In this document: positions 1-39,629 of the stretch, one piece after another | Numbering within the stretch: position 1 is the first letter of the stretch | Layout of the letters: every line of letters starts with the position of its first letter | Assembly (NCBI GenBank): GCA_021372535.1 | Contig: JAJFUH010000127.1 | Location: 1-39,629 of the forward strand | DNA: 39,629 bases | Direction: 5' to 3' | Origin: a bacterium | GTDB lineage: Bacteria > Latescibacterota > Latescibacteria > Latescibacterales > Latescibacteraceae | Translations under genes and position numbers: made by a program | The notes under the pieces: generated by a model | The model's database searches: none | The model's input: only the letters and a program-made list of their open reading frames with translations | Told to the model about the DNA's origin: nothing

Positions 1-137
1 TTGTGATAAACACCATTTACGTGGATATAAGCTGTCAAGGGTCGGCACGAAGTGCCGATTTACATGCCCTTGACAGTAACAAAACAACACATTTCGTTAT
101 AGGGCTCGTGAAAAATATACTTTTTCACAGCCCTCTT
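1..137 (+). repeat. Bipartite double-hairpin repeat, copy A
   Basis: Hairpin 1 has an outer stem CTGTCAAGGG (32-41) pairing with CCCTTGACAG (67-76). Stacked inside is TCGGCAC (42-48) pairing with GTGCCGA (52-58) over a GAA loop, which leaves an 8-nt one-sided bulge, TTTACATG (59-66). Hairpin 2 pairs AGGGCT (101-106) with AGCCCT (129-134) and GTGAAAAA (108-115) with TTTTTCAC (121-128), with one bulged C. The same arrangement recurs at 8418-8551 (reverse strand), 16401-16530 (diverged) and 32566-32620 (first hairpin only). It ends just before the thioredoxin reductase-like gene. The open frame running through it is conserved in copy B only because the DNA is similar; I do not call it a gene. 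Confidence 0.85.
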
Positions 138-160
138 AAAAGAAAAGGTATTGTACCGTC

Positions 161-1213
161 ATGTACAGGAGAAATCCCGTATCACCGGAAGTAAAGACCT
201 TTACCATGGGTAAGCTGAACGGTCTGGTTGATGTCATTGAGACGGCTGCTCCGCCAAAAACCGAGCCGAAACCGGAAAAAAAGGGAATTCCCCGGCATGG
301 TTCTTATGATGCCATCATCATCGGCGGCGGACCCTCGGGGATGACAGCCGGAGTCTATCTTGCCCGTAAACGGATCAAAACCCTGCTCATCAGCCCCGAC
401 CTGGGCGGACAGGTGCTCTGGACATCCTCGATCGAAAATTACCCGGGCTATGATGTCATCTCGGGCTGGGACCTCGCAACCCATTTCCGGGAACAGCTCG
501 AAGAGCAGGAAATCGACATTCTGAACGGCGACAGTGTTGTCTCCATGCAGATAACTTCGGAAGGCGGCATGGTAAGCACCGAGCAGGGAGGCAAATATAC
601 GTTCAGGGCTCTTATTGTCGCTTCGGGGAAACGGTCGAGGCCGCTCGATGTCCCGGGCGAGCAGAAATTAAAGGGGAGAGGCGTTACTTACTGCGCCACC
701 TGTGACGGTCCCCTGTACCGCGGACAGGAGGTGGCTGTTGTGGGCGGGGGCAATTCGGCGCTCACCGCGGCGATAGACCTGCTCAATCTCGGCTGCATGG
801 TTCATCTGGTCAACACCATGCCGACACTCCAGGCTGACGCTGTTCTTATAGAGAAAGCCCGTAATTCAGAAAAACTGAGAACGTATCTCGAGTCTGACGT
901 TGTGGAAATACTGGGTAATACGGAGGTCACCGGGATTACCGTTCATGATCTCGCCCGCGACACCACCCTCACACTTCCGGTTACCGGTGTATTTATCGAA
1001 ATCGGTCTGTCCCCCAATTCTTCGTTTGCAAAGGGAATCCTCACCATGAACGACAATGATGAGATCATGGTAAATTGTCTTTGCCAGACTAATATTCCCG
1101 GTATTTTTGCCGCGGGAGATGTGACATCCGTCCCCGACAAGCAGATCATCATAGCCGCGGGAGAGGGAGCGAAAGCGGCCCTCGGTGTCAGCGATTATCT
1201 CATGAAAAAATGA
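161..1213 (+). CDS. Thioredoxin reductase-like FAD/NAD(P) disulfide oxidoreductase
   Basis: Low-molecular-weight thioredoxin reductase family: NADPH passes electrons through FAD to a redox-active disulfide and on to a thioredoxin-like partner in the cytoplasm. Visible features are an FAD-binding GGGPSGMTAG near residue 54, the catalytic C178-A-T-C181 followed by DG, the NAD(P)-binding VGGGNSA just after it, and a C-terminal FAD motif IFAAGDV near residue 312. At 350 aa it is longer than the usual 310-320 because of about 48 N-terminal residues rich in Pro, Lys and Glu. The start is uncertain: ATG 161 has only a weak AAAGG, and ATG 206 (residue 16) is an alternative. No thioredoxin gene is adjacent. 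Repeat copy A lies directly upstream. The family call is firm; the electron acceptor is not known. Confidence 0.9.
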   Translation: MYRRNPVSPEVKTFTMGKLNGLVDVIETAAPPKTEPKPEKKGIPRHGSYDAIIIGGGPSGMTAGVYLARKRIKTLLISPDLGGQVLWTSSIENYPGYDVISGWDLATHFREQLEEQEIDILNGDSVVSMQITSEGGMVSTEQGGKYTFRALIVASGKRSRPLDVPGEQKLKGRGVTYCATCDGPLYRGQEVAVVGGGNSALTAAIDLLNLGCMVHLVNTMPTLQADAVLIEKARNSEKLRTYLESDVVEILGNTEVTGITVHDLARDTTLTLPVTGVFIEIGLSPNSSFAKGILTMNDNDEIMVNCLCQTNIPGIFAAGDVTSVPDKQIIIAAGEGAKAALGVSDYLMKK

Positions 1214-1328
1214 CCATGGTGTTTACCATGATGATTCGATCCGGTTGTACTATTCCGGTTGTTCCCGGTTATGATAATCTTTATATTTGTCATATGATAT
1301 TACTTTCGGATGCCTGGAAGCTGCTGCC

Positions 1329-1832
1329 GTGAACGTTTTCTTCCTTCACCGTGATCCGGTTATGTGCGCCCGGTATCACTGCGACCGGCATGTGGTTAAG
1401 ATGCAGCTTGAAGATGCGCAGCTTCTTTCGGTCGCGGTGCGGAAATGCGGTATTGATGCGGGATACAGGCTTACCCATGGCAACCATCCCGCCGTGGTGT
1501 GGACACAGGCTTCCATCGGGCACTGGCTGTGGCTGCGGTCGCTCGCGTTTGAGCTCGAAAAGGAATGGCGGTTCCGTTATTCGCATCCGGAGGAGAAAAC
1601 ACACAAATCCGTCGATGTCGTCCGTCAGCTTCCGGTGCCTCCGCTCCCTGAACGGGGGTGGACCGACCCGCCGCCGATCATGGACGGGAAATACATCACC
1701 GGGGGAGATTCCATCGCGTCGTACCGAACCCTGTACCGCGAAGACAAGGTGCGGTTTGCGACATGGAAAAGACGGCCGGCGCCGGGATTCATGAAGGGTG
1801 CAAGTGTAAGACAGACAGCAGAAAAGCTTTAA
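1329..1832 (+). CDS. Conserved phage-type protein of the HCDRHVVKM family, unknown function
   Basis: The 167-aa product starts VNVFFLHRDP, with YHCDRHVVKMQLEDAQLL around residues 18-35 and a later GNHPAVVWTQAS. I recognise this pattern (N-terminal DP, then CD-HVVKM-E-Q, then a THxNHP-like stretch) from uncharacterised proteins common in tailed phages and scattered in bacteria; I know of no demonstrated activity. I chose GTG 1329 because GGAAG (1316-1320) lies 8 nt upstream and family members begin near this point; the ATG at 1287 would add 14 unrelated residues. The stop is 29 nt before kdsD, so it may be co-transcribed with the Kdo/LPS genes. The clustered His, Cys and Asp could bind metal, but that is inference. 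Confidence 0.75.
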   Translation: MNVFFLHRDPVMCARYHCDRHVVKMQLEDAQLLSVAVRKCGIDAGYRLTHGNHPAVVWTQASIGHWLWLRSLAFELEKEWRFRYSHPEEKTHKSVDVVRQLPVPPLPERGWTDPPPIMDGKYITGGDSIASYRTLYREDKVRFATWKRRPAPGFMKGASVRQTAEKL

Positions 1833-1861
1833 ATCAGGTACTCTATACAGAGGAAAAAGAT

Positions 1862-2845
1862 GTGAGCAGGGAAACAGCGGTCAGAGTGCTCAGAACCGAA
1901 GCCGAGGCCGTGCTCGGTATCATCGGGCACATCGGCCCGGAGTTTGACCGGGCGGAAGAGCTTATTGCCGGAGCACAGGGGCGGATAATCGTTTCGGGTA
2001 TGGGGAAATCGGGGATCATCGCGCGCAAGATAGCCGCAACATTCTCGAGCATCGGGATACCGGCCTACTTCCTCCATCCCGTGGAGGGCGCTCACGGCGA
2101 CATCGGAACGGTCATGCGTGGTGATGTGGCCGTCATCGTGTCGAAGAGCGGGGCAACAGAGGAACTTACCGTTCTACTCAACCACCTGAAACGTCTCGGT
2201 ATACCGATCGTAGCGCTGACCGGCAACACCTCGTCGAGTCTTGCGGGGGCCGCCGATATTGTGCTCGATGTCTCGGTTGCGTGCGAGGCGTGTCTTATTA
2301 ATGCGATTCCCACCGCATCGACAACAGCGGCTCTTGCGATGGGGGATGCACTCGCTGTGAGCCTGTTCGAGCGCAAGGGGCTGAGCGAAGAGGATTTTGC
2401 GGCGCTCCATCCCGGGGGTACAATCGGGCGCAAGCTGACCTGCCGTGTCCGCGATCTCATGATTACCGGGAGTGATCTTCCGCTTGTGGACATCGAAGCG
2501 CCCATGAAGGAAGTGCTCGAAATCATGAGCGAGAAAAAACTCGGAATCGGGGTAATCACCGAGGACAGTAAACTCGCCGGGGTAATTACCGATGGCGACC
2601 TGCGCCGTCTCCTCCAGAGGGTCGAACGCCCGCTCGAAATAAACGCCCGTGCAGCCCTGGCGCACTCCGGCCGTGATAAAGCCCCCCGAAGCAAACCCCT
2701 CACCATCGATCCTGATGCTTATGCCGCACGGGCGGTCAGCGTTATGGAAAAGCACATAGTCACCTCGCTCATCATTGTCGATGAACACGATGCCCCGATC
2801 GGACTGGTGCGGTGGATCGATCTGTCCCTGGCCGGGGTCGTATAA
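1862..2845 (+). CDS. kdsD: D-arabinose 5-phosphate isomerase, KdsD type
   Basis: Interconverts D-ribulose 5-phosphate and D-arabinose 5-phosphate, the first committed step to Kdo for LPS. From GTG 1862 the protein is 327 aa, almost the length of E. coli KdsD (328). The SIS domain spans about 30-190 with GMGKSG (46-51), HPVEGAHGDIG (72-82) and SKSGATE (94-100), followed by two CBS domains (about 203-260 and 270-325). K49, E101, E142 and H183 correspond, at a constant offset of 10, to the E. coli catalytic set K59, E111, E152 and H193. The start rests on AGAGGA (1849-1854), 7 nt upstream; an ATG further 5' in the same frame would overlap the preceding gene in another frame. kdsC, often next door in other genomes, is absent here. 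Confidence 0.95.
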   Translation: MSRETAVRVLRTEAEAVLGIIGHIGPEFDRAEELIAGAQGRIIVSGMGKSGIIARKIAATFSSIGIPAYFLHPVEGAHGDIGTVMRGDVAVIVSKSGATEELTVLLNHLKRLGIPIVALTGNTSSSLAGAADIVLDVSVACEACLINAIPTASTTAALAMGDALAVSLFERKGLSEEDFAALHPGGTIGRKLTCRVRDLMITGSDLPLVDIEAPMKEVLEIMSEKKLGIGVITEDSKLAGVITDGDLRRLLQRVERPLEINARAALAHSGRDKAPRSKPLTIDPDAYAARAVSVMEKHIVTSLIIVDEHDAPIGLVRWIDLSLAGVV

Positions 2846-2932
2846 CTCCGGGAAGATGACGATCATGACACTCTGCATACTTAAGCATCACCATAATATG
2901 GCGAAAATGTCCCGGCGGGGAGAACGTTAACA

Positions 2933-3853
2933 GTGACATGGCGTGCTGTAATAAGACGGTTCAGAAGAGACGGAGCATATTGCCTCATACTCATATTCGT
3001 GTGGTTTTTCCGGCTCATTCCGAGAAAAATGGCAATTGCGATCGGGTCGCTTTTAGGCTGGATCGCCCCTTTTTTTGCGAGGAAAGAGCTCCGGCTTGCG
3101 AAAGAGCATCTCTCCATGGCGTTCGGTTCCGAAAAGGACCCCCGTGAGATAAACCGTCTGGCGCACGGGATGTTCCGGTATCTTGTCCTCAATTTTGTCG
3201 ACACGGTCCGGCTGAATGCCATGAAACCCGATGAGATCAAGGCTATGTGTATTCCGCATGACATTGACAGGTACGAAAGGCTCATGGAAGCGGGAAAGGG
3301 AGTTATCGGGCTTTCCGGACACATGGGGTGCTGGGAATTAATGGGAACATATCTTGCCCTGTTGGGTTTCCCGGTCGATGCTGTAGCGAGAAAACTCTAT
3401 GATCCCCGTCTCGAACGGTTATTGATCAGGTCGCGTGAACAGGGCGGTATGAATGTCATTTCCCGGGGGGAGAACACACGGGAGATACTCCGGGCAATCA
3501 AGGGTGGACACCTCATCGGAATGCTCGTCGACCAGGATATGAATATAAAAGGAGAATTTATCGAGTTTTTCGGTCGCCCGGCGTATACGGCTGTGGCTCC
3601 GGCATTTCTGTCGCTCCGTTATGGAGTGCCCATCATTCCTCTGTTCACGTGTCGTGACAGTAATCATTATCATCACATTTATGCCGGCGAACCGTTGCAC
3701 ATTGAACCGACCGGAGATATGGAACATGATGTGCGTGAACTCACCGCCCTCTGTTCGAAGGCCACCGAGGACTTTATCCGCGAGTATCCGGAACAGTGGG
3801 TGTGGTTTCACCGGCGGTGGAAAACGACGCCAACGCCCGAAAATGAAAAGTGA
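2933..3853 (+). CDS. Lysophospholipid/lipid A acyltransferase, LpxL (HtrB) family
   Basis: Inner-membrane acyltransferase that adds a secondary acyl chain to Kdo-lipid A or a related lysolipid. The 306-aa protein has a basic N terminus, a hydrophobic segment at about 17-48, and the catalytic HX4(D/E) motif as H130-M-G-C-W-E135. Further conserved elements are a GGHLIGMLVDQD segment near 200, FFGRPAYT near 220 and a C-terminal EQWVWFHRRWK. The start is GTG 2933 with GGGGAG about 10 nt upstream. The stop overlaps the GTG of lptC (3850-3853), so the two are probably translationally coupled. Placement between kdsD and lptC favours a lipid A role, but the acyl donor and position cannot be read from the sequence. 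Confidence 0.9.
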   Translation: MTWRAVIRRFRRDGAYCLILIFVWFFRLIPRKMAIAIGSLLGWIAPFFARKELRLAKEHLSMAFGSEKDPREINRLAHGMFRYLVLNFVDTVRLNAMKPDEIKAMCIPHDIDRYERLMEAGKGVIGLSGHMGCWELMGTYLALLGFPVDAVARKLYDPRLERLLIRSREQGGMNVISRGENTREILRAIKGGHLIGMLVDQDMNIKGEFIEFFGRPAYTAVAPAFLSLRYGVPIIPLFTCRDSNHYHHIYAGEPLHIEPTGDMEHDVRELTALCSKATEDFIREYPEQWVWFHRRWKTTPTPENEK

Positions 3854-4440
3854 GTATGATGCCGTTTACGGATAGTACAGAAAAAAATACCCGATGTATC
3901 GCATTCCTGATTCTGGCGGGATTACTGGCCATGGGATGTGAAGAAGAAAAACCTCCCGTGACGGTCAGGAGTGACCTTCCCAACCAGCAGTTCTCCGATG
4001 CGCGTATCGTCATCACGGAAAAGGGTGTCACCTCCGCAATTGTGTCGGCTAAGCATGTGGACGTATTCGAGGACAGGAATTATACCGTCGTAAACGACAG
4101 TATCTCAATACAGTTTTTCAATAAAGAGGGAAAGCGTGCTTCCACTCTTACAGCCCGCCACGGAGAAGTATGGGGGCTGTTCGAGCAGGTTGACAGCCTC
4201 AAGGCGACAGGGGATGTCGTCATCGTATCCGACGAGCGGAATGCTAAAATGGAAACACAGGATATTCGCTGGATCGCTGCGTCACACAAGATATTTTCCG
4301 ACAGCAGAGTCCGGCTTTCGACCGAAGACGCTGTCGAGGAAGGTATTGGATTTGAGGCTTCTGACGACCTCAAGACCTATACCATGAAAAATGTCACCGG
4401 CGAAATCACACGGGAAGAACTTGCCATTCCCGAAAGGTAA
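3850..4440 (+). CDS. lptC: LptC-like LPS export protein, predicted lipoprotein
   Basis: LptC is the membrane-anchored periplasmic part of the Lpt bridge that receives LPS from LptB2FG and hands it to LptA. The 196-aa product has an N-terminal hydrophobic stretch ending LLAMGC, a lipobox with Cys near residue 30, rather than the single transmembrane anchor of E. coli LptC. The rest is a beta-rich jellyroll-type region (about 50-190) with the SDARIVITEKG and KGDVVIVS-like repeats typical of LptC/LptA folds. The first codon is GTG 3850, overlapping the upstream TGA; ATG 3856 or 3859 are possible. lptA-like starts 7 nt after its stop. Similarity is structural and positional, so the family call is good but not certain. 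Confidence 0.82.
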   Translation: MSMMPFTDSTEKNTRCIAFLILAGLLAMGCEEEKPPVTVRSDLPNQQFSDARIVITEKGVTSAIVSAKHVDVFEDRNYTVVNDSISIQFFNKEGKRASTLTARHGEVWGLFEQVDSLKATGDVVIVSDERNAKMETQDIRWIAASHKIFSDSRVRLSTEDAVEEGIGFEASDDLKTYTMKNVTGEITREELAIPER

Positions 4441-4447
4441 ATGCCGT

Positions 4448-5650
4448 ATGAGAAGGTTGAGCCTGTTTCTTGTATTACTCGCTGTTCTCTGTGCGGTTTC
4501 TGTTTTCGGCCAGATGGAAGAGAAAAAAACGGCGCAGGCAGTAACCAGACGAAGCCTCGTATTTTCAGCCGACACAACAGAGTATTCTTTCGGGAATGAT
4601 TCGTTTGTGAAGAGTTATTTCGGGCATGTCAGGGCAATACAGCAGGATGTGGAGCTCCGGGCGGATGTTGCGCTCTACCTGAGCGCCGTCGCGGAAGCCC
4701 GTTTCTATGGCGGCGCCATGTTCAAGGATTCGCTGAGAACGCTCAACGCCGATACGCTCATCTATTTCTACAACCGCCGTGAAGCGCTCGCAATCGGGAA
4801 TGTCATCGTTACCGAAAAAGACCGGCTGTTCAAATCGGGCCGTGTCAGGTATCAGAAGGACCTCCGGCTTGTCGAGGCATCCGGGGGAGTGTATGTGCAC
4901 GATGATTCCGTCCGGGCAACTGTATTCGGCAGGGAAGCCGTTTTCAACGATTCGACGGGGTACGGCGCAGTCATGGGATCACCCGTGCTGACCCGTGAGG
5001 ATGAGGCCGGTAGCATCATAACCGTCACATGCAGCGACACGCTCGAAATCGACAAGGAACGGAAGGTTGTCCACCTCTGGAAAAACGTGATGTTACGGAA
5101 AGACAGTCTCGATGTTGGTTCGGAGTACGCGCAGTACGATGATAAGGACGAGACGGTTATCCTTTCGGGTTCCCCTGTGGCCAGGCATGTGGCGCGTTAT
5201 TCCCCGGACGATGCCGTTTCCGAGGTACGGATGCTCGGCACGGTTACCGGTGACAGTATGCGGGTTTTTCTCAGCAACCGTAAGATTTCCTCTGTTGATA
5301 TTATCGGTACCGCCCACAGCGCGACTGTCTCGACCGACACAACCGGGGCGGTCTATGACGAGAGCATTATTGACTGCGCTTCAATGCGTCTTTTGATGAA
5401 GGATAATTTTGTGTCGCTCGTTACTGCCGAAGGGACTGCAAGCAGCTATTACCATAAAACACGTCAGCCGGGCAAGCAGAAGTTTGTGAACGAAGCCGAA
5501 GGGGATACTATCTATTTCTATTTCGACGAAGGAAAGGTTTCGCAGATGCGAATTACGGGCAGAGGCGGCGCCGGAGCTCGCGGAAAGTACTACGGGTATA
5601 AGGTTAAACCCGATTCGACGGCAAAAGACAGCATGGACACGGCACATTGA
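4448..5650 (+). CDS. lptA: Long LptA/OstA-like periplasmic LPS transport protein
   Basis: Belongs to the OstA/LptA group that forms the beta-jellyroll bridge carrying LPS across the periplasm. From ATG 4448 (AAAGG 10 nt upstream) it is 400 aa with a signal peptide ending near VSVFGQ (about residue 22). Repeated OstA-type units can be seen: LVFSADTTEYSF, ADTLIYFYNRREALAIGNVIV, KSGRVRYQKD and EVDKERKVVHLWKNV-like strands, and late DTIYFYFDEGKV. It is roughly twice the size of E. coli LptA (185 aa), with no LptD-type barrel. It may therefore supply several LptA units in one chain, or be an OstA-like protein of the kind found in Bacteroidetes-related groups. It closes the tight kdsD-to-lptA run; lptB follows after a repeat-bearing gap. 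Confidence 0.8.
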   Translation: MRRLSLFLVLLAVLCAVSVFGQMEEKKTAQAVTRRSLVFSADTTEYSFGNDSFVKSYFGHVRAIQQDVELRADVALYLSAVAEARFYGGAMFKDSLRTLNADTLIYFYNRREALAIGNVIVTEKDRLFKSGRVRYQKDLRLVEASGGVYVHDDSVRATVFGREAVFNDSTGYGAVMGSPVLTREDEAGSIITVTCSDTLEIDKERKVVHLWKNVMLRKDSLDVGSEYAQYDDKDETVILSGSPVARHVARYSPDDAVSEVRMLGTVTGDSMRVFLSNRKISSVDIIGTAHSATVSTDTTGAVYDESIIDCASMRLLMKDNFVSLVTAEGTASSYYHKTRQPGKQKFVNEAEGDTIYFYFDEGKVSQMRITGRGGAGARGKYYGYKVKPDSTAKDSMDTAH

Positions 5651-5854
5651 GTGAAAATTAAGGCACAAGGCACAAGGCATAAGGCATAAAGAAAAAACAA
5701 TACTTTTTCTAATACAATAAGGGCATTTTATTGTCGGAGTCTTCTTAACACCTTATTAATGGATACGTTCAGCAGTGTCCGGTTATAATTGAAAGAATGC
5801 AGGGGACAGGTCCCATCCTGTCCCTGCCCGGAACTTTGGATTACAGGGGTGATC
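5651..5854. repeat. Intergenic repeats before lptB
   Basis: This 204-nt gap interrupts the LPS operon. It begins with a short tandem AAGGCACAAGGCATAAGGC-type repeat (5660-5691), then an AT-rich stretch. A hairpin follows in which GCAGGGGACAGG (5799-5810) pairs with CCTGTCCCTGC (5817-5827) with one bulged G. The hairpin sits 27 nt before the lptB start and its SD (AGGGGTG, 5844-5850). It could attenuate or insulate lptB expression, but no clear T-run follows it. Confidence 0.6.
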
Positions 5855-6646
5855 ATGACAGACGCTGTAAACAGTGAGACACCGCCGCCCGATGAGAACG
5901 GTCAGAACCCGGCACCCCGGAACGGCATGGTTCTCCGCACGGAAGGGCTTGTCAAGCGGTTCAGCAAGCGGACAGTCGTAAAGGGTGTTTCTATCAATAT
6001 TCATCAGGGCCAGATCGTCGGTCTTCTGGGACCGAACGGAGCAGGCAAGACGACGACATTCCGGATGGTTGTCGGCATATATTCACCGAACAGGGGGAAT
6101 ATTTATCTCGATGACAGGGTCATCACCGGAATGCCCATGTACAAGAGGGCGCGCCTCGGAATCAATTACCTGCCCCAGGAGCCGTCCATCTTCAGGAAGA
6201 TGACGGTCGAAGACAACATCATGTCCATTCTTCAGACCATCGGCCTGAGGCGGAAACAGCGCCGTGAACGCCGTGACGAGCTTCTCGAAGAGCTTGGCAT
6301 CGCTCATGTAAGGAAAAACATGGCATACAACCTGTCCGGCGGGGAGCGCAGACGGGTCGAGATTGCCCGCGCGCTCGTGACAAGCCCCAAGTTCATTCTC
6401 CTCGACGAGCCCTTTGCCGGTATCGATCCCATAGCGGTCGAGGATATACAGAACATCGTTGCGGAGCTCAGAACCAAGGGGCTCGGGATACTCATCACCG
6501 ATCATAATGTCCGGGAAACCCTCGCCATCACCGACCGGGCGTATATTATCGCGGACGGTGAAATACTGACCGAGGGAAACTCGGAATTTCTGTCCAACGA
6601 TCCCGAAGCCCGCAAGATATACCTCGGCGAGAAGTTCAGGATGTGA
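5855..6646 (+). CDS. lptB: LPS export ABC transporter ATP-binding protein LptB
   Basis: Cytoplasmic ATPase of the LptB2FG transporter that extracts LPS from the inner membrane. The start is ATG 5855 with AGGGGTG just upstream, giving 263 aa. Walker A is GPNGAGKTT (59-67), the Q-loop is YLPQEPSIF (about 105-113), the ABC signature is LSGGERRR (160-167), and Walker B plus D-loop is [12 protein letters not shown] (181-192). The switch His is in ITDHNVRET, a combination highly characteristic of LptB. Compared with E. coli LptB (241 aa) it has about 25 extra N-terminal residues rich in Pro, Glu and Asn. lptF and lptG are not in the window. Confidence 0.95.
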
Positions 6647-6717
6647 TGTCCTGCGGTCAAAAAGTCATCGATTGTTATCAATATAACCATCTGGAACTTA
6701 TGAAAGGAAACGAATCC

Positions 6718-7482
6718 ATGAATTACCGGAGAATTATTCCCTGCCTCGATGTGAAGGATGGCCGTCTTGTCAAGGGTGTGCATTTCGTCGAGCTCAAGAA
6801 TGTCGGAGACCCTGCTGAAAATGCCGCCGTGTACAGCGAGGCGGGTGCAGATGAGCTCGTGTTCCTCGACATCACCGCGACTGTCGAGAAACGGAAAACC
6901 CTCGTCGATGTGGTGAAAAAGACCATTGAACGTACCTCCATACCACTGACCGTCGGCGGAGGCATAGGGAGCATTGAAGGCATCGAGGAGCTTGTCGATA
7001 TCGGCGTTTCACGGGTTTCGATCAACACCGCCGCTGTGAAACGGCCGGAATTTGTCAAAGAAGCCGTCCGTACATTCGGAAGCGGAAAGGTTGTGATTGC
7101 CATTGACACACGGTCATCTTCCGGCGTCCCTTCGGGATTCGAGGTCATGATAAACGGCGGCAGAACGCCGGTCGGCATCGATGCGGTCGAATGGGCGAAA
7201 AAAATGGAGGATTACGGTGTCGGGTCGATCCTTCCCACGAGCATGGACGCGGACGGTACACTTGCCGGATATGACATCCCGATGACGCGGGCCATTGCGG
7301 ACGCCGTGAAAGTCCCCGTGATCGCATCGGGCGGCGCCGGGACGCTCGAACATCTTTACGAGGCCATAACCGAAGGACACGCGGACGCCGTCCTTGTCGC
7401 ATCGATTGCGCACTTCGGAACCTTTTCCATCAGGCAGATGAAGGAATTCCTGGCCGGTAAGGGATTACCGGTGAATCTGTGA
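6718..7482 (+). CDS. hisF: Imidazole glycerol phosphate synthase cyclase subunit HisF
   Basis: With the glutaminase HisH it converts PRFAR to imidazole glycerol phosphate and AICAR in histidine biosynthesis. The TIM barrel is 254 aa from ATG 6718, with AAAGGAA about 10 nt upstream. The general acid/base pair D11 (IIPCLDVKDG) and D130 (VVIAIDTR) is present at the same numbers as in Thermotoga HisF. The phosphate-binding segments TVGGGIGS and IASGGAGT and the SMDADGT loop are also intact. No hisH, hisA or other his gene is adjacent, so it is separated from its pathway and rides behind lptB with a 71-nt gap. It looks like a functional, ordinary-length protein. Confidence 0.95.
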   Translation: MNYRRIIPCLDVKDGRLVKGVHFVELKNVGDPAENAAVYSEAGADELVFLDITATVEKRKTLVDVVKKTIERTSIPLTVGGGIGSIEGIEELVDIGVSRVSINTAAVKRPEFVKEAVRTFGSGKVVIAIDTRSSSGVPSGFEVMINGGRTPVGIDAVEWAKKMEDYGVGSILPTSMDADGTLAGYDIPMTRAIADAVKVPVIASGGAGTLEHLYEAITEGHADAVLVASIAHFGTFSIRQMKEFLAGKGLPVNL

Positions 7483-7664
7483 GATAATCCGGGGTAATGA
7501 GGTTGGGAATTTGCCCCCCTTCGATACGGGTAGTTTCGCCGAAAGCGGCAGGAGAGATTATTTCCCATATGGATGATGAGTTTGCTGCATTTCAAAGATA
7601 AAAAGATTTTAAAAACAATAAATCCGCGTATATCCGTTTTCTATTGAATATTAAGATAGATTGG

Positions 7665-8288
7665 TTACGTGTTTTCCATGCGGTATTCGCCGAGATGTCC
7701 GGTTTCGTTCGCGGCAATGAGCTTCCAGCCCCCGTCTTCCCTTGCGAGACGGTGAATGCTTCCGAGCTCGATAGGCTGGTTTGAAAGATCGTGGAGCGGC
7801 CTGTCGAGCAGCGCCGAAAGAACTCCCCTGATGACCCCTTTATGGAGAACGGCGAGAATGGGCAACTCGGACCTGTTGAATACATCGATTGCGGCTGTGC
7901 GGATTCTGCTGAAAAATTCGGGCTTGTAGTCACCGCCGGGAAAGCGGCCTTCCGTTCCGGCTTCCAGATACGCCCTGTAGATGTCGGGATCACGGGCGAC
8001 GATTTCATCCCTGGTCAGACCTTCCCATTCGCCGAAATGAATCTCACGGAAATCGTCTATGACAAGAATCTCCGGCCCCCGTCCGTCAAAAACGATGGAT
8101 GCGCTCTCACGGGCTCTCCGGAGAGGGCTCGTTATCACCGTTCTGAACGGATACGTTCTCAGGGCATCGCCGGCGCGTTTCATCTGGTTTATTCCGATAT
8201 CGCTCAGAGGTATATCGGTCGAGCCGTAAAACCGGATGGATGACTGGCCGGACGTTTCTCCGTGCCTGAGCAGAATAAGGTCGCACAT
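7665..8288 (-). CDS. Histidine phosphatase superfamily protein (phosphoglycerate mutase/CobC-like)
   Basis: A 207-aa cytoplasmic phosphohydrolase of the branch-1 histidine phosphatases. The phospho-accepting His is in LLRHGET (residues 6-12), followed by FYGSTDIPLSDIG, SPLRRARESA, the general-acid segment REIHFGEWEG near 80-90, and the second catalytic His in VLHKGVIRG near 148. This resembles alpha-ribazole phosphatase (CobC) and similar small phosphatases, but the fold is used for many substrates and nothing nearby points to cobalamin synthesis. GGTGA lies 6 nt before the ATG. A REP hairpin and repeat copy B occupy the 348 nt upstream. Confidence 0.85.
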   Translation of the reverse strand: MCDLILLRHGETSGQSSIRFYGSTDIPLSDIGINQMKRAGDALRTYPFRTVITSPLRRARESASIVFDGRGPEILVIDDFREIHFGEWEGLTRDEIVARDPDIYRAYLEAGTEGRFPGGDYKPEFFSRIRTAAIDVFNRSELPILAVLHKGVIRGVLSALLDRPLHDLSNQPIELGSIHRLAREDGGWKLIAANETGHLGEYRMENT

Positions 8289-8337
8289 GATTTCACCATG
8301 GTATTGCTTCAGTGATTAAACAGTGACATCGGAAGAT

Positions 8338-8362
8338 GTCATGCCGAACTCGTTTCGGCATC
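8338..8362 (+). repeat. Short REP hairpin (GTCATGCCGAAC family)
   Basis: A 25-nt inverted repeat in which ATGCCGAA pairs with TTCGGCAT. Related copies lie at 13213-13233, 25060-25084, 38026-38050 (reverse) and, degenerate, 38053-38075. Base changes between copies preserve pairing. It sits about 50 nt upstream of the histidine phosphatase gene and beside double-hairpin copy B. Confidence 0.8.
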
Positions 8363-8417
8363 TATTCCAGATGTCGGTATCATTATGTATTCGCCGGAGC
8401 AATATTTCAAGGAATAA

Positions 8418-8551
8418 GAGGGCTGTAAAAAATGTCTTTTTCACACGCCCTGTAATGAAATGTGTTGTTTTATCGCTGTCAAGGGTATGTAAATCGGCAC
8501 TTCGTGCCGACTCTTGACAGCATATATCAACATACGTGGTGTTTTTCACAA
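8418..8551 (-). repeat. Bipartite double-hairpin repeat, copy B
   Basis: Reverse-strand copy of the element at 1-137. Hairpin 1 is CTGTCAAGGG (8476-8485) against CTCTTGACAG (8511-8520) with an intact inner stem TCGGCAC/GTGCCGA (8494-8510) and the 8-nt bulge. Hairpin 2 lies at 8419-8451. Similarity to copy A continues on both flanks, including a TGTGATAAACACC-like 5' part. It lies between the small anchored protein gene and the phosphatase gene, both on the minus strand, and could separate their transcripts. Confidence 0.85.
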
Positions 8552-8636
8552 GACTTATAATGGGTTATCGGGAATACGTTGCCGCCGGGGATTACCGATT
8601 TTACTATCAGCCCGGTATATGAAAATATCACCGGAA

Positions 8637-8945
8637 TTACTCGACTTTTTCGATTTTCCAGTCATACCCGTCTTTATAAAAGAGGTATGTAACGGTGATG
8701 ATCTTTGTTTCCGTTCCGATCGAGCTTGTCGTAATTTTATAAATGACCGGCCAGGCGGGGATTCCTTTCGATGTTTTCGTTTCTTTCCCGAATTTGAATT
8801 CCCACTGTATCGGCGAAAAGCCTAAATTCCTTTTGAGCGCAAATTCAATGTCGGACTGTGTCGGCTGGGAACTGCCCTTGGTGACATAGAATACAACGCC
8901 AAAGGCAAGAGCAAGAACGATTACTACGGCAATGAACAGTTTCAT
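8637..8945 (-). CDS. Small membrane-anchored or exported protein, unknown
   Basis: A 102-aa protein with one N-terminal hydrophobic segment (about residues 4-23, LFIAVVIVLALAFGVVFYV). It could be an uncleaved anchor or a signal peptide leaving a roughly 80-residue extracytoplasmic domain. The remainder mixes charged and beta-prone residues (SPIQWEFKFG, KIITVTYLFYKDGYDWKIEKVE) and might be a small NTF2- or DUF4878-like beta domain, but I cannot place it. GAGGT sits 6 nt before the ATG, which supports a real gene. No Cys is present. It has no obvious operon partner; repeat copy B follows its stop. Confidence 0.65.
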   Translation of the reverse strand: MKLFIAVVIVLALAFGVVFYVTKGSSQPTQSDIEFALKRNLGFSPIQWEFKFGKETKTSKGIPAWPVIYKITTSSIGTETKIITVTYLFYKDGYDWKIEKVE

Positions 8946-9340
8946 ACTATACCTCGATTTTCGATCGGCCTTTCATGTTAAAAATGATCGGGTGGAACGG
9001 GATAACTGATTGTCAATAATAGGGTTTAAAAATAAAAAAAGAGCTCTTCTACGAAAAAAGGTTTACGTCGCCACGTAAACCCTTAATAAATAATTATTAA
9101 TGGGGATCGTTGAAGCGATGGATACCCCGCTTTCCAACTTCTGCTTCCATAACCAATAATGTGTAATATAGTATATTTTTTTTAATTTCATAATGGTTTC
9201 CGGTCATATCCGTTTTGGCGCTTTGTGGATAATTGTTTATGTTTATGAGAAAAATGGTTATGTATCCCCGTTATATTATATTACATTACAAGGATTCATG
9301 GTAACAGACACCGGGAATCATATCACAAGGAGGTTTTCTG
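8946..9340. other. 395-nt AT-rich intergenic region with structured elements
   Basis: No gene is seen between the divergent small anchored protein (-) and the cupin gene (+). It holds the terminator-like hairpin at 9053-9081, an AT-rich block, and an imperfect hairpin at about 9101-9128 (GGGGATCG-TTGAAG-CGAT with a closing CCCC). Divergent promoters must lie here, but I see no consensus -35/-10 pair I would defend. The cupin SD, AAGGAGGT (9328-9335), is at the right end. Confidence 0.6.
9053..9081 (-). terminator. Orphan intrinsic terminator on the minus strand
   Basis: GGTTTACGT (9060-9068) pairs perfectly with ACGTAAACC (9073-9081) over a CGCC loop. Read on the minus strand the stem is followed at once by six Ts. 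A second small palindrome, AGAGCTCT, and another T-run come just beyond. No protein-coding gene reads leftward into it, so it may end a small RNA or shield the small gene at 8637-8945. Confidence 0.6.
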
Positions 9341-10240
9341 ATGGTTCACAAGTCTTTTATGCTCTGTATCATCCTCTTTCTCGCAGTGCCGGTTGTGGCA
9401 TTCTCGCAGGCGGATCACCCTTACGGCATGCTTGATCCGAAAGCGTATACACCGGGAGAGGACCCCGACCCGAACATGTTCGTTGCCAACTGGCGTGATT
9501 CCATGCCGATTGACCTGAGAAGCGGCCTGATCGTGCGTGAAATCCTCACTCAGCTCGAGGGCGGGGACGACCTGAAACCCACCCGTAAAGGCGCGGTGCT
9601 CACAACGATTAAATCGGTCGGTTTCGCCACGATCGAGCCCCGTGTCACCACGACTCCCTATGCCAACAAGGACGAACAGGAGCTCTTTTACATCAATTCC
9701 GGTGAGGGAGTTATCAAGTCCGGCGGTAAATCGTTTACTCTGCGCGAGGGCAACGGCGTGGTCGCGCCTCCGGGAGTCGAGTACACCATGTCCGCGACAT
9801 CCGTAAACGAGCCGCTCACCATGTACCGCGTCGTGGAGCCCATTCCCGAAGGATTCACGCCGAAAAAGGAAATCGCCGTCACCGACGAGTACACTCATCC
9901 CGAAGCCATGACCGTTCACTGGGCCAATATCGACAGGGGTGTGCTCGGCAGGAGAGACGGCACCGCGGTCATGGGAGGATTCACCGCGGTCAAGCTCGAT
10001 CCCATGACCATGGCTCAGCCTCACAGCCACCAGAAAGGAGTCGAGGAAGTCTGGATAGCGCTGAAGGGCGATATCACACTGCTTCTGGGCAAGCATCTCT
10101 TCAAGTTTCCCGCCGGATCGGCATACAAGGTGCCGGAGAACAGTATCTGCGCCCATGCGAATATCAATGCGTCCGACAAGCAGGTCAAGCTCCTCCACAT
10201 GATGCATGTGCCCGAGGGAGCTGTCAGGAAACTCAAGTAA
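9341..10240 (+). CDS. Exported bicupin protein
   Basis: A 299-aa protein with a Sec signal peptide (hydrophobic 7-20, cleavage near AFSQA) and two cupin beta-barrels, about 75-165 and 210-292. The second has a likely metal site: PHSHQKGVEE near residues 227-236 supplies two His and a Glu, and a later His sits in CAHANI. The first lacks the His pair (TTTPYANKDEQELFYI) and is probably structural. The SD AAGGAGGT is among the strongest in the window. The combination suggests a periplasmic sugar- or small-acid-binding or isomerising protein, but a substrate cannot be read from the sequence. It stands alone, followed by a repeat and the terminator at 10355-10395. Confidence 0.8.
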   Translation: MVHKSFMLCIILFLAVPVVAFSQADHPYGMLDPKAYTPGEDPDPNMFVANWRDSMPIDLRSGLIVREILTQLEGGDDLKPTRKGAVLTTIKSVGFATIEPRVTTTPYANKDEQELFYINSGEGVIKSGGKSFTLREGNGVVAPPGVEYTMSATSVNEPLTMYRVVEPIPEGFTPKKEIAVTDEYTHPEAMTVHWANIDRGVLGRRDGTAVMGGFTAVKLDPMTMAQPHSHQKGVEEVWIALKGDITLLLGKHLFKFPAGSAYKVPENSICAHANINASDKQVKLLHMMHVPEGAVRKLK

Positions 10241-10254
10241 ATGAGAGGAAGCGG

Positions 10255-10339
10255 ACAGGATTTACAGGATTGATGATAAAAAAACCGGAACAAAAAAAGA
10301 ATTGATTTTTAGACAGGATTTACAGGATTAACAGGATTT
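10255..10339. repeat. ACAGGATTTACAGGATT repeat pair
   Basis: ACAGGATTTACAGGATT occurs at 10255-10271 and again, extended by a third unit, at 10313-10339. Similar intergenic motifs are widespread in bacterial genomes. No function is apparent. Confidence 0.7.
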
Positions 10340-10354
10340 GAACAGATAGAAAAG

Positions 10355-10395
10355 AAAAGGGCCGGACGGCTTCGGGGAAGCTACCGGCCCTTTTT
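10355..10395. terminator. Bidirectional terminator between the cupin and cyclase genes
   Basis: GGGCCGG (10359-10365) pairs with CCGGCCC (10384-10390) around an 18-nt loop, with TTTTT after it on the plus strand and a TTTTCTTTTC-like run after it on the minus strand. It serves the converging ends of the cupin gene and the cyclase gene. Confidence 0.85.
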
Positions 10396-10459
10396 GTTTG
10401 ATAAGGTAAAGATAATCCGTGTCAATACGTGGTTAAATGAATTTTTCAAATCTCCCCCC

Positions 10460-12709
10460 TCACTTCGATGTCATCTTCCACACGCCGTCCCAGTCGCCGC
10501 ACGGCGGATTATCTTTCAGGAGGCAGCACCGGTCGATATACATCTGGGTGAGCTTGTCCTGCGGATTGAGCCTGAGAGCTTCGGAAAATGCCTTCATCGC
10601 GCCGTCCCACTTGCCTTCGCGGTACTGCCCTAAACCCTCGGTGAAGTAGTTCACGGCGCTCATGAGGTTGGGAAACGTCTGATCGTCGTGGTAGTCGAGC
10701 ACCTCGTGGATGCTGACCGGCTCCGTCTTCCCCTTGACCACGACGCGGTCTATTTCACGGGTGCGGTAGGTGCCGCGCAGTTTACGGTAGGTGTTGTCGC
10801 TGATGAGAATGCGCGCGAAGTACTGTTTGCAGGCGCTTTCGAGCCGTGAGGCCAGGTTCACGCCGTCCCCGATGAGCGTATAGTCCATTCGTTTCGGCGA
10901 ACCGATGTTACCGGAAACCACCATGTCGGTGTTGAGCCCGATGCCGATATTGACCGGTTTATGACCGTCCCCGGCCCGTATGATGTTCCATGCGTTGAGG
11001 TCCCTGATCATCGAGATCGCGCCGCGGACAGCCCGGTCTTCGTCGTCGCTGTGCGGGATCGGCATGCCGAATGCCGCCATGAGCGCGTCGCCGATGAACT
11101 TGTCGAGCATACCGCCCTCGCGGAGAACGCAGTCCACCATAATGGTGAAATACTCGTTCAGCAGGCTCACCGTTCCCTGGGCTCCGAGCTCTTCGGTCAG
11201 AGTGGTAAAGCTCCGTATGTCGGAAAAGAGCACCGTGACCACCGTGCTCTTGCCACCGAGGATATCCTCGCCCTTTCCGAGGAGCTGGTCGGCAAGACCG
11301 GGGTCCATGTACCGCGACATGGTGGACTTCATGCGCTTTTCGCTGGAGATATCCTCGATCATGATCATGGTGCCGAGTTTTTTCTGCTCGATGCTGATAA
11401 GAGGAAGGATGGTTACATTCACCGATAATTTTTCCTCTCCGATCATGAGGTCTGCATCCATGGTGACATCGGATGTCTGGGTTTCCTCGACCCGGGAGAT
11501 TTTTTCAAGGAGCCATGTGTTGGATTCGGTGAAGAATTTTTCGTAATGATTGTCGAGAATATCCTCCGGCCTGATGCCCATGATACGGTACCCGGCGGAA
11601 TTGCACGTGATGATTTTACCGTCCTCGCTCAGGGTCATCACGGCGTTCGACATGCTTTCGAGTATGCCTTCGTTGTAATTCTTCATGTTCTGGATGTCAT
11701 CGAAGAGTTTCGCATTCTCGAGGGCAATGGACACCTGGGCGGTAAACGCCTTGAGCCGCGATTCGTCCTCGTCGGTGAACGGCCCGCCGCGCCTGTTGAG
11801 CACCTGGGTGACCCCGATGATTTTTCCGGCCTTGTTTATTACCGGAGTGCAGAGTATGGACCGGGTAAAAAACCCCGTCTTCTTGTCGAACGACGGGTTG
11901 AATCTCAGATCGGCATAGGCGTGCGGGATATTGATCGTTTTCCCCGAGGTGAACACGTTCCCGGCGATTCCGAGGTGGTTTGGCAGCCGTATCTGCTGGG
12001 CGCCGAGACCCTCGCCGACTCTTGAAAAGAGCTCGTTCCGCTTCTCGTCGTTGAGGAAGAGTGTCGACCGCTCCGCATTGAGCATTTTTGTCGCCTGGGC
12101 CATCACTTTCTGGAGGAGCGAGCCGAGATCGATTTCCGATGTTATATCGGAGACGACATCGACAAACTCCATTTCCTTCGCACGGTTTTTTTCCAACTGT
12201 TCGATGAACTGCGCGCTCTGGAGCACCACCGCTGCCTGGGTGGTCATTGAGCCCATGATTGTCATATCGTCTTCGGTGAACTGGCCTTCTTTTTTGTTCA
12301 GCGCCTGGGCGACTCCGATAATATCGCCCCGGGCTGTTCTGATGGGAACGCAGAGAATGGACCTGGTGACATAACCGGTCTGTTTGTCGATATCGGGATT
12401 GAAAAACTCGTCTTTGTATGCATCGTGGACAATCCTGCCCTGCCCGGAGGTAAAGACATGGCCGGCGACTCCGATGTTGTTCAGCACCCTGATCTCGCGT
12501 CTGAAATTTCCCTGGGCAACGCGGGAATACAGTTCGCCGGTTGAGCTGTCGTTCAGAAAAATAGTCCCCCGCTCCGCGTTCAGCTCGATTGTGGTGATTT
12601 CCACGAGCTTCGAAAGCATTTCATCGAGCGTCTCAAACGCGGCGAGTGTCCGGGAGATATCGAGCAGCATCTCCATTTTCTGGAGTTTCAGCTGTAATTC
12701 TGATTCCAT
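10460..12709 (-). CDS. Class III nucleotidyl cyclase with tandem GAF, PAS and TPR (CyaB1-like)
   Basis: Probable adenylate cyclase making cAMP, 749 aa, cytosolic. The order is a short coiled coil, GAF-A (about 25-168), GAF-B (190-335), PAS (345-460), cyclase homology domain (485-665) and C-terminal TPR-like helices (680-730). The catalytic domain is complete: metal-binding D497 (LFSDIRS) and D541 (FIGDA), adenine-selecting K537 and D609 (KRMDYT), and transition-state N618 and R622 (VNLASRLE). Both GAFs carry NKFDE-like motifs (N138-K139...F144-x3-D148; N305-R306...F311-x3-D315-E316), as in cyclic-nucleotide-binding GAFs. This is the layout of cyanobacterial CyaB1. It starts 30 nt after the coiled-coil gene with only a weak SD, suggesting coupling. 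Confidence 0.92.
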   Translation of the reverse strand: MESELQLKLQKMEMLLDISRTLAAFETLDEMLSKLVEITTIELNAERGTIFLNDSSTGELYSRVAQGNFRREIRVLNNIGVAGHVFTSGQGRIVHDAYKDEFFNPDIDKQTGYVTRSILCVPIRTARGDIIGVAQALNKKEGQFTEDDMTIMGSMTTQAAVVLQSAQFIEQLEKNRAKEMEFVDVVSDITSEIDLGSLLQKVMAQATKMLNAERSTLFLNDEKRNELFSRVGEGLGAQQIRLPNHLGIAGNVFTSGKTINIPHAYADLRFNPSFDKKTGFFTRSILCTPVINKAGKIIGVTQVLNRRGGPFTDEDESRLKAFTAQVSIALENAKLFDDIQNMKNYNEGILESMSNAVMTLSEDGKIITCNSAGYRIMGIRPEDILDNHYEKFFTESNTWLLEKISRVEETQTSDVTMDADLMIGEEKLSVNVTILPLISIEQKKLGTMIMIEDISSEKRMKSTMSRYMDPGLADQLLGKGEDILGGKSTVVTVLFSDIRSFTTLTEELGAQGTVSLLNEYFTIMVDCVLREGGMLDKFIGDALMAAFGMPIPHSDDEDRAVRGAISMIRDLNAWNIIRAGDGHKPVNIGIGLNTDMVVSGNIGSPKRMDYTLIGDGVNLASRLESACKQYFARILISDNTYRKLRGTYRTREIDRVVVKGKTEPVSIHEVLDYHDDQTFPNLMSAVNYFTEGLGQYREGKWDGAMKAFSEALRLNPQDKLTQMYIDRCCLLKDNPPCGDWDGVWKMTSK

Positions 12710-12739
12710 CGAAGGGTGCCCATGACTGGATTGTGACGG

Positions 12740-13075
12740 TTAATGCGCCCCGGAGCCGCTATTCTCGAGTTGCTCCCGAAGGGCTGCTATCATCTGTTTC
12801 AGCTGGTTCTTTTCGTCATTGTATTCACGTTCGAGGTCCTGAATTTTAGTTGCGTGTTCCATCCTGATTTTTTCCATCTCCGTACGCATGGCGCCGATAG
12901 CCGCCCTGAGCTGGGAGATTTCATCGTTCGCCGATGACAGAGCGCTCTGAATGTTCGACTCGTGTTCGATCTTCTGCTTTTCCATCGCCTCACGTAATGC
13001 AACTATGGTTTCTTTGAGGTGACGGTTTTCCGCCTGTGTGATGAGCAGCTCGTTATTTTCGGATTCGGATTTCAT
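12740..13075 (-). CDS. Coiled-coil protein built of 36-residue repeats
   Basis: A 111-aa, almost wholly helical, highly charged protein. From residue 20 it consists of two full 36-residue units (20-55 and 56-91) and a partial third (92-106). Each opens L-(K/R)-x2-I-x-A-(L/M)-R and continues EMEK..(I/M)EH, with matching positions throughout, so it arose by internal duplication. It has no signal peptide, membrane segment or Cys. It lies 30 nt upstream of the cyclase gene on the same strand and is probably its operon partner. The cyclase also begins with a short heptad-like helix, so direct pairing is plausible but is inference. The ATG is preceded by weak SD-like sequence. Confidence 0.75.
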   Translation of the reverse strand: MKSESENNELLITQAENRHLKETIVALREAMEKQKIEHESNIQSALSSANDEISQLRAAIGAMRTEMEKIRMEHATKIQDLEREYNDEKNQLKQMIAALREQLENSGSGAH

Positions 13076-13632
13076 GGTTTTTTCTTGATGATCGTTTACA
13101 CTGAAACGGCCCGGTACCGGAATTCTTCGTTCATATCCTGAGGATGACAGAATACGAGAGGGCGAGTGAAATGTGACAATTGCCCCGGTAAATGGATGGT
13201 AAGGTCGATTATGTCATACCGAACTTTGGTATCTGTATAAAATACCGGCATGGATAATTTTCCCCGGAGCGACAGTTCATCGTCCTCAATACCCGAACGA
13301 GTGATTGAAGCTGTCGAAAAAATGCATTTGTGTCGTCTTCTGCCGGGATACACTACTAAATTGTCGATGATTCGGGCGGGAATCAAGCGTTTTTTTGGCG
13401 GTTCGTCTTAATAATCCGGTTTTCATCCATGCCATTTAATTTGATTATGCACACTGAGATATATGGCAGATTCTTTCACAGGTCTTTTTTAAAAACATCA
13501 GGTAAGGTTTTTGCTACTAAATCTGAGTTGAGTAGTATAAATATTACATATACAGAATAGAATTTATCTAAAAAAAAATTTTATGTTGGAATTTACACAG
13601 CGGGACATGAACAAGGGAAAATCAGGTGAATA
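13076..13632. other. 557-nt divergent intergenic region, no supported gene
   Basis: Separates the cyclase operon (-) from the hybrid kinase (+). It contains a shortened REP hairpin at 13213-13233 and a very AT-rich final 100 nt. A minus-strand open frame at 13096-13386 has no SD, no recognisable domain and overlaps the REP, so I reject it. The kinase SD, AGGTGA (13624-13629), lies at the right end. Promoters for both directions are expected here, but none is clear. Confidence 0.6.
13213..13233 (+). repeat. Short REP hairpin, shortened copy
   Basis: Copy of the GTCATGCCGAAC family with stem ATACC/GGTAT in place of ATGCC/GGCAT: both sides of the pair changed together, so the fold is kept. The middle of the hairpin is shorter than in other copies. 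Confidence 0.6.
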
Positions 13633-16326
13633 ATGGCTGATAAATCGATTGAAGAAACCGGCAAGTTCATAGAATGGATTGAAAAAATCAGACTTGCCGC
13701 GGTAATGCTCGATCCTGAAGGCACTATTATCTTCTGCAATGATTTTCTGCTTGAACTGATCGGCAGGAGCAGGGAAGAAGTGCAGGGAAAAGACTGGTTC
13801 ACACAGTTTATTCCGAAAGAAATTGTCAGCGATATTAAATCAACCTTTATCAAGACTATTGCGACCGGCGAATTTCCACCCTACTACGAAAATGAAATTA
13901 TCACCCGGAACGGTGATAAACTGCTCATACGCTGGAATAATTCCGTGATCCGTGATAAATCGGGGGCTGTTGTCTGTGCCACCAGTATCGGTGAAGATAT
14001 AACTGAAAAAAGGCATTCGGAGGATTTATTACGCGAGAGTGAAAAACGGTACAGGGAGCTGGTTGAGCTGCTCCCGGAAACCGTCTGGGAAACGGATATG
14101 GACGGTAACCTTACGTTTGTCAGTCTTAAGGGATTCACTCTTTTCGGATATACACGGGAGGATTTCTACAAAGGTTTGAATATTTACGATTTAATCCATC
14201 CCGATGACAGGATAAAGGCGCATAGAAATGTTCGCAAGGTGTTGGAAGGGAAAGATATCGGTCTTCAGGAATACTCAATGCTCAAAAAGGATGGTTCGTC
14301 GTTTCCGGTCATGATTCACGCGAGTGAAATCATTCGTGATGGGAAACCGGACGGCTTGAGAGGGATCACACTCGATGTAACCGAGCAGGTGCAGGCGATC
14401 CGAGCGCTTCGGGAGAGCGAGGAACGATTCCGCTATATGACCGAGCTTTCCCCGTTTCCCGTGTCGATCATTGATTCGACGGGACGATATATATATATGA
14501 ATAAAAAATTCAGCGAAGTATTCGGCTACACCCCCGAAGACATTCCCTCAGGCAAAGCGTGGTTCATGAAAGCGTTTCCCGATCCCGAATACCGGCGGAA
14601 TGTAATCGACACCTGGAAAAAAGATTTGAAAAATATCGGTAAGGGAAAACCGAGAACACGAATATTCAATATCGTGTGTAAAGACGGATCATCTCGAGAA
14701 ATCATTTTCCGGCCGGTGACGATGTCGGATGACAACCAGTTTGTTACCTATGAGGATATTACGGAAAGCAGACGGGCAATCAATGCCTTGCGAAGAGAAA
14801 AGGAATTTTCCGATAACCTCATCAACAGCAGTGTCGATGGTATCCTTGCGTTTGACAGAGAGGGTGTTCTTACCCTCTGGAACCAGGGAATGGAACGTAT
14901 TTCCGGAGTTTCAAAAGAAGAGACTCTGGGAAAGTGCGGCTTTGACATATTCCCGTTTTTAAAAGAAACGGGGGAAATCAAATTCTTTCATGAAACCATT
15001 GCGGGAAACAGTGTCGTTGCAGAGAACAGATTCTTCTCTGTCCCCATAACAGGCAAGGAAGGCTTTTTCGAGGGTCGTTATTCACCTCTCAGAAACGAAA
15101 AAGGAGATATTGTCGGAGGCATCACCGTCGTTCGTGACATAACCGAACGTAAACGGGCGGAAGAGCACCGGCGAAAACTCGAAGAACAGCTCGCCCAGGC
15201 TCAGAAAATGGAGTCTATAGGACGTCTGGCTGGAGGAATTGCCCATGATTTCAACAATCTTCTGACCGCAATAATCGGAAATTCTGAAATAGCCCTGATG
15301 GAGACCTCGCCCGATGATTCCATGTATAATGAGATGATTGAGATAAAAAGTACTGCCGAGCGCGCGGCTGAACTGACTCGGCAGCTTCTCGCTTTTTCAC
15401 GACGGCAGATCATCGAGCCGCGTATCATCAATCTCAATGAAATCATATTTAACATGGATAAGATGATCCGCCGTCTGATTGGCGAAAACATCGAGCTTGT
15501 CTTGTTGCCATTCGAAAAGCTGTGGTCGGTAAAAATTGACCCGGGTCAGTTGGAACAGGTATTGACCAATATAGCAGTCAATGCCCGTGACGCCATGACG
15601 GAGGGAGGAAAACTTTCCATCGAAACGTCCAATATCACCCTTGACGAGGAGTCGGTTAAAGATCAACAGTACATGTCTCCCGGCAATTATGTCATGATTT
15701 CGGTGATTGATACGGGAATAGGTATGGACGAAGAAACGAGACTCCATATCTTTGAGCCGTTCTTCACTACAAAAGAGGTGGGTAAAGGAACCGGTCTCGG
15801 CATGTCGACCTGTTATGGCATCGTGAAGCAGAATAACGGAGCTATACAGGTTTTCAGCGCGCCGGGAAAAGGAACAACCGTCAGATTATACTTCCCTCGG
15901 GTATCGGAAAAACCACTCGATGTTCCCAGGCTCGGTTTTTCATCTGTTGTCCCGAAAGGTACCGAAACAATCCTTGTTGTCGAAGATGAACCATCTGTCC
16001 GAAGGATGATTAAAACCATACTCATCAATAATGGGTATACCGTCATCGATGCAATGAACGGCCATGAAGCGCTTCGAATAATAGAACACCATAATGATAT
16101 TTTTCAACTTCTGTTGACGGATGTCATTATGCCCGGGATGGGAGGAAAGGAGCTTTACAAAGCGCTGAAAAAATCGTATCCGGACAGTAAGGTGTTATTC
16201 ATGTCGGGATACACCGATGACTCTATTGTACACCACGGTATTCTTGATCCCGGTCTCGAGTTTATTGAAAAACCGTTTTCTCCCGCGGCTTTATTAAAAA
16301 AGGTACGGAATATTCTGGATGAGTAA
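13633..16326 (+). CDS. Soluble hybrid histidine kinase with four PAS domains and a receiver
   Basis: An 897-aa sensor kinase with no signal peptide or membrane segment, so it senses cytoplasmic cues. Four PAS/PAC units span about 14-130, 140-255, 265-380 and 388-512, several ending in the DITE-type PAC motif. The HisKA box [11 protein letters not shown] contains phospho-accepting H538. The HATPase domain (about 630-760) has an N box ([10 protein letters not shown]), DTGIGM and [13 protein letters not shown]. The C-terminal receiver (about 775-895) has the acidic [10 protein letters not shown], phospho-accepting D830 in [12 protein letters not shown], and a Lys in FIEKPFS. The H-box type is common in hybrid kinases that use a separate output partner; no such partner is adjacent. 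AGGTGA precedes the ATG closely. It is divergent from the cyclase operon. Confidence 0.93.
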
Positions 16327-16400
16327 TCGTCGTAATCTGAACAGCTGAAAATCCACAGGCCATAAAAGTCTTACGAAAAATACGACCTGCCCGGATTCAG

Positions 16401-16530
16401 GCTTTCAGGGTCGGCATGAAGTCCCGATCCCCGAATAATAATCCGGGAACTTGTTTACATACCCGTGACAGCACCCCAACAATACTTTCCATTATCGGGC
16501 GTATGAAAAAGATACTTTTTCACCGCCCTC
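16401..16530 (+). repeat. Bipartite double-hairpin repeat, copy C (diverged)
   Basis: Starts GCTTTCAGGGTCGGCATGAAG like copy A but carries about 34 extra nt, themselves a small CCCG-AATAATAAT-CGGG hairpin, before TTTACATACCCGTGACAGC. Hairpin 2 is well kept at 16497-16528 (GGGCGTATGAAAAA against TTTTTCACCGCCC). It lies between the convergent ends of the kinase (+) and the cyclophilin (-) genes and may act as their terminator. Confidence 0.75.
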
Positions 16531-16550
16531 GTGAACTTCACGTGATTGTG

Positions 16551-17156
16551 TTACTCTTTCACCCTGATCGACTCTATGATGATCGGTTTGACGGGGACAT
16601 TCTCCATTTTTCCGAAAGCGACCGTGTTGACCGTGGACGTGCTGGTCGCGGCGATTTTGTCAACCACATCCATGCCCTTGATTACCCTGCCGAATACGCA
16701 GTACCCGAAACCGCGGGCTGAATTGTCCTTGTGATTCAGGAAATCGTTATTTTTATGATTGATAAAAAACTGTGATGTCGCGCTGTTAATCTCCTGGGTG
16801 CGGGCCATGGCGACTGTGCCCCGATCGTTCAGGAGGCCGTTGCCGGCTTCATTTTTTATCGGCGGTTTGGTGGGTTTTTTTGCCATGTCCACGGTAAATC
16901 CGCCGCCCTGGATCATGAAACCATCTATAACGCGATGGAAAATTGTGTTGTCGTAGAACACTTCCGTGACATAGGAGAGGAAGTTGGTTACAGTTGCCGG
17001 CGCTTTGTCGGAGAAGAGCTCGATTTCGATTGTTCCCCTGTTGGTTTTCATGATGACGACAAGGTTCTTTTTCACCGGTTCCTGGGCGAACACTGCGCCT
17101 GAAAGGAAACAGAATGCTGCCGACCCTGCAATGACGAATTTCAGAAATGTGTTCAT
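16551..17156 (-). CDS. Exported cyclophilin-type peptidyl-prolyl cis-trans isomerase
   Basis: Accelerates prolyl isomerisation during folding of exported proteins. The 201-aa protein has a Sec signal peptide (about 1-24, ending GAVFAQ). The cyclophilin domain shows FHRVIDGFMIQGG with the catalytic Arg near residue 75, then TVAMART, the substrate-pocket SQFFINH, and FGRVIKGMDVVDKI. The N-terminal VVIMKTNRGTIEIELF and the APATVTNFLSYV segment are typical of bacterial PpiA/PpiB proteins. GAGGT lies 6 nt before the ATG. The signal peptide puts it in the periplasm, where it could serve the many exported proteins encoded nearby. It is a single gene. Confidence 0.93.
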   Translation of the reverse strand: MNTFLKFVIAGSAAFCFLSGAVFAQEPVKKNLVVIMKTNRGTIEIELFSDKAPATVTNFLSYVTEVFYDNTIFHRVIDGFMIQGGGFTVDMAKKPTKPPIKNEAGNGLLNDRGTVAMARTQEINSATSQFFINHKNNDFLNHKDNSARGFGYCVFGRVIKGMDVVDKIAATSTSTVNTVAFGKMENVPVKPIIIESIRVKE

Positions 17157-17287
17157 GTCAATACCTCATGTTTCACAGAAAGTGACCGTTTACCCGTTTG
17201 AATGTCCTTTGAACGATGTATAAACATAGGGATTTTTCACTGATTTTTCAAGCATAAAAGGTTGCAGTGTCAACACCCGTTTTTACC

Positions 17288-17450
17288 CCGGATTATTCAT
17301 GGGAATATTTTATTACAAAGACACGAAGCAGGAGTAATTCATGAATCACCCGGCAATGTAACATCGGTCAGGTACGAAAAACAAATCCGTCCGATCCGCG
17401 AAAATCAGCGTTCCAATAAATTTTTGTGAATAGGTCGGGTTAAAAAACAC
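17288..17450 (+). repeat. Long dispersed element, copy 1, upstream of the DHODH-like gene
   Basis: About 163 nt closely matching the reverse complement of 37391-37564. Shared landmarks in order are CCGGATTATTCATG, ACAAAGACACGAAGCAGG, GTAATTCATGAAT, AATGTAACATCGGT, CAAATCCG, CCGATCCGCGAAAATC and TGTGAATAGGTCGGG with a following A-rich run. This copy lacks one 13-15-nt CGCGAAAATCCG-type unit present in copy 2. Near its start the two ATTCATG-type segments form a long-loop inverted repeat. It ends 116 nt before the DHODH-like start and runs in the same direction as that gene. Nothing else is evident in 17157-17287. Confidence 0.85.
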
Positions 17451-17566
17451 TTTTGTCACATGCCCCGAAAACGTATATTCTGATGCAGTAAAATAAACGA
17501 ATTCCAGAAACGAGACCATAACACTGTAATACCGGAATCGCAGGCATTTTCCGGATCGAGGTAGGC

Positions 17567-18565
17567 ATGGCATCTTTACAGACTCGGTATATGGGATTGA
17601 ATCTCAGAAATCCTCTCATTGTCTCAAGCAGCGGTTTGACCGGCAGTCTCGGCAGTGTCAGAAAGTGTGTGGAAGCGGGCGCCGGCGCCGTCGTGCTCAA
17701 ATCCATGTTCGAAGAGCTCATCATCGCCCAGTCGGAGAATCTTGACAGGGAGCTCATTCAATCGGACCACCCCGAAGCCTATGAATATATCCGCGCCGGG
17801 ATCGGTATGCAGACCGGCCCGCATCCTTACCTGAAGTTCATCGAGGATGTCCGCGCTCATGTCGATGTGCCCGTGATAGCGAGCGTCAACTGTATAACCT
17901 CGAAATGGTGGGTATCGTACGCAAAGGATATCGAGGCTTCAGGGGCAGATGCCCTCGAACTGAATATTTCCCATTTCCCGCAGGATACCGCAGAAAATTC
18001 CATCGAGATCGAAAAACGGTATGCCGGGATAGTCCACGAGGTGGCATCACGTATCTCGCTGCCCGTGGCGGTCAAAATCGGATTCTATTTCACCACCCTC
18101 TGGAATGTCGTCGAGGACATCGTTCAGGCCGGAGCACAAGCGATTGTTCTCTTCAACCGTTACTACACGGTCGATGTCGATTGCGCGGAAAAACGGTTCG
18201 TTCCCTCGATGACCCTGAGCTCTCCCGAGGAAATGCTCATGCCGCTCCGGTGGACCGGGCTCTTCGCGGGAAGGCTGAACTGCGACATTGCCGCCTCGAC
18301 CGGAATCCATGACAGCGAGGGTGTCATAAAAATGCTCCTCGCCGGCGCTGCCGCCGTACAGCTCTGTTCCGTACTCTATCGTCGCGGGCCGTCCTTCCTC
18401 TCCGAAATGATCGAGGATATCGATTCATGGCTCGAAAAGGAAGGGTTCGCCTCAGTGAACGATATCCGCGGGCTCGCTCTCAGGGACAGCGGCGACAGGG
18501 ATGTGCTGCTCCGGCGTCTCCAGTATCTCCGCGCTCTCGAAGAGTCCGCGAAATACGACAAATAA
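17567..18565 (+). CDS. Dihydroorotate dehydrogenase-like flavoprotein
   Basis: A 332-aa TIM-barrel FMN protein of the family usually annotated dihydroorotate dehydrogenase-like. It opens LQTRYMGLNLRNPLIVSSSG, typical of class 1 PyrD relatives, and has VVLKSMFEE, VIASVNC, ALELNISHFPQD near residue 130, PVAVKIGF, IVLFNRYYTVDVD and the FMN-phosphate segments AASTGIHD and AAAVQLCSVLYRRG. The class 1 active-site LNLSCPN is LNISHFP here, and the usual NT-x-(D/N) orotate-binding segment is changed, so pyrimidine synthesis is doubtful. Close relatives often occur alongside pyruvate- or ferredoxin-linked enzymes, so the true substrate is open. The SD GAGGT is 5 nt from the ATG. Long repeat copy 1 lies upstream; a shared terminator follows. 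Confidence 0.85.
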   Translation: MASLQTRYMGLNLRNPLIVSSSGLTGSLGSVRKCVEAGAGAVVLKSMFEELIIAQSENLDRELIQSDHPEAYEYIRAGIGMQTGPHPYLKFIEDVRAHVDVPVIASVNCITSKWWVSYAKDIEASGADALELNISHFPQDTAENSIEIEKRYAGIVHEVASRISLPVAVKIGFYFTTLWNVVEDIVQAGAQAIVLFNRYYTVDVDCAEKRFVPSMTLSSPEEMLMPLRWTGLFAGRLNCDIAASTGIHDSEGVIKMLLAGAAAVQLCSVLYRRGPSFLSEMIEDIDSWLEKEGFASVNDIRGLALRDSGDRDVLLRRLQYLRALEESAKYDK

Positions 18566-18613
18566 ATGAGCGGGAAATTCAATTGACCACGGCAGAACTA
18601 TCCGGTTAAATTT

Positions 18614-18646
18614 AAAAAAGCCCCCATGTCCGGGGGCTTTTTTTAT
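18614..18646. terminator. Bidirectional intrinsic terminator
   Basis: AAAAAAGCCCCC pairs with GGGGGCTTTTTTT around a short CATGTC loop. The A-run and T-run flank the GC stem symmetrically, so it stops both the DHODH-like gene (+) and the enoate reductase-like gene (-), which converge here. Confidence 0.92.
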
Positions 18647-18688
18647 TGTTTGAACCTGCTGGCTGTTGCGCGGTAAACGGGCGCCTGT

Positions 18689-20644
18689 TTACAGCCACCG
18701 TCCCACACGCTCGCCGTCCTCGGTCGCTTCACGGATTCTTCCGAGTTTGGCGCAGTCGCCGATGAGGTGGACCTCGTCACACTTCATGGCCATTTCACCC
18801 GCAACGCCGCTCGTGGGCACGATGCTCATGGCCGAGCCGGCGGTGAAAGTCGCCTGCTTTTTCATGCCGATTGCGATTGCCACGAGGTCGGCGTCGAGGC
18901 CGGATGCCTTGTGGTTCGGGAGAACCACCTCGACTCCGGAGTCGATCACCGCGGACATCTGCGTTTCGGTCATAACCTTGATGTTCTTCTCGACAATGAG
19001 GTTGAACATCTGGACCTTGACATTGGTCATGATGTTTTCTTCCATGAGTTTCGGAAGAATTTCGACGATGGTGACATCCCATCCGTTGTCCGAAAGGTGG
19101 CACGCGGTTTCGCATCCTACATCGCCGCCGCCGACGACCACTGCCTTTTTACCCTTGAATTTCGAAACATCGCGGAGCACATCGACTGCCGTCGCCACAT
19201 GGGGCTTGTCTATTCCGGGCACATCGGGCATGAGCGGCTCGGTGCCGAGGGCGAGGACGAGCGCATCGGGGGCTTCCTTTTCCACCATCACCGGAGTGAC
19301 CGTGGTGTTGAGTTTCAGCTTAACCGTGCTGTCTTTGAGTTCGGCGACAAACCACTCGTAGAGCCGTGCGACATCCTCTTTGCATTTCGGCCTGCTGCCG
19401 GGATACACCATGCCGCCCACATACGGTCGTTTTTCATAGAGCGTCACATCGTGGCCCCGCTTGGCGGCGGTCAGTGCGCAGCGGACACCGGCGGGACCTG
19501 CGCCGACAATCATGACCTTTTTCTTCTTCGCCGGTATCGGCAGGTCCTGTTCGGCCTCATGGAGCAGGTACGGATTTACCGAACACCACAGCGGGCCGGC
19601 GAGCCATAACTGATGATAGCAGACATTACACCTGATGCACGGGACGACACGTTTGCCTTCTTTTGCCTTTTTCGCCCAGTGCGCATCGGCGAGTATAGTC
19701 CTTCCGAGGGCGACCATATCGCACTTGCCGGATGCTATGAACTCCTCCGCCTCTTCGGGTACGGTGATGGAACCGGTGCCCATGACGGGGGTCTTGGGAC
19801 AGGTCTTCTTGATCTGTTCGGCAAGCGGTATGAGGGTGTTCCGCGGGATATAGAGCGGCGGAACGGACGGGAACCTGCTGAATACCTCGATGGTCGATGC
19901 GGTGGATGCCACATGGAGATATACGATACCAAGTTTTTCGATGTGTTTGGCAATCTCCTTGGCGAGTTCGATGTCCACGCCGCCGGGAAGCTCCTCGTGG
20001 GCGCTGAATTTGAATCCGACCGCGAGATCGGGGTATTTTTTGTGGATTCCCGTGATAATGTCGGTGGGGAATTTCATCCGTCCCTCAAAGGTATCGCCGC
20101 GGTACTTGTCGGTTCGCTTGTTGAGAGAGGGGGACATCATCTGTCCAATGAGGTATGTGTGGGCGCCGTGCACCTCGACTCCGTCGTAACCGGCTTCCAG
20201 TGCCCGTCCCGCGGCATCGATGAACGACTGCACCAGCTCGTCGAGCTCGCCGGTTGAAAGTTCGCGCGGTTTTACATAGTAATTGGGGCTGTACATGGAT
20301 GTCGGAGCGTCGGAGCTTATCTTTCCTCCCGAGAGGGCGATCTGACAGATGATTTTGGTGTCGTATTTGTGAATCCGGTCGACCAGTTTCTTATGGGATG
20401 GTATGAAATGATCATCGTAGATGCCGTTGAGGGGAACCGATGCAAGCTTGCCGTGAACGCGCACGAACGAGGTTATGACGAGACCGATACCGCCTATGGC
20501 CCGTTCCTCGTAATACCGGGCGTGACGGTAAGGCCATGTCTCGTCGCAGCTGTAGAGGCCGACACCCATGGGAGCGACAGCGGTGCGGTTCGGAACCTCT
20601 ATCTTGCCGAGTTTAATGGGGCTGAACAGATGCGGAAATGCCAT
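18689..20644 (-). CDS. NADH:flavin oxidoreductase / 2-enoate reductase-type enzyme (OYE - 4Fe-4S - FAD)
   Basis: A 651-aa enzyme of the 2,4-dienoyl-CoA reductase / enoate reductase / trimethylamine dehydrogenase group, reducing activated C=C bonds or oxidising amines with FMN, one 4Fe-4S cluster and FAD/NAD(P). The OYE barrel covers about 1-345, with GGIGLVIT, HGAHTYLIGQMMSP and LNKRTDKYRG. The cluster ligands form C-x2-C-x2-C-x11-C (CIRCNVC then C) near residues 340-358; the first spacings match trimethylamine dehydrogenase better than FadH (C-x2-C-x3-C). The C-terminal part has the FAD motif VGAGPAG (about 378-384) and NAD(P) motif VVGGGDVG (about 492-499), ending HLIGDCAKLGRI. The SD AAGGAGGA is strong. 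It is a single gene converging on the terminator at 18614-18646. Confidence 0.92.
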   Translation of the reverse strand: MAFPHLFSPIKLGKIEVPNRTAVAPMGVGLYSCDETWPYRHARYYEERAIGGIGLVITSFVRVHGKLASVPLNGIYDDHFIPSHKKLVDRIHKYDTKIICQIALSGGKISSDAPTSMYSPNYYVKPRELSTGELDELVQSFIDAAGRALEAGYDGVEVHGAHTYLIGQMMSPSLNKRTDKYRGDTFEGRMKFPTDIITGIHKKYPDLAVGFKFSAHEELPGGVDIELAKEIAKHIEKLGIVYLHVASTASTIEVFSRFPSVPPLYIPRNTLIPLAEQIKKTCPKTPVMGTGSITVPEEAEEFIASGKCDMVALGRTILADAHWAKKAKEGKRVVPCIRCNVCYHQLWLAGPLWCSVNPYLLHEAEQDLPIPAKKKKVMIVGAGPAGVRCALTAAKRGHDVTLYEKRPYVGGMVYPGSRPKCKEDVARLYEWFVAELKDSTVKLKLNTTVTPVMVEKEAPDALVLALGTEPLMPDVPGIDKPHVATAVDVLRDVSKFKGKKAVVVGGGDVGCETACHLSDNGWDVTIVEILPKLMEENIMTNVKVQMFNLIVEKNIKVMTETQMSAVIDSGVEVVLPNHKASGLDADLVAIAIGMKKQATFTAGSAMSIVPTSGVAGEMAMKCDEVHLIGDCAKLGRIREATEDGERVGRWL

Positions 20645-20920
20645 GACTTCCTCCTTTACAACAGAGTTTGAACATTATTCTTTGAATACCGTGATGTATT
20701 CGCAGGTTACTGATAATTTTCAGTATAAACGGCTGATATACGAGGACCGGAACCGCATGAGCCGTCCCGGAAAAATGAGAATACCCTGTTTGAGCCGTAA
20801 ATTTCAAGTATACGTAATTTTTTTTGTTTCTGGTAGAATAAAAGACGATAAAAGTGTTTTTTTCCCCCGAAATTCACCAAAATTTCATATCCTTTGTACG
20901 ATTTCCCGAACGTCTGCCGC

Positions 20921-21871
20921 TCATTCGAAAAACCAGTCGGCGGAAGCACGGTGATCGTGAAACCACCGGTCGAGGTCCTCCGACCGGTCATACAGAATGG
21001 CCATATTGGCGAGCATCATCTCTTCGATGTCATTGAGCTTGAGGCCGCACCCGTCACAATTGTACATGGTGGCGAAGAAATCGAGCGATGCCTGTGGCCC
21101 GTCTTCGGCCTCGCCGATTGCTATTTCCGTGTACCCGTAGAGATGTCCCCGATACCCGCATATGGGGCACTGTGCCGTAAATGTATCCCAGTTCTGGGAC
21201 ATGATGGCTTCGATGCCCCGTTCGCTGAATTCATACGCCTGACTTTTTGCCTGGTCGATCGCCATCTTCACACGCTCGATCCGCATGGTCTCGAATGATG
21301 CCATGAATTGCCTGTCGGTGTCCGTGAGGGTGTGATAGACGAGGTTCGAGGATTCGTTTTCGTTGAGCAGAGACAGTATCTGGAACACCGCGTATCCGGA
21401 ACGTTCGAACTCGAACGGCTCAATCGGTATCTGCGCGTTGTGTCCCAGTTTATTCCCCCACATGGACAGGAATCGCAGGTGCGGAAGGAGAAGCTGTTTG
21501 ATATGGGGAAAAAAAATATAAAAACAGGAAATACACTCGTTCAGATCGAGCGTTTCAAAGGTACCGGCACGGATATCGGGCTCGAAGGTCCTCCACTGGA
21601 AAAAATGGGGAATGCTTTCCGGGCACGACAGAAACACCCGTATCTCCGGGGGAATATCCCTGAAAATCAGGCCGAGATTTTTTTCGGTGATAAAAGCCTT
21701 GATACTCAATTCCGTTCCCGTTGACAGCATGTCCACGGCGGTCCGGCTGAATTCGCCTTCGGAACTGCGGTGCCGGTGAAACAGATTCACGCCGATTTCA
21801 AGAAACTCCCGCGCCGATCGCGCAAGGTCTTCGGTGTATCTGGTTTTCAGCTCATGGATGTAGTCGTTCAT
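20921..21871 (-). CDS. Uncharacterised protein with C-terminal zinc ribbon
   Basis: A 316-aa cytosolic protein I do not recognise. The first 220 residues look mostly helical, with TGTELSIKAFITEKN (51-65) reminiscent of HEPN-type helical bundles and LSMWGNKLGHNA (135-146) near the position where such bundles carry a His motif. A canonical R-x4-6-H is absent, so I do not call it a HEPN nuclease. C235-P-I-C238 and C272-D-G-C275 form a treble-clef or zinc-ribbon pair. The SD GGAGGTG is 7 nt from the ATG. It lies alone between the enoate reductase-like gene and the HEAT lipoprotein, with 265-276-nt gaps on either side. Confidence 0.75.
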   Translation of the reverse strand: MNDYIHELKTRYTEDLARSAREFLEIGVNLFHRHRSSEGEFSRTAVDMLSTGTELSIKAFITEKNLGLIFRDIPPEIRVFLSCPESIPHFFQWRTFEPDIRAGTFETLDLNECISCFYIFFPHIKQLLLPHLRFLSMWGNKLGHNAQIPIEPFEFERSGYAVFQILSLLNENESSNLVYHTLTDTDRQFMASFETMRIERVKMAIDQAKSQAYEFSERGIEAIMSQNWDTFTAQCPICGYRGHLYGYTEIAIGEAEDGPQASLDFFATMYNCDGCGLKLNDIEEMMLANMAILYDRSEDLDRWFHDHRASADWFFE

Positions 21872-22136
21872 GGGATTACACCTCCATAGACTGCCTGTCT
21901 ATCGGAATGCAGTTTGTCTCGTTTCCGGGTAATACAGGTTTACGGTGCACATCGTATAAACCTCATTATCGAGGAATGTAAACTCCGGGGAAAGATGCAG
22001 AAGATTATGGTAAAAAACAACAGAATAATTGACCTTCCGGACAGGAGTACATACGATTCCGCGATTATGGGGACGGAAGAACATGGCCGGTGTGGATAAG
22101 GGTGGCATGGAGGATTCAGACCGGAATCACGGTACG

Positions 22137-23522
22137 TTATTTACTGTTGCCCGATGCCTCGGGATTCACCTTCTTCAGGGCTTCGGTCGCCTTTTGACGG
22201 ACTACTTCATCCTCGTCGTTCAGGGCATCCCTCAGAGCGAAAATGGCTTCTTTCGAGTCGGGGCCGATTGCCCCCAGCGCGCCGGCGGCGGAAGCCCGGA
22301 CATCCCATGAATCGTCTTTCAAAAGCCCGATGAGCGCCGGGGCTGCCTCTTTTGCATCAGGCCCGATCGCTTCGAGGGTTTTGGCGGCAGTGGCGCGGAC
22401 AAAATCTTCCTTATCCCGTAAAGCCTCGACAAGGTCCGGGACAGCCTCTTTTGCCTTCGACCCCATGAATCCAAGGGCGATGGCGGCATATTTCCTGAAG
22501 TAAGGGTCCTCGTCCTTCAGGGTTGCGGAAAGCGCCGGAACCACCGTTCCGGGCTCGGGACCGATTGAGGCCAGGGCATACGCTGCCGATGAGCGGACAT
22601 ACCATTCGGAATCTTTGACAGCATCGATGAGCGCCGGGACAGCATCCATGGCATTCCTGCCGATCTGCCCGAGCGACTGGGCCGCCGATGAGCGTACGGT
22701 CCACTCGTCGTCCTTCAGCGCCTCTGTGAGCGCCGGAACTGCTTCGATGGCGTTCTCCCCGATCTCACCGATAGCGTGGGCGCTTGTCGAGCGGACATCG
22801 GGATTGCTGTCCCGCAGCAACCCGACAAGAAGGGGGACATGGTTTTCCGGATGAGCGCTGACATGCACGAGCGCCCGGATGGTGGAACTCCTCACAGTCG
22901 GGATTGTGTCCCCGAGCGCCTCTGTCAGGGCGGTTTCCGCATCGGAAGCCGCTACGCCAAGGGCATTGAGGGCATCTGCCGCGGCCCTGCGGTACGCCGG
23001 GTTTTTGTCCTTGAGTATCACATTCAGAGCCGGAATTACCTTTTGAGAATCGGGTTTGATGTCTCCGAGCGCCATAGCGGCAAACGTTCGCACGTTCTGG
23101 CTGGAATCCCTCAGCGCATCGAGAAGCGCCGGAGCAGCATCCTTCCCTCCGGGACCGAGCTTGCTCAGGGCGAATGCTGCATATGTGCGGACATTCGGAT
23201 TGGTATGTTTCAGCGCCGCTGTCAGTCCCGGAACAACGTTTTCCGACCACAGGCCTATGATACCGAGCGCCACCGCTGCCGCATATCGGACTTCGGGGCT
23301 CGAGTCGCCGAGCGTTTCAATGAGCGGCGGAACGGCATCCGCTGCATCCGGCCCTAATTTTCCGAGAGCTTCTGCGGCTGTTTTCCGCGCTTCGGGGCTG
23401 GCATCGCGCAATTGATTTATATAAGGGCCTGTGTCAACAGCTTTTGCGGATTCGGCGCATCCGGCGGAAACAATCGTTACGAGCAGAATGAGGGAAAGAA
23501 TTATATTCGTGCAGAATTTCAT
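22137..23522 (-). CDS. HEAT-repeat (PBS-lyase type) lipoprotein
   Basis: A 461-aa exported scaffold. The signal peptide ends IVSAGC, a lipobox with Cys at about residue 22, followed by about 12 nearly uniform 33-residue HEAT units (roughly 35-450). Each has the pattern D-(S/E)-x-(P/W)-x-V-R-x2-A-A-x-A-L-G-x-I-G...A-(V/A)-P-A-L-x-x-A-L-(K/R). At the DNA level this gives a 99-bp period across 1.2 kb, so recombination could change repeat number. No enzymatic residues are visible; such arrays bind proteins and probably act at the outer or inner membrane on the periplasmic side. The SD before its ATG is weak. Confidence 0.88.
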   Translation of the reverse strand: MKFCTNIILSLILLVTIVSAGCAESAKAVDTGPYINQLRDASPEARKTAAEALGKLGPDAADAVPPLIETLGDSSPEVRYAAAVALGIIGLWSENVVPGLTAALKHTNPNVRTYAAFALSKLGPGGKDAAPALLDALRDSSQNVRTFAAMALGDIKPDSQKVIPALNVILKDKNPAYRRAAADALNALGVAASDAETALTEALGDTIPTVRSSTIRALVHVSAHPENHVPLLVGLLRDSNPDVRSTSAHAIGEIGENAIEAVPALTEALKDDEWTVRSSAAQSLGQIGRNAMDAVPALIDAVKDSEWYVRSSAAYALASIGPEPGTVVPALSATLKDEDPYFRKYAAIALGFMGSKAKEAVPDLVEALRDKEDFVRATAAKTLEAIGPDAKEAAPALIGLLKDDSWDVRASAAGALGAIGPDSKEAIFALRDALNDEDEVVRQKATEALKKVNPEASGNSK

Positions 23523-23672
23523 CGTATGTCCCGGGAAGCAGGAGGATGTAACTGGAGAATAGTATGTATTTCAAGAAAAAATATACAAATATCTCCGATT
23601 ATAGTCAAGCGGGACAAGACCTGTATTCTACTAATATGATATTTTCCTTGTGCCTTCTGCCTGTCTTTTCTC

Positions 23673-24950
23673 TCATTCGGGTTTACTATCCCCCGTTCCC
23701 GAAAGTTCCATGAGACCATCGGCGAGTGTTCCCTGCCAGTTGAGATACTCATGGCCGCCGTAAAATTCACGGTACCGGACGGAATATCCCCGCGCTGTCA
23801 GAATATCGCGGAGGTGACGGTTGGCGTTGATCATATGCTTCGTTTCGAGCAGGCCGGTTTCCAGATAAAAACGAAGCGGCAGCGGGGCGGATGTCTCGAA
23901 CTGACGGGGGAGCCATTCATATTCACGGGCGGTTTCCGGTTTCCACCAGAAGGAACCCGATTGCGCGAGAATATTACCGAAAACATCCGGGTACCTCAGC
24001 CCCGCATACGCGGCTGCAAGCCCGCCGAAGCTCGATCCCGCAATAATTATTCTCGACGGGTCGGTTGTAACTGAATAGTGATGCCGCACCCAGGGAACGA
24101 GCTCACGGGCAAGAAAATCGGCGAACGGAGGATGACAGGTGAGCTCCCTGTGCCGCTGATCGGTGGCGTTACCGATAAAGACTGCGACCATCGGCGGGAT
24201 TTTCCCCTCGGACAGGAGGTTATCGAGAATTGACGGCGTCGGAATAACCTGCGTGTATGCCGAACCATCGCACACGAGGAGAAGGGAACACGAAGACGAA
24301 GATGCCTCATTGCCGGAATGACAGGAAGGCGGGGTGTAAATCCACAGGGTACGTTCGTTTCCGAGGATATCGCTCCTGAACCCGGTTCGCTCCAAAGCGC
24401 CGCAGGGGATTCCGGGGCGTGTATCGATCCACTGATGACAGGGCGCGCCGGGAAGCTCGAACATGGACAATACCAGTTTCGTGCTTTTCGAATAGTTCAG
24501 AATCGTCTCCGGCCAGATGCAGGTGCGCGGATTATATGGATCGGGCCGGAATATTTTTATAAAGTCGAACCAGTCGTTGAGATTACGTATTTCCGGGATG
24601 ATTCCGGGATAATCGGGCGCGATCATGTAACTCGTCCTCAGGTCGCCGCGAAACCGGAAAGTCCTGTACCAGAGGTCCGTGTCGGGGAGGCGGATCATGG
24701 ACTCATTCTTCAGCTTCCAGTTATTGAAACCCCCGGTTACTGCTACGGTGCGTGTCTGCTCCCGGGCGCGCCAGAGGAAGGTCACGAGGTAATGGCCGGG
24801 ATCGTCCGGAATCGGTCTGATGAGCGGGGTTCCGGCGGTTTCGACCTGCCGCCAGAACCGGTGCAGCGCCGCACGGTCGCCCGCTTTCAGCGCATCACGC
24901 AGAGCCCGGAGACCGGGGCACGACAGCGGTGCTTCGTATGCGTCATTCAT
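23673..24950 (-). CDS. Enterochelin esterase (Fes)-like alpha/beta hydrolase
   Basis: A 425-aa serine esterase with an N-terminal Fes-type immunoglobulin-like domain (about 50-150; VTFLWRAREQTRTVAVTGGFNNW, then LPDTDLWYRTF) and a C-terminal D-type esterase domain (about 190-415). The nucleophile elbow is G305-S-S307-F-G309, and the likely catalytic His is H400 in GGHEYLNW. PPMVAVFIGN, RHRELTCH and FLARELVPWVR match the family. No signal peptide is seen, so it should be cytoplasmic, consistent with hydrolysing an imported siderophore or sugar ester. No siderophore genes are nearby, so the substrate is open. The ATG has no clear SD; a CCCTGAA/TTCAGGG hairpin and a REP lie 75-135 nt upstream. 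Confidence 0.88.
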   Translation of the reverse strand: MNDAYEAPLSCPGLRALRDALKAGDRAALHRFWRQVETAGTPLIRPIPDDPGHYLVTFLWRAREQTRTVAVTGGFNNWKLKNESMIRLPDTDLWYRTFRFRGDLRTSYMIAPDYPGIIPEIRNLNDWFDFIKIFRPDPYNPRTCIWPETILNYSKSTKLVLSMFELPGAPCHQWIDTRPGIPCGALERTGFRSDILGNERTLWIYTPPSCHSGNEASSSSCSLLLVCDGSAYTQVIPTPSILDNLLSEGKIPPMVAVFIGNATDQRHRELTCHPPFADFLARELVPWVRHHYSVTTDPSRIIIAGSSFGGLAAAYAGLRYPDVFGNILAQSGSFWWKPETAREYEWLPRQFETSAPLPLRFYLETGLLETKHMINANRHLRDILTARGYSVRYREFYGGHEYLNWQGTLADGLMELSGTGDSKPE

Positions 24951-25271
24951 GGATGTTGTTTCTAAGCTTTCAGAGAAATTATCTCATATCAGGTTGTATT
25001 CAGTGAAATTATGAAGAATGCACTTGACCCTGAAATAAATTCAGGGTGATATGAGCACCGTCATGCTGAACCTGTTTCAGCATCCTCCGGAATAATTATG
25101 GCAGACTCTGTTTCCAGATTAAATGCAATCTGGTATCACGGATGCGCCACAGGAATAAGGAATGAAAAAAAACTCCCGCAGCAACCGTCATATACCGCAT
25201 ATAATATACCACATGCGGCTTTCCCCGATGCCATGAATTTCAGGAAATACCGTAATCCGCTGCACACACCG
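24951..25271. other. 321-nt intergenic region with hairpins, no gene
   Basis: Contains CCCTGAA (25028-25034) pairing with TTCAGGG (25040-25046), then the REP at 25060-25084. An open frame on the plus strand from 25098 runs antisense into the neighbouring gene and has no family signature. I see no terminator for the upstream Ntn-hydrolase gene. Confidence 0.55.
25060..25084 (+). repeat. Short REP hairpin (GTCATGCTGAAC variant)
   Basis: A 25-nt inverted repeat ATGCTGAA/TTCAGCAT. Relative to the copy at 8338 one C-G pair has become T-A on both arms, preserving the stem. Confidence 0.8.
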
Positions 25272-26684
25272 TCATTTTGGTCTGTCGACAGGGAACACCG
25301 TCCATGGTTCGGGCGGCAGGTCGCGCAGATAGCCTTCCTGCCATTGATACTGGGTGTGGAGCTCAAGAAACCGTTTCGCGTTGAAGCCGATATCGCACGA
25401 GCTTCCCCATTTCGCCCAGATATGCCAGCTTTTTGCCATGGCTGAGTCCACAACCTTGCCGTCTATCGCTCCGGCAGGATAAAACGGGCTGCGGCTCCCC
25501 GAAACGCTTCCGTCGTCGAGCTCCGCATGTCCGCAAATCGTCCGCGAGCTCGGCTGCTCCCTGCCCAGGTACATATCGTAATGGTCGCCGAGCATCTGTT
25601 TGGCGATTTCGACATCGATCTTCCCGTAATGTTCTTTCATGAGCTGTTTCCAGCGCTCACGGCGTGCGACGTTAGTGTTTCGGATGTCGTCGTACGTGGC
25701 GTTCGTCTCGTCCCGGAGGATTTCTATGTTATCCGTCACATTGGAGCCGGTGAAAAACCCGTTTTTCTTTTTTTCGAGGCTGTGATGCTTCAATCCGAGT
25801 TCGAGACGGGCTATCTCGCCGGTTTTGACATCCCCCAGGAGCCATGAATTGGCGTATGCGCCGTTGTTGTTACTGATCATAATGTCGGCCCACTCGTCGA
25901 TGCTGCCCGCATACTGCATCGCTTTCCGCGCCCGCTCGAAGACGGGGAGGCCCTTTTTATCGAATCCACTGAATCCGCCGATGGTCGTCTCCACACCGGT
26001 CAGCCCGCCTCCGGTGATGAAAAAATCGGTCGCGCTGTATATGGACGGCCCCCAGGACTGCATCAGAATCCGGTTCCCCTTCGCCGGAACAAGATCGACG
26101 ATGATGTTGCAGAACCTGAGAAGCGCATAGGGCGACCACGAGTTGTGAGCCATGACCACTCCGCCGCCCGCGGTGGCGTCGCCTGAGGCTATGAACGCGC
26201 TGCATCCGCCGTGCTCTTTCTCAGTCGGCCACCAGTAATCGACATCGAGGAATCCGTTCATGTAGAGCACCTCCTCGAATGTCACCTTTTTACCGGCTTT
26301 CTGCATTCCGGCCGCTATGCCCCGCATTTCTTCCAGATATTCTTCGGAGACCTTGCCCTTGAAAAGATTCGTGGCTGCTTTCACGAAATAATCGAGGTCT
26401 TTTGCCGTCGAGAATTTCTGGAAATGAGCGAGCGTATCGAGAAATTCCTCGGTTTCGTTCGCGGTCAGATACCCCCGCTGAAAACCGCGCTCGAACGGTT
26501 CCCCCTCGATGTGGATAAAAATCCAGCCGTTTTCGTCGTACCGGTACGCTTTTTTGAGCCATTCATCCTGGTGCGCCGAGATAAAGCTTTCGTCGACCGT
26601 AAGCGCCTTTCTGGACGCACAGCCCGCCAGACTGATGACAATCAATGTCACCACGGCGCACGCAAGCATCACCCGCCTTTTCAT
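25272..26684 (-). CDS. Ntn-hydrolase lipoprotein (C45 / phospholipase B-like)
   Basis: A predicted lipoprotein of the C45/acyl-CoA:6-APA acyltransferase and phospholipase B-like superfamily, which cleaves amide bonds after self-processing at a Cys. I start it at ATG 26684 because GGGAGG lies 5 nt upstream, giving 470 aa; an upstream ATG would add 13 residues before the signal peptide. The lipobox is SLAGC with Cys22. The N-terminal pro-part contains GEPFERGFQRGYL (61-73), typical of the family. The nucleophile is likely C161 in GGCSAFIA, followed by GGGVVMAHNSW, with TIGGFSGF and NSWLLGDVKTGEIARLELG further on. Unlike the eukaryotic members it is anchored outside the cytoplasm. It is probably co-transcribed with the permease gene 124 nt upstream. 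Confidence 0.85.
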   Translation of the reverse strand: MKRRVMLACAVVTLIVISLAGCASRKALTVDESFISAHQDEWLKKAYRYDENGWIFIHIEGEPFERGFQRGYLTANETEEFLDTLAHFQKFSTAKDLDYFVKAATNLFKGKVSEEYLEEMRGIAAGMQKAGKKVTFEEVLYMNGFLDVDYWWPTEKEHGGCSAFIASGDATAGGGVVMAHNSWSPYALLRFCNIIVDLVPAKGNRILMQSWGPSIYSATDFFITGGGLTGVETTIGGFSGFDKKGLPVFERARKAMQYAGSIDEWADIMISNNNGAYANSWLLGDVKTGEIARLELGLKHHSLEKKKNGFFTGSNVTDNIEILRDETNATYDDIRNTNVARRERWKQLMKEHYGKIDVEIAKQMLGDHYDMYLGREQPSSRTICGHAELDDGSVSGSRSPFYPAGAIDGKVVDSAMAKSWHIWAKWGSSCDIGFNAKRFLELHTQYQWQEGYLRDLPPEPWTVFPVDRPK

Positions 26685-26808
26685 CGTTGCCTCCCATATT
26701 ATTATTGTGAATGTGGTCCGCACAGATAATCCGGTAAAAGTACTCCACTGATATCGTATCTTGACGCACCGTCACAGAAACAGCGCATGCCGCTTTGGTA
26801 TGACCGCT

Positions 26809-28263
26809 TCATTGTCCCCGACCTCGCTCATGCAAATTGCCGCTGTCTGCAACTGAACCGGCTGAGCGGCGTTTCCCGGCCCGGAAATAGAGAAAGAGCG
26901 GCAGTCCGAGCACGATGAGCGTGATACCGAACGCCGATTCGATGGGATTGGTTCGGAGGGTGTTGGTTACGAGCCAGACCGCCGAAAGGATAAATGCCAG
27001 AGGCACCACCGGATATCCGATTGTCCGGTACGGCCGCGGTGCATCGGGCATCGAGCGGCGCAGGACGAAGACCGATGCGGCGGTGAATCCGAAAAAAATC
27101 CACAGCGAGAAGATAAGGAGTGTCGTCAATTGATCGAATGTGCCCGAGCTTGCCAGAACACTCGCCCATGCCGCCTGAATGCTGACCGCCCATGCCGGAA
27201 CATGCGCTCCCCTGCTCAGGGGGCCGAAACACCGGAAGAAAAGCCCGTCGCGCGCCATGGCAAAATGGATGCGGGGCACCGCTAAAAGCTCGCTGTGGAG
27301 TGTACCGAGACTCGACACGACAAATAGAACGGTAACCATTTTAATCCCGAATGGGCCGAGAAAAGTCTGGGCCGCTTTCCCGGCGACCGAAACGGCGTTG
27401 CGGTAAAGCGTCGAATTCGATGTCACGACCTCGTTGAACGGCAGGGCATAGAAATATGCTAAATTCGCAAGGCAATAGGAGAGAAGAACGACGATCATGC
27501 CCGTGATCAGCGCCCGGGGAATGGTACGGCCCGGATTTCTGACTTCGCCCGCGACCATCGGAAGAAACGACCACCCGTTGTACGCCCACAGAGCGGCAAT
27601 CATTGCTGCGCCGAACGCCTTCGTTCCGCACCATCGTACCGTTCCGGTCACAGCCGTCACATGATCCCATGTGGCCCGTTTTGCAAAAAAGAAAACTCCC
27701 ACAATGATGACGATCACACCGATCATCTTTGCCGCGGTAAACGCGGTCTGGACGCGGCCACTCGATGATACACCCGCATAGTTGATGACGGCACAGAGGA
27801 TAATCGCCGCCACCGCGATAATCTGTCGTGCGCCGAACTGCCAGAGCACCGAATGCCCGAACAGCGTATAGGTTCGTTCCATCCATGCGCCGCCGAAGGG
27901 CAGAAGTTCCGAAAGAAACGTGGCAAACGCCGTTCCGAGCGCCGCCGCTCCCGAAGCCCCGACGGTGAAGTACATCCATCCGTAGAGAAAAGCCGGTGCA
28001 TTGCCGTATGCGGCCCGGAGATAGACATAGTCGCCGCCCGCATTCGGAAGAAGAGCGCCGAGTTCTGCATACGTCAGCGCCCCGGCAAGCGAAAGCAGAC
28101 CGGCGGCAGCCCATGCAGCCATTACCATGAGCGGAGAACCGGCTTCCTGCGCCATGACGGCTGATTTAAGGAACACACCGGTTCCGATTATGGAACAGAT
28201 GACAATCGAGGTCGAATCGACAAACGTAAGACCTCTGACAAGGTGATTGTTCGATTCTGGCAT
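26809..28263 (-). CDS. APC-superfamily amino acid permease
   Basis: A 484-aa inner-membrane transporter with about 12 hydrophobic segments. TM1 carries the substrate-binding break IICSIIGTGVF (residues 21-31), and TM2-3 includes AGALTYAELGALLPNAGGDYVYLRAAYG, the consensus of the LAT/APA branch. A large hydrophilic stretch, WAYNGWSFLPMVAGEVRNPGRTIPRAL (about 232-258), matches the TM6-7 region. It likely imports or exchanges amino acids or polyamines. The downstream gene encodes a lipoprotein amidohydrolase, so import of a released amino acid is a reasonable guess, not more. It lies 63 nt after the CBM9-FGE gene on the same strand. No strong SD is visible. Confidence 0.92.
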   Translation of the reverse strand: MPESNNHLVRGLTFVDSTSIVICSIIGTGVFLKSAVMAQEAGSPLMVMAAWAAAGLLSLAGALTYAELGALLPNAGGDYVYLRAAYGNAPAFLYGWMYFTVGASGAAALGTAFATFLSELLPFGGAWMERTYTLFGHSVLWQFGARQIIAVAAIILCAVINYAGVSSSGRVQTAFTAAKMIGVIVIIVGVFFFAKRATWDHVTAVTGTVRWCGTKAFGAAMIAALWAYNGWSFLPMVAGEVRNPGRTIPRALITGMIVVLLSYCLANLAYFYALPFNEVVTSNSTLYRNAVSVAGKAAQTFLGPFGIKMVTVLFVVSSLGTLHSELLAVPRIHFAMARDGLFFRCFGPLSRGAHVPAWAVSIQAAWASVLASSGTFDQLTTLLIFSLWIFFGFTAASVFVLRRSMPDAPRPYRTIGYPVVPLAFILSAVWLVTNTLRTNPIESAFGITLIVLGLPLFLYFRAGKRRSAGSVADSGNLHERGRGQ

Positions 28264-28326
28264 ATATACCCGGCTGACGGGATACGATTCATGAATTCGG
28301 AACTATGACTCTCGCGGAAACCTGTG

Positions 28327-30003
28327 TCACTCGGCATCCTTTGCACACCTGAAACCGGCCATGGGGGTAAATTCCCCTTTCTGGCCGTCCCGGTAGGTGC
28401 TCCTGAGATTGACCGCCGGAGTCACCCACGAGCCGCCGCGCATGAGGTTCCCGCTCGTTCGCGGGGTTTCGGGCTTTTTGTCCCATGCGTACTCGCTCCA
28501 TGTGCCGTCCACGAATTCCCAGACATTCCCGGCCATGTCGTATACGCCCAGGGGTGTTTTCCCCTTTTCATACGACCCGACCGGAGTTGTGTACCCGACA
28601 CGGTAGTCGAAATTCGCACGGCTGTCGTCGGGAGGCTCGTTTCCCCAGGGATAGAGACGGCCCTCGCTGCCGCGGGCGGCGATTTCCCACTCGAACTCCG
28701 TGGGGAGCCGTTTCCCTGCCCATGCCGCATAAGCCCGTGCGGCGCCCTGTTTCACGAGCGTAACGGGGTACATGTCCCTGCCGGGAACGACGGCGTATTT
28801 CCCGTCCGTGGTTTTGACGATGCCGCAGAAATCGGGATTCGCCATATCCTCGACGTACCATTCAGCCCCGCCGGAAGCGTTGAGAAAGGCAGCGAATTCA
28901 CCGACGGTGACCTCGCAGCGGTCGATATAGAAATCTTTCACCGTCACCGTACCGGCAGGAGAGGCGACCGGGTCGCTGGAATCGGGGCCTATGGTATACG
29001 TGCCTCCCTTGATTTTCACCATGCCGCCGGCACGGCGTACAGCACGGGATTCGGGCGGCTCGACGAACGGGAAAGCGTGTTCGAGATTCACATCCGGCGC
29101 CTGCAGAACTGTCCGCTCCGACAGTATCACCCGTCCCCACGATTCGCCGCTGTGCATATTGTACACGAGGTTCTGCGACCATGTCCAGTCGAAACCGGGG
29201 CCGCCGCGATTTTCCCAGTCCGTAATAGGCCAGACATCACGGGGCCAGGGATGTTCGACACGGCTGAAATTGAGCCTGAATGAGCTCCCGCCGCGGTCGA
29301 GCTTTTCCCCCGTCCGGCTCGTTTTCTGGAGTGATTTCCACGGAATCGAGATTTCGATAACCCAGTTTTTATCGGTGTCGAACGGGTAGTTGAGGGTGCC
29401 GTCCACACGCACGGCTATGCGCATGCCTTCGAGGTCCCAGGGAGGGCTCTGATCTATTTTCGGGTGGCTCAGCGGTATCCCGCCGCGGTTGTATTCCTTG
29501 GGAAGCAGCATGTCCCAGAGGGTGCCGAGACAGTTGAATTCGAGCTCGATGTAATCCTGTGAGTCGCCGTCCACATCGATGAACATCTCTATGTCGTTGT
29601 CGAGATACATTTCCGTGTCTTTCTCGAACATGTGGCCGAGGAGGTTCGGTTCTTCGAGCTCGACTGCGGCATAGAGGTTCGTGTCGTCCCAGAGCATTTT
29701 CGCCCGGGTCGCAAGAAACGGTTTCCGGTATCCTTCCATGAATATATGCCCGAAACGGTCGGTCCAGGGAGCGTTTTCCCAGCTTGTTTCATCGAGAGCT
29801 CCATCAATGACAACAGGGCCGATAGTCCGGTAAACGATATACTGCTTCGGTTTGAACGGAACCGGTTTGTACGGCACGGTGATTACCGGGTAGCTGAAGC
29901 CCGGTTCACGCTCCATTGCGCCGAAAGCGTAATCGGTATTCAGGCAGAAGCACACAACGGGAACAAGACAAACCGCGGCAAAGAAATGTGATCGATACCT
30001 CAT
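28327..30003 (-). CDS. Exported CBM9-like / FGE-sulfatase-domain fusion protein
   Basis: A 558-aa exported two-domain protein. After a signal peptide (about 1-29, ending AFGAM) comes a CBM9/DOMON-like beta domain (about 58-290): VVIDGALDETSWENAPW, MLWDDTNLYAAVELEEP and the DNDIEMFIDVDGD calcium/sugar loop. The second domain (about 325-556) is FGE-sulfatase/SUMF1-like: FYIDRCEVTVGEFAAFL, RLPTEFEWEIAARG, YPWGNEPP, GVYDMAGNVWEFV, LMRGGSW and a final GFRCAK. The two copper-binding Cys that formylglycine-generating enzymes carry just after the GGS segment are missing (RGGSWVTPAVNLRS), so oxidase activity is unlikely. The SD GGAGGGG is next to the ATG. It is divergent from the beta-helix lipoprotein gene across 286 nt. 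Confidence 0.87.
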   Translation of the reverse strand: MRYRSHFFAAVCLVPVVCFCLNTDYAFGAMEREPGFSYPVITVPYKPVPFKPKQYIVYRTIGPVVIDGALDETSWENAPWTDRFGHIFMEGYRKPFLATRAKMLWDDTNLYAAVELEEPNLLGHMFEKDTEMYLDNDIEMFIDVDGDSQDYIELEFNCLGTLWDMLLPKEYNRGGIPLSHPKIDQSPPWDLEGMRIAVRVDGTLNYPFDTDKNWVIEISIPWKSLQKTSRTGEKLDRGGSSFRLNFSRVEHPWPRDVWPITDWENRGGPGFDWTWSQNLVYNMHSGESWGRVILSERTVLQAPDVNLEHAFPFVEPPESRAVRRAGGMVKIKGGTYTIGPDSSDPVASPAGTVTVKDFYIDRCEVTVGEFAAFLNASGGAEWYVEDMANPDFCGIVKTTDGKYAVVPGRDMYPVTLVKQGAARAYAAWAGKRLPTEFEWEIAARGSEGRLYPWGNEPPDDSRANFDYRVGYTTPVGSYEKGKTPLGVYDMAGNVWEFVDGTWSEYAWDKKPETPRTSGNLMRGGSWVTPAVNLRSTYRDGQKGEFTPMAGFRCAKDAE

Positions 30004-30289
30004 AGCCCCTCCATTACGATATGTTTATGTTCTGTTCATATATATTATTCTGACCGGTAATATGCAAAGTAAATCTGGTTTTTCCCGTTTCAAAAACCCG
30101 TTTTATCATGGCAATCAGTTGATCGGTGCAATCAGCGGTTCGGACATCTTAATCCTGATCCGGCAGAGAGAGACCGAACGGATGAGTCGGGGCCGGGAAG
30201 TGACAACTTGCATATCAGGCGACTATGTGCTATTTTTTTACATATATCAATTTTCCTGTTACCCCATGCATTACAAAGGATGTACGATC

Positions 30290-32542
30290 ATGAAAAACAT
30301 TCGTTTTCCGTTCACCACGCGCACGGGAATAATCATCGCTGTCATGGTTTTCACCCTGATCGCGGGAGGATGTTTCGGCGCGATGTTTCGTTCACGGGCC
30401 GCGAAACTTCCCACAGATGGCTTCGAGGGAAATCCCGATAATTGCACAAAGTGCCATTTGTTGTGGGCACACCGGTTCGATTATTACCGTGGATGGGATC
30501 GCTACGGGTATATTTTCGAAGGCACCGGCCTCGTGAAGGGTTTTTATGACCCGTGGAGCTCGCCCTCGGTGGACAACATGTTCGAGGCGTACTATGCAAC
30601 CGGATGGTGGAATACGCCTGAAATAAATGCCTGGCCCGCAGATATATCCGGGAAAGTCGAATCGCTCAGCATACTCTCGTGGGGAAGAGATCGTCTGCGG
30701 ATATCCACACGTCTCGCGGATATCAAGGGCACGGTTATTACGGTTGCGCAGGATGGCGGCGATTTCAAGAGCATTCAGCAGGCTATCGATGCGGCTCAGC
30801 CCGGCGCGACAGTTTTCGTGCGTCCCGGTGTGTATAACGAGACGCTCGTTCTCAGGGACGGCGTGAATCTGATTGGGGAAGACCCCTACACCACCATCAT
30901 CAATCCGCAGAACAGGGGGCATGCCCTCGTTGCGGCAAATCACGCTCTCATCGCCGGTTTCACCTTCACCGGCACCGGTATCGATTACGAGACGAAGAAA
31001 TTCAATGCGGCGATCTATGCGGCGGGCACCGACAGCACGTGTATCATAGCCCGGAATATCTTCCGTGAGAACGGTCTTTTCGGCGTATGGATCGACGGCA
31101 CAGCGGATGTGAAAGGGAACGCCCGTTTCGACAGTGAGCACGGCCCACGCGGCGCCGAACTCCACGACCGGCCGTACACCGATTACCCCAACCCGGTCAT
31201 CACGGGCAACACCTTCTACCGTATCGGCCAGCGGGGTGTATTCTGCCTTCATGCGCGCGGGGAAATATTCAACAACATCTTTCTCGGCAACGTAAAGGCG
31301 GCGGGACTCGAACGGCATTCGCGCCCTATTATTCATCACAACGTTTTTTATTTCAACAATGTCCCCATGGCGGTCAACCGGAGCGAGCCGGTCATCTTCG
31401 GTAACATCATGTACAGCAATCAGTGGGGGCAGCGCATGCTGAGGGGTGCAAACCCGGTCATGTTCGGCAATTGTACATGGGAATCGCCCCATTTCAGGGA
31501 TTTCGACGAAGCGGGACGGCCCTACTATTACACTCCCCATCCCGGCACGGGCGAGATAACCGCCGATCCGGGCTTTATCAATCCGCTCGGTGGGGATTTC
31601 CGCTTCGGTGCTTCCTCGCCTTTCAGAGACAAGACGACCGGGTTCAGCGCCCGTGGAATCATGCGCGACGCCGATTTGCCCCAGCCACTTCCGGTGGAGT
31701 GCAAGAACTCCTATGGCCGTGAGGTGCTCGCGATGACGGGTGATATCGTGGACCTTATCGAAAAGGTGGATATTGAAAACGCGAAAATCAACAGCCTCAG
31801 CGCATCGTACAAAATACTCTACGAAGGATATCTCGACATGAAAGCCGACCGTTACGGCGATCCTGCGGGAGCTGTTCTTGCGCCGTCCGGCAAGCCTGCC
31901 GTAATGATCGAGTACGATGTCTCCGAATGGGTCATGGAGAATTCGAAACGGCTGAAAAAATACAGCGAGCGTACGACGGTCGGCGGTAAAACAACGGAAG
32001 ATTCGGGAGTCATCCGTTATAACGGCTCGTATCTCGAAGCCGAATCGGGGCGCTTTGCGAAGCTGTACCACGGTGCGCCCGATACGCTGTTTGTCGGCGA
32101 ACGGCCCTTCAGGGAAGCGCCCGGGGGATTCTACCGTGACTACGACCAGTATGTCATGGGCGCTATGGGTTCGACCGGGACATTCTATCAGGGCTTTCTC
32201 CGTATCATGGGCGGGAAGATCATGGATGCGAAAGCGGTTGTGGACGGCCATGAGTGTATTGTTGTCAGGTATCCCCATATCGGGAAAGACCAGTACTACA
32301 TGTTTTACCTCGATCCCGAGATCGGTTTCAGACCCCGCAAGATGGAACAGTACTATAACGAAACCCTCTGCCGTGTCATGGACTCGTACCGGTACACGGC
32401 GCTGCCGAACGGAATCAATGTTCCCGTGGCAGTGAATGTGACCGATTACGGCGTTTCCGGGTCGGTGAAGGGAGAAATTGTAGATACATGGAAACTTTTA
32501 GTCGATGAAAAGAGTATAATGATAAACGCGGACTCACGGTAA
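30290..32542 (+). CDS. Lipoprotein with one heme-c motif and a right-handed beta-helix
   Basis: From ATG 30290 (AAAGGATG upstream) the product is 750 aa. The N terminus has a hydrophobic stretch ending IAGGC, a likely lipobox (Cys28). Just beyond is C52-T-K-C55-H56, a CxxCH heme-c attachment motif in NPDNCTKCHLLW. A parallel beta-helix of the pectin lyase-like/DUF1565 type follows (about 165-455): DFKSIQQAIDAAQPGATVFVRPG, GVNLIGEDPYTTII and repeats such as PVITGNTFYRI, EIFNNIFLGN, PIIHHNVFYFNN. The last 250 residues are an uncharacterised beta-rich domain, possibly LolA-like. It probably sits on the outer-membrane or periplasmic face and binds polysaccharide. Starting at an in-frame ATG further upstream would bury the signal peptide, so I reject that. 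Confidence 0.82.
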   Translation: MKNIRFPFTTRTGIIIAVMVFTLIAGGCFGAMFRSRAAKLPTDGFEGNPDNCTKCHLLWAHRFDYYRGWDRYGYIFEGTGLVKGFYDPWSSPSVDNMFEAYYATGWWNTPEINAWPADISGKVESLSILSWGRDRLRISTRLADIKGTVITVAQDGGDFKSIQQAIDAAQPGATVFVRPGVYNETLVLRDGVNLIGEDPYTTIINPQNRGHALVAANHALIAGFTFTGTGIDYETKKFNAAIYAAGTDSTCIIARNIFRENGLFGVWIDGTADVKGNARFDSEHGPRGAELHDRPYTDYPNPVITGNTFYRIGQRGVFCLHARGEIFNNIFLGNVKAAGLERHSRPIIHHNVFYFNNVPMAVNRSEPVIFGNIMYSNQWGQRMLRGANPVMFGNCTWESPHFRDFDEAGRPYYYTPHPGTGEITADPGFINPLGGDFRFGASSPFRDKTTGFSARGIMRDADLPQPLPVECKNSYGREVLAMTGDIVDLIEKVDIENAKINSLSASYKILYEGYLDMKADRYGDPAGAVLAPSGKPAVMIEYDVSEWVMENSKRLKKYSERTTVGGKTTEDSGVIRYNGSYLEAESGRFAKLYHGAPDTLFVGERPFREAPGGFYRDYDQYVMGAMGSTGTFYQGFLRIMGGKIMDAKAVVDGHECIVVRYPHIGKDQYYMFYLDPEIGFRPRKMEQYYNETLCRVMDSYRYTALPNGINVPVAVNVTDYGVSGSVKGEIVDTWKLLVDEKSIMINADSR

Positions 32543-32565
32543 CTTTAAAAGCCAGATTATAAAAA

Positions 32566-32620
32566 TCGTTTACGGAGAAATAAGCTGTAAAGGGTCGGCG
32601 CTTCATGCCGACCCTTACTG
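32566..32620 (+). repeat. Bipartite repeat, copy D (first hairpin only)
   Basis: GTAAAGGGTCGGC (32587-32599) pairs with GCCGACCCTTAC (32607-32618) over a 7-nt loop. The 5' flank TTTACGGAGAAATAAGCTGT matches copy A (TTTACGTGGATATAAGCTGT). The one-sided 8-nt bulge and the second hairpin are absent. It lies 24 nt after the beta-helix gene and may terminate it. The remaining 190 nt before the protease hold nothing recognised except its SD. Confidence 0.8.
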
Positions 32621-32808
32621 TTATTGATAATGAATTCAAATAAACCTTTCATGTGTTCCATCCGTCAAAACCTCAGATAAAATTCCAGCGGATATTTTTG
32701 TAACGATTTTCATTTTTTTCAAACTTTATGGGATTCAGAGCGAATATTTATTAACAGCCAGTAACCATCGTTGATGAAAAAAACCAGCTGTACACGGAGG
32801 TGTAAACT

Positions 32809-35800
32809 GTGAAAAACGTAAAATATTCATTACGGATTCTTACAGGCGTTCTCTTTTTCCTTGCAGCTGCAAGTTTTATAAACACGACCATATCGTGGAG
32901 TATTCCTCCGGCCGGTTTATTACCTTCCGCACAGGTAACGGCCGGAAACCATAACCGGCCAGACCAGTCGACGCTTATGTCGATCAGCTTGCGCCTTAAA
33001 AGTATTATAAATCCGGCAAGCCGTCATGCCAAAACCGTACCATCCGCCGTATCGCTGGCTCAGAGCGGCGGGATGCCGTACTATCGGAACGAATCCGACG
33101 GCACTCCGGTGTTTATGACCGGCGACACGGTTACCGCCCTGAAAAAGAGCATGGGGAAAATAGTCCCCGGAACCGCGCTGTCCGACATTGCCCTTCAGTT
33201 TCTCTCTTCCGGCAGCGATGTTTTCAAGCTCGATAATCCACAGGATGAGCTCAGGCTCGGTTCCGAAACGGTCAGCCAGGACGGGAGCCATCATATCGGA
33301 TTCGACCAGTATTACCAGGGCATTCCCCTCTGGGGGCATCGGCTTGTCGTTCACTTCGACAAGGACGGGGAACCGTACGCCCTCAATGCGCGGTATTCGC
33401 CCACCCCGCAGAATCTCGATACCTCGAACGTACCGTATGACATGAAAAGCGCAGTCGATAAAGCGACAGCCGACCTTTCGCTGACGACCTCCAAACAGGA
33501 ACTCGACGACATTTTCAGGAGCCTGTATTCCTATGACGGGCCGACTGCGGAACTTGTTATCCTGTCCGACCGGGAGAATCCCGATCCACGGCTGGTCTGG
33601 CATGTTACTATCAGGCCGAATATGAAAGATATGTGGTACTACTTCATCGATGCGCGGAACGGTGATATCGTTGAAAAATACAATACCGCGGTGTCGTATG
33701 CGGCAGATCAGGCGTCGGGTAAGGATGCTCTCGGAGTGAACCGGAACTTCAACGTGTCGAATGACAGCGGCGTATACTACATGATCGATACGGATGCGAA
33801 TATCTATACATACGATGCCCAGGGGAAAGTGCTCAATTCAAAGCACAGCGCCGTTCTCGTGTCGTCGCCAAACAACACGTGGCCGGACAGTATCGCGGTG
33901 TCCGCCCACAGCAATGTATGGGCGGTGTATGAATACTATCTGGAAAAACATAACAGAAAGGGTGTGGACGGAAACGGTATCAAACTGCCGGTCTTCATTC
34001 ACTACACCGAGGATGGTAAACCGATGTACAATGCATTCTGGGGCGGCGAATTTATGGCATTCGGCGATGGCGACATATTTGCCGCCGCACTCGATGTGGT
34101 CGCGCATGAGCTGACTCACGCCGTGGTGCAGTATACGGTCGGTCTTGAATATAAATACCAGTCCGGGGCGCTCAACGAGGGAATTGCCGATGCCATGGCT
34201 GCCATGGTGGACCCCGACTGGGAAATCGGCGAAGACCTGAAAATGGGCGCTATACGTGATCTGAAAAATCCGGAACGGTTCGGTCTCCCTGCGACGATGG
34301 GCGGATACCAGTCGTTGCCGCTCAGCGAGGACAACGGCGGCGTTCATATCAACATGAGTATCCCGTCACGGGCGTGCGAGCTGACCGCCGAGGTAATCGG
34401 CAGAGATGAAACGGCGCAGATCTTGTACGGTGTTCTGAATAAGATGTATCTGACACCTCAGGCGCAGTTTATCGACATGCGTCTTGGAGCGATCCAGTCA
34501 GCCACCGATCTGTTCGGCGCCGATTCCCCCGAGGTCGCGGCGGTCGCGCAGGCATTCGATACGGTGGGTATTCTCAACGATCAACCGACTAAGCCTCCTG
34601 CGGACATTCCACCCCCGACGGGAGACACATGGGTGGCGTTCGTTCTCCAGAACCAGCTGAAACTGGGGAAATCCGTGCTTGCATCTCAGAGCGATATATA
34701 CAGTCCCTCACAGACAACGCTCTACGACCAGAGCAGCTCCCCCGTCACGGTGTCGCACGACGGAACATTTCTTCTCTTTGTCGATTCCTCGAACAATATC
34801 AGACATGTCGACCTCGCAACCTTCAAGGAGACGGTCATAGATTCTTCGGGAGTCTGGAGATCGATTGCCCTGTCGCCCGATAATGCCCATCTGGCTTTGA
34901 CTACCACGGCCCAGGACAACACGGTCTGTTTCATAAACATTGTAAATTCCCAGGACTGCAAGACCGATACGCTCTATACCGCTTCGACCGAAGGAGCGAA
35001 CACCAACACCGTCGTATATGCCGATATGATCGAATGGAACCATGACGGTACCCAGCTCCTCTATGATGCTCTGCATAGTGTGCCGGTTACGGACGGGAAT
35101 CCCGTCGAGTTCTGGGATGTCAATCTTCTCGATGTCGATTCCGGGGTCATCACACGGGTTAAAACTCCCACCGAAAGCGGCATACAGGTCGGCAATCCCT
35201 CGTTTGCCGAGACGAACGACCGGTACATCGTTTGCGATATGTTTTCGGAGGATACAAACGTCAGCATGATCGTGGCTATCGACCTTTTCAATCTCCAAAT
35301 CAGCCAGCTCAGTAACACCGGAATGATACGGACGTCGCAGGGGAGCTATCCCAACCTCGGGCATCCACGGTATTCCCCCGACGATACATCCGTCATGTTC
35401 CAGCACTATGACTCGTTCTATCGGGCATATGTTCTGGAGCAGTTATCCCTCGATACCGATAAGATGACCCCGATAGGAAATACTCAGGCATACTATTACG
35501 GCGAGCTTCCGGTCTGGCTTGTCAGGAATCAGCCCACGGTCGTCGAGGAGGAAAACGAGCTGCCGTCGCCCGGTATCCTGCTTCAGAACACGCCCAATCC
35601 GTTCAATCCGGTCACCACGATACCGTACACTGTTTCGGAACCGGGCCTTGTGAGCCTTACGGTCTATGATCTTCTCGGGCAGAATGTGGCAACCCTTGTC
35701 AACGGCTACAGCCCGGCCGGGAGTTTCACGGCGACATTCGACGGTCGCGGGCTGGCATCGGGAATATACCTGTATCTCCTGAAAATCGGGGATTACAGCA

Positions 35801-35829
35801 TGACAAAAAAGATGACGCTCGTAAAATAG
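32809..35829 (+). CDS. Thermolysin-family (M4) metalloprotease with beta-propeller and type IX sorting domain
   Basis: A 1006-aa secreted protease. The start is GTG 32809 with GGAGGTG upstream. It has a signal peptide (about 1-31), an FTP/PepSY propeptide (about 95-290) and an M4 catalytic domain (about 300-590). Zinc ligands H433 and H437 (HELTH) and E457 (NEGIAD) keep thermolysin spacing, with E434 catalytic and H513 (GGVHIN) the second active-site His. After a Pro-rich linker (about 597-610) comes a roughly 300-residue TolB/WD-like propeller with LSPDNAHLALT and YSPDDTSVMFQHY blades. The end (about 925-1006) has NTPNPFNPVTTI, LTVYDLLGQNVATL and GIYLYLLKIGDYSMTKKMTLVK-like sequence, a type A C-terminal sorting domain removed at the cell surface. 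It implies a type IX system elsewhere in the genome. Confidence 0.93.
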   Translation: MKNVKYSLRILTGVLFFLAAASFINTTISWSIPPAGLLPSAQVTAGNHNRPDQSTLMSISLRLKSIINPASRHAKTVPSAVSLAQSGGMPYYRNESDGTPVFMTGDTVTALKKSMGKIVPGTALSDIALQFLSSGSDVFKLDNPQDELRLGSETVSQDGSHHIGFDQYYQGIPLWGHRLVVHFDKDGEPYALNARYSPTPQNLDTSNVPYDMKSAVDKATADLSLTTSKQELDDIFRSLYSYDGPTAELVILSDRENPDPRLVWHVTIRPNMKDMWYYFIDARNGDIVEKYNTAVSYAADQASGKDALGVNRNFNVSNDSGVYYMIDTDANIYTYDAQGKVLNSKHSAVLVSSPNNTWPDSIAVSAHSNVWAVYEYYLEKHNRKGVDGNGIKLPVFIHYTEDGKPMYNAFWGGEFMAFGDGDIFAAALDVVAHELTHAVVQYTVGLEYKYQSGALNEGIADAMAAMVDPDWEIGEDLKMGAIRDLKNPERFGLPATMGGYQSLPLSEDNGGVHINMSIPSRACELTAEVIGRDETAQILYGVLNKMYLTPQAQFIDMRLGAIQSATDLFGADSPEVAAVAQAFDTVGILNDQPTKPPADIPPPTGDTWVAFVLQNQLKLGKSVLASQSDIYSPSQTTLYDQSSSPVTVSHDGTFLLFVDSSNNIRHVDLATFKETVIDSSGVWRSIALSPDNAHLALTTTAQDNTVCFINIVNSQDCKTDTLYTASTEGANTNTVVYADMIEWNHDGTQLLYDALHSVPVTDGNPVEFWDVNLLDVDSGVITRVKTPTESGIQVGNPSFAETNDRYIVCDMFSEDTNVSMIVAIDLFNLQISQLSNTGMIRTSQGSYPNLGHPRYSPDDTSVMFQHYDSFYRAYVLEQLSLDTDKMTPIGNTQAYYYGELPVWLVRNQPTVVEEENELPSPGILLQNTPNPFNPVTTIPYTVSEPGLVSLTVYDLLGQNVATLVNGYSPAGSFTATFDGRGLASGIYLYLLKIGDYSMTKKMTLVK

Positions 35830-35887
35830 CTGCGCCGGTGGTCTGTCTTTTTCCTGCTCATTAAAATCCGCCGTTACCGAAACACAA

Positions 35888-35921
35888 GAGGCGCTGTTAC
35901 CTTCCCAGGTTTCAGCGCCTC
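35888..35921 (-). terminator. Hairpin after the convergent protease and SIS genes
   Basis: GAGGCGCTG (35888-35896) pairs with CAGCGCCTC (35913-35921) over a 16-nt loop. No T-run follows on the plus strand; on the minus strand the downstream sequence TTGTGTTTC is moderately T-rich. It probably ends the tandem-SIS gene transcript and may also mark the end of the protease transcript. Confidence 0.55.
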
Positions 35922-35967
35922 CGTAAAGCCTCCCGGTTTTGTTGCGACAGGCGAAATTGACGAACTG

Positions 35968-37377
35968 TCAGCGATTGCGGTATAACTCAAGCATACGGAA
36001 CATGTGCTCTCTTCCGCCTTTGAGCGCAGCCGAGAAATACACCCCGGGAACATCGCCGCCGGTGCGGTCGATGTACTGTTCCACAACCTCCATCATGGTG
36101 CACCAGAAGAGGTGGTCGAGAACGACCCCTGAAGTGGGGCATATCCGCTGATCGAATCCGGGCACCGCAAAGAGACCGTAGGTATCGCACATCCGTCCGG
36201 CTACGAAATCGGCCTCTTTCGGCACGGTTCTGCCTTCGGGAACCTTGACACTCCGTGTCATGGGGCCGAGGCAGGCGATTTTCATGCCGCGTTCCCTGAA
36301 CAGGTCGAGAAACGCGAGGTCGGTTTCATCATCCGGTTTTGTGACACCCATGATGACACAGTCTTTCGATGTTCCCTTGAAATTTTTCCGCTTTTCCGGT
36401 GTATCGAGCGAGGAGCCGTACACGCCCTCGGTGATGGAAAGCCCGCTCCGGCGTGTGCTCGCCTCGCCTGCTATCGAGTTGTGGAGGCTGTAGCCGTATA
36501 TTTTTCCGCCGTTGAGGACGGAATCGACCGCCATTTCGGCAATCTTCCTTATAGTTCCGAGCTCGGCGAAGACAAGCTCGAGCTGCTTCATCACCTCGTT
36601 GAAATAATCGTCCATGAGCGGCTCGCTGAGCTTCACCCATCCAGAAAACGACTGGTAATCCACGGTCTCGCCTTTCAGTTTCGGCTCGTCACCCTTGACA
36701 GGACGGGATTTCCCGTCACGGGCGAGAATACGGCAGGCGTCGGCGAGCATCATCCATATGGTCGTTTTCCCCACAATGCCCGAAACCGGGCCTATCGGCG
36801 CGGGCATACCCTCCACATTCACGACTCCGCCGAGGGTCGTCGCGTTGTTCTCGATGAAGATATCGGCATACGGCCGGAGGGTAAGCTTCCTCACATCATC
36901 GCTGAGCAGCTCGGGAAACTGTGCATCGCCACTCCATGGACTCGGGCAGCCGATGAGGAATATTCCCTTTTTCCCGATCTCCTCGGTATCGCGTGTCTGC
37001 CCGGAAGTAAGGAGCAGGTCACCTTTCTTCGCTTTCTTGATGTCGAAGCTCGTCGAGAAAATCTCCGGCTCGCCGTTACGTCCAGCCCAGGAGTCCGCCT
37101 CGGTGTGTCCGGCATCCCAGCTTACCTGATAGCACTGGCCGCCGTTTTCGACCGTCCGGGCGATGGCATACGCCGCTTCCATGAGATTCTCCGTCTGGTT
37201 CTCGTGAATCCAGGTAAGACGCTCCCTCACTTTTTTCGAATACCGGATGGCAAGCGGATCGTTGAAACCGGGACGGCCTCCCTGGTGGCGAAATTCCTTT
37301 GCCCCGACCTCTCGTGTCATACCGGCGATACCGGCAAGCGAAAGCGGGAACAATTGAATTATCTCACGTCGTTTCAT
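35968..37377 (-). CDS. Exported tandem-SIS-domain protein
   Basis: A 469-aa protein that looks like two SIS (sugar isomerase/sugar-phosphate-binding) domains in one chain. The first (about 45-225) reads like UPF0309: GGQCYQVSWDAGHTEADS, KGDLLLTSGQT, DIFIENNAT and PVSGIVGKTTIWMMLADAC. The second (about 290-469) repeats the plan: GGKIYGYSLHN...RRSG, KDCVIMGVTKPDDETD, FAVPGFDQRICPTSGVVLDHLFW. The N terminus MKRREIIQLFPLSLAGIAG is a short twin-arginine-like signal; most SIS proteins are cytoplasmic, so export is unusual. The phosphate-binding Ser pattern is only partly kept, so binding rather than isomerisation is possible. AAGGAGC lies 6 nt before the ATG, and long repeat copy 2 ends 13 nt upstream of it. 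Confidence 0.75.
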   Translation of the reverse strand: MKRREIIQLFPLSLAGIAGMTREVGAKEFRHQGGRPGFNDPLAIRYSKKVRERLTWIHENQTENLMEAAYAIARTVENGGQCYQVSWDAGHTEADSWAGRNGEPEIFSTSFDIKKAKKGDLLLTSGQTRDTEEIGKKGIFLIGCPSPWSGDAQFPELLSDDVRKLTLRPYADIFIENNATTLGGVVNVEGMPAPIGPVSGIVGKTTIWMMLADACRILARDGKSRPVKGDEPKLKGETVDYQSFSGWVKLSEPLMDDYFNEVMKQLELVFAELGTIRKIAEMAVDSVLNGGKIYGYSLHNSIAGEASTRRSGLSITEGVYGSSLDTPEKRKNFKGTSKDCVIMGVTKPDDETDLAFLDLFRERGMKIACLGPMTRSVKVPEGRTVPKEADFVAGRMCDTYGLFAVPGFDQRICPTSGVVLDHLFWCTMMEVVEQYIDRTGGDVPGVYFSAALKGGREHMFRMLELYRNR

Positions 37378-37390
37378 GGGTATGCTCCTT

Positions 37391-37564
37391 GTTTTTTATC
37401 CCGATCTATTCACACATTTTTTTATAGAACACGGATTTTCGCGGATCGGGCGGATTTTCGCGGATTTGTGTTTCGTACATTACCGATGTAACATTGTAGG
37501 GATAATTCATGAATTACCCCCTGCTCCGTGTCTTTGTTGTAAAATATGTTCATGAATAATCCGG
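37391..37564 (-). repeat. Long dispersed element, copy 2, upstream of the tandem-SIS gene
   Basis: Reverse-strand copy (174 nt) of 17288-17450, oriented toward the SIS gene. It carries an extra CGCGAAAATCCG-type unit, so the 3' part reads as two GCGAAAATCC repeats. The inverted pair GGATTATTCATGAA / TTCATGAATTATCC (13 of 14 positions pair) sits at its distal end. The copy ends 13 nt before the ATG and so spans the likely promoter and leader. Confidence 0.85.
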
Positions 37565-37801
37565 ATCAAATCGCGAATATCATTTTCGGTATCGTGAATG
37601 CGCGAAAAGACCCATAGCACAAGAAGCGCAAAAAGACGGATTAATACAACAAAAATATTCGGATGAGTTCACTTCCATACGGTGATTTTTTATTGATTGC
37701 CGCTTGTGCCACGTTCAAATATACCGTAATTTACAACAGAAGAAATCCGGAATTTCAGCGCACCGTTACGCCTGGCGAAACAGTTCGGTACATTTCTTTT
37801 A
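37565..37801. other. AT-rich non-coding stretch
   Basis: No gene, terminator or repeat is recognised apart from the TTCTTTTA at its right end (37794-37801), which is the left member of the direct repeat flanking the MITE-like element. Confidence 0.5.
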
Positions 37802-38013
37802 GCCGGTTATCCAGTTAAATTAGCTACCATGATTGATCCCTCTCGGCTTCGCCGTTTCCCCCTTATAGAAGAAAGGGGGATGAAAATGTCCCCAAAGTCG
37901 CTCCTCCCTTAAAAAGGGGGGATGCCGCAGGCAGGGGGGATCATATACTATCGAAAAAAAATATCAATTCTGATTTAAAAAGGTTTCTGTGCTTATCAAA
38001 CTGGATAACCGGA
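37802..38013. mobile_element. 212-bp MITE-like element with terminal inverted repeats and apparent target duplication
   Basis: CCGGTTATCCAGTT (37803-37816) is mirrored exactly by AACTGGATAACCGG (37999-38012). Directly outside, after one base on each side, the 8-mer TTCTTTTA occurs at both ends (37794-37801 and 38014-38021), as expected of a target-site duplication. Inside is a CCCCCTT-rich palindromic block (about 37842-37947) related to 39284-39396. There is no reading frame of note, so movement would need a transposase supplied elsewhere. Confidence 0.72.
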
Positions 38014-38025
38014 TTCTTTTATATT

Positions 38026-38075
38026 GATACCGAAACAGGTTCGGCATGACCCTCATCCCGAACTCGTTTCAGAAT
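38026..38075. repeat. Two REP hairpins head to head
   Basis: GATACCGAAACAGGTTCGGCATGAC (38026-38050, in two halves) is a reverse copy of the GTCATGCCGAAC family. It is followed by a degenerate forward copy TCATCCCGAACTCGTTTCAG at 38053-38072. They abut the right end of the MITE-like element. Nothing further is seen up to 38193 except a CTTAGTGTCTTTGTGG-type motif at about 38144-38160. Confidence 0.7.
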
Positions 38076-38193
38076 TTGTTTGCTTAAAAGTGTCAAATAT
38101 TCACATTGTTATATACAGTTGTCAAATTACCTGTACTTTATCTCTTAGTGTCTTTGTGGTTTATTCCATTTTACCCGTAACCGTTCAATTGAT

Positions 38194-39195
38194 ATGACAA
38201 AAAAGCAGAAACTAATCAGTCTCATCGCAGGTACCGCCCAGCCCGATTCCGTCCTCTTCCATCCGATCCTCATGCATTTTGCTGCGCGGTTTCACGGGAC
38301 GACATATTCACGGTTCGCTGCGGATTACCGTGAGCTTGTCGAATCGAACATTGCCTGCCTCGAATACTTCGACCATGATGCGGTGAGCGTGATATCGGAC
38401 CCGTACCGGGAGACTTCGGCGTTCGGCGCACAGGTGACATATCCCGAGGATTCGGTGCCCCTCTGCACCCGCAGGATCGTGACAACCATGGACGATGTAA
38501 AAGCGCTCGGGAATCCCGATGTCTTCAAGTCTGAGCGGACACTCGACCGTATCAGGGGCGTGGCGTATTACCGTGAAAGGCTCGGCGACGATATCCCCGT
38601 CATCGGCTGGATCGAGGGCCCGCTGGCGGAGGCATGCGACCTCACCGGCGACAGCAGGATTCTTCTGAACACGCTTCTCGAACCTGATTTTGTCCGTCTG
38701 CTCATGGACAAGTGCCTCGTGACCGCAAAGGATTTCGCGCGGGCGCAGATCGAGGCCGGAGCCGATGTCATGGGCGTCGGCGATGCTATCTGCTCCCAGA
38801 TTTCACCCTCCATGTACGAAGAGCTCGTGCTTCCGCTCCACAGGGAATTGTTCGGGTACATTCATTCCCTCGGCGCACACGTGAAGCTCCATATCTGCGG
38901 TAACATCACCAATCACCTGCAGAAGCTCAGGGAAGCGGGCGCCGATATCATCGACATCGACTGGATGGTCGATTTCGGCACGGCGCATGACATGCTCGGC
39001 GATTCTGCCGTGGTCTGCGGAAACCTCGATCCCGTCTCGATAATCCAGAACAGAACAGCTCCCGAGGTGTTCGAACGGTCGCGCGGGCTCATCGCGGACG
39101 AAGAAGGGAAGAAGTTCATCCTCTCGGGCGGGTGCGAAATCACAGTCGGCACACCGGTGGAAAATCTCACAGCGATGCGTCAGGCATCGAGATAA
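38194..39195 (+). CDS. Uroporphyrinogen decarboxylase-family methyltransferase (MtaA/HemE-like)
   Basis: A 333-aa TIM-barrel protein of the UroD/MtaA superfamily. Members of the MtaA branch use zinc to transfer methyl groups between corrinoid proteins and thiols; HemE members decarboxylate uroporphyrinogen. Here HICGN near residue 233 and SGGCEI near 310 supply the His-x-Cys and Cys zinc ligands of the MtaA branch, and the HemE N-terminal arginine-rich substrate motif is not evident. Other features are GWIEGPLAEACDL, ADVMGVGDAICSQISPSMYEELVLPLHREL and DIDWMVDFGTA. Its corrinoid partner is not in the window, so the methyl donor is unknown. The ATG has no clear SD. The repeat-rich 816-nt gap lies upstream. 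Confidence 0.87.
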   Translation: MTKKQKLISLIAGTAQPDSVLFHPILMHFAARFHGTTYSRFAADYRELVESNIACLEYFDHDAVSVISDPYRETSAFGAQVTYPEDSVPLCTRRIVTTMDDVKALGNPDVFKSERTLDRIRGVAYYRERLGDDIPVIGWIEGPLAEACDLTGDSRILLNTLLEPDFVRLLMDKCLVTAKDFARAQIEAGADVMGVGDAICSQISPSMYEELVLPLHRELFGYIHSLGAHVKLHICGNITNHLQKLREAGADIIDIDWMVDFGTAHDMLGDSAVVCGNLDPVSIIQNRTAPEVFERSRGLIADEEGKKFILSGGCEITVGTPVENLTAMRQASR

Positions 39196-39283
39196 GATGG
39201 AAGTATCAAGGGTATCTCAAAAATATAAAAAATAATGCCCGCTTTCCCGGAACGGTAGTGTATGTATAAAGGCTTTACCGGAA

Positions 39284-39396
39284 AATCCCCCCGCCGACTA
39301 TGTCGGCGACCCCCTTATCGAAGGGGGTATAAACCATTGAGGCGCAATCAGTAACGTTCCCCCTTAATAAGGGGGATGTCCGAAGGACAGGGGGAT
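39284..39396. repeat. CCCCCTTATCGAAGGGGG-type intergenic repeat
   Basis: Composed of GC-rich palindromes: GCCGACTATGTCGGC, CCCCCTTATCGAAGGGGG and CCCCCTTAATAAGGGGG, ending in a CCGAAGGACAGGGGGATC. The core and ends resemble the inner block of the MITE-like element (37842-37947). Similar sequences are scattered in many bacterial genomes. It occupies most of the gap between the UroD-family gene and the right-end partial gene. Confidence 0.75.
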
Positions 39397-39469
39397 CAGG
39401 AGCACTACAATACACACAATAGTACCGGAATAGTTTCATCCTGTGTATATTTTTAGAGGCTGCCTCAAT

Positions 39470-39500
39470 AAAAAGAGAGCAGCCATGAAAAGCTGCTCTC
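39470..39500 (-). terminator. Intrinsic terminator of the right-end partial gene
   Basis: GAGAGCAGC (39475-39483) pairs with GCTGCTCTC (39492-39500) over 8 nt. Read leftward the stem is followed by TTTTTATTG, a clear rho-independent terminator placed 31 nt after the stop at 39532. Confidence 0.9.
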
Positions 39501-39531
39501 CATGATAATCACCCCTCTTTAACCGCCTGTA

Positions 39532-39629
39532 TCAATCTGTAATCCGCCGTATGAGCGACAGCGACGAATCGATGCAGAACTGCTCGGTTTTCGGGCTGTA
39601 TATACTGCCGTCCACCTCGTAGTCGCCCT
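39532..39629 (-). CDS. C-terminal end of a truncated gene, unknown
   Basis: The last 31 codons of a minus-strand frame entering from beyond the right edge, ending in TGA at 39532-39534. It translates as GDYEVDGSIYSPKTEQFCID followed by SSLSLIRRITD. Codon use looks like the neighbouring genes, the other two frames look random, and a good terminator follows. No family can be named from so short a piece. Confidence 0.6.
   Translation of the reverse strand, partial: GDYEVDGSIYSPKTEQFCIDSSLSLIRRITD

Follow-up and report, generated by a model that had tools for sequence, protein, structure and literature searches.

A dispersed double-hairpin repeat in a Latescibacterota draft genome as a probable IS1182-associated MITE family

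The double-hairpin sequences described here come from the window, the whole stretch of DNA analysed (39,629 nucleotides), which is one complete contig (C127) of a draft genome of 5.35 Mb in 236 contigs. We interpret them as members of a MITE family associated with IS1182, with terminal inverted repeats (TIRs), a 4-bp NTAN target duplication and putative movement in trans, and we assign this reading a probability of roughly 0.92 on the sequence evidence given below. The IS1182-family element on contig C167 of the same genome, or a lost near-identical one, would have supplied the transposase in trans, and this transposase would have cut and pasted the non-coding copies into TTAA-like sites, with the hairpins as part of the mobile sequence. 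A host RNA role for the repeat is not needed. What appeared to be an RNA motif can be described as a delimited mobile element that has ends, a preferred target, size classes and a likely source of transposase. In a literature search, no published description of a MITE associated with IS1182 and targeting TTAA was found.

Ends, target duplications and empty sites

The MITE carries imperfect TIRs, RAGKSYTGTGAWAAA, at both ends, and the right one (reverse complement GAGGGCTGTGAAAAAG) doubles as the 3′ arm of hairpin 2. Insertion sites are TTAA-like (NTAN) with a 4-bp target duplication. In 68 oriented two-ended copies, the flanking bases agree at left −4/right +1 (z = 6.0) and at left −1/right +4 (z = 6.7), and the other offsets give no signal, except for weaker values (z = 2.4 and 3.3) at neighbouring positions. 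Identical 4-mers were observed on both sides of 32 of the 68 copies, compared with 12 expected, and none of 20,000 permutations reached this count. The preferred target is TTAA, and the other matched pairs are CTAA, TTAG, TTAT, ATAA, GTAA, TTAC and CTAT. Of the 42 copies whose left 4-mer is non-palindromic, 14 match directly and none match inverted, which marks the flanking 4-mers as duplications rather than outward continuations of the inverted repeats.

Two copies, on contigs C98 and C1, have related empty sites, after within-genome "empty site" self-matches were left out. Both sit in other dispersed repeats, whose uninterrupted counterparts (L049 and L042 for the C98 copy, L103 and window 37873-38024 for the C1 copy) have a single TTAA at the insertion place. 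The 4-bp duplications together with the single-TTAA empty sites are the signature of DDE-type transposition, and by these marks the spread of the repeat is apparently of the DDE type and not of the REP/RAYT type.

Copies in the window

The window copies were placed by alignment and with an nhmmer profile built from genome-wide copies.

1-139, + strand: copy A, short form, left end missing at the contig start (nhmmer E 3.5e-49)
32-78, + strand: copy A, hairpin 1; its 3′ side contains the unpaired TTTACATG (the "bulge", about 59-66), from the sequence, the structure of 53 copies and per-pair counts
103-135, + strand: copy A, hairpin 2; the right TIR makes up the 3′ arm (sequence, alignment)
C127:118-138: right end of copy A (right-end pattern, 0 mismatches)
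about 136-139: right-hand flanking TTAA of copy A
8414-8559, − strand: copy B, complete short form (nhmmer E 3.6e-45)
16363-16534, + strand: copy C, longer form (about 173 bp), diverged (nhmmer E 8.4e-28, alignment)
32546-32611, + strand: copy D, decayed left half with the left end and hairpin 1 (nhmmer E 2.7e-6)

The sequence-only reading had located four related sequences at these places, and all four were recovered by the genome-copy profile. Its positions were correct as to location, but the true unit is larger, with a terminal repeat at the left as well as at the right and, outside these, the 4-bp direct duplications. The contig, and with it the window, starts inside the element, hence the start of copy A at base 1, and copy B is flanked by TTAT on each side as a direct duplication. 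The proposed order of hairpin 1, AACAACAC-type spacer and hairpin 2 was found in copies A, B and C. Copy D is a left half only and is not bipartite; it matches profile positions 2-67 of 151 and is without the spacer, hairpin 2 and the right end. It had also been described as a perfect hairpin after loss of the bulge, but its hairpin 1 contains a 1-nt offset (GTAAAGGG versus CCCTTAC), and the loss of the bulge reflects the decay of one partial copy. Copy C is related to the others as claimed, but it belongs to the longer form, with a further hairpin of 26 nt where short copies have the bulge.

Next to copy B, window 8305-8409 belongs to another, unrelated dispersed repeat with at least 43 matches in the genome, mostly 83-89% identical; pieces of it are also found within or next to further MITE copies, e.g. 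L037, L018 and L040. The segment at window 37873-38024 is a third dispersed repeat, also present at L103, L116 and L094; its copy on contig C1 hosts a MITE insertion.

Copy number, size classes and range

The repeat had been called four-copy, which is true of the window but understates its abundance. The right-end pattern occurs at no fewer than 113 places in the genome (control pattern, 0), so that the copies in the genome are many and not few, and the left-end pattern occurs at 92 places (control matches, 18). With copy B as the query, at least 40 scored full copies with 82-89% identity, and 174 candidates, were obtained in its own genome. The fetched loci gave 103 distinct full or partial matches. 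The 76 full-length matches fall into a short class of 58 (129-148 bp, mostly 146-148 bp) and a longer class of 18 (159-174 bp). The class lengths of 146 and 173 bp count most of the flanking 4-mers; between the 4-bp target duplications, the unit is about 143 bp in the short form and about 169 bp in the longer form. As in MITEs, the repeat is short (under about 500 bp), non-coding and present in many copies. By crude gene calls, 12 of 46 copies overlap the edge of a called ORF or, in a few cases, sit within one.

Searches of a congener and of two genomes from the family, with copy B or with another copy as the query, gave no match. Because the order, family and genus samples together comprise only these three other genomes, the absence from relatives is weak evidence. 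An exact pattern gave no match in a named genome collection, from which the window's own genome is possibly absent.

Very long forms of the MITE, about 490-850 bp, were observed at L037:33-878 and L049:48-537, with the extra repeats GAAGGAAGTAACATCT and AAAATGGGGGGTTGCC inside hairpin 1. At L114:305-338, there is a 34-bp element composed of hairpin 2 alone, with two right-type ends and the flanks CTAA and CTGA, which is possibly the smallest mobile form.

The unpaired segment of hairpin 1

The claim that the bulge is kept through divergence holds. Across 53 short copies, the mean identity is 0.969 for TTTACATG, 0.966 for the outer stem, 0.912 for the loop, 0.845 for the spacer and 0.754 for the left subterminal region, and the bulge is exactly TTTACATG in 41 copies. 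The further step from a kept bulge to a recognised structure fails as stated, since TTACATG persists in the longer form, which has no simple bulge. There, the 26-nt hairpin CCCCGATTAATGATTCGGGGACATGY is located exactly at the bulge and is followed by the same TTACATG. In the copies of 490-870 bp, further repeats occupy the same point, and TTTACATG is kept before the 3′ arm. Because the longer form fills the bulge point with a hairpin, the "bulge" is mobile-element sequence retained at the edge of the 26-nt indel by which the short and longer forms differ, the short form being inferred to be a deletion derivative. What looks like a "conserved bulge" can be left behind by an indel inside a mobile repeat, which calls for caution in structure-based readings of repeats.

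The conservation of the bulge can be attributed to common descent, since the copies are recent relatives. However, pure descent does not predict that hairpin 1 and the bulge are conserved above the spacer and the left subterminal region, and this counts against it as the whole account. The sequence-only reading was to be abandoned if the copies were few, without covariation and random in the bulge. It survived that comparison, but the same outcome is expected from copies of a single mobile element. We consider it unlikely that hairpin 1 with the unpaired TTTACATG is a selected structure, so that the MITE family would need a folded internal motif as well as its ends, for instance a subterminal hairpin in single-stranded DNA bound by the transposase or a host protein, or an RNA processed by RNase III.

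An IS1182-family element as the putative transposase source

Two genes in the genome encode DUF772 and DDE_Tnp_1 domains, and one of them lies in the one IS1182-family element of the genome.

C167:209-1723: IS1182-family element, ends 90% complementary, TTAA on both sides
C167:311-1657: IS1182-family transposase gene, 448 aa (NCBIfam NF033551, 288.5 bits, cut-off 270; Pfam)

The right end of this element, read inward, is AAGTCTTGTGATAAAGTCTGTA, and many MITE left ends are identical to it over 22 of 22 bases; 20 of the 57 scored left ends match it at 20 or more of the 22 bases. It thus provides the related autonomous element with common ends that is expected of a MITE family. At the right end of the MITE, GAGGGCTGTGAAAAAG shows a poorer match to the ends of the C167 element than the left end does, and most resembles AAGGCCTGTGAAAAAG, the left end of a relative on L137. 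Because of this difference, the immediate source could be another IS1182 element, or one now lost. Movement of the copies by the C167 transposase is inferred; it appears well supported by the left end and less so by the right end.

The L137 relative (JAPKXV010000357.1, 898-2415) is 87% identical to the C167 element at the DNA level and has matching terminal repeats, but its flanking 4-mers do not match. Its contig is filed as a MAG of the archaeon Methanoregula from Lac Pavin, which points to either horizontal transfer or mis-binning. In a 64-genome sample of the phylum, no close copy of the transposase was found outside its own genome, the one relative (39%) being in the congener, and plasmid records contained no relative at 60% identity or above.

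IS701 elements also use 4-bp targets, of the YTAR type. IS701 was the candidate source tested first, and no DDE_5 gene was found. An IS5-type gene on C99 belongs to a different element, and no repeat resembling the MITE ends was reported around it. At L134:100-208, the C167 IS1182 element abuts the right end of a MITE copy with a TTAA common to both, possibly as a result of insertion into that copy's duplicated target.

Alternative readings of the hairpins

The suggestion of a RAYT- or nuclease-type substrate was right in that the repeat appears to be the substrate of a mobile element. REP/REPIN-like palindromes, if mobilised by a RAYT (TnpA_REP) or by a single-strand transposase of the IS200/IS605 type recognising the bulged hairpin, would also be abundant, and the bulged hairpins recall the REPs of Escherichia coli, in which TnpA_REP requires a stem mismatch (PMC8266576). 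The earlier note had called for a search for a RAYT/TnpA_REP or IS200-like gene. One Y1 transposase gene is present, but with 132.6 bits for IS200 (cut-off 55) and 22.1 for REP transposase (cut-off 80) it is an ordinary IS200 gene, far under the REP-transposase cut-off, and no RAYT gene was found in the genome. The Y1 gene is flanked by its own hairpins, which are unrelated to the MITE, and a GTAG-type tag at the hairpin base was not seen. REP/REPIN elements moved by RAYTs make no target-site duplication, whereas the repeat has TIRs and a 4-bp duplication; with the single-TTAA empty sites and the left-end match to IS1182, these features make RAYT- or IS200-type mobilisation extremely improbable. 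A function as bidirectional transcription terminators dispersed between genes, which would suit intergenic hairpins with strong folding, is scarcely more credible. Neither hairpin is followed by a T-run, in line with the earlier remark that the repeat is not a plain terminator, the copies lie mostly between codirectional genes by crude gene calls (25 of 33, with four convergent and four divergent), and the target duplications indicate mobility.

A further reading is a functional RNA, in which selection would maintain hairpin 1 and its bulge for recognition in transcripts by a regulatory protein or RNase III. In its favour, folding is strong on both strands (z = −6.0 and −4.6), two-sided changes occur at 8 pairs of the hairpin arms compared with 2.5 in shuffles, the bulge is conserved equally with the stems, and RNase III cleavage of other MITE transcripts has been published (PMC10969869). 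However, 11 of the 19 two-sided changed cells stem from one subfamily difference at a single pair, another hairpin replaces the simple bulge in the longer form, and the repeat is found in one genome only. In addition, the window has no Rfam match at gathering thresholds, and palindromes of mobile DNA can persist by other means. The evidence that the palindromes are maintained is modest, and the compensatory changes are alike compatible with selection on DNA, selection on RNA and arm-to-arm correction, and do not separate them. Under the MITE reading, any of these three may underlie the fold-back structure and the modest compensatory change, and we regard an RNA function as improbable.

Relation to known systems

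The MITE resembles IS1182 insertion sequences (NF033551) in its TTAA-type flanks and in the 22 bp of its left end that equal the right end of the genome's own IS1182 element, whereas it has no transposase gene and shares the ends alone. A 4-bp duplication is also made by the published IS1182 element ISPse1 (PMC3281130). REP/REPIN sequences with a RAYT are likewise repeated imperfect palindromes with unpaired stem bases, but differ in the points discussed above.

Correia elements of Neisseria are also short palindromic MITEs, with different ends and a different host. Their transcripts are cut by RNase III (PMC10969869), a Correia feature, whereas the MITE described here is known at the level of DNA. 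Chunjie of Geobacter uraniireducens and QMITE2 of Coxiella burnetii are similarly short, non-coding and mostly intergenic, with a stable fold, and occur in tens to about 100 copies with several size classes and truncated copies (PMC10969869). The sequence, the TIRs and the duplication (here 4 bp, NTAN) differ, and the hairpins of the present family are internal or subterminal instead of forming one long TIR hairpin.
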